Assembly: GCA_030789695.1 (NCBI GenBank) | Contig: CM061133.1 | Span: 93,409,248 to 93,473,247, forward strand | Source: Scilla litardierei | Lineage: Eukaryota > Streptophyta > Magnoliopsida > Asparagales > Asparagaceae | Length of the DNA: 64,000 nucleotides | Reading direction: 5' to 3' | Shown: piece after piece, positions 1 to 64,000 of the stretch | How positions within the stretch are numbered: the first letter of the stretch is position 1 | How the letters are laid out: each line of letters begins with the position of its first letter | The notes under the pieces: generated by a model | Told to the model about the DNA's origin: nothing | Seen by the model: the letters and a program-made list of their open reading frames with translations, nothing else | Databases searched by the model: none | Made by a program: the position numbers and the translations under genes

Positions 1-135
1 GAGCCTAGCTAAATAGTTTAGCTAGTCTAAAAAATTTTGATTTTCAATTTCCGCTGCGCTTATGGGCCCCTGTGGTCCGTCCGACTTTAGGACAGACACA
101 GATCCGAGCTCTGGGGGTCCGCCAAAACCCCAACA
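1..135 (+). repeat. End of 5' LTR of element A
   Basis: Near-identical to the end of the LTR at 6511-6643 and, reversed, to 22918-23050. It ends in CCAACA, the terminus defined by the duplication-flanked solo copy. The rest of this LTR lies outside the window. Confidence 0.85.
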
Positions 136-136
136 G

Positions 137-149
137 TGCTATCAAAACC
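137..149 (+). other. Primer binding site of element A (degenerate initiator-Met type)
   Basis: The bases tgctatcaaaacc, one base after the LTR, differ at three positions from TGGTATCAGAGCC, the usual initiator-tRNA-Met site of plant Copia elements. The position right after the LTR supports the call. Confidence 0.6.
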
Positions 150-2040
150 ACGGTTATGCTATAAATCTATGATAGCAACATTTTAAATCTTTAAAATTGC
201 TTAATTTTAAACATACGAACTATTTTAGCTTTATGTTAAATTAGTTTAAAATTGTTTTGTGTTTTAAAAATTGTTTTTACAACACAGAAATTTTTTTGAG
301 ACGACTAAATTTTATGCGATAATTTTAAATGAATCTCGAATGTTCAAATGCTTTATAAATTTTTTATGAGATATAAATATTTTTCGAGCATTTAAATGTT
401 TATGTAATTTTAAGAAATATTTTATTTTTGAAATTTAATTTTTTCTTAAGTTACATAAAGATTATAAATTTTAAAAACTTTATTTGAAAGCTTTTAAATC
501 TATTTCTAATCATTTTAAAAGTGTTTTAATGGATATGTAAATTTAAGAAATATTTTTTTCATGAGATGAAATCTAAACTTGTTTCTTTTATTTTACATAT
601 ATGTTTCTAAAATTATTTATGCGATATTTTAATTTTAGAAATAATTGATTAAATTTTTTAAAGGCCTAGGTTTTAGAATTATTTGATAATTTATACCTAG
701 TTTTATGTGATAAAATGTTTTGAAGCTAATTTAATTGTTAAATTTTAGATTTGCGTGTTTTTATTATGTAGATAATTTTAAACGTGCAAATACTCGTTAT
801 ATGGCACAAATATGAAACTTTCATTTTTGCGGATAAATTAGTTGTTTTATTTTTAATGGACGTATTGAATAATGTATTCATGAACCTTATTAGGTTAGCC
901 ATTAATTGTTTAAAAATTTTATGAGATGAAATTTTAATTAACTAGTGACATGTTATGTTTGATAAAACAAAACAACATCAAAAACTAATACCAGATTAGG
1001 GTAGTCCCTTTGTTTGTAAATCATTTCATTAAATCGTTTAATTGATGATTTTCATAAAAGACAAATGTTGAATTGTTTTATAAAATCCTAATTAGATTGG
1101 GGTAGCACATTGAACGAATGGACCTTATAGTTGATAAGGACTTAATAAAAATTGTTCAACCAATCCATAAAATTTCGAATTTTAGGATCCACTAGTTGAT
1201 AAGGATTAACTAGTTTTCTTAATTAAAAGCCATTTAGTTGTTTGGACAAACATAGAATTGATGAAAACTCCTTCAATGGATCATGATATCGGTCAATGTG
1301 CTTGGCTAAGTTTGCTGGACCAACCTAGCAAGACTGGGTAACAAGTGGCCCTGGCTTAGTCAATTCCCCGGCCGCGTCCGCTGTACCGCAAGGAGTCGAT
1401 TCATGACTGTGTAAGTCCATCGACTATACCTAAGTCAAATACGATAATAATCTAGTTCCAGATAAATCGTAGCCCTCCTTGTTTTAGGAGTTGGCAACTG
1501 TAAGAAACATGTTACAGTTGTTGAGCTACACTCAAGCCGTGATATGTCAATCTTATAGAAACCGATTTCTTGATTGACATCTTGACCTGACTGAAACCGT
1601 TGTCTCATCCTTCGAGCATCGGTGTAAGTCTAACCAAGAATGTAGTCTAAGTCCTGACCCAAACCAACGTGTCTTGCATACACCGAGTGGCGGGGCAAGT
1701 CAGGCTAGACATGAAAACAAGGGTCTGGCTAGGCTAGCCATTGTGATCCGGTTGAGCACACTCATGATCACAAATGACTAGGGATAAAAATCGATAGGGA
1801 ATCATAATAGATATGATTGACGATAAGTTCGTCTACCGACTGCAGAGTCGGACAACTTGTTGAGACACACTCAAGGTTGTCAGACTCAGGGTAGTCGGAT
1901 CCCTCTCTCACAAATGTTATTTTATAATAAATTGTTTATTATTATGGCTTTAATAAATTTAGTGTGAGAATATAGTTTTATTAAAACCATTAAAACTATA
2001 CTACGAACATATACTGACTAAAGTATCTATAAAATGCAGA
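150..2040. other. Long AT-rich leader of element A, no gene seen
   Basis: Very AT-rich from 150 to about 1250, with runs of A and T and poor codon content, then more mixed sequence up to the gag start. No conserved reading frame or motif was recognised. It lies between PBS and gag, so it is the 5' untranslated leader of the element, unusually long at nearly 1.9 kb. Confidence 0.5.
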
Positions 2041-2874
2041 ATGGATTCGGGTCTTAGATATATGGTTGAAAAGAACGTGCTCGATGGAACGAACTACAAA
2101 GACTGGCTTAGGAACATTAAGTTAGTCCTTTCCCTAGCCGAGATAGGATACGTACTGTTCGAGGACACTCTGGATAAGCCCGATGAAGATTCAACCTTCG
2201 AGGAAAAGGAAGCCTACAAATTATACCAGAGGGATGCAGAGAAGGCCAGGTGCCTTACTCTGGCTTCGATGAGTAACGAGCTGCAGAGGAAGCATGAACA
2301 TATGGATGTTCAAAGTATGCTTCTCAATGCATAAGAGTTATACAGCTAGCGATCTCGAGCTGCCAAGATCGAAGCCACCAGCAACCTCTGGGGCACTAAG
2401 ATGGAGGCATGGCCCGTACAAGATCATGTTATCAAGATGATCGGGTACGTAGAGGACGCCGCCCAGTTAGGATTTGTCCTGGACAATGAGATGTCCGTGG
2501 ACATTATCCTGAAGTCTTTAACTCCTGAGTTTAAGCCTTTCATCACTTGTTTTATAATGAACAGTCTTGAAACGGATCTTCCTGGTCTCCTCAATATGCT
2601 TAGGCAGTTTGAGGAGATTGAGAAGAAGCCCACTGCATTGGTTGTTGGCTCTGCTTCTTCCGACCAGCCGAAAGGCAAGGGTAAGAAGAGGCAGGTCCCG
2701 TAACATGCGAAGGCAAAGAAAGGGGAGAAAAAGACTAAAGGGGCCCCGTCGAAATCTGAGTGCTTCCATTGCCACAAGATTGGCCACTGGAAGAGGAACT
2801 GTAAGATCTATCTTGCAGAGAAAAAGAAGGGGCATACTGATGCCTCCACCTCAGGTACAAATTCAATTCAATAA
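2041..2874 (+). pseudogene. Decayed Copia gag (UBN2-type) with zinc knuckle, element A
   Basis: Gag would form the virus-like particle and bind element RNA. One frame runs from ATG 2041 to TAA 2872 and is cut by in-frame stops at 2332, 2347 and 2701. Motifs persist across the stops: DGTNYKDWLRNIKLVL near residue 15, the UBN2-like LASMSNELQRKHEHMD near residue 80, HVIKMIGYVEDAAQLG, and ILKSLTPEFKPF. After a lysine-rich stretch comes a CCHC zinc knuckle, CFHCHKIGHWKRNC (codons at 2761-2802). The frame is kept throughout with no frameshift, so decay is by substitution. No protease follows the knuckle. The family is Copia gag by motif; the exact lineage was not settled. Confidence 0.85.
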
Positions 2875-4117
2875 AACGTAATTATTTCCAATCATATAGT
2901 ATGAGATACTAAAGACATCTGTGTAATGTATACAGGTGGCTGATATGAAGCAGAGATTGGGAGAAGTGTGGAGAACGACCGGCAATCTGAGCAATCGTTG
3001 CTGCTAGGGCCGTTCAACGACTTCAAGAGACATGATCAAGAAGGAGATGATACTAATTTTAGTTAAAGTAAAATGTATCATTTCTTGAAGGTTGAAAACA
3101 ATGATTGAGTGTTCTACACTCAAAATTTATGGGATAAACAAATTACGGTTCATCTTAATGAATCCGTTGTTTTAATGAATGTATCGAAAATTGCGTTTTC
3201 TGTTGAGTTGAAATTTGATTGGCTTACATTTTCTGTGATTGTGGCTTTCTGAGATGGTTGTGAAAATTCTCGAATGATGATGCGAAGCTTCGGAAAATGT
3301 TGATTTTTGAGCTGACTTAATGTTTAGTCAATTGGTAGTTAAGTATAGGTTCCAGGGGCGTATAAATTGTGTGCGATCACAATTATACGCATATTAAGAT
3401 TAATTCTTAATAAACTGCATTTAGTTATTAAAGAGTTAATATTAAATGTTGGTTAAGGGAAAATTACAGTGTATGACGTTTTAAATGAGCGAGTCAATGT
3501 CAAGATTCCTTAAAACGATCTTGACTTGACTCATTCGTCAAACCGAACCTGACACTAGTACATTCCATCTAAAGCACTTACCAAATGGTTATATATTTGT
3601 ATATATAATCTAAATATGATTTAGATATGATATTGAAGCTCTTAACCAGGTAAATCTTAAAGTCAGTAGGAGCTATCTCATATACTTAGTTCCAGTCTTT
3701 CGGACTAAGTAAAAAGGATTTCCACCTTAAATAAATCATCTACATAAAACATTGAATCAAAATTGTTTTGATTTAATTGTATATATAGAGACTTAGGGTG
3801 TCATGTATGTACTTGACATATAGACACAAGAAAAGTGGAATGAGCTGAGACTGACTTATAGATTATAATGTTAGACCCTACATCTAGGTTGTATTAGCTA
3901 ATTGTTAGCTATACAAAGATAGGAAAAATTGATCCAGATCATTTTTCCAAAGGATCAACCCTGTGTGATCAAGAGATGTATTAATAAATCCATTAAAATT
4001 CGTTGTAGATACTCGTTAGTAAAACCACTCTTAGGTTTGTCATATAAATGTCAATATGACTGATATGCTATAGCGGTATGAGATACCGAGATAAATAGCC
4101 TAAGTGCAAGTGGGAGA
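2875..4117 (+). other. Non-coding 3' interior of element A with polypurine tract
   Basis: No coding motif is recognised between the gag stop and the 3' LTR, where pol would lie in an autonomous Copia element. The last bases before the LTR (about 4105-4117, gcaagtgggaga) form the expected polypurine tract for plus-strand priming. Confidence 0.6.
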
Positions 4118-5426
4118 TGTAGGAGAATATATGCACATAAGGCATTTATCCATAAGTATACGTCTTATTCATACCGTATATGGTACCTATTATTCTAAGT
4201 ATATATCGTTCGTATTAACATACTTAAATAATATCCATAGACTTATAATTAGGTCCTTACGTATCTAGATGAGATCTCGATTATGAGTAAGTAAGTGACC
4301 GAATATAAACGTAAGTCTTAAACGGTTCGTGGTCATAGATGTGTCGAGAACTAGATATCGACACATCGGATAGACCATTGTGTTTTAGTCTTACCTTAGG
4401 GTAATGATGATCTCATAGTCATTCGACTTGGTGAAGTCGGAGACGAGACACAGGTGCTCATTGGAGAATAAGTTCACTGAACGACCACATTAGAGTTATT
4501 AAATGGTTAACTTTAACTAAACTGTCTTTAATAACTCTAGGGTGATGATAGGTTAGCTGGTCATTAAGACCTGAAGTCATTTGTACAAACCTGTGAGTGA
4601 ACGGTGTAGCTTAGACCTTGATCTAGCTTCGAGCCTAGGCCTGCTGAAAGATCTTAGGTTGAGCTGCACCCGAAGCTCTCGAGGTGAGTAGATGACCAAG
4701 ATGGGATTCGTCACTTCCGTTAAAGGGAAGTTAGTGTTACTGGCTCAGTACGGTCTTTACGTTAATCCTCGGCCGGAGTACGTTGTGAGATGTACAACGT
4801 GTATACAACAAAGACTGCCGTATACTGACCAATGTTGTCTAATAGGGTTGACAGTAAACCATACCCTAGGCCAACAAGAACACAGTATTGACAAAGGGAC
4901 TATGGCTAACGAAGTTCGTCACTAACACAACCAATACAAACCCAATGATGCTTTTGTCAAAGGTTCGATCACGTTATGATGATTCTGAAACAGGGACGAC
5001 AACTACTGCTCGTAGTGACCGTCGTCTAGGGGTTCCGAGCCCCAACCTGTAGTAAGGTCAGGCTGTAGGGTCTCACACCGAGTAGTGTTCATGTCTTAGT
5101 AATAGGAAGATAGAATAGAGAGAGATATCATTTGATGATATTTAAATTTTCACAAAGCTTGTTGTGAATGTTAGTCGCAATAGCAATAGGGACAAATGTT
5201 GCATTTGATGCAGACCAAAGATTAAACGTGTCGTAAATTGGTTACGACAAATTTAGTAGGAACAGATATATTGGAAAGAGTTACCTGGATGACGTGATCG
5301 TCCCGGTCTAAACACAGGTTCAAACCGCGTCCAAATCGGAGCTCAAACGAGCCCGGAAACGCGAAAACAGTCCAAGGCGAAGTGGGTTAGACCCACTGGG
5401 CTAATAAGCCCAAAGACAAAGGCAAA

Positions 5427-5702
5427 CGGGCGCAGCCCGCTGGCTGCAGCGGGCGCACTCCCGCTGGCTGTAGCGGGCACGGTCCGCTGTACATCGGGCG
5501 CTGGACCGCTGGCTGCAGCGGGCACGGCCCGCTGTACAGCGGGCCAGTGCTTGCTGTTGCAGCGGGCGATCGCCCGCTTCTTGCAGCGGCCGCGGCCCGT
5601 CGCCGCAGCGGGTGCACGCCCGTTGCCCCGCCCTTGTCCCCTTGGGCGGGCGCGCCCGCTAAGCTTCGCGGGCACGCCCGCTAAGCTTCACGGGCACGCC
5701 CG
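5427..5702. repeat. GC-rich palindrome array in LTR of element A
   Basis: Repeated inverted units of the form CCCGCTG-spacer-CAGCGGG and CCCGCTAAGCTT-CGCGGG. One hairpin lies at 5435-5454 and a perfect 20-bp palindrome at 5526-5545 (GGCCCGCTGTACAGCGGGCC). The array sits in U3, about 330 bp upstream of the TATA box. Open frames across it are alanine/arginine/proline-rich by-products of base composition, not genes. Confidence 0.8.
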
Positions 5703-6031
5703 CAACTTAAGTTAATTTTAGGGGTTTTGAAACCCCAAATGACGGCTACGAAAATCGATTATTTGCCCAACTTTGGGCAATTGTTTGAGGGGTCAAACAA
5801 AGTCGAAATTCGTCGCCGTCAGTTCCTACGTGTTCACCATTCGAAGCTCTTCGGATTGATAGCTTGTTTGGTGTCTAAAGTTTAATGAGCAAAGAGAATT
5901 AATTAGTTAAAATTTGCTTTTATGAAAAGCTCACTAAAATAGAAATTAAGCCAAATTGGCTTAATTGATTTTTCTCTCATTTGTGAATGTCCCACATTGC
6001 TCGCAACGAAGGAGTGAGTGCCGACTCCCTA

Positions 6032-6040
6032 TATAAATAG
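6032..6040 (+). promoter_or_regulatory. TATA box of element A LTR
   Basis: TATAAATAG lies in the downstream half of the LTR, after the palindrome array. The same box is found reversed in the solo copy at 23531-23539, supporting function in the family. Confidence 0.7.
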
Positions 6041-6643
6041 GGGTGCACTCTCTTCGTTGTAAAAAACACCAAGTCATTGATCGAGTAGCTCCAGAATTTT
6101 AGAGCAAGCTCGATCGGTGACTAAATTATTCTCTCTCTCTCTTCCTATTCTCCGGAGTAGTCCTAGTAAGACTACGAAGGGGGTTTGGATTTTGATCCGA
6201 ACGTCTAAGACGTGGGTTCTTCTCAAGTGAAACTTTCTACCGCGTGTGATCGGCTTGGAGGCGAAAGTCGGCTCAGGCGGATCGGTGCGAGGGTGTGAGG
6301 CGGCTCAGTCGGATTGAGTCAAGGCGGCTCGATTACAAGGAGCTTCTGAAGACGGTGCAGTACATCTTGCCTGCTCCAGGGCCAAGATTCCGGGTATGTG
6401 GTTAAGTAATTTTAGTATAGATTTAATTAGTCGCTTTAGAGTAGATCCCTCTTGGGGTGGTCAGATCCACCCCAAGTTGGCATAGATCGGGCTAGGTTCT
6501 GGCTCCCACAGAGCCTAGCTAAATAGTTTAGCTAGTCTAGAAAATTTTGATTTTCAATTTCCGCTGCGCTTATGATCCCCTGTGGTCCGTCCGACTTAGG
6601 ACGGACACAGATCTGAGCTCTGGGGGTCCGCCAAACCCCAACA

Positions 6644-8270
6644 GTGCCAATGTTACTTTTCATGTTCATCTTTAAATTGTTACAATCATGCTCATGTTTG
6701 ATCATCCATCAGCGGTTCTTCTTGAACAACAGGTTGTTTAACCGCTTCCGGAGTTTCTTGAACAACTTAATCTACTGGATCAATATCAACATGTGATATT
6801 TCAATTTGTCGATTAATGCCCGTTTAAACTTGAGGGGCACTACTAACAACAATTATTCGATCAGTCGATGTAGAGGGCTGATCACTAGCATGACTCCTTT
6901 AAGGAATAGTGTCCTGAAAATGGTCGCTCCCACTGATCATGTCATTCTCAAGAAATTTTGTGTTTCTTGATTCCACAATCCTAGTGCTATGAGATGGACA
7001 ATAGAACCTGTATCCCTTGGATTGTTTGGCATATCCAATGAAATATCCACTAATAGTCCTAGGATCCAGTTTCTTCTCTTATGATTATACACTCTTACTT
7101 CAGAAGGGCATCCCCAAACGCGTACATGGCGTAAACTCGGTTTCCAACCTTTCCATAACTCAAAAGGCGTCTTTGGGACAGCATTAGTTGGAACTCGATT
7201 TATTATGTACGCTGCTGTTTTATGAGCTTCAGTCCATAAGGATATAGGAAGTTTGGCATTGCTGCGCATGCTCCTAACCATCTCCATTAGAGTCATGTTT
7301 CTTTCAGCCACACCATTCTCACTAGGAGATCCTGGATTGGTGTACTGAGCAACTATTCCATGCTCTTGAAGAAACCTAGCAAATGGTCCAGGTGCTTGAC
7401 CACCTTTAGTATATCTACCATAATACTCTCCTCCTCTATCAGTGCTTGACCACCTTCAGTATATCTACCTTCAGCATTTAACGCTTCACTTTTGTTATGA
7501 AGCAAGTAGATACACATGAAACGTGAAAAATAATCAATATGGGAGATAAAATATTTCAGACCACTTATGTCCATGTATAGACAACAAATATCTGAATGAA
7601 TGATTTCAAGCAATTCGTAGCTTCTGTGTGTACCGTTATTAGATATCTTGGTCTGCTTTCCCTTTATGCAGTCCACACAAATCTCAAAGTCAGCAAATCC
7701 AAAGTACTAAGTACTCCTTATTTACTAACTTCTTAATTCTATCTTTAGAGATATGTCCCAATCTCCGGTGCCACAACATAGAAGATTCCTCATTTGTAAC
7801 ACATCTTTTTATACCGGCATTAATATGCATAACAGAATTTAAAGTATTGTTTTGCAAATTAAACATGAGGAAACCATTACACAACATGCCATTTCCAACA
7901 ACATCTGAATTATAACATAAAGTGAATGATGTTCCATGGAAATTAAAAGCATAACCCAAAGGCAATAGTCTTGAAACTGAAATCAAATTCCTGGAAACCC
8001 CAGGTATATAAAAAACATTCTGTAAATACAAAACAAATCCACTAGATAATATAAGCCGGCATGTTCCAACTGACTCGACAGTTGAACGCATTTTGTTTCC
8101 TGAGAAAATGCCTCGTTCATTTCTCGCTGGTTTCCGCAGATTTGTCATACCCTACAAAGTTATTGAAACATGGATTGAAGAACCAGAATCAATCCACCAT
8201 GTGTAATAATAAACATCAGTCCTATTTGATTCAAAACAGACAAGGGAAATTGAGTTACCTTTCTTCTTAG
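6644..8270 (-). pseudogene. Decayed Copia protease/integrase, element B
   Basis: Minus-strand remains read from right to left. A protease motif, WWIDSGSS, lies near 8190-8215 and is followed by a stop. The GAG-pre-integrase region holds LWHRRLGHISKDRIKKLV near 7750-7790. Integrase follows with HSDICCLYMD and IDYFSRFMCIYLL, then MAERNMTLMEMVRSMRSN and FELWKGWKPSLRHVRVWGCPSEVR at 6937-7311. The frame changes several times. A local duplication near 7391-7470 has inserted extra sequence into integrase. No reverse transcriptase is present: element A interrupts B at 6643, and the rest of B would lie left of the window. Confidence 0.8.
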
Positions 8271-9020
8271 GCCATTGAAGGAACTTAAGACAATCCTTCT
8301 TCATGTGCCCCTTCTTTCTACAAAAGAAGCACTTAGACTCCTTATCAATTTCTCCCTTAACATGCGCTTTCCCTTTCCCTTAAATTTGGGACGTCTGTCA
8401 TCTTTCTTGTTGGTTGTCATTAACACACTCTCTCCATGCTCCATAATCAATTGACCTTCCTCCTGAACACACATGGTCAAAAGTTCGATCATTAACCACT
8501 TATCCGTATGTGTGTTATAGGATATTTTGAAAGGTCCAAATCGATAAGGGAGAGTGTTCAAAATGTAATGGACCAAGAAGCTGTCAGACATCTCAAACTC
8601 CAACTTCTTGAGTTGAGCAGCAATATCCCTCAAATGCATGATGTGCTCACGCACACCTCCAAGACCAGTAAGCTTTATCGACGAAAACTTTCCAATGAGA
8701 GTACTCGAACGTGCCTTATCAAAGCTCTGGAACTGCTCCTCAATGGCCTTTAATAGTGATCGGACTTTGTCATGCTTTTCCACCCAGCCCCTTATACTAG
8801 CCGATTTTTTAGTCTTTATGAACATAACGCAGAGACGATTAGATACTCCCACTTTTCATAAAGATCTATAGCTTCAGGAAGGCTAGTACCGGTAATGGCT
8901 GGTGGCTCATCCTTGTGGATGGCATAATCAATGTCTGCCACACCCAAATGAAGGTGTATCCTCTCCTTCCTCGTATAGTTTTTGCCATTCAGTTCAGGAA
9001 CATCACACTTAAGATCAGAA
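8271..9020 (-). pseudogene. Decayed Copia gag with zinc knuckle, element B
   Basis: The minus-strand gag starts with a region containing LNGKNYTRKERIHLHLG and DEPPAI (about 8993 to 8890). After a frameshift near 8850 it continues with SNRLCVMFIKTKKSASIRG, KHDKVRSLLKAIEEQFQSFDKA and YILNTLPYRFGPFKISYN, a UBN2-type Copia gag. After another frameshift comes a complete CCHC knuckle, CFFCRKKGHMKKDC, at about 8294-8335. It lies directly upstream of the protease/integrase remnant, as in an intact Copia element. Confidence 0.8.
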
Positions 9021-9684
9021 ACTGTAACAGACTATGAAGCTGCAAAAATTTAATATACATACTCAATTCATTATTTTTGAGACTTAACAAACTAAAATAT
9101 GTGTTACCAATGTAAAACCTATAAAGAACGAATCTAGTGACATAAAAATGACCTGTGGGCCAAAGATTTAATTCAATTAGATTCATTTTAAAATTCATGA
9201 TAAAACTATCAAATTATGTTCCTTTTCTAATCCCTTTGGGTAAATTAGAAAATATAATTTGATATCTTACCTAGTTAATCATACACAATATAATAAAAAT
9301 TCCAGTGGGAAAAGATTTATTATATCAGGTATGATTAATCGCAACTAATGTTCGTTCTTTAAATGTGATCTAAAATCAAACTCAATATATAATTTCAATT
9401 AATTAAAGATGTGGTAGTTTTTCGAAAATGAGCCTATATTCAATTGTTACATGGTTCTCTCGCCCTTTATCTTTTGGATTCATCAACCGGTTGGAAACGG
9501 GAAAGAAAAAACCAGCATAATGTAGTTTTTCGAAAATTAGCCTAAATTCAATTGTTACATGGTTCTCTCGCCCTTTATCTTTTGGGTTCATCAACCATTT
9601 TATTTACATACAATACCTCACTTTCTTTTATTTATTTTTTAAATAACATCTGGTAATATATTACCATGACTTCAAATGGAAGCG
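9021..9684 (-). other. 5' leader of element B, AT-rich, no gene
   Basis: The AT-rich stretch upstream of the B gag on the minus strand holds no convincing frame. Two copies of a segment of about 110 bp (from 9412 and from 9525) contain the shared text ttcaattgttacatggttct and ctcgccctttatcttttgg. No LTR or PBS for B was recognised here. Confidence 0.4.
9412..9600. repeat. Tandem duplication of about 110 bp in leader of element B
   Basis: The segment starting agtttttcgaaaatgagcct near 9415 recurs near 9528 with few changes (for example gagcctatattc against tagcctaaattc). Both end in atcaacc. Two copies only. Confidence 0.8.
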
Positions 9685-9834
9685 GGAATTGCTATACACC
9701 AGACCTAATCGCTTCACACACATGTCATTTATTTAGAAGCTTGACGTTCAAAATTTACAAGGTTGCCACTTGATTTTTATCTCCTTTTTTACCCTCCTCC
9801 GGTGTTCTTCTTCTTCTCCTTCACTGACACAACC
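9685..9834. mobile_element. Left part of a small inverted-repeat element (MITE-like), split by element C
   Basis: The left end, gggaattgctatacaccaga followed by ATCGCTTCACACAC, is the inverse of the region at 16286-16330, which reads GTGTGTAAAGCGATCTG and TGTAAAGCAATTAGC. With element C and its duplicated target removed, the halves form a unit of roughly 450 bp with imperfect terminal inverted repeats of about 40 bp. No transposase frame and no convincing target duplication were seen, so the superfamily is undetermined. Confidence 0.45.
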
Positions 9835-10697
9835 TGTTGAAAATAGTTGATGAAGAAAACCGAAAGAAGATAGGAACGATGTTACCAAAATGAATGAAAA
9901 GGGGCTGAGTCGCGGACTAGGTCGCTTTCTTTAAGACGTTTCGTGGCTCTGCCCAAATTTGTGCAAGCAGTGGATAGCCCCGCCGTCCCCAGGATAAAAA
10001 AGCCCAGATGAACCTCTGTGATCGATCAAATCTGCACTGGAAGAGATCGAGGAAGAACAACACCAAAAAACACTGCTCGGGATCAGGGAAGAACAGAAAA
10101 AAACTTTTTAAGGGGAAGAATTTTCGTAGGCAGAGGAAGAGATGGCAGAGAAAAATTTTCGCACACCAAATGTAAACCAAACGATGTCCTTTTATAATGA
10201 AAATTTGTAACGGAAAAGAATTAAACCGATTTAATTCTAGATCTGGAATTAATGCGTGTTAATTTCAGATCTGGGATTAAAGGCGGTAATAAAATCTGGA
10301 TTAAAAAAAACGTTTAGATTTGTAAACGTTTGAATTTGAAACGTTTTAAAACCGTTTGAAATTTGAAATCCGGTTTATTAAAATAATTATATATAAATAA
10401 TAATTATTTTATCCAAAAATATAATCACCGCGCGCATGTCACGGCACGGCACGTCACGTCACGGCCGGCGGGTGGGCGGGGGCGGCGGCGGCGGCGCGCG
10501 CGCGCGTTGAACCCAAGTTCAACTAAGTCCTCTCCCCTTCACAAAAGAGCCATACCCCAAGGGGCACACCCCTAAGGCACAACAAGCTCTTTATAAACTC
10601 CTCCAAGTCTTTTTGCCCAACCAATGTGGGACTAAAGAAAAAGGATGGAAAACCAAATGAGCCCAAATCCTTTTGAAAAATTCAATAGTTTCCAACA
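9835..10697 (-). repeat. 3' LTR of element C (863 bp)
   Basis: On the minus strand it runs TGTTGGAAAC...TTTTCAACA. It contains a GC-rich stretch at about 10430-10507 with repeated cacg/cggcgg units that is much shorter in the other LTR. TATA-like sequences on the minus strand lie at about 10590 and 10390. Confidence 0.9.
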
Positions 10698-11264
10698 ATC
10701 CCACACTAGAATTTTTAAAAAATAAAATAAAAAAAGTATATTTCATCGAGCAGTATATAATATAAGACTTGTGCAGAAATAAAGGTGTCTATCGACTTGA
10801 ACCTTTATATAGTGTTGATGATTTAGATTTAACTAGAGTAACTCGTAGTTTTGAACTCTATCTCTAACATCATCACACACACAACCTTATCACGGTGTTG
10901 TTCATAAGCCCGTGCTTTACGGCCTTGCACGTGTATCCCAGTATAGTGAATGCTCTAGATAATTTTGCCCAAAATTCAATAGGAAGCGGCCACACTTCCA
11001 TATTCACATAGGTGATTCTATCAAGAGTACTCCTGTAGCTAGGTAACCCACTCCACATAGAGTATAGAATTCATTAAGAGTTAATATAAACTCATCCTTT
11101 TTTTTCGCTTCAGGATATCATGCTCAATATGATTCTTCTGGAATAGGACTAATAATTATACTAGCATGATTCTCCACATATCACTTCATGATTTGTTATT
11201 ACCCTTTGAACCTATTTCTCGGGATCTCCGGTCTATAGGTTGGGTTTCCCTCACAAGTGACTCA
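10698..11264 (-). other. 3' untranslated interior and polypurine tract of element C
   Basis: Lies between the end of the RT/RNase H frame and the 3' LTR. On the minus strand the last bases before the LTR read ctagtgtgggat, the polypurine tract. No conserved reading frame is recognised in the remainder. Confidence 0.6.
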
Positions 11265-13025
11265 TCATTCTAAGGGTATGAGTCCCATTCCTTTCGAGGT
11301 TTTAAAAACCTTTTCTCGAGCTAATCCTTTCGTCAAAGGATCAGCTAAGTTATCATAAGTACGTACATGATCCACTCTCACAGCTCCAGAGTTCATATAC
11401 TCTCTAATAGTGCTGTGCTTACGACGTATTTGTCGCCTTTTTCCGTTATAATAACGGTTCTGAATTTTTGCAATAGCTGCAGTACTATCACAATGGCTCA
11501 AGATAGCTGGTATCGGTCTATCCCATAACGGATGTTCTGATAACAGGTTTCTAAGCCAACCTGCTTCTTCACTAGCTGAAGCTAGTGCAATCATCTCAGA
11601 CTCTATGGTGGATTGAGCTAAGATAGTCTGTTTCTTGGATTTCCAAGATACAACTCCACCAGCTATGCTAAAAATATAGCCACTAGTTGCCATGGAGTCA
11701 TCTGAAAGGGTGTTCCAATCAGCATCGCTATATCCTTCAAGGATAGCGGGAAACTTCTGATAATGTAATCCGAGATTCATGGTCCTCTTAAGGTATCTCA
11801 TGACTCTTTCAATAGCATACCAATGCTCAATACTAGGTCTGCTTGTAAACCTGCATAGTAATCCTACAGCATAAACTATATCAGGTCTAGTGCAATCAGC
11901 AGCATATCTCAGACTGCCAATAATGCTCGCATACTCAGTTTGTGTAACACCTTCGCCGGTGTTCTTGAACAATTTAACACTAGGATCATAAGGAGTACAA
12001 GCTGGTTTACGATCAAAATAATTATATTTCTTTAGAATCTTTTCAACGTAATGAGATTGATTCAAAGAAATTCCATGTTCAGACCTAGTTATTTTAATTC
12101 CAAGGATTACATTAGCTTCACCAATATCTTTCATGTCAAAGTTTGCACTTAACATGGTTTTAAGTTTGTTCACAACATGAATGTTTGAACCAAATATCAG
12201 CATATCATCAACATAAAGACATATAATGGTGCAAATACCATTATCAGATTTATAATATATGTATTTGTCACTTTCATTAACATTGAAACCATCAGAAATA
12301 ACAAGGTTATCAAATTTTTCATGCCATTGCTTAGGTACTTGTTTCAAACCATAAAGTGACTTATCTAATTTGCATACTTTATCTTCTTGACCTGGAACAA
12401 CGAAACCTTTAGGTTGATCCATATAGATTTCTTCTTCTAATTCACCATTTAAAAAGGCTGTTTTAACATCCATTTGGTGTACTACTAAATTATGTATAGC
12501 AGCAATAGCTAATAGTACACGAATGGAAGTAATTCTAGATACAGGTGAAAAAGTATCAAAGAAATTTATGTTTTCTCGTTGTCTAAATCCTTTGGCTACG
12601 AGACGAGCTTTATACTTATCAATAGTTCCATCAGGTTTTAACTTCTTCTTAAGTATCCACTTACATCCTATAGATTTACATCGAGGAGGTAAGTCAACTA
12701 GATGCCAAGTTCTATTATACTCTAGAGAGTCCATCTCATCATTAATAGCCTCTTGCCATAAATTGTCATCCAAAGAGGATAAGGCCTCGGTAAGATTCCT
12801 AGGATCTTCTTCTAAGTTATAAGTGTAATAGTCAGGACCAAAGTCCTTAGCAACACGAGCCCTCTTACTCTTTCTAGAATCAATTTCTAATCCTTTATCA
12901 GACTCAGGAAGACTAATGTCTGTTATATGACATGAACTAGAGCCCCCACTATTCTTAGATTTAAAAGGAAACTTATCTTCAAAGAAATCAGCATCATTAG
13001 ATTCAATAATAACATGTTCTTTCAA
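11265..13025 (-). CDS. Copia reverse transcriptase and RNase H, element C (pol C-terminal part)
   Basis: 586-codon open frame copying element RNA into DNA. The integrase C-terminal tail leads into RT motifs WILKKKLKPDGTIDKYKARLVAKGF, FSPVSRITSIRVLLAIAA, MDVKTAFLNGELEEEIYMDQPKGF and SLYGLKQVPKQWHEKFD. The catalytic YVDDML box is intact (codons near 12203). RNase H follows with YSDADWN, ESEMIALASASEEAGWL, HCDSTAAIAKI and the terminal RRKHSTIREYMNSGAV and DPLTKGL motifs typical of Copia. The frame continues the upstream gag-integrase frame after a one-base loss near 13093, so it is the second half of one polyprotein rather than a separate gene. The nominal start codon is probably not used. Confidence 0.93.
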   Translation of the reverse strand: MKEHVIIESNDADFFEDKFPFKSKNSGGSSSCHITDISLPESDKGLEIDSRKSKRARVAKDFGPDYYTYNLEEDPRNLTEALSSLDDNLWQEAINDEMDSLEYNRTWHLVDLPPRCKSIGCKWILKKKLKPDGTIDKYKARLVAKGFRQRENINFFDTFSPVSRITSIRVLLAIAAIHNLVVHQMDVKTAFLNGELEEEIYMDQPKGFVVPGQEDKVCKLDKSLYGLKQVPKQWHEKFDNLVISDGFNVNESDKYIYYKSDNGICTIICLYVDDMLIFGSNIHVVNKLKTMLSANFDMKDIGEANVILGIKITRSEHGISLNQSHYVEKILKKYNYFDRKPACTPYDPSVKLFKNTGEGVTQTEYASIIGSLRYAADCTRPDIVYAVGLLCRFTSRPSIEHWYAIERVMRYLKRTMNLGLHYQKFPAILEGYSDADWNTLSDDSMATSGYIFSIAGGVVSWKSKKQTILAQSTIESEMIALASASEEAGWLRNLLSEHPLWDRPIPAILSHCDSTAAIAKIQNRYYNGKRRQIRRKHSTIREYMNSGAVRVDHVRTYDNLADPLTKGLAREKVFKTSKGMGLIPLE

Positions 13026-13051
13026 ATCATAAAATCTATATGCTTTGCTAT

Positions 13052-15139
13052 TTACAGCATAACCAATAAAAACACATTCATAAGCTCTACTAGCAATTTT
13101 CTCCTTTTAGGATCAGGAATCCTAACATAAGATAAACATCCCCAAGTTTTAAGATAGGACAGATTTGATTTTTTATTCTTAAAAACTTCATATGGAGAAA
13201 TTTTACTTTTAGATTTAGGAATCCTGTTAAACACATAGCATGCAGTTAATAAAATTTCTCCCCACCAATGAGAAGCAGCTCCAGAGTTAAGCATAATAGC
13301 AACAACAGATTCAGCTAAAGTTCTATTTTTTCGTTCAGCTTTACCATTCATTTCAGGAGAATAAGGAGCAGTCTTCTCATGAATAATACCATGTGAATTA
13401 TAAAATTCATTAAAAATTGTTGAGTCATATTCAGTTCCTCGATCACTACATAATCTCTTTATCTTTTTATTACACTGATTTTCAATTTCAGTAACAAAAG
13501 ATTTAAACATATCAAATGCATCACTTTTATTTTTCATTAGATATACAACAGTATAATCAGAACAATCATCAATAAAAGTTATAAAATATCTTTTTCCATT
13601 TCTAGTCAAGACACCATCAAATTCACATATGTCAGAATGAATTAAATCAAGTGGCTCTGATTCTCTTGAAACAGATTTATGTGGTGTCTTGGTTATTTTG
13701 GCTTGATTACAGAATTCACATTTCTCAAAATCATCCAAAGACAATTTAGGAATAAGTTCTAAGTTACTCATATTTTTAATAAGGCGTTTGTTAACATGAC
13801 AGAGTCTAGCATGCCAGATATTAAAAGAACACAACATATAAGCAGAAGCTGAACCTTTATTAATATCAATGTTCAACTTAAACATACCATCAGTGGCATA
13901 CCCTTTCCCAACAAAAACATTGTTTTTAGCAATGGTATACATATCAGCACCTATAGTTTGAGTGAACCCAGCCTTGTTGAGAAGGTAGCCCGAAACCAGA
14001 TTCTTCCTCATCTCTGGAGTATGCATGACCTCTTTAAGAGTTACAGTCTTTCCAGAGGTAAACTTCAAATCTACATCGCCTATACCAGCAACAATAGTGG
14101 AGTGGGAATCTCCCAACAGCACTTTCTTGTCCTTTGTTTCAGAATAGGACTTGAATTGTCCACGATCATAACAGACATGGCGCGAAGCACCAGTGTCTAT
14201 CCACCACCCTTCAGTACCTCCAATTGCATTGACTTCAGAAATCATTGCAATCAAATCCTCTTCGGTAAGGTTCGCCTGCGGTGCAGGACGACGCTTATTC
14301 CGACAGTTCCGAGCCAAATGGCCAGGCTTGTTACAGTTATAGAAAATAAACTGTACCGAATCATTCTTTGAAGGGGGTTTTGGTCCATTCTGAGTTCTAG
14401 GAACATTTTTGTTCTGGTTGAATCGATTTCGATTCTGATTCTGATTCTTCATGAATTTACCTTTAGGTTTCAGAATAAGAGATTTCTTACTGTTAGAAAC
14501 AGCATTAATTTCTTCCTTTTTGTCTTGTTTACGGGCCTCCTCCTCAATCCGAAGACGAGGTATCAAACTTTCTAAGGAAAATTCCTTAGTTTTGTGCCTA
14601 AGGGTATTTTTAAAATCTTTCCAAGCAGGGGGTAATTTGTCTATGAGTACAGCGACTTGAAATTGTTCATCTAGAGTCATACCTTCAGAAACAATTTCAT
14701 GAGCTATCTTCTGTAGCTCGTGAGACTGAACCTCCACAGACTTGTCGTCTGTCATCTGAAACTTCAGGTAGCGACTGACTGCGTATTTCTTTGAGCCAGC
14801 CTCCTCTGTGTCGTACTTCTTCTGCAGTGCTTCCCATACTTCCTTTGCTGTTTTGTGAGAACTATAGTAATCATAGAGATCGTCAGAAAGACCATTAAGA
14901 ATATAGTTTTTGCACAGGAAGTCATGATCATCCCAGGTTTGGAATTCTTTGAACTGAGCATCAGAAGGATTTTCGGGTAGAAGCAGAAGAGGCTTTTCAG
15001 TTTTACAGACGTAGGCAACAGTTTTGGTGGTAAGGAAAAACAACATTTTCTGTTGCCAACGTTTGAAATGGGATCCAGAAAAGCGGAAGGGGTTGTTTAG
15101 GTCAGAGGCAACAATCACAGTTTCGGTTTCAGAAGTCAT
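13052..15139 (-). CDS. Copia gag-protease-integrase, element C (polyprotein N-terminal part)
   Basis: 695 codons starting at ATG 15139, only 22 nt inside the 5' LTR. Gag covers residues 1-260, with FRFSGSHFKRWQQKMLFFL near 18-36 and a UBN2-like core. The zinc knuckle at 266-279 reads F-Y-N-C-N-K-P-G-H-L-A-R-N-C: the first cysteine is phenylalanine, so zinc binding is probably impaired. The protease has WWIDTGASRHVC (Asp315). Integrase carries CEFCNQAK in its HHCC finger, the catalytic region HSDIC and IDDCSDYTVVYL, CSDRGTEYDSTIF, and the PYSPEMNGKAERKNRTL segment with the catalytic glutamate. After PDPKRRK the frame is lost by a one-base deletion near 13093 and soon stops; domain continuity resumes in the next frame. 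Confidence 0.93.
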   Translation of the reverse strand: MTSETETVIVASDLNNPFRFSGSHFKRWQQKMLFFLTTKTVAYVCKTEKPLLLLPENPSDAQFKEFQTWDDHDFLCKNYILNGLSDDLYDYYSSHKTAKEVWEALQKKYDTEEAGSKKYAVSRYLKFQMTDDKSVEVQSHELQKIAHEIVSEGMTLDEQFQVAVLIDKLPPAWKDFKNTLRHKTKEFSLESLIPRLRIEEEARKQDKKEEINAVSNSKKSLILKPKGKFMKNQNQNRNRFNQNKNVPRTQNGPKPPSKNDSVQFIFYNCNKPGHLARNCRNKRRPAPQANLTEEDLIAMISEVNAIGGTEGWWIDTGASRHVCYDRGQFKSYSETKDKKVLLGDSHSTIVAGIGDVDLKFTSGKTVTLKEVMHTPEMRKNLVSGYLLNKAGFTQTIGADMYTIAKNNVFVGKGYATDGMFKLNIDINKGSASAYMLCSFNIWHARLCHVNKRLIKNMSNLELIPKLSLDDFEKCEFCNQAKITKTPHKSVSRESEPLDLIHSDICEFDGVLTRNGKRYFITFIDDCSDYTVVYLMKNKSDAFDMFKSFVTEIENQCNKKIKRLCSDRGTEYDSTIFNEFYNSHGIIHEKTAPYSPEMNGKAERKNRTLAESVVAIMLNSGAASHWWGEILLTACYVFNRIPKSKSKISPYEVFKNKKSNLSYLKTWGCLSYVRIPDPKRRKLLVELMNVFLLVML

Positions 15140-15161
15140 GGCAGAAGATACGTCTTAAAAT

Positions 15162-16018
15162 TGTTGAAAATAGTTGATGAAGAAAACTGAAAGAAGATAG
15201 GAATGATGTTATCAAAATGAATGAAAAGGGGCTGAGTCGCGGACTAGGTCGCTTTCTTTAAGACGTTTCGCGGCTCTGCCCAAATTTGTGCAAGCAGTGG
15301 ATAACCCCGCCGTCCCCAGGATAAAATAGCCCAAATGAACCTCTGTGATCGATCAAATCTGCACTGGAAGAGATCGAGGAAGAACAACACCAAAAAACAC
15401 TGCTCGGGATCAGGGAAGAACAGAAAAAAAACTTTTTAAGGGGAAGAATTTTCGCAGGCAGAGGAAGAGATGGCAGAGAAAAATTTTCGCACACCAAATG
15501 TAAACCAAACGATGTCCTTTTATAATGAAAATTTGTAACGGAAAAGAATTAAACCGATTTAATTCTAGATCTGGAATTAATGCGTGTTAATTTCAGATCT
15601 GGGATTAAAGGCGGTAATAAAATCTGGATTTAAAAAAACGTTTAGATTTGTAAACGTTTGAATTTGAAACGTTTTAAAAAAACATTTAGATTTGTAAACG
15701 TTTGAATTTGAAACGTTTTAAAACCGTTTGAGAAATCCGGTTTATTAAAATAATTATATATAAATAATAATTATTTTATCCAAAAATATAATCGCCGCGC
15801 GCACGTCACGACCGGCCGGCGCACGTGTTGAACCCAAGTTCAACTAAGTCCTCTCCCCTTCACAAAAGAGCCATACCCCAAGGGGCACACCCCTAAGGCA
15901 CAACAAGCTCTTTATAAACTCCTCCAAGTCTTTTTGCCCAACCAATGTGGGACTAAAGAAAAAGGAGGGAAAACCAAATGAGCCCAAATCCTTTTGAAAA
16001 ATTCAATAGTTTCCAACA
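15162..16018 (-). repeat. 5' LTR of element C (857 bp)
   Basis: Pairs with 9835-10697. It carries a 41-bp internal tandem duplication at about 15630-15720 (repeats of AAACGTTT-containing sequence) absent from the other LTR, and a shorter GC-rich segment. The right end is CAACA followed by target duplication caacc. Confidence 0.9.
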
Positions 16019-16023
16019 CAACC

Positions 16024-16330
16024 GCTGTCGTGGTCTCTGCTTAGAGCCTCCACCCCCGTGCAGCCTTTGCCAACCTCTCTTCCCCATACTCTTCCTCTCA
16101 CATCCCCTTTACTTCTACACCGCTGTTGTCATCGCCACCGCCTCAGCCTTTGTCTTTGTTGTGCGGATAAAGATGATGGCGGTGGCGATGATAGTGGAGG
16201 AGTAGGAAAATGAAATGGGAGGAAGAGAGAGGGATAATTTTCGGTATATCGAGTGTGTATAACGTAAAAATATTGAAATTTAAATATTAGTAGGCGTGTG
16301 TAAAGCGATCTGTGTGTAAAGCAATTAGCT
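16024..16330. mobile_element. Right part of the split inverted-repeat (MITE-like) element
   Basis: Continues from 9834 once element C and its duplicated target are removed. It ends with two related motifs, GTGTGTAAAGCGAT and TGTGTAAAGCAATT, complementary to the left end at 9685-9727. Pyrimidine-rich sequence at 16040-16160 gives a short open frame that looks non-coding. Confidence 0.45.
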
Positions 16331-16890
16331 TTATGTTTATAGAATTTACCAACTGAACTCTTGCATTCTTCTCTTTTCATCAGCTGTGGTTTCAACTCCC
16401 ATGTTATCAACTTATCTTGTGTCAACCACAAGGCAATAATATGCTTTAATTAACACTACTGTTGACACTCAATTTTTGGCCCAATAAAAGTAAAGATGTC
16501 AGATGGATCACGCAGTTAGTAAAAAAAAACAGCATTTGCATGAAAGAATTAGGATGTCATATGGATCATGAGCATTTTCAAAGGGTCGATATTGGCACAA
16601 ATCTGCAAAGTGACATCCAAAAGGCCCAATCAAAGCAAACCACAAGGGAGTGCAGCACACGATGATGAAATAACAAAGCTTACTACTGATGGGGCTCTTT
16701 TTTCCATTGAAGTTGATACATTGGCCACCAAAAACAAAGGCAGGCGGTGAGTAACAGGATCAACTGACATCCAACCAACAAAATTTGCAAGATTTCAATA
16801 TACTACTTTTACTTTACATAAGATTTTTATATTCCATAGGACAACTAGTTACTAATGATCAATTCTTCGATCATCAAAAACAATTATTAT
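16331..16890. other. Unassigned flank between elements, no gene recognised
   Basis: Mixed-composition sequence. Short open frames at 16462-16750 have no recognised family. A gtgagt motif near 16746 and an attccatag motif near 16840 could be splice sites of a decayed gene, but translation across them soon meets stops. This is the left flank of Tat1, and the last five bases (attat) are its target duplication. Confidence 0.4.
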
Positions 16891-17730
16891 TGATACGACC
16901 CTTCCGAAACGGATTAACACAGAAGGGGCCGAGCCCACGATCCAAGCCCATGGGCCAGAACGGGACTAGGCCCCGGCCTAAAAGTCCCGCGAAGGCCTCG
17001 AACCATGGCGGCCCCAGACTGGCGTGGAGAGAACCGTTGACCCTTGTAGGTTGAGAAAATCGCTCCTCGGAATGCGCCCACCTTCATCACCATTCAAGAG
17101 CACTATTATGCCCACCTTGATGACCCATTAAGGGACGATCAAAGCGGCGGGTGCGTGGGGCGAGATGGGGGTTGATGAGGGGGACGTAGGCGGTTCAACC
17201 CATACAAAAGACTCGAAGATGGAAAGACGAAAGGACCGAATTCTGAATACTCTACACTCAGGTATTCTTCCTCCAACGACCTTGTCTTCCACCTCATAAT
17301 TCTCCTCTATAGCCTGGCCAGAGGATTCGTACATCGGTCTCTCTGTGAACCGCACTCGATCCCACCGAGCATCCTTCAGATCATATCTGACTTAGACATC
17401 GGATGGGACTTGGTTGTAACCAAGGTCCGACCCCCTGATGAGCTTTCTTGTCCGCGCAGGTCAAGGAGACTCCACCCCGTCGAAGCTACCCTTCGGTGCT
17501 CCATCCGATGGAGCCGAGCGATCCCGACCCTGAGCTCGTTCGCCTCCCCACTCAAAGAGGCTGTCACTCTCTCGAAGCTGCCCTTTGCGATTCTGACTCA
17601 CGGATCCGTGCATTCTCGATCGAGCGAATGCGTCGCTACCCGATCTCGGAGGACACACGTGTCTCACGCGACCACGTTGGGCTTCGACCCTCGAGACTAC
17701 CGAACCGTGGTAAGAAAACACCCCGAAACA
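16891..17730 (+). repeat. 5' LTR of Tat1
   Basis: Begins TGATACGACC and ends GAAACA. Homologous along its full length to 26313-27152. Next to it inside the element is tctggcgtgcctgtgataat, where a PBS should lie; the tRNA match was not identified. Confidence 0.9.
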
Positions 17731-17784
17731 TCTGGCGTGCCTGTGATAATCGAGTCAACACCCATATCATCCACTATAAGCAAT

Positions 17785-19426
17785 ATGGAGCAGCACGACA
17801 ACGGATCCACTCGCCTGCCAACCATCCCCGTGAATGGTGGATACGTTTCGAACAGAACGGGGCACAACTGTTCCACAGAGGGAACCGATGACCCACGCTC
17901 GGTGACCCGCGAACTACTCGACCATCTCACTCAGGAGATGAATGCCAACTTCCAGACTCTAGCAGCGGCCATCCAGCAACATGCGGGCCTGCAACACCCC
18001 TTAGGGGGAACCAAGCGGGGTCCAATGACCACTCGGGGCACCGCCCCCACTCCGCTAAACCGTAATCACAGACCGCGAGGGCAGAGGCCAGAACCAGGAA
18101 TGTTCACCGACCCCCACTTTGGACAAGGGGAGCGGAGGGGACCAGGTGGACCGGGGGAGAATCGATGATGGCTTCTTCCAAACGATCCCGCCCGACCGGG
18201 TGCCAGTCGTCTAGTCGTGCAGCCACCGAAGGGCATATAGGACGAAGCCGGAGCCCTTGCCGGAAGAGGCCGAGAAGCCGTAAGGGATGCTGCCATAGAG
18301 AGTGCACCCAACAACCTACGTCGATCACCAGCCGGGATGGTCATCGAGAGAACTCTCTCCACACCTCCACCGCCTCGCCTAGACAACCCGAGCGCCAGGG
18401 CGAGCCTCTAACCGGTCAGGCTAACCTGGGGACCTCCGGCGATCGACCACTGCCAGTTAGCAAGAAGCATCACCGAAGCATGGGTGCCCTCTAGGTTCAA
18501 AGTGCCAGTCCTGGAGAAGTATGACAGCTCGGGGACCTCGAGGAACATGTCCTGGACTACACATGGATCATGAGGTTCCAGGGGGCTGACGATATTCTGC
18601 TCTGTCGCGGCTTTTACATCACTCTTAAGAAGTCTGCCCGGGACTAGTACAACAGCCTCCCCGACCAGTCCATCAAAAACTTCCAGGACCTATCCAAGAT
18701 GTTCTGCCAACAATTTGTGGCCAGACGGCAGAGGAAGCCGGGCTCGAACCTCCTGTTTAACATGATAAAGAGGCCGTGCAAGGCTCTGAGGGCTTACGTG
18801 ATGCGCTTCAATGTCCAGAGGCTGAACGTCGAGAGCTGCCCCGAATTGGTTGTAACAATGGTCCTAAAGAAGGCTCTCCGACATAGGGTCCTGAAGAAGA
18901 ACCTACACAATGACCCCCGAAGGACCTCGCCGAGGTCATTGCTCGGGCGAAATGATTCATGCTGACCAAAGAGGCCTTGGTTACGGAACAAGGTGGTCCC
19001 CCGACAGGGCCCAAGCGAAACTCCAAGCGTGACAAAAGCAAGCGTCGTGAGCCAGAGGATCAGAGACAGGAGTAAAAGCCCAGGGGAAAACAGCACAGAG
19101 GGGAAGTACTGCCCACCAAGCTAAACGCGACACAGGACGCCGTTTTGACACAAGCTCACAAGGAGGGCCACATCAACAAGCCGCCCCCAAAGATGAAGGG
19201 CGACTGAATGGACGAGGAAAAATACTGCAGGTACCACAAGGACAACGGTCACGACATCAATGACTGCTGGCACCTGAAGAAGGACATCGACCAACTAATC
19301 AGACGATGACACCAACAGAATTTTGTAGATGCCTCAAAGGCAACCCCCAGGGAGGGCACGTCAAGGCTAATGTATAAGGGGAAGAAAGTGAACGTCGTCC
19401 AGACCCTCCTGTGCGTGATCGTGTAA
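17785..19426 (+). pseudogene. Decayed Tat-lineage gag, Tat1
   Basis: Starts with a serine/threonine/proline-rich N-terminus at ATG 17785, including LLDHLTQEMNANFQTLAAAI. After frame changes it shows the retrotransposon-gag core: VPVLEKYD near 18500, FQDLSKMFCQQFVARRQRK and LRAYVMRFN at 18680-18815. It ends with the histidine/cysteine motif CRYHKDNGHDINDCWHLKKDIDQLIRR near 19226-19305, characteristic of Tat-type Gag. Several stops and frameshifts interrupt it. The frame ends at TAA 19424. No protease follows; the tandem-repeat block begins about 180 bp later. Confidence 0.85.
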
Positions 19427-19605
19427 GGAGGCAGGCCAATCGATCGTGGCCCCCTTCCCGTGCAAGCTTTGCATGCCCCCCGTTATCTTCCCTACTTTTC
19501 AATATTCCTTTCCGAATGTATCCCCAGTTTTTACTTCGAAAAATGAAGTGCAAGATCACAGTAACAACTACCTGTCTCTCGAGATTTTACCCAGCACTCG
19601 GTTGT

Positions 19606-21083
19606 GCTGAACCTCCTAAGGCGACCGTCAGGATGGGGGCAACTCCCCTAGCAGGCCAATCGCAGAGATCGGCTTTAAGGCTGGGGCAACTCCCCTAGTA
19701 GGACAATCGCTCAGATCAACCGTAAGGTTGTGGAAACTCCCCCAGTAGGCCGATCACTCGAATCGGCCGTAAGGCTGGGGACAACTCCCCTATCATATCG
19801 ATCACTTGGTCAAACGTGACGCTGGGGGCAACTCCCCAAGCAGGCCGATCACTCGATCAGCCGTAAGGCTGGGGGTAACTCCCCCAATATGTTAATCACT
19901 CGGTCGGCCGTGAGGCTGAGGGTAACTCCCCCAGCATGCCGATCACCCGATCAGCCGTAAGTCTGGGGGCAACTACCCCAGCGAGCTGTCACTCGGTCGG
20001 CTATGAGTCTGGGGGCAACTCCCCCAGTAGGCCGATCACTCGATCGGTCCTGAGGCTGGGACAACTCCCCAAGCAGGCAACCACTCGATCGGCCGTAAGG
20101 TTAAGGAAAACTCTCCCAGCAGGCTGATCACTCGATCGACCATGAGGCTGGGGGCAACTCCCCCAGCAGGCCGATCGTTCGATCGACCTTAAGGCTAGGG
20201 GACACTCCCCAGCTGGTCGATCACTTGGTCAGTCGTAAGTTTGGGGTAGCTCCCCTAGCAAGCCGATCGACCCGTCGACCGTCAGGCAAGGGGCAACTCC
20301 CCCAGCAGATCGACATCACATCGGCCATAATGCTAGGGAAAACTCTCCTATCAGGTCGATCACTCGGTCAGCCGTAAGTCTGGGGTTAGCTCTCCTAGCA
20401 AGCTGACCGACCGGTCGACCGTCAGGCTGGGGCAACTCCCCCAGCAGATCGACATCACATCGGCCATAAGGCTGGGGGTAACTCCCATAGCAGGTCAATC
20501 ACTCGGTCAGCCGTAAGTTTGGGGTAGCTCCCCCAGTAAGCCGAATGACCCGTTGACAATCAGGTTGGGGGCAACTCCCCTGGCAGATCGACATCACATC
20601 GACCTAAGGCTGGGGGCAACACCCCCAGTGGGTCGATCCTAACCGGCCATAAGGCTGGGGGAAACTCCCCCAGCAGGTCGGTCCTAAACCAGCCATAAGG
20701 TTGGAGGAAACTCCCCCATCAGGTCGGTCCTAAATCAGACATGAGACTGGGAGAAACTTTTCCAATAGGTCGGTCCTAAACCGGCCATAAGGCTCGGGGC
20801 ATCTCCCCCAATAGGTCGGTCCTAAACCGGCCATGAGGCTGGGGGCAACTCCTCCAGCAGGTCGGTCCTAAACCAGCCATAAGGCTGGGGTTAACTCCCC
20901 CAACAGGTCGATCCGAAACCGACCATAAGGCTGGGGAAAGCTCCCCCAGCAGGTCGGTCCTAAACCGGCCATAAGGCTTGGGGCAATTCTCCTAGCAGTT
21001 CAGTCACAAAGCTCGGCCTAAGGCTAGGGGAAACCCCCAGTAGGTCGGACCTAATACGACCATGAGGCCAGAGGGAACCCTAT
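19606..21083. repeat. Satellite-like tandem array, 46-47 bp monomer, about 30 copies
   Basis: Monomers have a GGCTGGGGGCAACTCCCCCAG hairpin core followed by a variable linker. The first part uses a linker like cgatcactcgatcggccgtaa. From about 20630 on the linker is like gtcggtcctaaaccggccataa. Between 20230 and 20600 three-monomer blocks of 139 bp repeat (starts at 20230, 20369 and 20508). Related arrays occur in Tat2 at 47110 and 57795. Long open frames across the array result from the repeat and are not genes. Confidence 0.92.
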
Positions 21084-21343
21084 TGGCAGAATGACTGTGG
21101 ACCGCCACGAATGACCCTGAACAATCCCCTCAGTGGATACCTCCCACAGGTCAAGTCAGCGAACGACCCAAACTTGAGTAGCAAGTGGGGGGCAGAACCA
21201 AACCAGATCAAAGACGATTCTGAAAGCGCAAACACGATGGCGACACAGAAGAAAAGAAAAGACTATTTCAACGAAAATGTTTCTTCTTACAGTTGGATAA
21301 ATGGGAGACAAAAGAGCAGCCGCTCTGTCTACGATGTAGGAGC
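21084..21343. other. Sequence between tandem array and antisense gene of Tat1
   Basis: No motif recognised. On the minus strand it lies downstream of the antisense gene's last coding segment and is probably its 3' untranslated region. Confidence 0.4.
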
Positions 21344-21953
21344 TCACGAGGAAGCGTCCCCAGGAGCTTCATCTCCTCCTGACCCCGTAGGATGCCCAGG
21401 GGCAACCGGAGGATGGGGAAGCATTCTCCGGACCCGCTGCTCGAATGCTAAGAACCCTTCCCGGAAGGACCTTGCCATCTTTGGAGCCAAGACGCCCTTG
21501 TACTCCCGGAATGCCACCCGGAGGGACTCCGTGATCCTCGGGGCCAACACGTCTTCATAACCCTTCTGGAACTCCTTGACGAGCCAGGCGAGGCCCACTT
21601 ATCGTAGGGTGCCTAGCTCGGACCTAACCTCGGCCCTCTCCTTCATGTGTGCCTCATGGACAAGGGATAACACCTCCTCAGCTTCCTTGGCCGACCTCTC
21701 GACGACTGCCCGAGAAGACTCAGCGACCGCCCAAGCCTCCCTCAGACTTCCCACCTCTTGGGCGAGCTCGGCCACCCTGTGTTGGGACCGGAGGGCCTCC
21801 CCACGGGCCTCCTCGGCTGCTCGCTCGGCTGCCTCGGCCCTCAGGTGCTTCCACTCAAGAGCCGCCTCGAGCCCATCAACCGTCTCCGCGTGCCACCACA
21901 CCTCTAAAGCTAGCGAAGATGCCTGCGAGACGAAGATAATGAAGATCATTTAA
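21344..21953 (-). pseudogene. C-terminal coiled-coil segment of Tat1 antisense gene
   Basis: Minus-strand frame at 21949-21599 is rich in Ala, Glu, Arg and Leu (for example AEAAERAAEEARGEALRSQ) with a heptad-like pattern expected of a coiled coil. A frame change leads into GYEDVLAPRITESLR and MARSFREGFLAFEQRV at 21598-21344. The same order occurs in Tat2 at 58445-58738, including GYGDVLAPRIAHFFLEGFLAYKERVQ, confirming a family protein rather than chance. Confidence 0.7.
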
Positions 21954-22243
21954 AAACAAAACGAAAATGACGGACGAAGAAAACACACTTGCTGGATCTG
22001 CCATACTAAGCAGTACACCAGGGTCGAGGAGCGGACCCTCTCGAGGAGGGCGCGGTCCTCGGAAGGGCAGAATCCCACGCTTGCCGGAGGGCCTCGTCAC
22101 AGTCCGAGAAGACCGACCCCGCCGGCAGGGCCTATTGGCCGATTTCGAACACAGACAAGGCTCGTCCTACCTCAACCGGGGTATGCTCGGCTTGATGGGC
22201 AGGGGGACCTCTGCCAAGGCCTGGGGGCCCGCCTCGGAGACAA

Positions 22244-22637
22244 CTAGCGAATCGTGCGCTGTCGGGGAAGCCCTCTCCTCCTCCTCCTTCTTCCCCTCGG
22301 GCCCTTCAGACCCTGAGTGAGAGCGTCTCTTCCTCTCCCCCTGATGCACGGTCGATGCATAGAGACCCTGCTCGGTCGCCGCAGCGACCCCCTCCTGGGG
22401 ACAAGACTGGTAGGGGCATCAAGCTGATCCGCCACCACAGGGGTAGGTCCGTGCATGACCAGAGGCGGGGGAGGGGGAACACCTGCTGGCTCACCGTCCT
22501 GATCGATGGGTCGATCGCACGGTTCACCTCCTCCGCAGTGCGACGAGGCATGCGGCCAGAGGAACTCCACTGAGCGCCTGGAGCCCCTCGACAAATGAGT
22601 TGGTGCACGTCGCGACTGAACTCCTGGCCCGCCATCT
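22244..22637 (-). pseudogene. Middle segment of Tat1 antisense gene
   Basis: Minus-strand frame beginning MAGQEFSRDVHQLI directly after a TTTTGCAG acceptor-like site (22641 region). It lies in a proline- and charge-rich linker with at least one frame change. The composition fits the linker between a globular N-terminal domain and a C-terminal coiled coil. Confidence 0.55.
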
Positions 22638-22689
22638 CTGCAAAAGAGAGGGAAATCAGGGTATGCAAGGGGAAAAGAAAATCTAAAAG

Positions 22690-22917
22690 GGTCATTTACC
22701 AGGGGACTACAAGACGCTGTTGAGGAGGCGGCTGTCCAATAGGGGCCAGACCGATCTCTCTCCTCTATACAAGCCTACTAGAAGCCTGACCGCGGCCCGG
22801 TCAGACTCAGAAAGGGATAACTTCAACTCGTCGGCCCCCAAGTTCCCCCAACCGGTCAATATTACAACATCCTCTGGGAAAGTGACGAAGACGTAGTCGT
22901 TCTTCCAATCACCAACC
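22690..22917 (-). pseudogene. N-terminal domain of Tat1 antisense gene, part after the solo LTR
   Basis: Continues the gypsy-type domain broken at 25358: after the LTR and one copy of caacc the minus strand reads DWKNDYVFVTFPEDVV and TGWGNL, then a TAG stop near the segment end. A donor-like GT at 22699 and an acceptor at 22638 would define a short intron of about 62 nt; this is an inference. Confidence 0.65.
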
Positions 22918-25353
22918 TGTTGGGGTTTTGGCGGACCCTCAGAGCTCGGGTCTGTGTCCGTCCTAAGTCGGACGGACCACAGGGGCTTAAAGCGCAGCGA
23001 AAAAACTAAAACAAAACTTTAAGGCTAGCTAAACGATTTAGCTAGGCTTTGAGGGACTCAGAACCTAGCCCGATCTATGCCAACTTGGGGTGGATCTGAC
23101 CACCACAAGAGGGATCTACTCTACGACGACAAAATTAAATCTACACTAAAAATTGCTTAACCACATACCCGGAATCTTGGCCCTGGAGCAGACAGATGTA
23201 CCGCACCGTCTTCTGAAGCTCCTCGTAGCCGAGCCGCTTTGACTCGATCCACCTGAGCCGCCTCGCACCCTCGAACCGATCCGCCCGAACCAACTTTCGC
23301 CTCCAAGCTGATCACACGCGGTAGAAAGTTTCACTTGAGTAAAACCCGCGTCTTAGACGCCTTGATCCGAATCCAAACCCCCTTCGTAGTCTTGCTAGGA
23401 CTACTCCGGAGAATATGAAGATAGAGAGAGAGAGAGAGAATAATTTAGTCGCCGATTGAGCTTGCTCTAAAAGTCTGGAGCTACTCGATCCAGGACTTGG
23501 TGCATCTTTCAACAAAGGGAGTGCACCCCTATTTATATATGGAGTCGGCACTCCTTTCGTTGCGAGCAATGTGGGACTATTGCTAATTCGTAGAAAATTC
23601 AATTAAGCTAATTTAGCTTAATTTGAAGTTAGTGAGGTTTTCGTAAAAGCAAACGTCAACTAATTAATTCTCTTCGCTCATTAAACTTTAGACACCAAAC
23701 AAGCTATCAATCTGAAGGGCTTTGAATGGTGAATGCGTAGGAACCAACGACGACAAATTTCGACTTCGTTTGACGCCTCAAACAATTGCCCAAAGTTGGG
23801 CAAAAAATCAACTTTTGTAGCCGTCTTTTGGGATTTCAAAAACCCTAAAATTAACTTAAGTTGCCGGCGCGCCCGCTAAGCTTAGCGGGCGCCCGCCCAA
23901 GGCATGGGAGGCGGGCCGCCCGCCCGCTGGGCAGCGGGCGTGCGCCCGCTGCAAGCAGCGGGTGATGGCCCGTTGCTGCAGCGGGCTGTGCCCGCTGTGC
24001 AGCGGGTGTTAGCCTGCTGAGGCCAGCTGGCCGCGCCCGTTTCGCCCCTCCGGATGGGCTTGTTAGCCCAGTGGGTCTAACCCACCTTGCCTTGAACTGT
24101 TTTCGCATTTCTGGGCTCATTTGAGCTCTGATTTGGACGCGGTTTGAACCTGTGTTTAGACCGGGACGATCCCGTCATCCAGGTAACCCTTTCCAATATA
24201 TTTGTTCATACTAAATTTGTCGTCACCAATTTACGACACGTTTAATCATTGTTATCAGATGTAACATTTGTCCCTATTGCTATTACTACTAACTTTCACA
24301 ACAAGATTTGTGAATGTTAACTATTCAATATCATCAAATGATATTTCTCTCTATTTATCTTCATATTACTAAGACACGAACGCTACTCGGTGTGAGACCC
24401 TACAGCCTGACCTTACTACAGGTTGGGGCTCGGAACACCTGGACGACGATCACCACGAGCAGTAGGTGTCGTCCCTGTTTCAGAATCATCATAACGTGAT
24501 CGACCCTTTGACAAAAGCATCATTGGGTTTACTTTGGCTATGTCAGTGATGAATGCCGTTAGCTATAGTCCCTTCGTCAAGACTGTGTTCCTGTTGGCCT
24601 AGGGTATGGTTTACTGTCAACCCTATTAGACAACATTGGTCAGAATACGGTGGTCTTTGTTGTATTCACGTTGTACTTCTTACAACGTACCCTGGCGGAG
24701 GACTAACATAAAGACCGTACTGAGCCTGTAACACTAACTTCCCTTTAAGGAAAGTGACGAATCCCATCTTAGTCATCTACTCACCTCGAGAGATTCAGGT
24801 GCAATCCAACCTAAGATCTTTCAGCAGGCCTAGCCTCGAAGCTAGATCATGGGTCTAGGCTACACTGTTCACTCACAGGTTAGTACAAATGACTTCAGGT
24901 CATAAGGACCAGCTTTACCTATCATCACTCTAGAGTTATTAAAGACAGTTTTGTTAAAGTTAACCATTTAATAACTCTAATTTGGTCGTTCAGTGAACTC
25001 ATTCTCCAATGAGCACATGTGTCTCGTCTCCGACTTCACCAAGTCGAATGACTATGAGATCATCATTACCTTAAGGTAAGACTAATGCACAGTGGTCTAT
25101 CCGATGTGTCGATATCCAGTTCTCGACACATCTATGACCATGAACCGTTTAAGACTTACGTTTCTATTCGGTCTCTTACTTACTCAAAATCGAGATCTTA
25201 TTTAGATACGTAAGGACCTAACTATAAGTCTATGGATATTATCTAAGTATATTAATACGAACGATTTTATACTTAGGATAATAGGTACCATATTTAGTAT
25301 GAACAAGATGTATACTTAGGATAAATTGCCTTATGGGCATATATCTTCCTACA
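22918..25353 (-). mobile_element. Solo LTR of element A family, minus strand
   Basis: 2436 bp, homologous in reverse to 4118-6643. It starts TGTTGGGG and ends CCTACA, flanked by perfect 5-bp duplication caacc (22913-22917, 25354-25358). No interior sequence remains, as expected after recombination between two LTRs. It carries the GC palindrome array (23871-24025, including a perfect 20-bp palindrome at 23871-23890) and a minus-strand TATA box at 23531-23539. It interrupts the antisense coding region of Tat1. Confidence 0.95.
23871..24025. repeat. GC-rich palindrome array in the solo LTR
   Basis: The perfect palindrome GCCCGCTAAGCTTAGCGGGC lies at 23871-23890, followed by CCCGCTG/CAGCGGG units. 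It is the counterpart of 5427-5702 but with fewer and differently placed units, so the array evolves by gain and loss of palindromes. Confidence 0.8.
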
Positions 25354-25358
25354 CAACC

Positions 25359-25930
25359 TAGCGAGGCAAACCCAGTAGACATTCTCCCCCCGCTCGGGGA
25401 CAGATATAAAGCCATGTCCCCAGAGCAACAGCTCGGACTTTGAAATGGTAAAAGAAGAGCGGCAAGGTCGGCTCCAACCTGTGCATGTGGCAGATCATGA
25501 TGAAACCGACCAGAGCCAGCATCGAATCTGGGGTCAGTTGGCATAAAGCCACCACCAAGAATTCCAGTACCCGAATGATGAAGGGATGGAGGGGAAAGCG
25601 AAGACCCGTCTGGAACATCTCCATATACACCCCGACCTCGCGGTTCCTGGGGAAACAGATCCTCTCATCCGCAAATGGCACCCGAATGCCATACGGGTAA
25701 GTGAGGTATTCCACCCTAATTATTTTGACGATGGAATATGAGATGGTGGAAGTCGACTCGAGGATTACCGAAGGGACACCAGACTCTCCCGTTCCAAAAG
25801 GATCCCCTCGTTGGGCCGAATCCACAAATAGCAAACCCTTGCCCTTATCAGGGAGCAACCTGGGCTCAGAGGAGCCGCCTGGCCTAAGCGACGGGGCCCC
25901 TATCCTGAATGCCATCACCAATGGAACCAA
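25359..25930 (-). pseudogene. N-terminal gypsy-type domain of Tat1 antisense gene
   Basis: Minus-strand frame with the signature of the plant 'putative gypsy type transposon' domain (Pfam PF04195): EMFQTGLRFPLHPFIIRVLEFL, VALCQLTPDSMLALVGFIMICHMH and the YICPRAGGE end, near residues 100-180. Biochemical function is not established. Antisense genes of this kind downstream of the coding region are known in Tat-lineage elements such as Grande and Retand. The frame is cut exactly by the solo LTR insertion. A TATA-like box lies about 150 bp upstream. Confidence 0.8.
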
Positions 25931-26074
25931 TCGAAAGTAGGAGCAAGAGAAGGGGATTACCTTGCAAAGTTCGAAGAAGATAACATCGAAAGAGGGAACG
26001 AAGAAGAACTTGCCAACAAAGGGAGAGTAGAAGCCGATTCAGGAAACACGAGAAAAGAAATCCAAACCCCAAGG

Positions 26075-26083
26075 GTTTTATAC
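26075..26083 (-). promoter_or_regulatory. Putative TATA box of the Tat1 antisense gene
   Basis: GTATAAAAC on the minus strand, about 150 bp before the antisense start region. No other TATA-like sequence was seen between it and the ATG. Suggests the antisense gene has its own promoter near the 3' LTR. Confidence 0.5.
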
Positions 26084-26299
26084 GGGAAGCAACTTCGAAT
26101 CCAAGTCGTTCAAAAAGGGACACGTGGCGACATCTTGCAGAACACGTCACTTCGAATCCTGCTCCCTATGAGTGGGAGAATTCCAACCTGACATCACCAT
26201 GATGATTTTCATTTAATGCGTCGCCTCGACTAATGCACCCATCAGATCCATACGAATCACATCCCTTGGACCGAACCGTCAAAATTGAAACTGCCCGAG

Positions 26300-26312
26300 C
26301 GATGGGGGCAAT
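26300..26312 (+). other. Polypurine tract of Tat1
   Basis: The sequence cgatgggggcaat directly precedes the 3' LTR start TGATATGACC and fits the plus-strand priming site. Confidence 0.75.
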
Positions 26313-27152
26313 TGATATGACCCTCCCCAAATGGGCTAAGACAAAATAGGCTGAGTCCATGATCCGAGCCCATGGGCCAGGACGGGATTAGGCCCCGGCC
26401 TAAAAGCCCCGCGAAGGCCTCAAGCTATGGCGGCCCCAGACTGGTGTGGAGAGAACCGCTGACCCTCGTAGGTTGAGGTAACCGCCCCCCGAATTGCACC
26501 CACCTTCATTACCATTCAAGAGCCCGATTACGTCCAACTTGATGACCCATCAAAGGACGATCAAAGCGGCGGGTACGTGGGGCGAGATGGGGAAGGATGA
26601 GGGGGACGTAGGCGGTTCAGCCGCTACAAAAGGCCCAAAGATGGAAAGAAGAATGGACTGAATTCTGAATACTCTACACTCAGGTATTCTTCCCCCAGCG
26701 ACATTGTCTTCCACCTCATAATTCTCCTTCATAGACCGGCCTGAGGATTCGTGCGTCGGTCTCTCCGTGAACCACAATCGATCCCACCGGGCATCCCTCA
26801 GATCATATCTGACTTAGGCATCGAAGGGGGACTTGGTTGGAACAAAGGTCTAACCCCCTGACAAGCTTTCTCATCCGTGCATGTCAAGGAGACTCCACCT
26901 CACCGAAGTTACCCTTCGGTGCTCTATCGTCAGAGCCCAGTGATCCCAACCCCGAGCTCATTCACCTCCCCACTTGAGGAGGTCGTCGCTCTCCCAAAGC
27001 TTCCCTTCGAGATTCCGATGCACAGATCTGCGCATTCCCGATCGAGCGAACGCGCCGCTACCCGATCTCGGAGGACGCACATGTCTCACGCGACCAAGTT
27101 GACCTCCGACCCTCGAGACTACTGAACTGTGGTGAGAAAACACCTTGAAACA
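26313..27152 (+). repeat. 3' LTR of Tat1
   Basis: 840 bp, same length as the 5' LTR, with many substitutions. Ends GAAACA followed by target duplication attat. Confidence 0.9.
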
Positions 27153-27720
27153 ATTATAGTCGATGTTGTTCATAGAAGTTACAAAAATTTCAAGCGAATG
27201 TTGTCACGTCGGATGTCATCACTCTCTTGCATTTCTGAAAAGGTAAATTTTCTTGATTTAAAAAGTTCAATTTTTTTCATTCAAAATTTAGCAATGTCAC
27301 TCACATATAAATGTGAGCTTGCTCACATGATTTGCCATTACATTTAGAAGTAAGATTATCTGAGATACACATTACAACCTTTAACCCTAGATAAAGTGCT
27401 GAGTATTGGGATTTATATGCATTTAATATAGTTAACACATCTTCTTCAAAATAATGGCATGTTATTTGGCACTCTTTATCTCTATGATTTATGGATATAA
27501 ATATGTATATGAGTACATAAATATTTAATTTCATAAATAAAGTCAACATATTATGTGAGGAAATTAGGCTCATAATGAGATTATGAAAATAAGGCCTAAT
27601 CTCCTAGCCAATTAAGGTGAAATACATCATGAAAGAGCTTGTATGTGCTGGATGAAGAATAGCTTCATAGAACAACTCCTCGAAATGCATCTACATGATC
27701 ACATACTCTCACTGTCAATA
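27153..27720. other. Flank of Tat1, AT-rich, no gene recognised
   Basis: Right continuation of the pre-insertion site. Short frames have no recognisable domain. Removing Tat1 joins 16890 to 27158 and would give the ancestral empty site. Confidence 0.4.
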
Positions 27721-28749
27721 GTATGGGGAAAATTAGGGAAATAGCGGAAGCAATGCCACTTCAAAGGAGGATATCTACCCAACAATCGTTACGTCGCGAT
27801 CTTTCAGAGATACGATACGATAGCACAATATACAACCAAAGCAAGCAATACACAAAGTAACTAAAGCAGGAAAGCAACAAAGTCAAGCGACACAGAGTTT
27901 ATCCTAGTTCGGCCCACTAACAGCACCTACGTCCATCTTCCCAATGATGGTTTCCGCCGTATGATCAGAGAGACTTACACCGACTTCCTGCAATCTTCTT
28001 CAACAAAAGAGAACACTGATAACTCCAAACGTGGAGTTCAAACTCTAATCACAAAATCCAATGGAGATCTCAAATCTCACCAAAAGAGAAGAAAACAAAA
28101 TCTCTCACCAAAATTCCTCAAGCCAAAAAGAGAGATAACAAGAGGATGATTACAATAAAATTTCACAAAGAAATCTCAATAAGTCACTCACCAAAACATG
28201 CCCCAAAGCTTCAAGACTCACGCGGACAAAGAAACTTGATGAAAACACATGCTCTCTCCAAAATAAACCCAAAGATTGTTTAAATAGCTCCATGGGTCGT
28301 GTGGAATCTCAGTCGTCTGATTAGATTAGGTTTTAGATCAAAACCCTAATGTAAACCACGTATTCGGGCCAACTACAAGAGACACGACAGTGCCAGCAAG
28401 TGGCACAGATATGTTAGGCCTGCAAAAGAAACTGCTAACTTTGGTGACACGACCGTGCTGCCATCGGTGTTACAGTCTGACTCTCAGTTTTGGTGACACG
28501 GTCATGTTGTACGGCCGTGTTGCAGTCTGTTCCTCTGTAAAACAAGGCACATCCATGCTGACCATAGCATGGCTGCGTTAAGCCCAACACGTAAATTTGA
28601 AGCACAAAACAACAAACTCTACCATGCTTCAAATTTCATCCAACAAACCTTGTCATCAAAGGCTTTTCACTGCTCTATCCAGATTCCAGACCTCTTCATC
28701 TGATCAAGGAAACACCAACCTGTCATCGGGAACCGTGCCCTTTGGCACA
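27721..28749 (-). repeat. LTR-like fragment, probably minus strand, boundaries unclear
   Basis: Contains the motif gtttatcctagttcggccca followed by cctacgtcca, a phrase common in plant LTRs. A minus-strand TATA-like TATTTAAA lies at 28279-28286, and a cluster of dyads at 28388-28572 (GTGCCA-spacer-TGGCAC, CACGACCGTG, CGGCCGTG, CCATGCT-spacer-AGCATGG). In minus orientation the dyads lie about 100 bp upstream of the TATA-like box. No partner LTR or target duplication was found. Confidence 0.4.
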
Positions 28750-29232
28750 TCAACACTCTAAGACACCTTTCGAGCCCAAACTCCCTTTGAGCTTGAAGAA
28801 CTGAACCATGCTTACCACCCTATCTGTAATGATATCTCTCTTTGAGATTGACACCACGACCTCATGCTCCATCATCGACTGAACTGACACTAAACCTTCG
28901 TCTTTTAAAGTACCCGAAGTCATTCCATGGCTGTACTCCATAGTAGTTGCCAAAGTTGATTCTCCTCTACCCTTTGAGGAAGCACCAGGCACTGCCTTCC
29001 CCAAATATGAAGTAAGGGCAACATCTTCATCTAGCTTCGACGACCTCAACTCACAACCTTTGCATTTAACTGTCCAATAGGACTTCACCACAGCACCACC
29101 ACGATCTCTATGAGATCCACTACTCCTAGTCATCTTTGAGTCACAAGGGCTGTGCACTCCAGATGATCCCTTGGACGAACCATATCTCGCCCACCTTAAG
29201 CCATGCCACACACACCTGCTGAGTGAGTGCAC
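28750..29232 (-). CDS. Unrecognised 160-codon frame next to the LTR-like fragment
   Basis: Minus-strand frame of 160 codons, serine/glycine/lysine-rich in the middle, no recognised domain. It could be the start of an element interior adjoining the LTR-like fragment or a chance frame. No zinc knuckle or catalytic motif is visible. Listed because it is the only longer frame in this stretch; function unknown. Confidence 0.25.
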   Translation of the reverse strand: MHSLSRCVWHGLRWARYGSSKGSSGVHSPCDSKMTRSSGSHRDRGGAVVKSYWTVKCKGCELRSSKLDEDVALTSYLGKAVPGASSKGRGESTLATTMEYSHGMTSGTLKDEGLVSVQSMMEHEVVVSISKRDIITDRVVSMVQFFKLKGSLGSKGVLEC

Positions 29233-29389
29233 ATCAGTGTGCTACAACTGCTCTACCCGAATACCCAACTTCTTCTTGCACTCAGTAATGCATCCTCCTG
29301 AGGACTGTAACTCTACCCGAAGCCACCCGGTCGTGGCGGTAACTACAACAGGCGTGAATGACATTACTCCCGCCATGATTCAAGCTAAG

Positions 29390-30492
29390 GAACCGAGGGA
29401 GTAAATTTTGGTTGAGAAGGAACCGGTCAATGAAGAGGAGGACCCAAAAGCGGCAAGCAATGATGAAAAATCTGAAATGAAGGAGCCACGAGAGGAGCGA
29501 ACATATATGCCACCGGTACCATTTCCAACGGTTGGTGAAGGCAAGGATTGAGAAGAGGCTCGTCAAATTTCTGGAGTACTTACGAGGAGTAAGCTTGAAC
29601 ATCACGTTCTTAGATGCAATCGTCGAAATCCCGTCATATGCAAAGTTTCTCAAGGATTTGATCGTAGGAAAGAAGCGAACGGGAAGGGTCAAGTTAGCCG
29701 AGCAAGGTTCGTGGTTCACCAATAAAGAGAAGATGCCGACCAAGTTGAAAGATCCCAGTAGTTTCCAAATCCCTTGCACGCTTAGAGGAGTCCCCCTACA
29801 AAAAGCCTTAGTAGATTTGGGGGCAAGTGTGAGCCTCATGCCCCTCGCGATGTTCAAGAAACTAAATATGGGGACCGACCTCAAGGCCACCGACATGAAA
29901 ATACATCTGTCGATGGGCGAATCACTAGGCCGGTGGGGATAGCAGAATATGTCCCGCTGCAAGTACCAGGTGGACTTTGCTTGTCGTGCGACATCATGGT
30001 GATGGAAATTAGAGATGAGGGGATACATCGTTGATACTTGGATGGCCCTTCCTAGCCACTGCCAGAGTAATTGTAGATGTGAGGGAAGGAACCTTGTCCC
30101 TCAACGTTGGCGATGTAGCAGTTGAGCTCCATATCCCGAGGATGATGAAGCGTATGCACTGGCCAGAGAAAGTGGACTACGTGGACCTCCTCCACGAGGT
30201 CATTGACGATGCCATGCCATTTTCAATTTGAGCCAAGCACGATGACAACCTTGAAGAGATCCAAATTGCCAAGGACGATGAGATGATGGGAGACCCATCG
30301 GATCCTCTTACAGATGAAGAGAAGGAAAACGCTGATGTTGTTAAGATTAGAGAGCTATGCAAGCACTCTACGGTGAGGCACGTGAAGGAAGCGCCACCGA
30401 CGAACAAATTCTCACTGCCGGTCAAGAAGAAGGAAGACAAGAGCTCAAGCTTGGGGGAGTCATCTATCACTACTACCCATGATGAGGGGTAG
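29390..30492 (+). pseudogene. Athila-like gag C-terminus and protease remnant, element D
   Basis: After PPVPFPTV near 29511-29534 the frame shifts. The main frame then has LVKFLEYLRGVSLNITFLDA and EIPSYAKFLKDLIVGKKR, a conserved Athila Gag end. The aspartic protease core follows: KLKDPSSFQIPC, ALVDLGASVSLMPLAMFKKL (active site D-L-G-A, the Athila form). After two further frameshifts comes ILGWPFLATARVIVDVREG at 30033-30090. A stop at 30229 is followed in the same frame by an acidic stretch to 30492. Instead of leading into RT, the sequence passes to post-polymerase DNA. Confidence 0.8.
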
Positions 30493-30926
30493 CCGAGGAA
30501 AGCCGACGAAAATCAACAAGTGAACCCACGTGGCCTTCCCGGCAAGTTTAACATGTGCATCTCCTATGCGCCAAACATCGAGCATTAATCACGAATCTTA
30601 AGGGGTTGAGCTCAAGACCTTAAACTTGCGCTTTTCAGAAGGCAACCCGACGGTTCTATCTCATTTTTAGTTGAATTTTTCCTTTAATTTTTGTTTTAGA
30701 TCTTTATTAGTGTATAGAGTCAAGAGTCTAAGAAAAAACCTGACAACAGGCTACGCTTTTCGTTTCAGGAAAAGGACGATAGGAGGCCATATGAACGGAA
30801 GACGACCATGGCGATAGGGAGCACTCCAGGGATGCGCTCAAATGCCAAGGGGAGGAAGAAACTGACGGGAGGAAGGAAATCAGAAAGTGACGCAAAAACA
30901 GAGAGTTGGAGCTGAAAACAGCAGCC

Positions 30927-31222
30927 CACTCGACCGAGTGACATTTTCACTAGGCCGAGTGAAGACCCTACCCGGTCGAGTAGGGTACTACACAGGAAAG
31001 TATCGAAAACCCCTCTATGTAAACTACATGCCACTCGGCCTAGTGAATTTTTCACTCGGCCAAGTGAATCTGACACTTTCAGCACTTCAAATGCCTTGAG
31101 TAGACTAGCCACTCAGCCGAGTGACTTTGTCACTCGACCAAGTGATAGTTCCCACTAGGCCGAGTCGGTACATATATGAAAATTTTTAAATTTCACGAAA
31201 CGACTGCCACTCGACCGAATGG
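30927..31222. repeat. Internal CACTCGGCCGAGTG palindrome array, element D
   Basis: About nine degenerate copies of the 14-bp palindrome CACTCGGCCGAGTG, for example cactcgaccgagtg at 30927-30940, cactaggccgagtg, cactcggcctagtg and cactcagccgagtg. The same motif forms the arrays of the Athila LTRs at 35948, 45872, 51473 and 59528. Confidence 0.85.
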
Positions 31223-31251
31223 TCACCGCTACCCAACCTAGTGCCTTACCC

Positions 31252-31258
31252 TATTTAA
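31252..31258 (+). promoter_or_regulatory. TATA-like box downstream of the internal array, element D
   Basis: tatttaa within ctatttaaccc, 30 bp after the last array unit. The Athila LTRs have the same word (tatttaagccc, tatttaacccc) about 85 bp after their arrays. The env-like frame starts about 490 bp downstream. Promoter activity is an inference from this parallel. Confidence 0.45.
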
Positions 31259-31742
31259 CCCAGTGTTCGGATCTCAAATTCTAAAATCTCCAAATCTCGA
31301 TCACTCATCTGAACCTTCCTCCTTCCCTACCTCGAGCTCCCTACCACTCGCCCGAGCCACCGTCACCGTGCCCAAGTGGTACGACCCCCTCACCGTCCGA
31401 CCGCCCGTCGCCGCCAATTCCTCGCAGCCGGCCGGCCCTCCTAAGCCCTAAAATCCGCCACTTTTCTCATATTTTCCCTTTTGTAAGCCCTAATCCGCCC
31501 GAATCAAAATTAAACCCCATTCATACCTATTTCTCTTAATCTTCCCCTCGATTTTTTGATATTCATTGCTAATCAATCGATTGTGTGTTTCAGGATAGCT
31601 AGGGGATATCAAATGTTGATTCGAAGCTTCAGGGGAGGCTCTTTATTGCTCGAATTGCTCGTGTGGAGTCGTGTCATGCTCTGGTAGACTCCTTCTTTAT
31701 TATTATCACTTTGCGGTAGTTTGCATGCTGCACGGCATCACC

Positions 31743-32790
31743 ATGCCCCCACGAACTAGGTCCCGTGTGCGGGAGCCCGCTGCCAAGCGAAGGAAGACTA
31801 GCGACGCTGGTTCTTCTTCCGCTGGAGCGGACTCCCCACCTCCTAGCGACCCACCACCCTCACGTCTGCCTCCTACCACACCCATTCCACCCCCACCAGA
31901 ACAGCCCGTTGCGGCTATCGACATGATGAGGATCACTTTCAGAGATGACGCACACCGTGCCAGATTTCAAAGAATCTCACATCGATCGATAGTCTCCTCT
32001 AGGTTTGCGCACATAGCTGATCTTGAGAGCCTAGGGGTATTCAAGGGGCTACTCTAGTTGTATGACAATGTGGGGTGGCACGATTTTCTTTCGGTGTCGG
32101 CGGACACCTACGTCCAACCGACCCTCGAGGTCCTGAGTTCTATTCGTATGACTCCCAGGGGTTGCATGTTTTGTCTGATGGATCATGAGTACGAGATCAC
32201 TCTCGATATGCTCCGAGCCTATTTCCATTGGCCCCCTGTCCCAGACCCTGATCCACTTTTAGTCCCACGCACCACACCCCTCCTTCCTTTGATACCCATG
32301 CATTATGGACCTTGATCACGCGATCACAACTTACCTTTGACCCTAGACGGGCCAAGGCCTCCTCTATCGTCCACACATGCCTCTGTATTGCTCAGTGCCT
32401 TATGGCGACCACTTTTCTTGCGAGGTATGAGCCTGGGACGATGTCTATGCCTGAGCTCTATATGCTCTATGTGACACAGACGTCTTAGTCACTGTCGTTC
32501 AGATTGATATCGCTAGTTGGTATCTAGACCGCATCATTTCCTCTGTCACCACCAGGACGGCGATCTGTTGTGGCGGTCTGATTACACTGCTAGCTCCTTT
32601 GTGCGGGGTTGAGCTCCCAGCTGGTTTGCTTCAACCCACGGGCCACACTTTCCTTTCCATAGACGTTATGTCCCGCATGAGGATGCTGCATCCTCATGGT
32701 CAGTACCACTGGATTTGGCTGCACGGTCCATTTGCTGGTGATTATATGGTGCTTTCGAGCCCTGCTTGGACCCACATTTGACCCACTAGT
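31743..32790 (+). pseudogene. Athila env-like/post-pol protein remnant, element D
   Basis: Starts MPPRTRSRVREPAAKRRKTS (basic N-terminus), then a proline-rich stretch and the conserved part HRSIVSSRFAHIADLESLGV. An in-frame TAG at 32055 is followed by LYDNVGWHDFLSVSADTYVQ, TLEVLSSI and YEITLDMLRAYFHWP. After frame changes ICCGGLITLLAPLCGVELP follows near 32560. This order matches the protein after pol in Athila elements, often called env-like and related to the 'putative plant transposon protein' family. No transmembrane segment or signal peptide can be shown. Function unknown; decayed by one stop and at least one frameshift. Confidence 0.65.
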
Positions 32791-33765
32791 GGGGAGTGAG
32801 ACCAGAGATGGACCTCCTCATCCCAGCTGCATATGTGCTTGAGCCCGAGGGCGCTCAGCAGGAGCCCCTCCTCGTCCCTCTAGCCCCAGAGATCCAGATC
32901 CCACAGCATGCACCTAATTTGATCCCTACCCTGACACTTCTGCCCAAACCTCTGCCAGTGTCAGGAGCACCGTTGCTGTGTCCACCTCCACCACCGCCAT
33001 CACCACCTCCGTGCCGTCGAGTGATGTCCCCATTTCTTATGTGAGCTTTGAGAGAACCTCCACCGCTGCACTTGAGAGAGGCGAGCTTTTCCTTGTTTCG
33101 ACGGCTGAGACACTGTCCTCACCGGATTTCTCGACCCACGGGGAGTCATTTTGAGTTGATTTGACGACCTCCCCAGTCGTCAACCCTTCTGTCTCTGCCA
33201 CCGCAATTTTTACCGAGAGTGTCGTGACGTCTGATCCCACATCTGTGTCTACGACATCTTTGCCTGTCTCGCTCTCTGTCGCCCCTTCATCTTCTACCGC
33301 TGCATACACTCCTGAGAGCATTCCTGTGTCTCAGCCTCCCACCGAGGCTGAGCGTCTTTTAGCGAGCACCGCACCTCACCCACACCCACTAGTGGCCCCA
33401 CTCGTCTACGGTGGCTGTGTGTGTCAGCCTCGATCTCCTCCCCTGCGACCCTCTGCCCCTGCTCCTGACACCCTCGTCCAGCACCTCCGTGCTGTAGAGA
33501 GGCCGTCAATGGACTCGGAGCGGATTTTCGGGCTCTCGTCGCCACCGTTAGCTCTGTGCAGGCACGCATCGCCCTTCTGCCAGGTATTCAGGTCATCCTG
33601 AACCAGATTCTTGTTCACCTGCCACAGCCTTCACCTGCCGCACCCCGTCACATCTCTCAGCAGCCTTCACCACCATCACCCTCTCCCACCATAGGGAGGT
33701 GCTGGCTTCCCACCACCTGCTTAGGAACACACTTGCTGCCTCTCATATTTTTGCAGATGCTCTGA
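32791..33765 (+). pseudogene. Proline/serine/threonine-rich tail of the env-like region, element D
   Basis: Open stretches at 32796-33044 and 33161-33601 are rich in Pro, Ser and Thr (for example PPPPPPSPPP near 32985-33015). They lie directly downstream of the env-like remnant in different frames. Low-complexity C-terminal tails are usual in these proteins, so this is probably the end of the same decayed gene. Confidence 0.45.
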
Positions 33766-35642
33766 TTGATATTTTCACTGCTGATTTTGCACCCCTGTCA
33801 CCCACATATTTTGATCACTTTTTGCTGGGCTTTGTCTATATCCGTTTGGGGGAGAGGTTGTATTTCTGGGCCATTCTATTGTGCTCCCATAATGTGTTTG
33901 CTCATCACATCCATCATATGCATTCTGCACCTATCACATACATATCCATTCCATTTACTTTCATTTTCACTTTTTATCATGCATGCATCCGCACCCACCC
34001 ATCCCTCTCATTTATGCCCTTGTGCCACACTTAGCACCTTAAGGACACTGTGCAATTTAGCTTGGGGGAGTGAGTGTCTAACGCATTTTTTATTCCCTTC
34101 ATTTTTTATCTTTATTTTTCTACCTTTCTTTTTTTCCACTTATTTCCACCCACCTTTTCATTTTTTTCTCATGCATCACGTTTTCTTACTTTCTGCGTGT
34201 GTTGCATTCGCATTGTTACTTCTTATTTTTCCGTTATCCTTATTTCTTTTATCTTATTTGCTAGAAATGAATTCCCCATGATGACGATGACTTGGAGTTA
34301 GCTTGCTCTTATATGCGTATTTTCTTGCCACGACATCGTTTTCTATTTCAGATATCATATGATATGCATCGCCTTGCATTTGAGCATAGTAACCTTCATC
34401 TTTATAATGTGATTATGAATGTAATTCTAGCATTAACTGAGTCAAAAAATTTATATCGTATACTTTTCATAGAAAACACACCAAGTTTCACGCATTGATT
34501 GCCTAGACTTGGAGTACTGCTTTGTTATCTGCTATCACTTCTATTTGCATGAAATTGTACGCTCAACTTCACAGTTGATTGAGTGTATGCCTTTTTGATA
34601 TGACTAGATTAGTGTACTTTCTGAAATCAAACTGAGTAGATTACATTACCTTGCTGAAAGTTGTCGTGCACATACAAAAGAGTGAACTGAGCGTTGCATA
34701 TTTTTCTTTCTCCACATATCTTGAACATCATCTCTGTACTTATAATCATTGGTGAACTTCCCCTTAGTAAATCTTATATTTGCATCTTCCCCATGCTAAA
34801 AAATCCAAGCTCCATTATCCCAAAATCAAAAGAAAAAAATACATGCATATCTTTCCATCTATGATTTGGGATTGTTATTGTGTATATTGCTTTCTTCAAA
34901 AAAAAAACACACACACACAAAAGAAAAAAGGTGGAGAAAAAAGAGAAAAGAAAAAACAAGAAGAAGTTCATCTGTATATGCACAATCCTTCCTTCTTTCC
35001 TTTTCTATTTCTCCTCTATTCCTATGGAGCTTCAAAAAAATGGAAAAAGTCATATTGTTCTATTTGATGACACCATGCTTATAGATAAGCTTGGGGAAGG
35101 GGATCCAATGATGTGTGAGAGAGTGACTACCATTATGTGCATGGCGAACTAAGCTAGGTAATTTTTGATACTTAGGAAGATTACTAGAGTATTACGAAGT
35201 CTATGAATTGAATGATTGGCATGTATTTCATGAATACCATCTCTTTCTACTCTTATCGCTTTATATTGTGTGATATCTCTTATACTCCAAGCAGAAAGTG
35301 ATCAATTGAAAAGTGTGCAATCTATGATTACGTATATCATTTTAGATGCCTTAGACGATGCTAATTCTAGAATGATTTCATATTTCATATCATTTTGACA
35401 TTCTTGGTATCTATATCAAATGCACCTATATATGATATGATATCGAGGTAAAAATCTTTGGTATGTTTTATTCATCGTTCGCTATTTGAGTAAGCGACTA
35501 CATGTCCTGAGAGAATAATCTAGCACCTCCCTCTTTGTCTTCTTTTCTATTTTTCTTTTTCATTTTCCTTATTTTTATCCACCGGATTCGTCGTTTTACT
35601 CATCTTCCTCGAGGACGAGTAAGAGGAAAGATTGGGGAATTT
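33766..35642 (+). other. Long AT-rich 3' untranslated region of element D with polypurine tracts
   Basis: Contains T-rich stretches (34080-34270) and an A/C-rich run with a (CA) microsatellite (34898-34970). G-rich purine tracts occur at 34064-34077 (gcttgggggagtga) and 35087-35102. The one directly before the LTR (about 35620-35642, aggaaagattggggaatt) is the functional candidate. No coding motif seen. The phrase ctcgaggacgagtaag before the tract is typical of Athila 3' ends. Confidence 0.65.
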
Positions 35643-36091
35643 TGACCGGTCCATATTTTACACCTTTTTCTGCATGTTTGCATATCATTTCGATCGCCCA
35701 TATCGCGGTTTTCATGATTATTCGACGATATTGCGTTGCTTTTCACTATTTCTTGTTTTTGTCAGATTTCAGGAAATATGGAGCGATCAGGAGCATAAAT
35801 GAGATCAAGGTACTTACACACATACCAGAGCATCGCCCATGGCCCTATCAAGGAGCTAGCAGTGCTAGATGAAGAGTGGAAGAAGAAGAAGATCGATAGA
35901 ATCGACAAAGAGGCGAGGAGGAGAAGATTTGACTCCAGAAACATGCCACTCGACCGAGTACGCAGTTCACTCGGCCGAGTGAAGAAGCGTACTCGGCCGA
36001 GTACGACTGATACGAGAAAGCCTTGTGCCGCAATGCAGTTGGCCGAGTAGTTACTTTCACTCGGCCGAGTAGACAACTCCACTCGATCGAG
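35643..36091 (+). repeat. 3' LTR of element D, first part (U3)
   Basis: Starts TGACCGGTCCATATTTTACACC, matching the start of LTRs E and H. Contains palindrome motifs from 35948 on. Interrupted at 36092 by element T inside the motif ctcgatcgag. Confidence 0.85.
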
Positions 36092-37828
36092 TGTCACGAC
36101 CCGCTTCCCTGAAATGGAGGCGAGACGTGAAAAGGTCCGCACGGGAGTCGAGCTGTGAAGCCCCAAACCCGATAAGCGTCCACAATACATAAGCAGGTCC
36201 CTGTAACCACAACAGAATAGCAATAATAACACAAGGCGAGACTGAAATAAAATTCCACATCCCACAAATTGTCCAACATCAACAAAAGTCCAACATCCAG
36301 AAAAGCCACCAGGCTAAAAGAAAAGAGTCTAAAGGCCCAGAACAAGGCCAACAAAAGAAACGACAACAACCAAGCAAAGTATAGGTGCCACGCACCGATA
36401 ACGAAACAACTGTCTAACAAAAGTAAAACACAACGAGGACACTAGGACTGGTCCCGAGTGTCCACGTACTCCCCGTCAAACACAAGCACGGGCTCGGCGT
36501 CAGCAAACACCTCGTCCTCAACTAGTAACTCAGGCTCGGGCTCTAACATGTGTCACCCAAAAGAGAAAAGGGGCACATGTCAGCAAGTCGAAAGACTTGT
36601 GCAAGGAAACGGGAATAATGGTAAACTAGCAACCTAGCAATTAAATCATGGTGCATGGCAATTAAAGTACGGTGGTAACAAGTGAGGTAAAGGAGAGTAC
36701 ACGTGGCAAGTATCAAGTAGTAGGGGTGACATGTAATGTCAAGTAACAAGTAAGGTAGAGTATAGTACAAGTGGCGAGGGGTTGTTGTGACATGTAATGT
36801 CAAGTAACAAGTACAAGTACAAGGGATCACTCAACGAGTGCCCTATTGCCCGCAGGCTGTGTTCAAGTATCAAGTACAAGGGATCACTCAACGAGTGCCC
36901 TATTGCCCGCAGGCTGTGATGAGCTCGTCTTCTGGAACACGAGCCAGAAAGTGTAATTGATGAGTATGGCGTAGGGGTGCACCTAGCCGGAACAAGTAAC
37001 ACTAGTATGTAGCGATGGTACGCAATCACGATGAGTATTCAAGCATGCAATGACATAAGCAGATAATTCGCATACCGTTAATTAAATTAAACGTGACAGG
37101 CGAAATGCAATGACATGAACATATTCGCGTACCGTTTATTTAAAATAAACATGACAGTTAAAATGCAATAGCAGTTAAGGATGCATGGATGACATGAACA
37201 TTTATTACGCGTACCGTTAAGGGAAATTAAACGTGACATACAAGCATGATGAAGGTGACGGACCAAGCTTCGTTGACAAGCTAGGTCAATGGCGTCTAAA
37301 CGGCTATCCTTTCACCGTCTAGTCTCTTTTACGCTAAAGCAAGGTAAATGGCCTAAGACATGGCCCAAATCAAGAGATGCAAGTTTCACTTGCCTAACAC
37401 CGGGGATTTACGATCACTTCGTCACACGGATGCTATCTACGGGGGAAATCGCTGTTATGGGGGAAACAAGCACCAAACACTTGAAATTAATTAGGGTTTC
37501 ACCAAAATTATAAATGAGTTATAAAAACAACGGTAGATCGATTTCTTACCGAGAGGAGACGGAAGGAACACTCCGGGGAACCCTAGGATCAGATCTGGAA
37601 GCGAATGGAGAAGTTTGGGGAAACTAGGGTTTTGGGTGATTTTGGGGATTTGATGGATTTTGGGTGTGATTTGAGGAAGATGAGAGGTAGATAGGGTAGA
37701 TGGATGGTTGGGATGATGGATTAAGGGCTTGGAATGAAGCAATGGAGCTTGGAGGAAGGTGGGGGATCAATGGGGGCGATTTTAGGGTTTAGGGTCGAGT
37801 TGGAGGGGAAGAAAACGTTTGGGTTGGG

Positions 37829-37836
37829 TATTTATA
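37829..37836 (-). promoter_or_regulatory. TATA box of element T (3' LTR copy)
   Basis: TATAAATA on the minus strand, followed by ccc. The active 5' LTR copy is at 45061-45068. It lies about 50 bp after the last palindrome of the array. Confidence 0.75.
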
Positions 37837-37885
37837 GGCTAGGCTGGCGGCTAGGGCAAAACTAGGGTATACAGCACTAGTTAGT

Positions 37886-38290
37886 CGGTCAAAGAACAAC
37901 CACTGACCGACTAGTTTGACAACTAGTCGGTCGGTCGACCAATGCAGACCGACTAAGTGTAAACAGTAGCTACAGGTGAAATTAGGATCTAGAATTAGTC
38001 GGTCCATGAACAAGTACTGACCGACTAGTTTAGCATCTAGTCAGTCGATGAACGTTCTTAGACCGACTAAGAGTAAACAGTAACTGATACAAAAATAAGA
38101 TGATGAGTTAGCCGGTTCAAGAAGCATTGCTGACCGACTAGTTTGCAACCTAGTCGGTCAACCAACGTTCTTCGACCGACTAACGATAAACAGTAGCTTC
38201 TTCAGAAAATTAGAAAGCTCACTAGTCGGTCTAAGAAGGATTACCGACCGACTGGATCGTCATCTAGTCGGTCGGTGGCCCTTCTTACAC
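37886..38290. repeat. TAGTCGGTC/GACCGACTA inverted-repeat array in T LTR
   Basis: About five pairs of tagtcggtc ... gaccgacta with spacers of roughly 12-18 bp; adjacent pairs are joined by short linkers such as agtttgacaac. The second copy is at 45114-45522. The arms are complementary, so each pair can form a hairpin. Confidence 0.88.
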
Positions 38291-38568
38291 CGGCTAATGA
38301 GCACAGAAAAGTTCCGATACGGAGCGCGAGGCCCCGTGATCGAATCCTAAGACTCCTAGGCTTGATCTAATAGTTAGATATGACCGTTATGAAGTCCGTC
38401 ACGAGTGACATACTTCGAAATCGACAATCCTAAGGAAGAAGTGAGAAAATACGACGAATCGATCGAAAATGAAATCTACGGAGACGAAAACCACACACAG
38501 AGGAGAAAATCCACCAAAACATATATTATATTATATTATAATCAGATACAAGAAAAGCAGTCGTTACA

Positions 38569-38581
38569 TCCTCCCCAACTT
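38569..38581 (-). other. Polypurine tract of element T
   Basis: On the minus strand aagttggggagga directly precedes the 3' LTR start TGTAACGAC. Confidence 0.85.
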
Positions 38582-38613
38582 AAGACAAATTCCGTCCTCA
38601 GAATTCCAAATAC

Positions 38614-41600
38614 TCACGAGTCCGGAAACAAAAGTGGGAAACGCTCTCGCATCTCATCCTCATTCTCCCAAGTAGACTCTCCAGGTGAACCGTGTCGCCA
38701 CATCACCCTCACAAGATCGACGACCTTGTTCCGAAGCGATTTCTGACGCCTGTCCAGAATCTGCACTGGATGCTGGTCATACGTCATATCGGGGCGAACG
38801 GTAATCTCCGAAAAATCCACCGCATGAGACGGATCGCTAATGTATCGACGAAGCTGCGACACATGGAAAACATTGTGAACTCCTTCCAAAGATGGCGGCA
38901 AGGCCAAGCGATAAGCTACCTCGCCAACCCTCTCCAAAACGTCAAATGGTCCAATGTATCGCGGGCTCAACTTTCCACGCTTCCCGAAACGAATCACACC
39001 ACGATTCGGGGAAATCTTCAAGAACACATGGTCGCCCGGCTGAAACTCCATAGGACGACGCTTAGCATCCGCCCAATGCTTAAAACGGTCCTGAGCAATT
39101 CTCAACTTCTCCCGAATATTCCTGACGATATCCACGGCCTCCACAATCATCTCAGGTCCCAACAACTCCCGATCACCAACGTCATCCCAACTCAATGGCG
39201 ATCGACATTTCCTCCCATAAAGAGCGGCGAAAGGTGCCATGCCAATACTCGCCTGGAAGCTGTTGTTGTAGGAAAACTCCACCAAGTGTAGATGGTCCTC
39301 CCACGAACCCTTGAAATCCAACATGCACGCCCTCAGCATGTCTTCCAAAATCTGAATCGTCCTCTCGGACTGGCCATCCGTCTGCGGATGGTACGCCGTG
39401 CTGAAACTCAGACGCGTACCCAAACTCTTCTGCAAACTCTGCCAGAACTGAGATGTGAACCTCGTGTCTCTGTCAGACACGATACTCACGGGGACTCCAT
39501 GAAGTCGCACAACTTCCTCCATATATCTCCTTGCTAGCGCCTCAGTGGACTGTCCCACTCGGAACGGAATAAAGTGCGCAGATTTGGTCAACCGATCTAC
39601 GATCACCCAAATCGCGTCATTCTGCTTCGGACTCCGAGGTAGTCCAGTCACGAAATCCATAGTGATGTGCTGCCACTTCCACTCCGGAATCGGAAGCGGT
39701 TGTAGCAACCCGGCCGAACGCTGATGCTCCGCCTTCACTTGCTGGCAAACCAAGCACTTGGCTACACTCCGAGCCACGCTCCTCTTCATACCATGCCACC
39801 AATAATTCAGACGAAGATCCTGGTACATCTTGGTGCCACCAGGATGCACAGAATACGGCGAACTGTGTGCCTCCACCATCAACTCCTCTCTGATATCCCC
39901 AGCGGGCACACACAACCTGGCTCCAAACCTCAGCGAGCCATCCTCATGAATCAAAAAGTCAGTCCGCAGTCCGGCTTCCACCATCTCCCGAATCCTTACC
40001 AACTTCGGATCCTCAGCCTGGCCAGCCTTAATCCGATCCACGATCGTCGACTGTACCTGCATGTACATCAACGAAGAAGCCTCTCCAGGAAGAACAATCT
40101 CCACGCCAGACTCGCAAAAATCCTGCTGCAATCTCCACTGTGAGGTCAAAATCATCACCGCCGGAAGCCTACTCAAAGCATCCGGAACCACATTCACCTT
40201 GCCAGGGTGAAACTGCAAATCAATATCATAATCCGCCATAAGCTCCAACCACCGACGCTGTCGCATGTTGAGCTCCTTCTGAGTGAAAATATACTTCAAG
40301 CTTTTGTGATCGGTGAAAATCTTCACTTTCTCACTCAGCAAGAAGTGCCTCCAAATCTTAAGAGCAAACACAACGGCAGCCAACTCCAAATCATGCGTCG
40401 GGTAATTCTTCTCATGAACCTTAAGCTGACGAGACGCATACGCCACAACATGCCCATGCTGATGCAACACACAACCGAGACCCTTGCCAGAAGCATCGCA
40501 AAAGATCTCAAATCCACCGCTGCGATCAGGCACGACAAGAATAGGGGCAGTCGTCAACCTTTCCTTCAGAACACCAAAAGCACCCTCACAATCACCCGAC
40601 CAAACATAAGCAACATCCTTCCGCGTCAACCTGGTCATCGGCTCAGCAATACGGGAAAAGTCCTTAATGAATCGCCGATAATAACCAGCAAGTCCAAGAA
40701 AACTCCGAATCTCAGACGCTGACGACGGAACAGGCCACTCCCTGATGGCCCGAATCTTCTCGGGATCCACTGAAATACCATCTCCAGTCACCACATGACC
40801 GAGAAAAGCAACTCGATCCAGCCAAAACTCGCACTTCGAAAACTTAGCATACACCCGATGCTTCCTCAAAATCTCCAACACCGTCCTTAAGTGCGAGGCA
40901 TGCTCTTCCTCCGACTTCGAATAGATCAGAATGTCGTCAATAAAGATAACGACAAACTTATCCAAAAAGTCGTAGAAAATCAGGTTCATCAGATTCATGA
41001 AAACTGCGGGCGCGTTAGTTACGCCGAAAGGCATAACCACGAACTCATAGTGTCCATACTTCGTCCTGAACGCTGTCTTCGGAACATCTCCCTTCTTCAC
41101 CTTCAACTGATGGTAACCACTCCTCAAATCCAATTTAGAAAACACCCTCGAACCTCCAAGCTGATCAAAAATATCATCGATGCGAGGCAACGGGTATTTA
41201 TTCTTAATGGTTACCGCATTCAACTCCCGATAGTCCACGCACATGCGACACGAACCATCCTTCTTCTTAACCAACAACACCGGTGCTCCCCACGGAGACA
41301 CGCTAGGATTAATATAACCCTTCTGCAAGAGCTCATCCAACTGCTTCCGCAACTCCTCCAATTCTGCAGGTGCCATACGATACGGCGCCTTCGAAATTGG
41401 CTGCGCACCTGGAACAAGATCGATAGAAAATTCCAAAGCTCGATCAGGCGGCAAACCAGACATCTCCTCGGGGAAGACGTCGCCAAAATCTCGCACCACA
41501 GCTGGCCACTCCAGCTCCATCTGCATAGCCACAGCCTCCACCGGCCTGGCCCGAAATCTGACAGGACCAAGCGAACTGCTACCACGACTGAACTCAAACA

Positions 41601-41936
41601 CTGGATGTCCGGGGATCTCGAACACCACCTTCTTCCTCCTGCAGTCGATCGTAGCATAGAAGCCCGCAAGCCAATCCATCCCAAGAACTGCATCATAGTT
41701 GATGATGTCGTGGACAATGAAATCAGCGAAAAGCTCATGTCCACAGACCACCAACGAGCAAGAATTGCAACCACGATGCACCGAGACCACACCATTCCCT
41801 GTGACGATATTCCAACTCTTGGGGAGAGGGGATGTCGACAAGGAATGCCTCTCCACGAAGCTCCGAGAAATAATGCACATCGATGCACCAGAGTCAAAGA
41901 GGACTCGCGCAGGAAATGTGCACACCAAAATCACAC
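38614..41936 (-). CDS. Tekay-like protease-RT-RNase H-integrase (pol), element T
   Basis: Uninterrupted frame encoding the replication enzymes. Numbering from the nominal frame start 22 codons before the protease aspartate: protease VLFDSGAS at 20-26; RT with [12 protein letters not shown] near 240, [12 protein letters not shown] near 277 and catalytic FIDD at 339-342; RNase H with [10 protein letters not shown] and [10 protein letters not shown]; integrase HHCC finger ending CLVCQQVK, catalytic MDFVTGLP and VSDRDTRF, and the [11 protein letters not shown] glutamate segment. It ends with the GPY/F module [19 protein letters not shown] and a chromodomain-like tail, [21 protein letters not shown]. 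The frame opens inside a probable intron, so translation likely comes from spliced gag-pol RNA. Confidence 0.95.
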
Positions 41937-42048
41937 CTAACAAGCAATTAACAATCAAAACCTAGTCTAGCAAACAATCATGAGCAAGCACCCAAAATAA
42001 TCAAAATCAAACTAACTAAGGAAGATAAATAGCTAGAATGAGCGTTAC
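41937..42048 (-). other. Probable GT-AG intron joining gag and pol of element T
   Basis: On the minus strand GCAG|GTAACG (donor after 42049) and TTGTTAG|GTGTG (acceptor before 41936) bound 112 nt. Removing it fuses the gag frame to the pol frame in phase. The junction reads continuously into the usual sequence before the protease. Unspliced RNA would end Gag 22 codons into the intron at a TGA (41978-41980). A CTCAT branch-like motif lies inside. Predicted from sequence only. Confidence 0.65.
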
Positions 42049-43180
42049 CTGCAATAACTTCATCCACGGCCATGCTCTCCTCCTCAGTCATCAGAAAGGC
42101 CTGCCCTCTCGGCGGAACAGCCTGCCGAAAAGCCTGTCTCTGTGGAACAAGAGGCGCTCCACGTCCAACGGGCACAGGAGCTCGCTGCTGCAACGGCTGT
42201 GCTGCAATAGGAGCCCGCCAAGGCTGCCTCGACTTCGGACACTCCCGGATGGTGTGGGCAGGATCTCTACAGACAATGCACTGCCCTAGAAACCTCCTAC
42301 ACTGATCCCTGAGGTGTCCAGTCTTGCCACAGAAATGGCAAGTCTTCAGAATAGGCCCTCCTGGCCTCTTGAACTGCACCGGATGACTAGGCTTGAAACC
42401 AGGCCTAACCACCGCCCTGGCCTGCTCCATAGGCCTCTTCCCAGCTCCAGAAACATGTCTCTTCCTCTGATTCAAATTTAACTCTTGCCGCCTCGCAGCA
42501 ATCAGAACCTTCTGATATGTCTCCAAGTCAGAAGAGGTCACAAAGCTCTGAAGCTCCAAGGCAAGTCCCTGAAGAAATCGCTGAGCTTTCTCATCGGCAT
42601 CCTGCACCATCTTAGGTGCAAACCGACTGAGCCTCGTGAACTCCTGGTGGTACTGATCCACCGACAAGCTCCCCTGCTTCAGATCTATGAAGCGCTGCAG
42701 CATCACCTGTCTAGCAGCCTTCGGGAAGAACTCTCCATCAAATCTGGACTTGAAGGTAGCCCAGACGATCGGCTCCACCAGCATCTTCTCTTCAGCATCC
42801 CACCAATTCCTGGCGTTATCCTTCAGCTGCCTCTTAGCCAGATCAACCCATCCAGCCGGGTTAATCTTCGCCATTGCCAAGTTATCCTCAATGTTCCTTA
42901 TCCACTCGTCGGCAGCCAGAGGACCCTCAGAACCATCAAAATATGCGGGACCCAGCTCCCGAAATTGCTTCGCTCCTGGCTCAGAGCGTGGGGCATCCGG
43001 AAGAGCCCGGGAAGCTCAAGCAGGTGGGGCATTCTGGACGTGCAGGAGCACGCCCTGCTGCACCTGCATCATCTGGATCATCATCCGCATCATCTCACCG
43101 CTGGTGGGTTCCCGCTCAGGCTCCTCATCATGAGGGGGCGCACCACTACCTCCACCACGGGTGAATCGCCTTCCCGCCAT
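41978..43180 (-). CDS. Tekay-like gag with one premature stop, element T
   Basis: ATG at 43178-43180 starts MAGRRFTRGG, 143 nt inside the 5' LTR. Codon 55 is TGA (43016-43018); the frame is otherwise open. Downstream come the retrotransposon-gag core (GPAYFDGSEGPLAADEWI, NARNWWDAEE, FDGEFFPKAARQVMLQRFID, LKQGSLSVDQYHQEFTRLSRF), a basic linker, and the zinc knuckle CHFCGKTGHLRDQC with a second cysteine cluster CIVCRDPAHTIREC. The coding exon probably ends at 42049. The stop is in a CpG-like context, suggesting one recent C-to-T change in an otherwise young element. Confidence 0.92.
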
Positions 43181-43323
43181 CTAGTGACACAGAAAACGAA
43201 TCAGATTAGACTCATAGCTTATGACTCGGACGTCGAACTTAATTTGTTGGACATTCAAATATTATTATCGCCATTCCAAGAATCGCAGTTACAGAAGGAC
43301 CTGCATGGGCCACCACTAAAACC
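43181..43323 (-). other. 5' leader of element T
   Basis: 143 nt between the 5' LTR end and the gag ATG. On the minus strand the first bases are ggttttagtggtggcccatg; no good match to the initiator-Met primer site was seen, so the primer tRNA is unidentified. Confidence 0.5.
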
Positions 43324-45800
43324 TGTCACGACCCGCTTCCCTGAAATGGAGGCGAGACGTGAAAAGGTCCGCACGGGAGTGGAGCTGTGAAGCCCCAAAC
43401 CCGATAAGCGTCCACAATACATAAGCAGGTCCTTGTAACCACAACAGAATAGCAATAATAACACAAGGCGAGACTGAAATAAAATTCCACATCCCACAAA
43501 TTGTCCAACATCAACAAAAGTCCAACATCCAGAAAAGCCACCAGGCTAAAAGAAAAGAGTCTAAAGGCCCAGAACAAGGCCAACAAAAGAAACGAAAACA
43601 ACCAAGTAAAGTATAGGTGCCACGCACCGATAACGAAACAACTGTCTAACAAAAGTAAAACACAACGAGGACACTAGGACTGGTCCCCAGTGTCCACGTA
43701 CTCCCCGTCAAACACAAGCACGGGCTCGGCGTCAGCAAACACCTCGTCCTCAACTAGTAACTCAGGCTCGGGCTCTAACATGTGTCACCCAAAAGAGAAA
43801 AGGGGCACATGTCAGCAAGTCGAAAGACTTGTGCAAGGAAACGGGAATAATGGTAAACTAGCAACCTAGCAATTAAATCATGGTGCATGGCAATTAAAGT
43901 ACGGTGGTAACAAGTGAGGTAAAGGAGAGTACACGTGGCAAGTATCAAGTAGTAGGGGTGACATGTAATGTCAAGTAACAAGTAAGGTAGAGTATAGTAC
44001 AAGTGGCGAGGGGTTGTTGTGACATGTAATGTCAAGTAACAAGTACAAGTACAAGGGATCACTCAACGAGTGCCCTATTGCCCGCAGGCTGTGTTCAAGT
44101 ATCAAGTACAAGGGATCACTCAACGAGTGCCCTATTGCCCGCAGGCTGTGATGAGCTCGTCTTCTGGAACACGAGCCAGAAAGTGTAATCGATGAGTATG
44201 GCGTAGGGGTGCACCTAGCCGGAACAAGTAACACTAGTATGTAGCGATGGTACGCAATCACGATGAGTATTCAAGCATGCAATGACATAAGCAGATAATT
44301 CGCATACCGTTAATTAAATTAAACGTGACAGGCGAAATGCAATGACATGAACATATTCGCGTACCGTTTATTTAAAATAAACATGACAGTTAAAATGCAA
44401 TAGCAGTTAAGGATGCATGGATGACATGAACATTTATTACGCGTACCGTTAAGGGAAATTAAACGTGACATACAAGCATGATGAAGGTGACGGACCAAGC
44501 TTCGTTGACAAGCTAGGTCAATGGCGTCTAAACGGCTATCCTTTCACCGTCTAGTCTCTTTTACGCTAAAGCAAGGTAAATGGCCTAAGACATGGCCCAA
44601 ATCAAGAGATGCAAGTTTCACTTGCCTAACACCGGGGATTTACGATCACTTCGTCACACGGATGCTATCTACGGGGGAAATCGCTGTTATGGGGGAAACA
44701 AGCACCAAACACTTGAAATTAATTAGGGTTTCACCAAAATTATAAATGAGTTATAAAAACAACGGTAGATCGATTTCTTACCGAGAGGAGACGGAAGGAA
44801 CACTCCGGGGAACCCTAGGATCAGATCTGGAAGCGAATGGAGAAGTTTGGGGAAACTAGGGTTTTGGGTGATTTTGGGGATTTGATGGATTTTGGGTGTG
44901 ATTTGAGGAAGATGAGAGGTAGATAGGGTAGATGGATGGTTGGGATGATGGATTAAGGGCTTGGAATGAAGCAATGGAGCTTGGAGGAAGGTGGGGGATC
45001 AATGGGGGCGATTTTAGGGTTTAGGGTCGAGTTGGAGGGGAAGAAAACGTTTGGGTTGGGTATTTATAGGCTAGGCTGGCGGCTAGGGCAAAACTAGGGT
45101 ATACAGCACTAGTTAGTCGGTCAAAGAACAACCACTGACCGACTAGTTTGACAACTAGTCGGTCGGTCGACCAATGCAGACCGACTAAGTGTAAACAGTA
45201 GCTACAGGTGAAATTAGGATCTAGAATTAGTCGGTCCATGAACAAGTACTGACCGACTAGTTTAGCATCTAGTCGGTCGATGAACGTTCTTAGACCGACT
45301 AAGAGTAAACAGTAACTGATACAAAAATAAGATGATGAGTTAGTCGGTTCAAGAAGCATTGCTGACCGACTAGTTTGCAACCTAGTCGGTCAACCAACGT
45401 TCTTCGACCGACTAACGATAAACAGTAGCTTCTTCAGAAAATTAGAAAGCTCACTATTCGGTCCAAGAAGGATTGCCGACCGACTGGATCGTCATCTAGT
45501 CGGTCGGTGGCCCTTCTTACACCGGCTAATGAGCACAGAAAAGTTCCGATACGGAGCGCGAGGCCCCGTGATCGAATCCTAAGACTCCTAGGCTTGATCT
45601 AATAGTTAGATATGACCGTTATGAAGTCCGTCACGAGTGACATACTTCGAAATCGACAATCCTAAGGAAGAAGTGAGAAAATACGACGAATCGATCGAAA
45701 ATGAAATCTACGGAGACGAAAACCACACACAGAGGAGAAAATCCACCAAAACATATATTATATTATATTATAATCAGATACAAGAAAAGCAGTCGTTACA
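43324..45800 (-). repeat. 5' LTR of element T
   Basis: Same length as the other LTR (2477 bp) and almost identical; examples of differences are ggagctg against cgagctg near 43380 and cactattcggtcc against cactagtcggtct near 45454. TATA box on the minus strand at 45061-45068, palindrome array at 45114-45522. Confidence 0.95.
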
Positions 45801-46104
45801 TCGAGTGAGTCAGGATTTCTAAAAGAGATCGAAGCCAACTCTCTGGAATTTTGGGGAGCAGAGCAGAAGACCTACTCGACCGAGGAGAGAAGTCCACTCG
45901 ACCGAGTGAGAAATCCCACTCTATCGAGTGACGGAGGCGCTAGACCCCCAAAACCCATATCTTCTATGTTTCTATTTGGGTCTGTCACTCGGTCGAGTGA
46001 GATTCCCACTCGACCGAGTAGCGCCGCCAGCCTGTATTGTAAACTAGGGTTCTGGGCTGCGCCAGGGACAAATCTGTCAGCGTTTTTTGGTTGTTTTGGG
46101 CATG

Positions 46105-46111
46105 TATTTAA
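46105..46111 (+). promoter_or_regulatory. TATA-like box of element D LTR
   Basis: tatttaa within gtatttaagccc, 83 bp after the palindrome array. The same word at the same spacing occurs in LTR E (59993-59999) and, reversed, in H (51379-51385). Confidence 0.65.
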
Positions 46112-46455
46112 GCCCAGTTTTCATCCTAGTTTAGAGAGAGACCAGGACATAGATTTTAGCTTAATTCTAGTTGTAATTCCCCTTAGGAGATTGAAGAACA
46201 CGAATCTGGTTTGTTATTTTTTATTGAAATTTCGCATTTTTATGAATCGCTTTCTTCAAAATCTTCATTGCTATATGTTTTCATTTATTTATTTTGCTAT
46301 TGCTATGATGAATCGTGAGTAGTTTCGTTGTTCTATGTCACAGGGATGAACCCTACGGATCCAATTTTAGAATTGTGATGAATTGATTTCTTTGTTGCTA
46401 GAATTGTTTGAAGGTTAGGTTGTGATTGATTTATCACGGATAGCTAGGAATTTCC

Positions 46456-46755
46456 ATCGATTTGGGGTTTGCAAGAGATTGGATTCCTATCGATTTGAAG
46501 GCTTAGATATTCGATTTAGGTTTATAATCGAAATTCACTAGACTTGGTTTGCAAGAGATTGGACCAAAGCTAGCATTTTTATTATAAACCTATACCCATA
46601 TTCGTTTGCAAGAGAATGGACGAATACGAGCTATCACAATCTAGATCATAACTCGAGTTTGCACGAGAGTGGGCTCAATGAGCGATTGAACGATGATGTC
46701 GATCCTCATGCTAGTGGCTTAGGTTAGGGTTTGCACGAGAGTGGGCCCTAATCTA
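46456..46755 (+). other. Five loop-sharing hairpins in LTR D
   Basis: Loops at 46469, 46549, 46606, 46659 and 46731 read ttgcaagagattgg or close variants. Stems include TATTCGT/ACGAATA (third unit), CTTGGT/ACCAAAG (second) and TAGGTTAGGGT/GCCCTAATCTA with wobble pairs (fifth). Homologous to 60388-60688 with different stem sequences. Confidence 0.75.
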
Positions 46756-47109
46756 GGTCGCTATAGACCGAAAATAGCGAGAGAGCATAAGCTTAGTTCT
46801 CTATTGAGTTACGACTAGTTCACCTCAATCCAAGTCTCGCAACATTGAGATTCATGATTCACAAAGATAAATGACAATCCGTAGTGGGAATTCCCCAGCC
46901 CTAGACGCTTTTATTATATTTAATTTGAATTGTTAATTGAACGAATGTGACAACAACATCCGATAAACTATCCTTCCACCAATAGCTTAGTGATCAAAAT
47001 AGAGTATCGTCATTAGTCCCTCCTCGTTTTCGATACCTGCTCGTCGCTACACCGTGCGCTTGCGGTAAAACTAAGACAGCCTCCTGGGTGTGTATCCGGC
47101 GGCCGATCA

Positions 47110-47167
47110 GTCGACTGACCCATCGACCTTACGGCTGGGGGCAACTCCCCCAGCAGGTCGGCCATAT
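47110..47167. repeat. Tat2 tandem-repeat fragment, left piece
   Basis: About one and a quarter monomers (ggctgggggcaactccccca core) of the array seen in Tat1. Continues at 57795 after the nested F/G block. Confidence 0.75.
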
Positions 47168-47582
47168 ATTTTTTAATAATTTGAACTTATGCTTATGGTA
47201 TGCCATGCTTTGAAATATTAGTATATTATTCATATCTACTAACTTTGTGTTGAATGAAAATTATCTTGAAATATTTTTGAATTTTCTTGATGGAAGAAAT
47301 GATATCCAACTTTTAAATGTTTGTTGAATAAATCTTAGTTGTTTATGGCTGTAATGTTCAACATATCATTTTTATTTGTCATCTTTTTGATTGATGACAA
47401 GGGGAGAAAAGAGTAAATGAAAAAAATGAGAATGAATATCTTTTTATGCTAACCGGCTTTAATGCAGGGTAAATACCTCATCTAAGATGGGGGAGTAAGT
47501 TATCTTACTCGGTATTTTATTGAGCTAATATTCATTTATTCATCTTTTTTTATCTGGGTGTCATCATCAAAAAGGGGAAGAG
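47168..47582 (+). other. 3' end of a SIRE-like Copia interior, element F
   Basis: AT-rich, ending tcatcaaaaaggggaagag directly before an LTR, the polypurine tract text typical of SIRE-like elements. Because it precedes rather than follows the LTR of F, it belongs to an adjoining copy or to a tandem (three-LTR) arrangement. Confidence 0.55.
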
Positions 47583-49277
47583 TGATGGGAAATTGAATCC
47601 CACCCCAAAGTGGTTTTGATGATGAACACACCAAATGATGTTAGTATACTAATTACACTACAAGTTAAGTGTGCAGGTTGAGCGATCGATAGCTTTATGC
47701 ATACTCCGAAGAAGCTCAACCACACTCAGAAGACGGAGACGAATTTACAAGCTTTACGTCAAGTACAAGTATAGCTCAATGATGAAGCTCATGCAAGTGC
47801 TCAAGCTTAATGAAGAAGAGCTCAAATTCAAGAGAAGCGAACATCTACTTCAGCATCTAATCAGCTTTCTGAAGGTCTCTTCTAAGTCTAGTGTGAGTTA
47901 GTTTCTTTAGGACCATGTTAAAGCCATGCAAATAATGCGCACACACACAAAATGCTTTTAAAGCAAAAACATTTTTAAATGTTTTTAAAACTCTTGAGAG
48001 CATTAGCTAGTTGATTTAATTCTTAGTATTCAACCTCCAAACACCAAAGAGTTGATTACACATCTTGCTAGCCGAGTTTCAATGAGAAGTGCTCTGGGAG
48101 TCGACTACCAAGGGAGGGAGTCGACTACCAGCTAAGCAGAGTTTTTCAATGAAATTCTCTGGGAGTCGATTACTTCGGTAGGGAGTCGACTACCGCTGTC
48201 GTTTTTCTTCTACGATTCTGCTTCCTGATTTCACTTCATTTCCTTATTTGATTGGACTGAAATTCAATCTTTTTTGAAATTTGAAATCCTTTTGAAACTC
48301 TATAAATAGGAGCCTCATTGAGATCATTTTAATATATACCAATCTCTCTATTCTTTGAGGTACAATTCTGATCTAAAACCTCTCATCGCTCTTGTTTGCT
48401 CTCAACTTTAATAGCCAAATTTCTGTTTTAATATTCTGACCTCAGTTGTTATGTCTGAATTTCTTTTGAGATCAATCTTATACTTTGGCTATTTTAAAGT
48501 TGTTTTTAAATTCCATACTCTTTAATTTTCATTCTTGAAAGGATTTTGAAAACTAGAGATCTAAATCACAACGAATCATCTCATATTCTTTGTGTGATCT
48601 AAAGATCGATTTAAATTCTTTTAGCGACGTAAACGCACAATTCCGATATTCATTTTGGCTATAGAATTTCGGGTGTAAACCAATCTCCATCAAATAATGT
48701 AGAGAATTGGATTTTTGTTTGTATTTGAGATTCCCCTTTGAGATAAGGGACGATGTAAATCCTAGACAAGTCTAGGTGGTTGGAAATCCTAGTTAAGGCT
48801 GGGTCGTTGGAAATCCTAAGGAGTGAAGTTATGTAATTGTACTGCTAAGGCAATAGTGGATTAAATCTCGTACCGGATTGGTCGGAGACTGGACGTACCC
48901 GGGTTGCAGGGAACCAGGATAAAATCGTTTGTCTCTGTGTTTGTTTTTCTGTGATTGTTTATATTTCTTGTACAAGCATTTTTTTATTTGCTAAGATTAT
49001 ATCTTTGTAATTCCTTGTTCATTTATTATTGCAAAGATTATTTCTGCTATGTAAAGATCTATTTGTAAAGATCTCTTATCTGATTGTAATCTTTTCTCTT
49101 TCATATTTTTGTAAGATTATTTTGTTAATTAAGAACCAAGCGTAGTTCACTCTACTTGGTTTCTTAGGAAACATTAGAAGGGTTTTATTTGTGCTATTGT
49201 TGACAATAAAAAAAGTTTATTATTTGAACAACATTATTTAACCCCCTAGTGTTGTTTGCCATCCACAGGATCCAACA
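47583..49277 (+). repeat. LTR of element F (1695 bp)
   Basis: Starts TGATGGGAAATTG after the polypurine tract and ends GGATCCAACA. TATA box TATAAATA at 48301-48308. Its downstream portion matches 56813-57794. A degenerate initiator-Met site, cttggttcaaag, follows at 49278. Confidence 0.82.
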
Positions 49278-49305
49278 CTTGGTTCAAAGTAATGCTTGAA
49301 AGGCG

Positions 49306-50351
49306 ATGGCATCAACATCTTTCCACTATGAAGGATTCAACACCATGCGACCACTGTTGTTCAATGGAACGAACTACGTAAGTTGGAAGATAAGCATGAA
49401 GACTCATCTAGAGTCACGAGAATTGAAGCATGGATCGTCTCCAAGGATCTATACAAAGCACCCACTGAAGTTGAGACCGAAAAATGGTCTGTCGATGAAA
49501 AGAAAAAGGCCAACCTCAACACCAAAGCGATGAACATATTATTTTGCGCTGTGATAGGAAATGAATTCAATCGTGTCTCTCAATGCGAGACTGCACATCA
49601 GATATGGGATACTCTTCTGGTAAGTCATGAGGGAACCGAAAAGGTAAAAGAATCCCGTATTAATATCTCGCACTCTAAATTTGAATCATTTAAAATGGAA
49701 AAAGGAGAGAGTATCACCGATGTGAATATTCGTTTTACTAACATCACTAATGAGCTCGCAGGTCTAGGTAAGAAATTATCTGAGTATGATCAAGTAATGA
49801 AGATACTAAGATCTCTCAGACCCGAATGGAAGGGAAAGACAATAGCCATTCGAAAAGCTCACAACGTGAAGGATCTCACCATTGAAGAACTAATGGGAAA
49901 CCTCATGGCATATGAGATAGAACTTGAAGAAGACAAGATGATATAAGAAAAGCCAAAGAAATAGAAACTAGCGTTCAAAGCTCAAGGCGAAGACTCCAAT
50001 TATACTAACAAAGAAGACCACATTGCTTTTATCTCAAAGAACTTCAAAGATTTTATTACAAGTAAATATGATAAACGTGCATTTCTTCCACTAATAGTAT
50101 TATCTGTTTTGGTTGCAACAAACCAGGGTACGTGAAAAGAGACTGTCCCTTGAAAAAGAACAACCGAGACTCCAAAGACCGTGGGAAGAATAGAGAGAAC
50201 AATGAAAGAAGGAGCGATAGAAGGAACAAACTTCGACGACCAAGGAAAGAAGCTTATACAGCTTTCGATCAAAGCGATGATTCTTCATCAGACGAATCTT
50301 CATCAGAGGATAAAGACGATAGAAGAGAAACAGCCAATATGTGTTTCTTAA
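49306..50351 (+). pseudogene. SIRE-like Copia gag, first part, element F
   Basis: Starts MASTSFHYEGFNTMRPLLFN with PLLFNGTNYVSWKISM. After a frameshift near 49420 it continues with AMNILFCAVIGNEFNRVSQC, TAHQIWDTLLVSHEGTEKVKE, FESFKMEKGESITDVNIRFT and ILRSLRPEWKGKTIAIRKA, a UBN2-type Gag. Stops follow at 49944 and beyond. In the zinc knuckle CFGCNKPGYVKRDC (50104-50145) the histidine is tyrosine. An acidic serine-rich stretch follows and the text breaks off at ANMCFLM, where LTR H is inserted. Confidence 0.82.
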
Positions 50352-52131
50352 TGATCACTCCCGGATATACACCCAGAAAACAATTATAGTTTTACCGCAA
50401 GTGCACGGTCTAGTGGTGAGCGGGTATCGAACACGAGGAGGGACTAATGACGGTACTCTATCGTAATCACTAAGCTATTGGTGGAATGGCGAATTTTGTT
50501 GTTGTCACAATCGTGATATAATGACAATGGTGATAGATGTCGGTGTCGGTGATAAAGATGTTGTTCAATTCAGTAGTCTAAAAGTGTCTAGTGCTAGGGA
50601 ATCCCCACTACGGATCGTCATTCATCTCTGTGACTCGCGAACCTCAATGTGGCAAGACATGAATTGAGGTGAACTTGTCGTAACTAAATAGAGAACCAAG
50701 CTCACGCTCTTGCGCTATTGTCGGTCTATAGCGACCTAGATTAAGGCCCACTCTTGTGCAAACCCTAACCTAAGCCACTAGCATTAAGATCGACATCATC
50801 GTTCAATCGTCCCTTGAGCCCACTCTCGTGCAAACTCAAGTTACTATCTAGATTGTGATAGCTCGTATTCGTCCAATCTCTTGCAAACAAATATGGGTAT
50901 AGATTAATAGTAAAAATGCTAGCTTTGGTCCAATATCTTGCAAACGAAGTCTAGTGAATCTCGATTATAAATCTAAATCGAATATATAGCCTTCCCATCA
51001 ATCAGAATCCAATCTCTTGCAAACACCATATCGATAGAATTCGTAGTTATCCGTGATAAATCAATCACAACCTAACCTTCTATCAATTCTAGAAACATAT
51101 AAATTCATTCATCACAAATCTGAAATTAGATCCGTAGGGTTCATCCATATGCCCTAGAATAGCAAATCTACTCACAATTCATCAAGGCAATAACAAAATC
51201 AATGATAGAAATCATATTGCAATTCAGATTTAAAACAGAACAATTCATAAAAGTGCAAATATTCAAAGGAATAAACAAACCAGATCTGAGTTCTTCAATC
51301 TCCAAAGCTCAAATTACAATTAGAAATAACCTACAATCTATTTTCTGGTCTCTCCCTAAGCTGGGATGAAAACTGGGCTTAAATACATGTGCCCAAAACG
51401 GCCAAAAAGTCCTGACAGAATTGCCCCTGCCCAGAACCCTAGTTTTCGACACAGGCTGGCGGCGCTACTCGGCCGAGTGGAAATCTCACTCGGCCGAGTG
51501 ACATACCCATATAAAAAGAGAGAACTTGGGGGTTTGGACACTCTGGCACTCTGCGTCACTCGGCCGAGTGGGATTCATCACTTGGTTGAGTGGATTTCCT
51601 ACGCGGCCGAGTGGGTCTTCTGCTCTGCTCCCCAAAATTCCAGAGAGTTGGCTTCGATTTCCCTTTAGAAATTCTGAATCACTCCGACGAGTGGAGTTTT
51701 CTACTCGGCCGAGTGGAATTATCCACTCGGTCGAGTGGACTATGGCACGAGTTATTTTCGTATCAGTTGTACTCGGCCGAGTACGCTTCTTCACTCAGTC
51801 GAGTGGATTGCGTACTCGGCCGAGTGGCCTGTTTCTGGAAGCTACTCTTCTCCTCCTCGTCTCTTCTTCGATTCTATCGATATTCTTCTTCTTCCGGTCA
51901 TCATCCAACGCTGTTAGCTCCTCGATAAGGCCATGGGCGATGCTACGGTACGTGTGCAAGTCCCTTAATCTCATTTATGCTCCCGATCGCTCCATATTTC
52001 TAGAAATCCGACAAAAACAAGAAATAATAAAAAGCAACGCAATATCGTCGAATAATCGTGAAAGCGCTATATGGGCGATCTAAATGGTATGCAAATATGC
52101 AGAAAAAATGGTGTAAAATATGGACCGATCA
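50352..52131 (-). mobile_element. H: solo Athila-like LTR within F, minus strand
   Basis: 1780 bp, TGATCACTCCCGG...GGACCGATCA, homologous in reverse to LTRs D and E. Contains five hairpins (about 50741-51029), a minus-strand TATA-like box (51379-51385) and palindromes (51473-51830). No clear target duplication (cttaa against cctag), so later rearrangement is possible. Confidence 0.85.
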
Positions 52132-52300
52132 CCTAGCCTCCACGCCATCAAAGGTAAGTTCATTGCATGACTCATCATCTAGCAATAGTGGTTCATCATC
52201 AAGCGATAATGAAGACATGGACTATAGAGGAGCATATAAGGAGCTGTGCTCAATGCATGAAAAGCTCATTAAAGAACATAGAAGAACTCTTAATAATAGA
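52132..52300 (+). pseudogene. Gag continuation of element F after H
   Basis: Resumes with STPSKVSSLHDSSSS and DYRGAYKELCSMHEKLIKEH, the C-terminal SIRE-like Gag region. Near 52300 homology switches to a minus-strand element (G). Confidence 0.6.
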
Positions 52301-53830
52301 AATGCACAATGTGCCATTTGTTCTATTTGTCGACGATTTTTCACTCCATCTATGATGTCTCCAAGGATTAAATCTGATGGATGATTTTGGAATTTGTGGA
52401 AATGCTTTTGGAAGATCTGAAACAGACTCAACAGAAGAGTTAGTAGCACCATCATCATTAAGTTTAACATTATCAAAAGATTTAATTACAGGTAATAAAT
52501 TCTCTTCATCATCAATGATTTGAGAATTAGACGAGGGGGTCTCATCAAAAGTGACATGTAATGATTCTTCAATTGCTGTAGTTCTTTTATTGAAAACTCT
52601 CTAGGCTTTACTACGTGTTGAGTATCCAACAAAAATTCCGTCATCAGATTTAGAATCAAATTTGTCAAGTGCATCTCTAGTGTTAAGAATGAAACATTTA
52701 CATCCAAACACTTTAAAATAAGATACTTGGGCAATACGATCGAAGAATAATTCAAAACAAGTTTTGTTTAGAAATGGTCATATAAGAACTTTGTTCAAGA
52801 CGTAACAAGCAGTTGCAACAGCTTCTGCCCAAAAATATTTTCTTAAGTTACTATCACAAAGCATTGTTCTGGCACATTCTTGAAGAGTTCTATTTTTCCT
52901 TTCTACAACACCATTTTGTGGTGCAGCACATGGAAAAGAAAAATTGTGAGTAATACCATTTTCATTACAAAACTTGGTAAAAGATTCATTTTCAAATTCT
53001 CTCCATGATCACTATGAATAGTAACAATGTTTGAGGATTTGATCTTTTGAAACTTTTTACAGAAGATGGAAAATTCTTCGAAAGCATCATTCTTATTATG
53101 TAAGAATTAAACCCAAGTGTATCGTGAATAATCATCAACAATAACAAATGCATATCTACTTTTATTCAAAGAAGCTACTCTTGAAGGACCAAATAAATCC
53201 AAGTGTAGGAGTTCTAAAGGTCTCTTTGTTGAGATGACGTCCTTTGATTTAAAAGAAGATTTGTGCATTTTTCCTTGTTGACAAGCATCAAAGAAATGTT
53301 TGTGTTTGAATGAAATATTTGGCATTCCAATAACTAACCTGTGTTTTTGAAATGTGTGCAAGATTTTTGAAATTAGTGTGTCCAAAACGTTTATGCCACA
53401 AAAGTGTATCGTCTGATGAAATCATTAAACAGTGATTGTGAGTGACAACTGTCGTGCATAAGATATAAATATTATTCTTACGCTTGCCACGAAATAAAAT
53501 AGAAGACATATCAGAATCATAAATGATGCAGTCATGTTGTTCAAAAACAATTTTAAAATCTTTATCTCATAATTGACTAATGAAAAGTAATTTATGTTTC
53601 AAACCATCAACCAGGAGTACGTTCTCAATGATAGGCTTATCGGAGTTTCCAACTATTCCAATACCAATGATTCTTCCTTTATTTTTATCACCAAAGGTAA
53701 CTGAGCCTCCATCTTTATATTGAATGGTTGAAAGAAGGTCGATGTTTCATGTCATGTGTTTTGAACATCCACTATCTAAGATCCATCTTTCTTTTCTTGA
53801 TACATGAAAAAGTAAAACATGAAATATTCG
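52300..53830 (-). pseudogene. Protease/integrase remnant, element G
   Basis: The protease motif RWILDSGCSKHMT lies near 53765-53802, followed by a stop. The GAG-pre-integrase region shows LLWHKRFGHTNFKNLAHI near 53380-53435. Integrase has CQQGKMHKSSF, LELLHLDLFGPSRVASLNKS and FVIVDDYSRYTWV, ending in a stop at 53107. Further scattered integrase and linker text extends to 52300. RT is absent. Confidence 0.75.
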
Positions 53831-53857
53831 TACCCTTTTTCTTTAGGGTCCTTTGGA

Positions 53858-55603
53858 TTAGATCTTAGGAAGCCAAACCCAAGTAGAATTTGGCTTTCTT
53901 AAATAATTAACAGAATGTACAATAGATTGCATAAAATCAGAAATGTATGCTTTTCTATTATCTAAACATATATCCTTAGGAACCCATATACTAATTGTAT
54001 TAGGTTTCTTAGGAGATGCATTTGAAATGTTTGAAACATTTCTTTGTGAAGAAGATGTAGAAGTGTTTACTATCTTCGTGTAGATGAATGCATGCAAAAG
54101 TTGTCTTTCCAACAAATGAAGATGTGTTAGGAGGTTTGGATATATTATTATTAGAATAACCCAATACTTGCCTATGATTTGCAGGATATTGAAATTGAAG
54201 CAAATCATCGCGATTAGTCTTTCCTTTGTTAAACTTATTAACATTAAAAGACATCTCATCGTACTTCATCCTTAGTGATGAAATACTGTTATCCATATTG
54301 GATGTTTGTGCATGCAATTCTTGATTCTTAGTTTTGAAAAGTTCATTCTCTTTGCTAAGATTCAAGATTTGAGAAGATGTATTCTCAGTGTGTATTGCAT
54401 CAAATGAAATAAATTTTGATGTTAACTCTTGATGTTCAAGAATAAGATCATCATTGCTTTGTTTCAAAGACTTGTGTTGTGCATTTAGTCTTTTGAAACG
54501 AACAAAGAGATCATTGAATGCATCAAGTAACTCTTTATTGTCAATTGTACATACATCGCTTTCATCGTTTTGTGCCATAAAGCACATGTTTGCATTTTCT
54601 TCATCGTTGTCTTCTTCATCTGAAGAATCCCATATTGCTGCGAATGCTTTCTTCATTCTATCAAACTTTCTTTCTTTCTTGGAATGATCATTGTTGTAGT
54701 TGTTGGAAGTTTTGTAATTTGCTTTGAGGAGTGGACAATCCTTCTTTATATGTCCAGGCATATTACAATTAAAACAAAGAGAAGAATCAGAATTTTCAGA
54801 TTTGAAATTATTATACTTAACTTTTCTTAAGAACTTCTTAGAGTTCCTTGTGAGGAAAGAAACATCATCATCATCCATTTCTGAATCTTCATCATCTGAT
54901 GAAGCTTTAAAAGCAAGTACTTTCTTCTTCTGATGTGTTTCTTCTTTCTCGTCTTCCAATTGAACTTCAAAAGACATTAGATTACCAACAAGACTTTCAA
55001 CAGATAAAGTTGAGAGATCGTTGGCTTCTTCAATTGCGGTGCTCTTTGGATGCCATTCTGGAGTTAAAGCTTTAAGAATCTCGCGAACTTGTTTAAGTGA
55101 AGTGTAAGTCTTTCCAAGAACAGTTAAAGAATTTATAATATTAGTAAACCTGGTGTTCATTTCTCCAATAGTCTCTTTGTCCTTCATCTTGAACAACTCG
55201 AATTTATGAACCAAAATGGAATCTTAGTTTCCTTCACTTTATTGGTTCCTTCATGAGTTATCTCGAGTATATGCCAAATATCTTTAGCAGTTTTGGCCTG
55301 AGATACTCAATTAAACTCATTCTTATTCATGATACAGAATAGAGAATTCATAGCCTTTGAGTTGTTGGTTGCGACAGTTTTGTCGTTGGCAGTCCATTCA
55401 GAGAAGGGAGTTGTTGGCTTCCGATATCCTGTCTCTATGATGTTTCATAACACATAATCCATAATTTGCAGATGAATCTCCATTCTAACCTTCCAGTATG
55501 AACAATTGGAATCATCAAATAGAGGAGGACGAACTTGAGAGTTGACTTCTGGATATTGCGATGAATAGTTATGTGGAACTGCTGTCATGTTCTGTTCTGC
55601 CAT
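53858..55603 (-). pseudogene. SIRE-like gag, element G
   Basis: ATG at 55601-55603 directly after the PBS. The N-terminal part has RPPLFDDSNCSYWKVRMEIH and is broken by TGA stops replacing Trp and Arg codons. The main frame (55214-54009) has FELFKMKDKETIGEMNTRFT, ILKALTPEWHPKSTAIEEA, a complete zinc knuckle CFNCNMPGHIKKDC, an acidic stretch and a long coiled-coil-like C-terminus. A frameshift near 54010 leads to ISIWVPKDICLD and LRKPNSTWVWLPK, the spacer before protease. Confidence 0.82.
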
Positions 55604-55613
55604 CTTAAGCCTG

Positions 55614-55626
55614 CTCTGATACCAAA
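55614..55626 (-). other. Primer binding site of element G (initiator Met)
   Basis: On the minus strand TTTGGTATCAGAGC follows the LTR end CCTACA; this is an exact TGGTATCAGAGC match. Confidence 0.88.
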
Positions 55627-56812
55627 TGTAGGATCGCCTCTATACACAAATACACTAGAAGGGGGGTTGAATAGTGTATTATAAAAACTTGTTGCAAATA
55701 AAGTGTTACTAAAATTTGCAAAGATGGAACAGAAATTAAATCACAAGTATTGAAAATAAACTAATCGCAAACACAAAGATGTATCCAGGTTCGGATCCTT
55801 TTGATCTTACTCCATTCCTCTACTCCCCGTAGAGATTTTCAATCCATTATAATCACTTGCCCCGCAAGCACAAACTTACAAAAATGGTGACACTCCCCGT
55901 GTCCCAAACTTTGTACAATCTCTACAACTAGAGATTCAAACATTGTTAAAGAAATAATGAAATAGAAAACACTTATAGCCTTCGTATGAAAATCAAGAAT
56001 GAATTCAAAAGATGGTGTTTAAAAAGGATAACTTCAATGTTTCTAAAAGTGGAATTTGCGAAACACCCTTGAAGTTCTTTAGTACTCAAATGAAGAAAGA
56101 GATCAAAATTTCTTCTTACAAATGAGAACACAAACAACTTTTTCCAAGAGAATTAAAGCCTTGATTTCCAGAAAATGAAAACAAAGAAGAGGAAAAGTGG
56201 TGTAAGAAAAGAGAGGGGGTAACCCTCCTTTTATAGTGTTCAGAAACAGTTCTGAACGGTTCTGAGGGAAGTTACAAACGGCTAGAAATTGTCCAGAAAA
56301 TTTCGGACTCAAACGGTCAGAAAATGATTTAGCAGGCTATGAAAATTCGTAGTCGACTAATTTTAAAACAGTCATAAACAAACTAGTGATGTGGATCAGT
56401 CAATGGATAGATCCTTGTCAGAAATTTTCAGGTCAAAAGTCAAAGAAAATATTTTTAGTAGGCTACGAAAAATCATAGCCGACTAAATATGAAAAATGGG
56501 AATTTTGACTTAGGATCAAATGGGTTGGAAGATAATATAATTTTGAGCTTAGGGATATAAGATATGTTAGAGCCAAGGCCCTGAAGCTATCTAAAAAGTA
56601 AAATTATATCATTCTGAAGATACGTTATCCAAACGTAATATGAGTTGTGAAGCCGGTATTCTCAGAGAGTCCTTGTAATCTGAACATATGCATAATGTGA
56701 ATGAAATAAGCTTTATGTCTGCACTTCTGCATAAACATAGTTAGTAACAAAAAATATATTGATTGTCACATCAAAACCATATGGAATAGAAGATGGAATA
56801 TACCAAGTTCCA
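55627..56812 (-). repeat. 5' LTR of element G
   Basis: On the minus strand it ends GGCGATCCTACA. It contains the phrase ggttttgatgtgacaatc near its start, as in SIRE-like LTRs. The outer limit 56812 is inferred from the TGGAACTTGG start and the switch to F-LTR sequence at 56813. Confidence 0.6.
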
Positions 56813-57794
56813 ATAAATATGAGCCTCACTGAGATCATTTTAATATATACCAATCTCTCTATTCTTTGAGCTACAATTCTGATCTAAAATCTCTCATCGC
56901 TTTTATTTGCTCTCAACTCTAATAGCTAAATTTCCGATCTCAGTTTTTATGTCTGAATTTCTTTTGAGATCTATCTTATACTTTGGCTATTTTTAAAGTT
57001 GTTTCTAAATTCCTTACGCTTTAATTTTCATTCTTGAAAGGATTTTGAAAACTAGAGATCTAGATCACAACGAATCATCTCAAATTCTTTGTGTGATCTA
57101 AAGATCGATTTAAATTCTTTTAGCCACGTAAATGCATAATTGCAATATTTATTTTGGCTATAGAATTTTGGGTGTAAACCAATCTCTATCAAATATTATG
57201 GAGAATTAGATTTTTGTTTGTATTTGGGTTTTCCCTTTAAGATAAGGGACGGTGTAAATCCTAGACAAGTCTAGATGGTTGGAAATCCTAGTTAAGGCTG
57301 GGTCGTTGGAAATCCTAACGAGTGAAGTTAGGTAATTATATTGATAAGGCAATAGTGGATTAAATCTCGTACCAGATTGGCCAGGGACTGGACTTACCCG
57401 AGTTACAGGAAAACAGGATAAAATCGCGTGTCTCTACGTTTGTTTTTCTGTGATTGTTTATATTTCTTATACAAGCATTTTTCTATTTGCTAAGATTATA
57501 TCTTTGTAATTCCTTGCTCATTTATTATTACAAAGATGATTTATTTAATTCCATTGTGTAAAGATCTCTCTGTAAAGATCTCTTATCTGATTGTAATCTT
57601 ATCGCTTTCGTATTATTTGTAAGATTATTTTGTTGAGTAAGAACCAAGCATAGATCACTCTACTTGGTTTCTTAGGCAACACTAGAAGGGTTTTATTTGT
57701 GCTATTGTTAACAATCGAAAAATTTTATTATCTGAACAACACTACTCAACCCCACCCCCTTTCTAGTTTTGATTGTCATCCATAGGATCCAACA
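56813..57794 (+). repeat. Partial second LTR of element F
   Basis: Matches 48302-49277 from just inside the TATA box (aaatatgagcctcactgag against aaataggagcctcattgag) to the end GGATCCAACA, with about one difference per 15-20 bases. The U3 half is missing, apparently replaced by element G. Confidence 0.8.
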
Positions 57795-58180
57795 ATATCG
57801 ACCATAATGCTATGGGCAACTCTCTAGTAGGTCGATCATTCAATCGACCATAAAACTGGGGATAGCTCCCCCAGCTGGTCGAACGACCCGTCGACAATAA
57901 GGCTGGGGGAAACTCCCCCAGTTGGCCGACCCCTCAATCGCTCATAAGGCTGGGGCAACTCCCCTGGCAGGCCGATCATTCGATCGACTATAGGATTGGG
58001 GTCAACTCCCCTAGCAGGCCGATCACTCGATCTACTGTAAGCCTTAGGGTAACCCCCAGCAAGCCGACTACAAATCGACCACAAAGGCGAGGGGAAATAC
58101 CCCCAACATGACGATTGCACGATCGAGCTTGGACCGATGGACGACTCCCCCAAGAGGATGATCACACCATCGGTCCTATT
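57795..58180. repeat. Tat2 tandem-repeat array, right piece
   Basis: About eight monomers of the ctggggg...ccccag type with linkers like cgatcattcaatcgacc. Same family as 19606-21083. Confidence 0.88.
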
Positions 58181-59232
58181 TAGTCAATAGCGTCCCAAAG
58201 AAACCCTTTCCGTAGCTCGAGCTGATGACTGACCTCCACACGAACAATTGGAAGAGGGGGCAAGGCCAAAAACAAAGACCACACAACAACACGCAAACAC
58301 AACGAACATACCAAAAAGGTGAAAACTTTTATTATTCATCCGGTTTGTTACGAATAAGGGGGTAAACAAAAGGAAGACTACCATCCACCAACGACGCGGG
58401 AGCCCGGTAGGAACTCTCCCTTGTTGCTTCAGAGGCGTCTTTCATCACAGCAAGTTGGTCAGGGGTAGTAGAGGGAAAAGAAGCATCAATTGAACCCGCT
58501 CCTTGTATGCTAAGAATCCCTCCAAGAAGAAATGTGCGATCCGTGGGGCCAGGACGTCACCGTAACCCTTCACAAATTCATTAACAAGCCGTTGGGGATC
58601 TGGTCGCCATAAGGAACCAATCTCAGGCCAAAGCTCGGCCCTTTCATTCATGTGTGCTTCCTGGGAGACGTACAATGCCCCCTTGGCTTCCTCAGTGGAC
58701 CCTTCGACGGCGACCCGAAAGACATCGACGGCGGCCACGCCTCCTTCAATTTCTCCACCTCCGAGGTGAGCTCGGAGACCTTATGGAGTAAGGGTTGAAC
58801 TCCTTGCGAACCTCTTCGATCGCACACTCGGCCTCCTCTGCCATCAGATGCTCTTGCTCAAGGGCTTCCTCAAGCTCGCCGAATCACTCTGTACGCCGTT
58901 GCACCTTTACGGCTATCGGGGACGCCTGCGAAGACGAAAGGGAAGATGATCAAACAAAACAAGATGGGAGTGAGAGAAGAAGAGACTTACCGGCTAAATC
59001 TACCATACCAAGCAGTACACCAGGCTCTTAGAGTGGACCCTCTCCAGGAGAGAGCGATCCCCCGGTAGGGTGGAGATCTGCGCCAACCGGACATCCATGT
59101 CAAGGTCGGTAAAAATCGACCCTCCAGACGGGGCCTCAAGTCCGGGTCCTAACACAGACAATGCATGCCCTACCCCGACCGGAGTATGCTCGATCTGGGG
59201 GATAGGAGAAGCCTCCCCCGAGGCTTAGGGGC
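58181..59232 (-). pseudogene. Tat2 antisense gene remnant
   Basis: Minus-strand frame 58738-58445 with AKGALYVSQEAHMNERAELW and GYGDVLAPRIAHFFLEGFLA, homologous to 21344-21953 of Tat1. Upstream sequence to 59232 matches the Tat1 stretch 21980-22200 (cagtacaccagg phrase near 59011). Element E is inserted at 59233. Confidence 0.75.
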
Positions 59233-59527
59233 TGATCACTCCTTATTTTACACTTTTTTCCCGCATGTTTGCATGCCATTTTGATCGCACAAATCATGTT
59301 TTTCACGATATATCGATGATATTGCGATGCTTTTCACGATTTGTTGTTTTTGTCACATTTCAGGTGATTTGGTGCAATTTGGAGTGATCTCGAGATGCAC
59401 TTACTCCGGAGGGTCACCGACGACCTCCCCAAGGGGTATTTTGCTGTTGGAGAGGAGCGGAAGAAGAAAGAACGTCACAGGAGTGACGAGGAGGCCAAAA
59501 CAAACTGTTTGGGCATTTTTAGTGTCC

Positions 59528-59909
59528 CACTCGGCCGAGTGAAGGAGTCACTCGGCCGACCAGCGAGACACCGCTCGGCCGACCAGATCAGACACGATTC
59601 ATATGTGCACTCGGCCGAGCGACGGAGACCACATCGGCTGAGTGACGAGATCCCGTCCGCCCGAGTGGCGCCCAGACGAAGCCATTCAAAAATCGCCAAC
59701 TTTCTGTTTTTCGGCTGCCTGAGCTTCAGAAGACCCACTCGGCCGAGTGGATAATCCCGACCGCCCGAGTACCAAGAAGCCATCGGCCGAGTGACGACAA
59801 CTCACTCGGCCGAGCCGCCCCCGAAGTGAAGACCCCTGAAGATCGAGACTTACTGGAAAATTACAGGGTTTCTCACTCGGCCGAGCGACTTTTGTCACTC
59901 GGCCGAGTG
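59528..59909. repeat. CACTCGGCCGAGTG palindrome array in LTR E
   Basis: Perfect 14-bp palindromes at 59528-59541, 59736-59749 and 59896-59909, with about eight degenerate copies between them. Short frames across it repeat LGRV or TRPSE-like words and are not genes. Confidence 0.9.
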
Positions 59910-59992
59910 CGACGCGCTGCCTGTAGCGAAAATTGCGGATTTCAGGCTACGCAGGGGTATTTTGGTCACAGTGTTTGGACGATTTTGCGGGG

Positions 59993-59999
59993 TATTTAA
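59993..59999 (+). promoter_or_regulatory. TATA-like box of LTR E
   Basis: tatttaa within ggtatttaaccc, 84 bp after the last palindrome. Conserved in D and H at nearly the same spacing. Confidence 0.65.
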
Positions 60000-60387
60000 C
60001 CCCTGTTTTTACCCTAGTTTGGGAGCTTTTCTCTTAGATTTTTGCAGCTTTTTAGATTAACTTTTTAGCTTTATTCTTGTGATTGGAGAGGAGACAAAAG
60101 TTGATTTTTGTTGGATTATTTGAAGAACTCAATTGGTTTGCCTCTCTCTTCTCCAAAAATTCTATTTTTATTGCTTATCTCAATATTGTGATGAATTCTA
60201 TTGCTTATTTCATTGATTATTCTTGTGTTTGTGCTATGAATTACGAGTAGTCTCCACGTCTTGGGGCGTGGGGATGAACCCTACAAGCCCAATTTCATAT
60301 TTGTGATGAATTGGTAGAAATTTTGCTAGAATTGTTGTTAGGGATTAGTTTGGGATCGATTTACTATGGATAGCTAGGATTTCATAC

Positions 60388-60688
60388 CGATTGGGGTTTG
60401 CAAGAGATTGGATCCCAATTCGATAGGAAACCCTAGATATCCGAATTGGGTTGGAATCGAATTTCCGTAGTATCGGTTTGCAAGAGATTGGACCGATACT
60501 AGGGTTTCCGGTTGCAATTCCATGCCGATACCCGTTTGCAAGAGATTGGACGGGTAGGAACTATCCCAACCTAGGTCACGGTCCGAGTTTGCAAGAGATT
60601 GGGCTCGGTGCACGATTGAACGATGATGTTGATCCTAATGCTAGCTTCCCTAGGCTAGGGTTTGCAAGAGATTGGACCCAAACCTAGG
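60388..60688 (+). other. Five hairpins with identical 14-nt loop in LTR E
   Basis: Loop ttgcaagagattgg at 60398, 60478, 60536, 60589 and 60662. Stems: ATTGGGGT/ATCCCAAT, TAGTATCGGT/ACCGATACTA (10 bp perfect), TACCCGT/ACGGGTA, CCGAGT/GCTCGG (one wobble), and GGGT/ACCC within CCTAGG/CCTAGG. They lie 400-700 bp downstream of the TATA-like box, so in the RNA leader. Confidence 0.85.
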
Positions 60689-61053
60689 ATAGCTATAGAC
60701 CGGCAACAGCGCGAGAGCGTGAGCTTGGTTCTACATTCAGTTGCAACTAGTTCATCCAAAATCTTATTCTATCAATTTTGATACCCATGAACCACATTTA
60801 CGAAATACGGTGAGTAGCGGGGATTCCACATTCCCTAGACGTTCTTTATTTTATTTGATATTTCCGTACTTTGTCTGACGATTGTGACAGGATCGCCAAA
60901 GGCAAATTTCTCTCTTCTTAAATAGCCAGGTTGATTGGAACAAGCACGGTCATTCGTCCTCCCTGTGTTCGATAACCCGCTCGCTGCTACACCGTGCACT
61001 TGCGGTAAAACTACAACCGTCGCTCCGGGTGTGTATCCGGGGCGCGATCAAGT

Positions 61054-61075
61054 TTTTGGCACCGTTGCCGGGGAG
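61054..61075 (+). other. Primer binding site of element E (Athila/Tat type)
   Basis: TTTTGGCACCGTTGCCGGGG three bases after the LTR end, the well-known primer site text of Athila and Tat elements with one change (GGCACC for GGCGCC). Confidence 0.88.
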
Positions 61076-61220
61076 GGTATTTTGATGGTGTTCGACATCG
61101 ACCACCCGGTTATTTCTTCTTTCTCTCTCTCTTTACTTCCTTCTATATCTTGTCGTAACTTTGTTCGTAGCCCTATTCGCATATTCTCCCCGTATTTTGC
61201 ATAAGATCTTAACAGGGAGA

Positions 61221-64000
61221 ATGGAGGATGCAATGTCAACAATAGAACTCAGTCAGGAAGACTATGACTCCTTCACAGACCTCCTTAAGGAGCTTGTCGA
61301 CGAGGTCCACGCTACCGGAGCTTTTGCTATCGATATCAAGGACCCCGACGAACAGCTGTTTGCTAGTTTTGTGATGGACCAAGTCTCCCCGGATGGGACT
61401 ATCGGAGGCAATGTCAGAGTTGATGTGATCGAAGACAAATTATATTTCGAAGACGGTAGAACAAGCGTCAAAGAACACTATACTTCCGAAGAATCCTTCG
61501 AGCAAACCGGCATTCAGGGAGTTACGCTATATGACGCCCACTCTTGCTTTTATGAATCATCTGATGTGTTTCTTGATTCCAGGCACGAACCAGAACAGAG
61601 TGAGGGTTTTGACGATGCTAGCACAGAATCGGAGAGCGCCTATTTCGATGCATCGTCCTCACTAAGTAGTGAGTCTGACTCGTCACAAGAGAGCGCACCA
61701 CCTGAACATGAGCTAAACCCGGATGACGAGGAAGAAGCCAAACTCATGCGAGCTGATGAAGTGGAAGGAGCAGCGCCTCTTGAGGTAGAACTTAAACAAT
61801 TACCTCCGAATCTAAGGTATGCTTTTTTGGGTAATAAATTAACTTTCCCGGTGATAGTCAATTCCCACCTCACGCAAGATCAACTTGAAAAACTCCTAGA
61901 CGTTCTTAGGAGCCACAAAGATGTCCTGGGATACACTATCTCCGATCTAAAAGGGATAAGCCCTAGGCTTTGCACGCATAGGATCCATTTGGAGGATACC
62001 GACGCCACCTCCATAGAGCCTCAAAGGCGGTTAAACCCGAACATGAAGGAGGTGGTTAAAAAGGAAATCCTAAAATTGCTAGACGCCGGTATTATTTATC
62101 CTATCTCCGACAGTAGGTGGGTTAGCCCCGTTCACGTCGTCCCCAAGAAAGGGGGGATGGCAGTCATAAAAAATGAAAAAGGTGAGCCCATATCTACGCG
62201 CACAGTCACGGGATGGCGAATGTGCATTGACTATAGGAAACTCAATAAAGCCACCCGAAAGGATCACTACCCATTGCCCTTCATTGATCAAATGCTTGAA
62301 CGCCTAGCAAAACATAAATACTTTTGCTATCTAGATGGGTATTCGGGATTCTTCCAAATCCCTTTGCACGAAGACAACCAAGAAAAGACCACTTTTACTT
62401 GTCCCTACGGTACCTACGCCTACCGTAGGATGCCGTTTGGTCTTTGTAATGCTCCCGCCACTTTTCAGAGGTGTATGACATCCATATTTTCCGATTACAT
62501 TGAAAATATTATGGAAGTTTTTATGGATGATTTTTCGGTTTATGGGAGTGAGTTTGACTCTTGTTTGGCCAATCTTACTAAAGTCCTTAAAAGGTGCCAA
62601 CAAAATAATCTCACTCTAAATTGGGAGAAGTGTCACTTCATGGTCACGGAAGGTATAGTCCTCGGGCACCTTGTTTCCTCAAGAGGAATTGAGGTAGATA
62701 AAGCAAAGATTGAGGTAATCGAAAAACTTCCTCCTCCTATTAATGTCAAGGGCATTAGAGGTTTCCTTGGTCATGCAGGGTTTTACCGTCGCTTTATCAA
62801 GGATTTTGCCTCGATTGCCCGACTACTTACTTCCTTGCTCGCTAAAGATACTCCTTTTATTTTTTCAGGAGAATGCTTGCAAGCCTTCAACACCTTGAAG
62901 GAAGCACTAGTTTCCGTGCCCATCATTCAACCACCGGATTGGAGCCTTCCCTTTGAGCTAATGTGTGATGCTAGCGACCAAGCCATTGGGGCGGTATTGG
63001 GACAAAGAAAAGATAGGAAGCTTCATGCGATACACTACGCGAGCAAGACATTGGATGACGCGCAGAAAAACTACACAACTACCGAAAAGGAGCTTCTAGC
63101 GGTCGTCTATTTCATAGAGAAGTTTCGCTCCTACCTCCTTGGTTCCAAGGTGATTGTCCACACCGACCATGCGGCGTTGAAGTATCTTTTAAACAAGAAG
63201 GAGGCCAAACCTCAGTTGATTAGGTGGATACTCTTGTTGCAAGAATTCGACTTAGAGATCAGAGACAAGAAAGGTACGGACAATGTCATGGCGGATCACT
63301 TATCTAGGCTCATTCACGACAAGGAGGATGAGAGTTTGCCTATCGACGACACATTTGTGGATGAGAGGCTATATGCCATAAGGACCGGTGAAGTACCTTG
63401 GTACGCGGACTTCGTCAACTACTTGGCTTGTGGAATTAAACCGCATGGGATGCCTACGCATCAAAAGAGGAGATTTCTGCATGAGGTCCGTAGCTATTTT
63501 TGGGAAGATCCATACCTTTTCAAGATATGCAAAGATAGTGTCATTCGTAGGTGTGTTTCTAAAGAGGAGGCAACGTCCATCATTTTGCATTGCCACGGTC
63601 TACCATGCGGAGGACATCATGCCGCCTCTAAAACTACCGCTAAGATCTTGCAGAGCGGATTCTTCTGGCCAACAATGTTTAGGGACACCCACGCTTTTGT
63701 GAAGGGGTGCGATCGATGCCAACGGACCGGGAATATCTCTAAGCGCAATGAGATGCCAATGAGACCCTTCCAAGAAATTGAGCTTTTTGATTGTTGGGGA
63801 GTAGACATCATGGGACCATTTCCGTCAAGCAATGGTAACAAATACATCCTATTGGCCGTTGACTATGTCTCCAAATGGGTGGAAGCAATCGCCACCCCAA
63901 CTAATGATGCAAGGGTCGTCTCCAAGTTCTTCAAGCAAAATATCTTCCCACGCTTCGGAGTGCCTCGTACCTTGATAAGCGACGGGGGAAGCCATTTCAT
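61221..64000 (+). CDS. Athila-like RT-RNase H-integrase polyprotein, element E, open at window end
   Basis: At least 926 codons without a stop. Residues 1-190 are acidic and serine-rich with no recognised domain; no zinc knuckle or protease site. RT starts near 193 with [11 protein letters not shown], then [59 protein letters not shown] and catalytic VFMDDF (Asp436, Asp437). RNase H has Asp583 in MCDASD, Glu624 in TTEKELLAV and Asp649 in HTDHAAL. Integrase has the zinc finger ending CDRCQ (Cys830), catalytic Asp862 in WGVDIMGPF and Asp921 in SDGGSHF; the window ends before the glutamate. The ATG is the first in frame after the PBS. Intact motifs suggest recent activity in trans with a Gag donor. 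Confidence 0.95.

Follow-up and report, generated by a model that had tools for sequence, protein, structure and literature searches.

In retroviruses, Psi includes 5′ leader hairpins whose purine-rich tetraloops, such as the GACG loops of murine leukaemia virus, are bound by Gag, and in the phage MS2 the coat protein binds sequence-specifically to an operator hairpin with a bulge below its tetraloop. The array of hairpins analysed here, which lies in the long terminal repeat (LTR) of a retrotransposon, resembles the MS2 operator in this layout of bulge and tetraloop and differs from it in the sequences of both. It differs from Psi, in which the hairpins are fewer and stand in differing contexts, by presenting five copies of one 16-nt tip.

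The packaging signal of alphaviruses is described as a run of stem-loops, eight of them predicted, with GGG at each tip, and excerpts of that account state that structure, motif and loop number affect packaging specificity (PMC5869531). The present array is likewise a series of stem-loops sharing one short tip motif; however, the alphavirus signal belongs to another class of virus, lies in the nsP1 coding region, has GGG as its tip in place of a bulged helix with GAGA, and was tested for function, whereas the array is known from sequence. According to excerpts on the barley copia elements BARE1 and BARE2, the Gag-less BARE2 is packaged in BARE1 particles and is said to retain conserved signals for dimerisation and packaging (PMC3735527). 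The likeness to the scenario proposed below lies in a Gag-less family using the particles of another family; the differences are that these elements are copia, not gypsy, and that BARE2, which lacks Gag expression, may be otherwise translatable. No five-unit hairpin array appears in the excerpts of that account. LARD elements, in the excerpted literature, are large non-coding LTR derivatives presumed to be mobilised in trans (PMC7215508, PMC4558846); they differ in that these excerpts describe no repeated tip motif, and the short family reported below was matched to no named LARD. Packaging signals of LTR retrotransposons are characterised there as difficult to recognise and as conserved in structure alone (PMC4558846), and the cis-acting packaging sequences of yeast Ty3 are said, in an excerpt, to lack precise definition (PMC11381356). 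In excerpts of the open-licence literature, including PMC10418216, we found no description of an array of this kind, subscription journals lying mostly outside that literature.

According to our analysis, the RNA structure of the array is almost certainly real, and we infer that the array acts in cis as a domain for RNA recognition and is probably a packaging signal. In the 64-kb window (the whole stretch of Scilla litardierei DNA that was analysed, 64,000 nt), the 14-mer TTGCAAGAGATTGG occurs in five exact copies, at 60398, 60478, 60536, 60589 and 60662. The hairpins that carry it span 60391–60682 and combine this one 14-mer with five different stems; the repeat family around it is 28 nt long and has five copies at spacings of 80, 58, 53 and 73, with complementary arms flanking each. 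An earlier sequence-only reading of the locus had described five identical 14-mers between complementary arms, and all of them were confirmed in place. At up to three mismatches, the 14-mer has 28 matches in the window, compared with 8.2 ± 3.0 in dinucleotide shuffles (0 of 100 shuffles reached 28), and ten of the 28 fall in two related LTR copies, B and C (Table 1). The array region folds at −134 kcal/mol versus −110.6 ± 5.9 for 100 shuffles, which is 3.9 sd better. The 16-mer TTTGCAAGAGATTGGA has 139,488 exact copies in the assembly and its reversed control has none. Chance or simple repeats as the source of the array are ruled out by the shuffles and the genome copy counts.

The array sits within the LTR about 350–660 nt before the primer site, and the 3′ LTR of the same element lies at C4:93488406-93490223. 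In the window copy, TATTTAA precedes the first hairpin tip by 404 nt, and among 13 copies having enough flank, 11 carry it 330–450 nt ahead of unit 1. We take the primer site TGGCACCGTTGCCGGGGA to be complementary to tRNA-Asp and of the primer type of the Athila lineage; sites of this type (up to four mismatches) were found in all eight other element interiors. Reverse transcriptase (RT) and RNase H precede integrase between the paired LTRs, which is the Ty3/gypsy order; the element is thus of Ty3/gypsy type and, to judge from its primer site, plausibly of Athila lineage. Relatives of gag occur in many plants, and the name “Athila” was absent from the 120 listed of 195 gag relatives. Between primer site and RT, no gag match was detected in the window element; this element (61057–63998) lacks the match though its LTRs are 98.6% identical and it belongs to the gene-bearing cluster defined below. 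When the LTR of the window element (copy A) was compared with copies B and C, the array was among the better conserved blocks, the LTR end and neighbouring stretches being comparable. Rfam gave no match at gathering score in the window, and 59900–61200 gave sub-threshold matches with E-values above 1.

Three further observations concern the surroundings. The palindrome CTCGGCCGAG, embedded in ACTCGGCCGAGTG, recurs many times in U3 (59527–59910) and perhaps represents transcription-factor sites. At 45113–45544, four direct repeats about 114 bp apart each contain inverted GTCGGTC/GACCGAC palindromes. At 45951–51535, two LTRs belonging to the short-element cluster are inverted relative to each other and are 82–89% complementary over four blocks.

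Table 1. Features of the window (positions count from its first letter).
Feature	Position	Strand	Basis
LTR copy B, second array (cluster of short elements)	46469–46744	+	motif matches, cluster membership
LTR copy C, third array (cluster of short elements)	50748–51022	−	motif matches, cluster membership
5′ LTR of window element, 1818 bp	59233–61050	+	98.6% identical to 3′ LTR (1818 bp), no gaps
TATTTAA, probable TATA box	59993–59999	+	sequence; promoter role inferred
Stem-loop 1, tip motif 60397–60412	60367–60443	+	RNAalifold, 111 copies
Stem-loop 2, tip motif 60477–60492	60447–60522	+	RNAalifold, 111 copies
Stem-loop 3, tip motif 60535–60550	60529–60556	+	RNAalifold, 111 copies
Stem-loop 4, tip motif 60588–60603	60562–60625	+	RNAalifold, 111 copies
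Stem-loop 5, tip motif 60661–60676	60627–60705	+	RNAalifold, 111 copies
Primer binding site	61057–61074	+	sequence
Open frame with RT, RNase H and integrase domains	61161–63998	+	domain matches; runs past window end

For comparative analysis, 120 stretches fetched from the same genome were combined with the three window copies to give 123 sources. The tip motif itself was the reason for choosing most of the fetched stretches; the sample is therefore not an unbiased census, and the apparent conservation of the tip is inflated. The full five-unit array was present in 114 of these 123, mostly motif-selected, sources, at nearly constant spacing: the first interval is 80 in 109 arrays and the third 53 in 110, while the second is mostly 57–58 and the fourth mostly 72–73. 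As for the nine others, L244 holds no LTR and eight show two to four units, some of them being truncated by the ends of the stretches. All 114 arrays entered the arm-swap tests; three near-identical ones (L249, L264 and L267) were removed for the fold, tip and tree statistics, leaving 111 copies. Over the aligned leader, the 114 arrays fall into two clusters, of 58 and 56 members, which differ from each other by 20.7% on average. Scans with a single motif gave one match in each of the 80 listed stretches (of at least 120) from viral contigs and likewise in each of the 80 listed (of at least 115) from prokaryotes; we read these isolated matches as chance, and a two-motif scan of viral contigs gave none.

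In the RNAalifold consensus of the 111 copies, the array forms five consecutive stem-loops within a 340-nt fold (60367–60705), and the hairpins are the tips of these larger stem-loops, three of which are 76–79 nt long. The fold has 119 pairs with 95.4% of cells paired, as scored on the same 111 copies from which it was derived; 20 of the 119 pairs show compensatory types, every type occurring in four copies or more. The consensus energy is −159.7, whereas 20 column shuffles give −87.6 ± 4.8 and the antisense strand gives −113.8; single copies fold lower as sense RNA in 110 of 111 cases. These results support the earlier proposal that the sense RNA is structured here, with stems that vary and a tip that is conserved, in the LTR and 3′ of the TATA-like site. 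In sliding windows over the LTR (up to 60 rows, 12 column shuffles each), the array has the lowest energies, with z from −4.1 to −11.0; the windows 60127–60286, 60187–60346 and 60847–61006 also beat their shuffles (z −10.8, −5.8 and −5.5), so conserved structure may extend beyond the array, both upstream and near the LTR end.

Pooled units resolve the tip into a GAGA tetraloop closed by a 3-bp helix, with a UG bulge and two further pairs below. In order, the tip reads U-U, bulged U-G, the helix CAN/NUG enclosing GAGA, then G-R: positions 5-6-7 pair with 14-13-12 around the tetraloop, 1 and 2 pair with 16 and 15, U3-G4 is bulged, and U2-G15 is a wobble in nearly all units. The 14-nt loop of the sequence-only reading is present in all five units, but it is not open, since it folds internally. 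It had also been called invariant, which holds for the five window units, whereas a comparison of copies shows covariation between positions 7 and 12 of the 16-mer: A-U, C-G and U-G are seen and mismatches are rare. Among the 151,902 genome matches of all kinds to the 18-mer pattern GTTTGCANGAGANTGGRC, position 7 is C in 30,433, with G12 opposite in 29,966 and a non-G in 467, and A7 has a non-T partner in 589. The A-U and C-G forms are both common in unit 4 of cluster 2 and in unit 5 of cluster 1; thus the switch arose more than once or was copied between units.

The remaining tip positions vary little in these motif-selected copies: in 555 units, the bulge has T at position 3 in 552 and G at position 4 in 544, and tetraloop positions 8–11 are G, A, G and A in 543, 552, 546 and 551. 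A loop of any GNRA type is not favoured, as GAGA was counted in 473 of 499 units and GAAA in three, again in copies chosen with GAGA motifs; units picked for a C/non-G mismatch were excluded from this tally and from that of positions 7 and 12. Fixed differences between the two clusters occur at 2 of 80 tip columns, 8 of 60 stem columns and 28 of 200 spacer columns (tips vs. spacers, p 0.0045). Stem columns thus differ between clusters about as often as spacer columns, and tip columns much less.

The stems nevertheless remain complementary. Native arms, taken over the six pairs beneath each tip, are complementary in 90.3% of cells, compared with 49.8% when arms are swapped between units of one array, and the native combination is the sole best of 120 in 97 of the 114 arrays, one other combination equalling or beating it in 17. 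Switches between C-G and T-A characterise whole groups of copies, for example at pair 3 of unit 2, pairs 3 and 4 of unit 3 and pair 5 of unit 4. Whether stem changes are paired beyond chance is a refuting test named by the sequence-only reading, and on total pairing the structure survived it. Total pairing exceeds a tree-based null: with the fold conditioned on one copy and the rest simulated (200 simulations, three reference copies), paired cells exceeded all 200 simulations for each reference (z 3.9, 3.1 and 5.4), and the number of cells changed on both sides yet still paired was reached in 2 of 200 for each. For pairs doubly changed in at least four copies, the result was borderline (7, 11 and 11 of 200). 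At the level of single column pairs (G-test, average-product correction, tree-scattered substitutions), 0 of the 119 structure pairs were significant and none outside the structure, which we attribute to the raised background that two deep clusters create. RNA structure is conserved above sequence in this sense, though several of the compensatory changes may be single events separating the two clusters.

Wobble pairs give a further hint. Within clusters, the ratio of G-U to A-C is 18:24 among private stem variants and 36:13 among those shared by at least two copies, so that shared variants favour G-U (Fisher p 0.005 vs. private variants, 0.003 vs. spacer transitions); 8 of the 100 cluster-unit-pair combinations, having a non-Watson-Crick majority, were skipped in this tally. 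The G-U share shows no excess over the tree null (48, 185 and 67 of 200) and falls below the null mean for one reference, and the frequency-class excess is therefore only suggestive.

The array is shared by two kinds of elements. An anchor between hairpins 4 and 5 has 13,098 exact copies, of which the first 100 places were examined. There, neighbouring same-strand anchors of the T form lie 9.0–11.2 kb apart in 22 of 26 pairs, whereas for the C form the distance is 5.5–6.3 kb in 7 of 7. Among four elements of about 10 kb (first 4 kb, parts of the frames scanned), two gave matches to both gag and protease, a third to gag and the fourth to protease; in four of about 5.7 kb, a single ORF per element was compared with Pfam and none matched. 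Cluster 2 includes the LTRs of five elements on the gene-bearing side (ten LTRs, the window element included), and cluster 1 those of all four short elements checked. Comparison of interiors (the first 4 kb for long elements, 3 kb for the window element) revealed common sequence between long and short ones only in matches of 26–56 bases around the LTR end and primer site, L400 excepted. In its positions 1–439, L400 has primer sites at 30 and 420 and a short-family-like stretch at 8–304, followed by another LTR end before the gag region; judged by this arrangement it is a nested or recombinant copy.

Relatives without recognised genes have thus retained the array (four interiors, one ORF each compared with Pfam). 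The longest ORF of the short family has no homologue and no NCBIfam match, and an interpretation of it as a diverged Gag was rejected, there being no similarity to the Gag region of L398. Its differences by codon position show no bias against L394 (42/35/41) or L397 (41/29/41); against L396, in a shorter and gappy alignment, they are 21/169, 29/171 and 42/173 at positions 1–3, and going by this pattern the ORF may be under some coding constraint. The C1 loci L394–L397 represent this family of about 5.7 kb with the same five-hairpin LTR, which is possibly LARD-like and Gag-dependent.

We lean slightly towards a plausible scenario in which the array is a 340-nt sense-RNA domain whose tips are bound in trans by Gag or nucleocapsid, the short elements being packaged by another family. 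In the sense transcript, five stem-loops would present one identical tip; a protein acting in trans, most likely Gag/nucleocapsid, would bind the repeated tip multivalently; this binding would select genomic RNA for packaging; and the short elements, which keep the array, would be packaged by the proteins of another family. Five sequence-specific tips on sequence-free stems in sense RNA do resemble a multivalent protein dock, and retention of the array by elements without recognised genes points to a cis function that depends on proteins provided in trans. The alphavirus GGG stem-loops (PMC5869531) and BARE2 in BARE1 particles (PMC3735527) are the analogies, as far as the excerpts of both accounts go, by which packaging by Gag is the best fit. 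An identical motif repeated in sense RNA would also suit a host-factor element whose tips would attract an RNA-binding protein of the plant, so that unspliced element RNA is exported from the nucleus, stabilised or translated. Simple retroviruses offer a parallel in their constitutive transport elements, and both kinds of elements must at least export their full-length RNA. We nevertheless regard it as unlikely, and a purely translational version fits poorly with a short-family ORF that has no Pfam match and no codon bias against L394 and L397. The position of the array in the LTR, ahead of the primer site, would agree with a reverse-transcription or 3′-end element in R or U5, acting in strand transfer, primer placement or poly(A) site choice, and an array inside R would stand on both RNA ends; such a role alone, however, leaves five copies of one sequence-specific tip unexplained, and we consider it distinctly improbable. 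Conserved structure in the sense RNA would result from export, translation or 3′-end roles just as from packaging.

Dimer initiation by kissing TTGCAA palindromes had been suggested by the sequence-only reading. TTGCAA is present in all five window units, and yeast Ty3 has been proposed, in the excerpts of one account, to dimerise via an apical palindrome, CUGCAG (PMC11381356). The palindrome proved to be neither exposed nor conserved, however: it is intact in only 361 of 555 units, its CAA half is paired in the tip helix, and the common CAC/GUG variants keep the helix and lose the palindrome. With its palindrome half buried and unconserved, the kissing-loop model becomes very improbable. Just as improbable is a feature at the DNA level, whether cruciforms, transcription-factor sites or a by-product of repeat duplication. 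Palindromes do occur elsewhere in the LTR (CTCGGCCGAG in U3), but this explanation is largely contradicted by a sense fold far better than the antisense one, by the wobble U2-G15 within the tip of nearly all units, and by stems that diverge at the spacer rate yet remain complementary.

Returning to recognition by Gag, we tentatively suggest that a multivalent Gag dock is exploited by a gene-less parasite family, and that this may explain much of the spread of the element in a 3.7-Gb genome. With its near-invariant tip, fixed repeat number and natural comparison of gene-bearing and short elements, the array is a sharply defined candidate signal. How the Gag of a plant retrotransposon chooses its RNA, and how parasites steal it, would thereby become testable in vitro with short RNAs.
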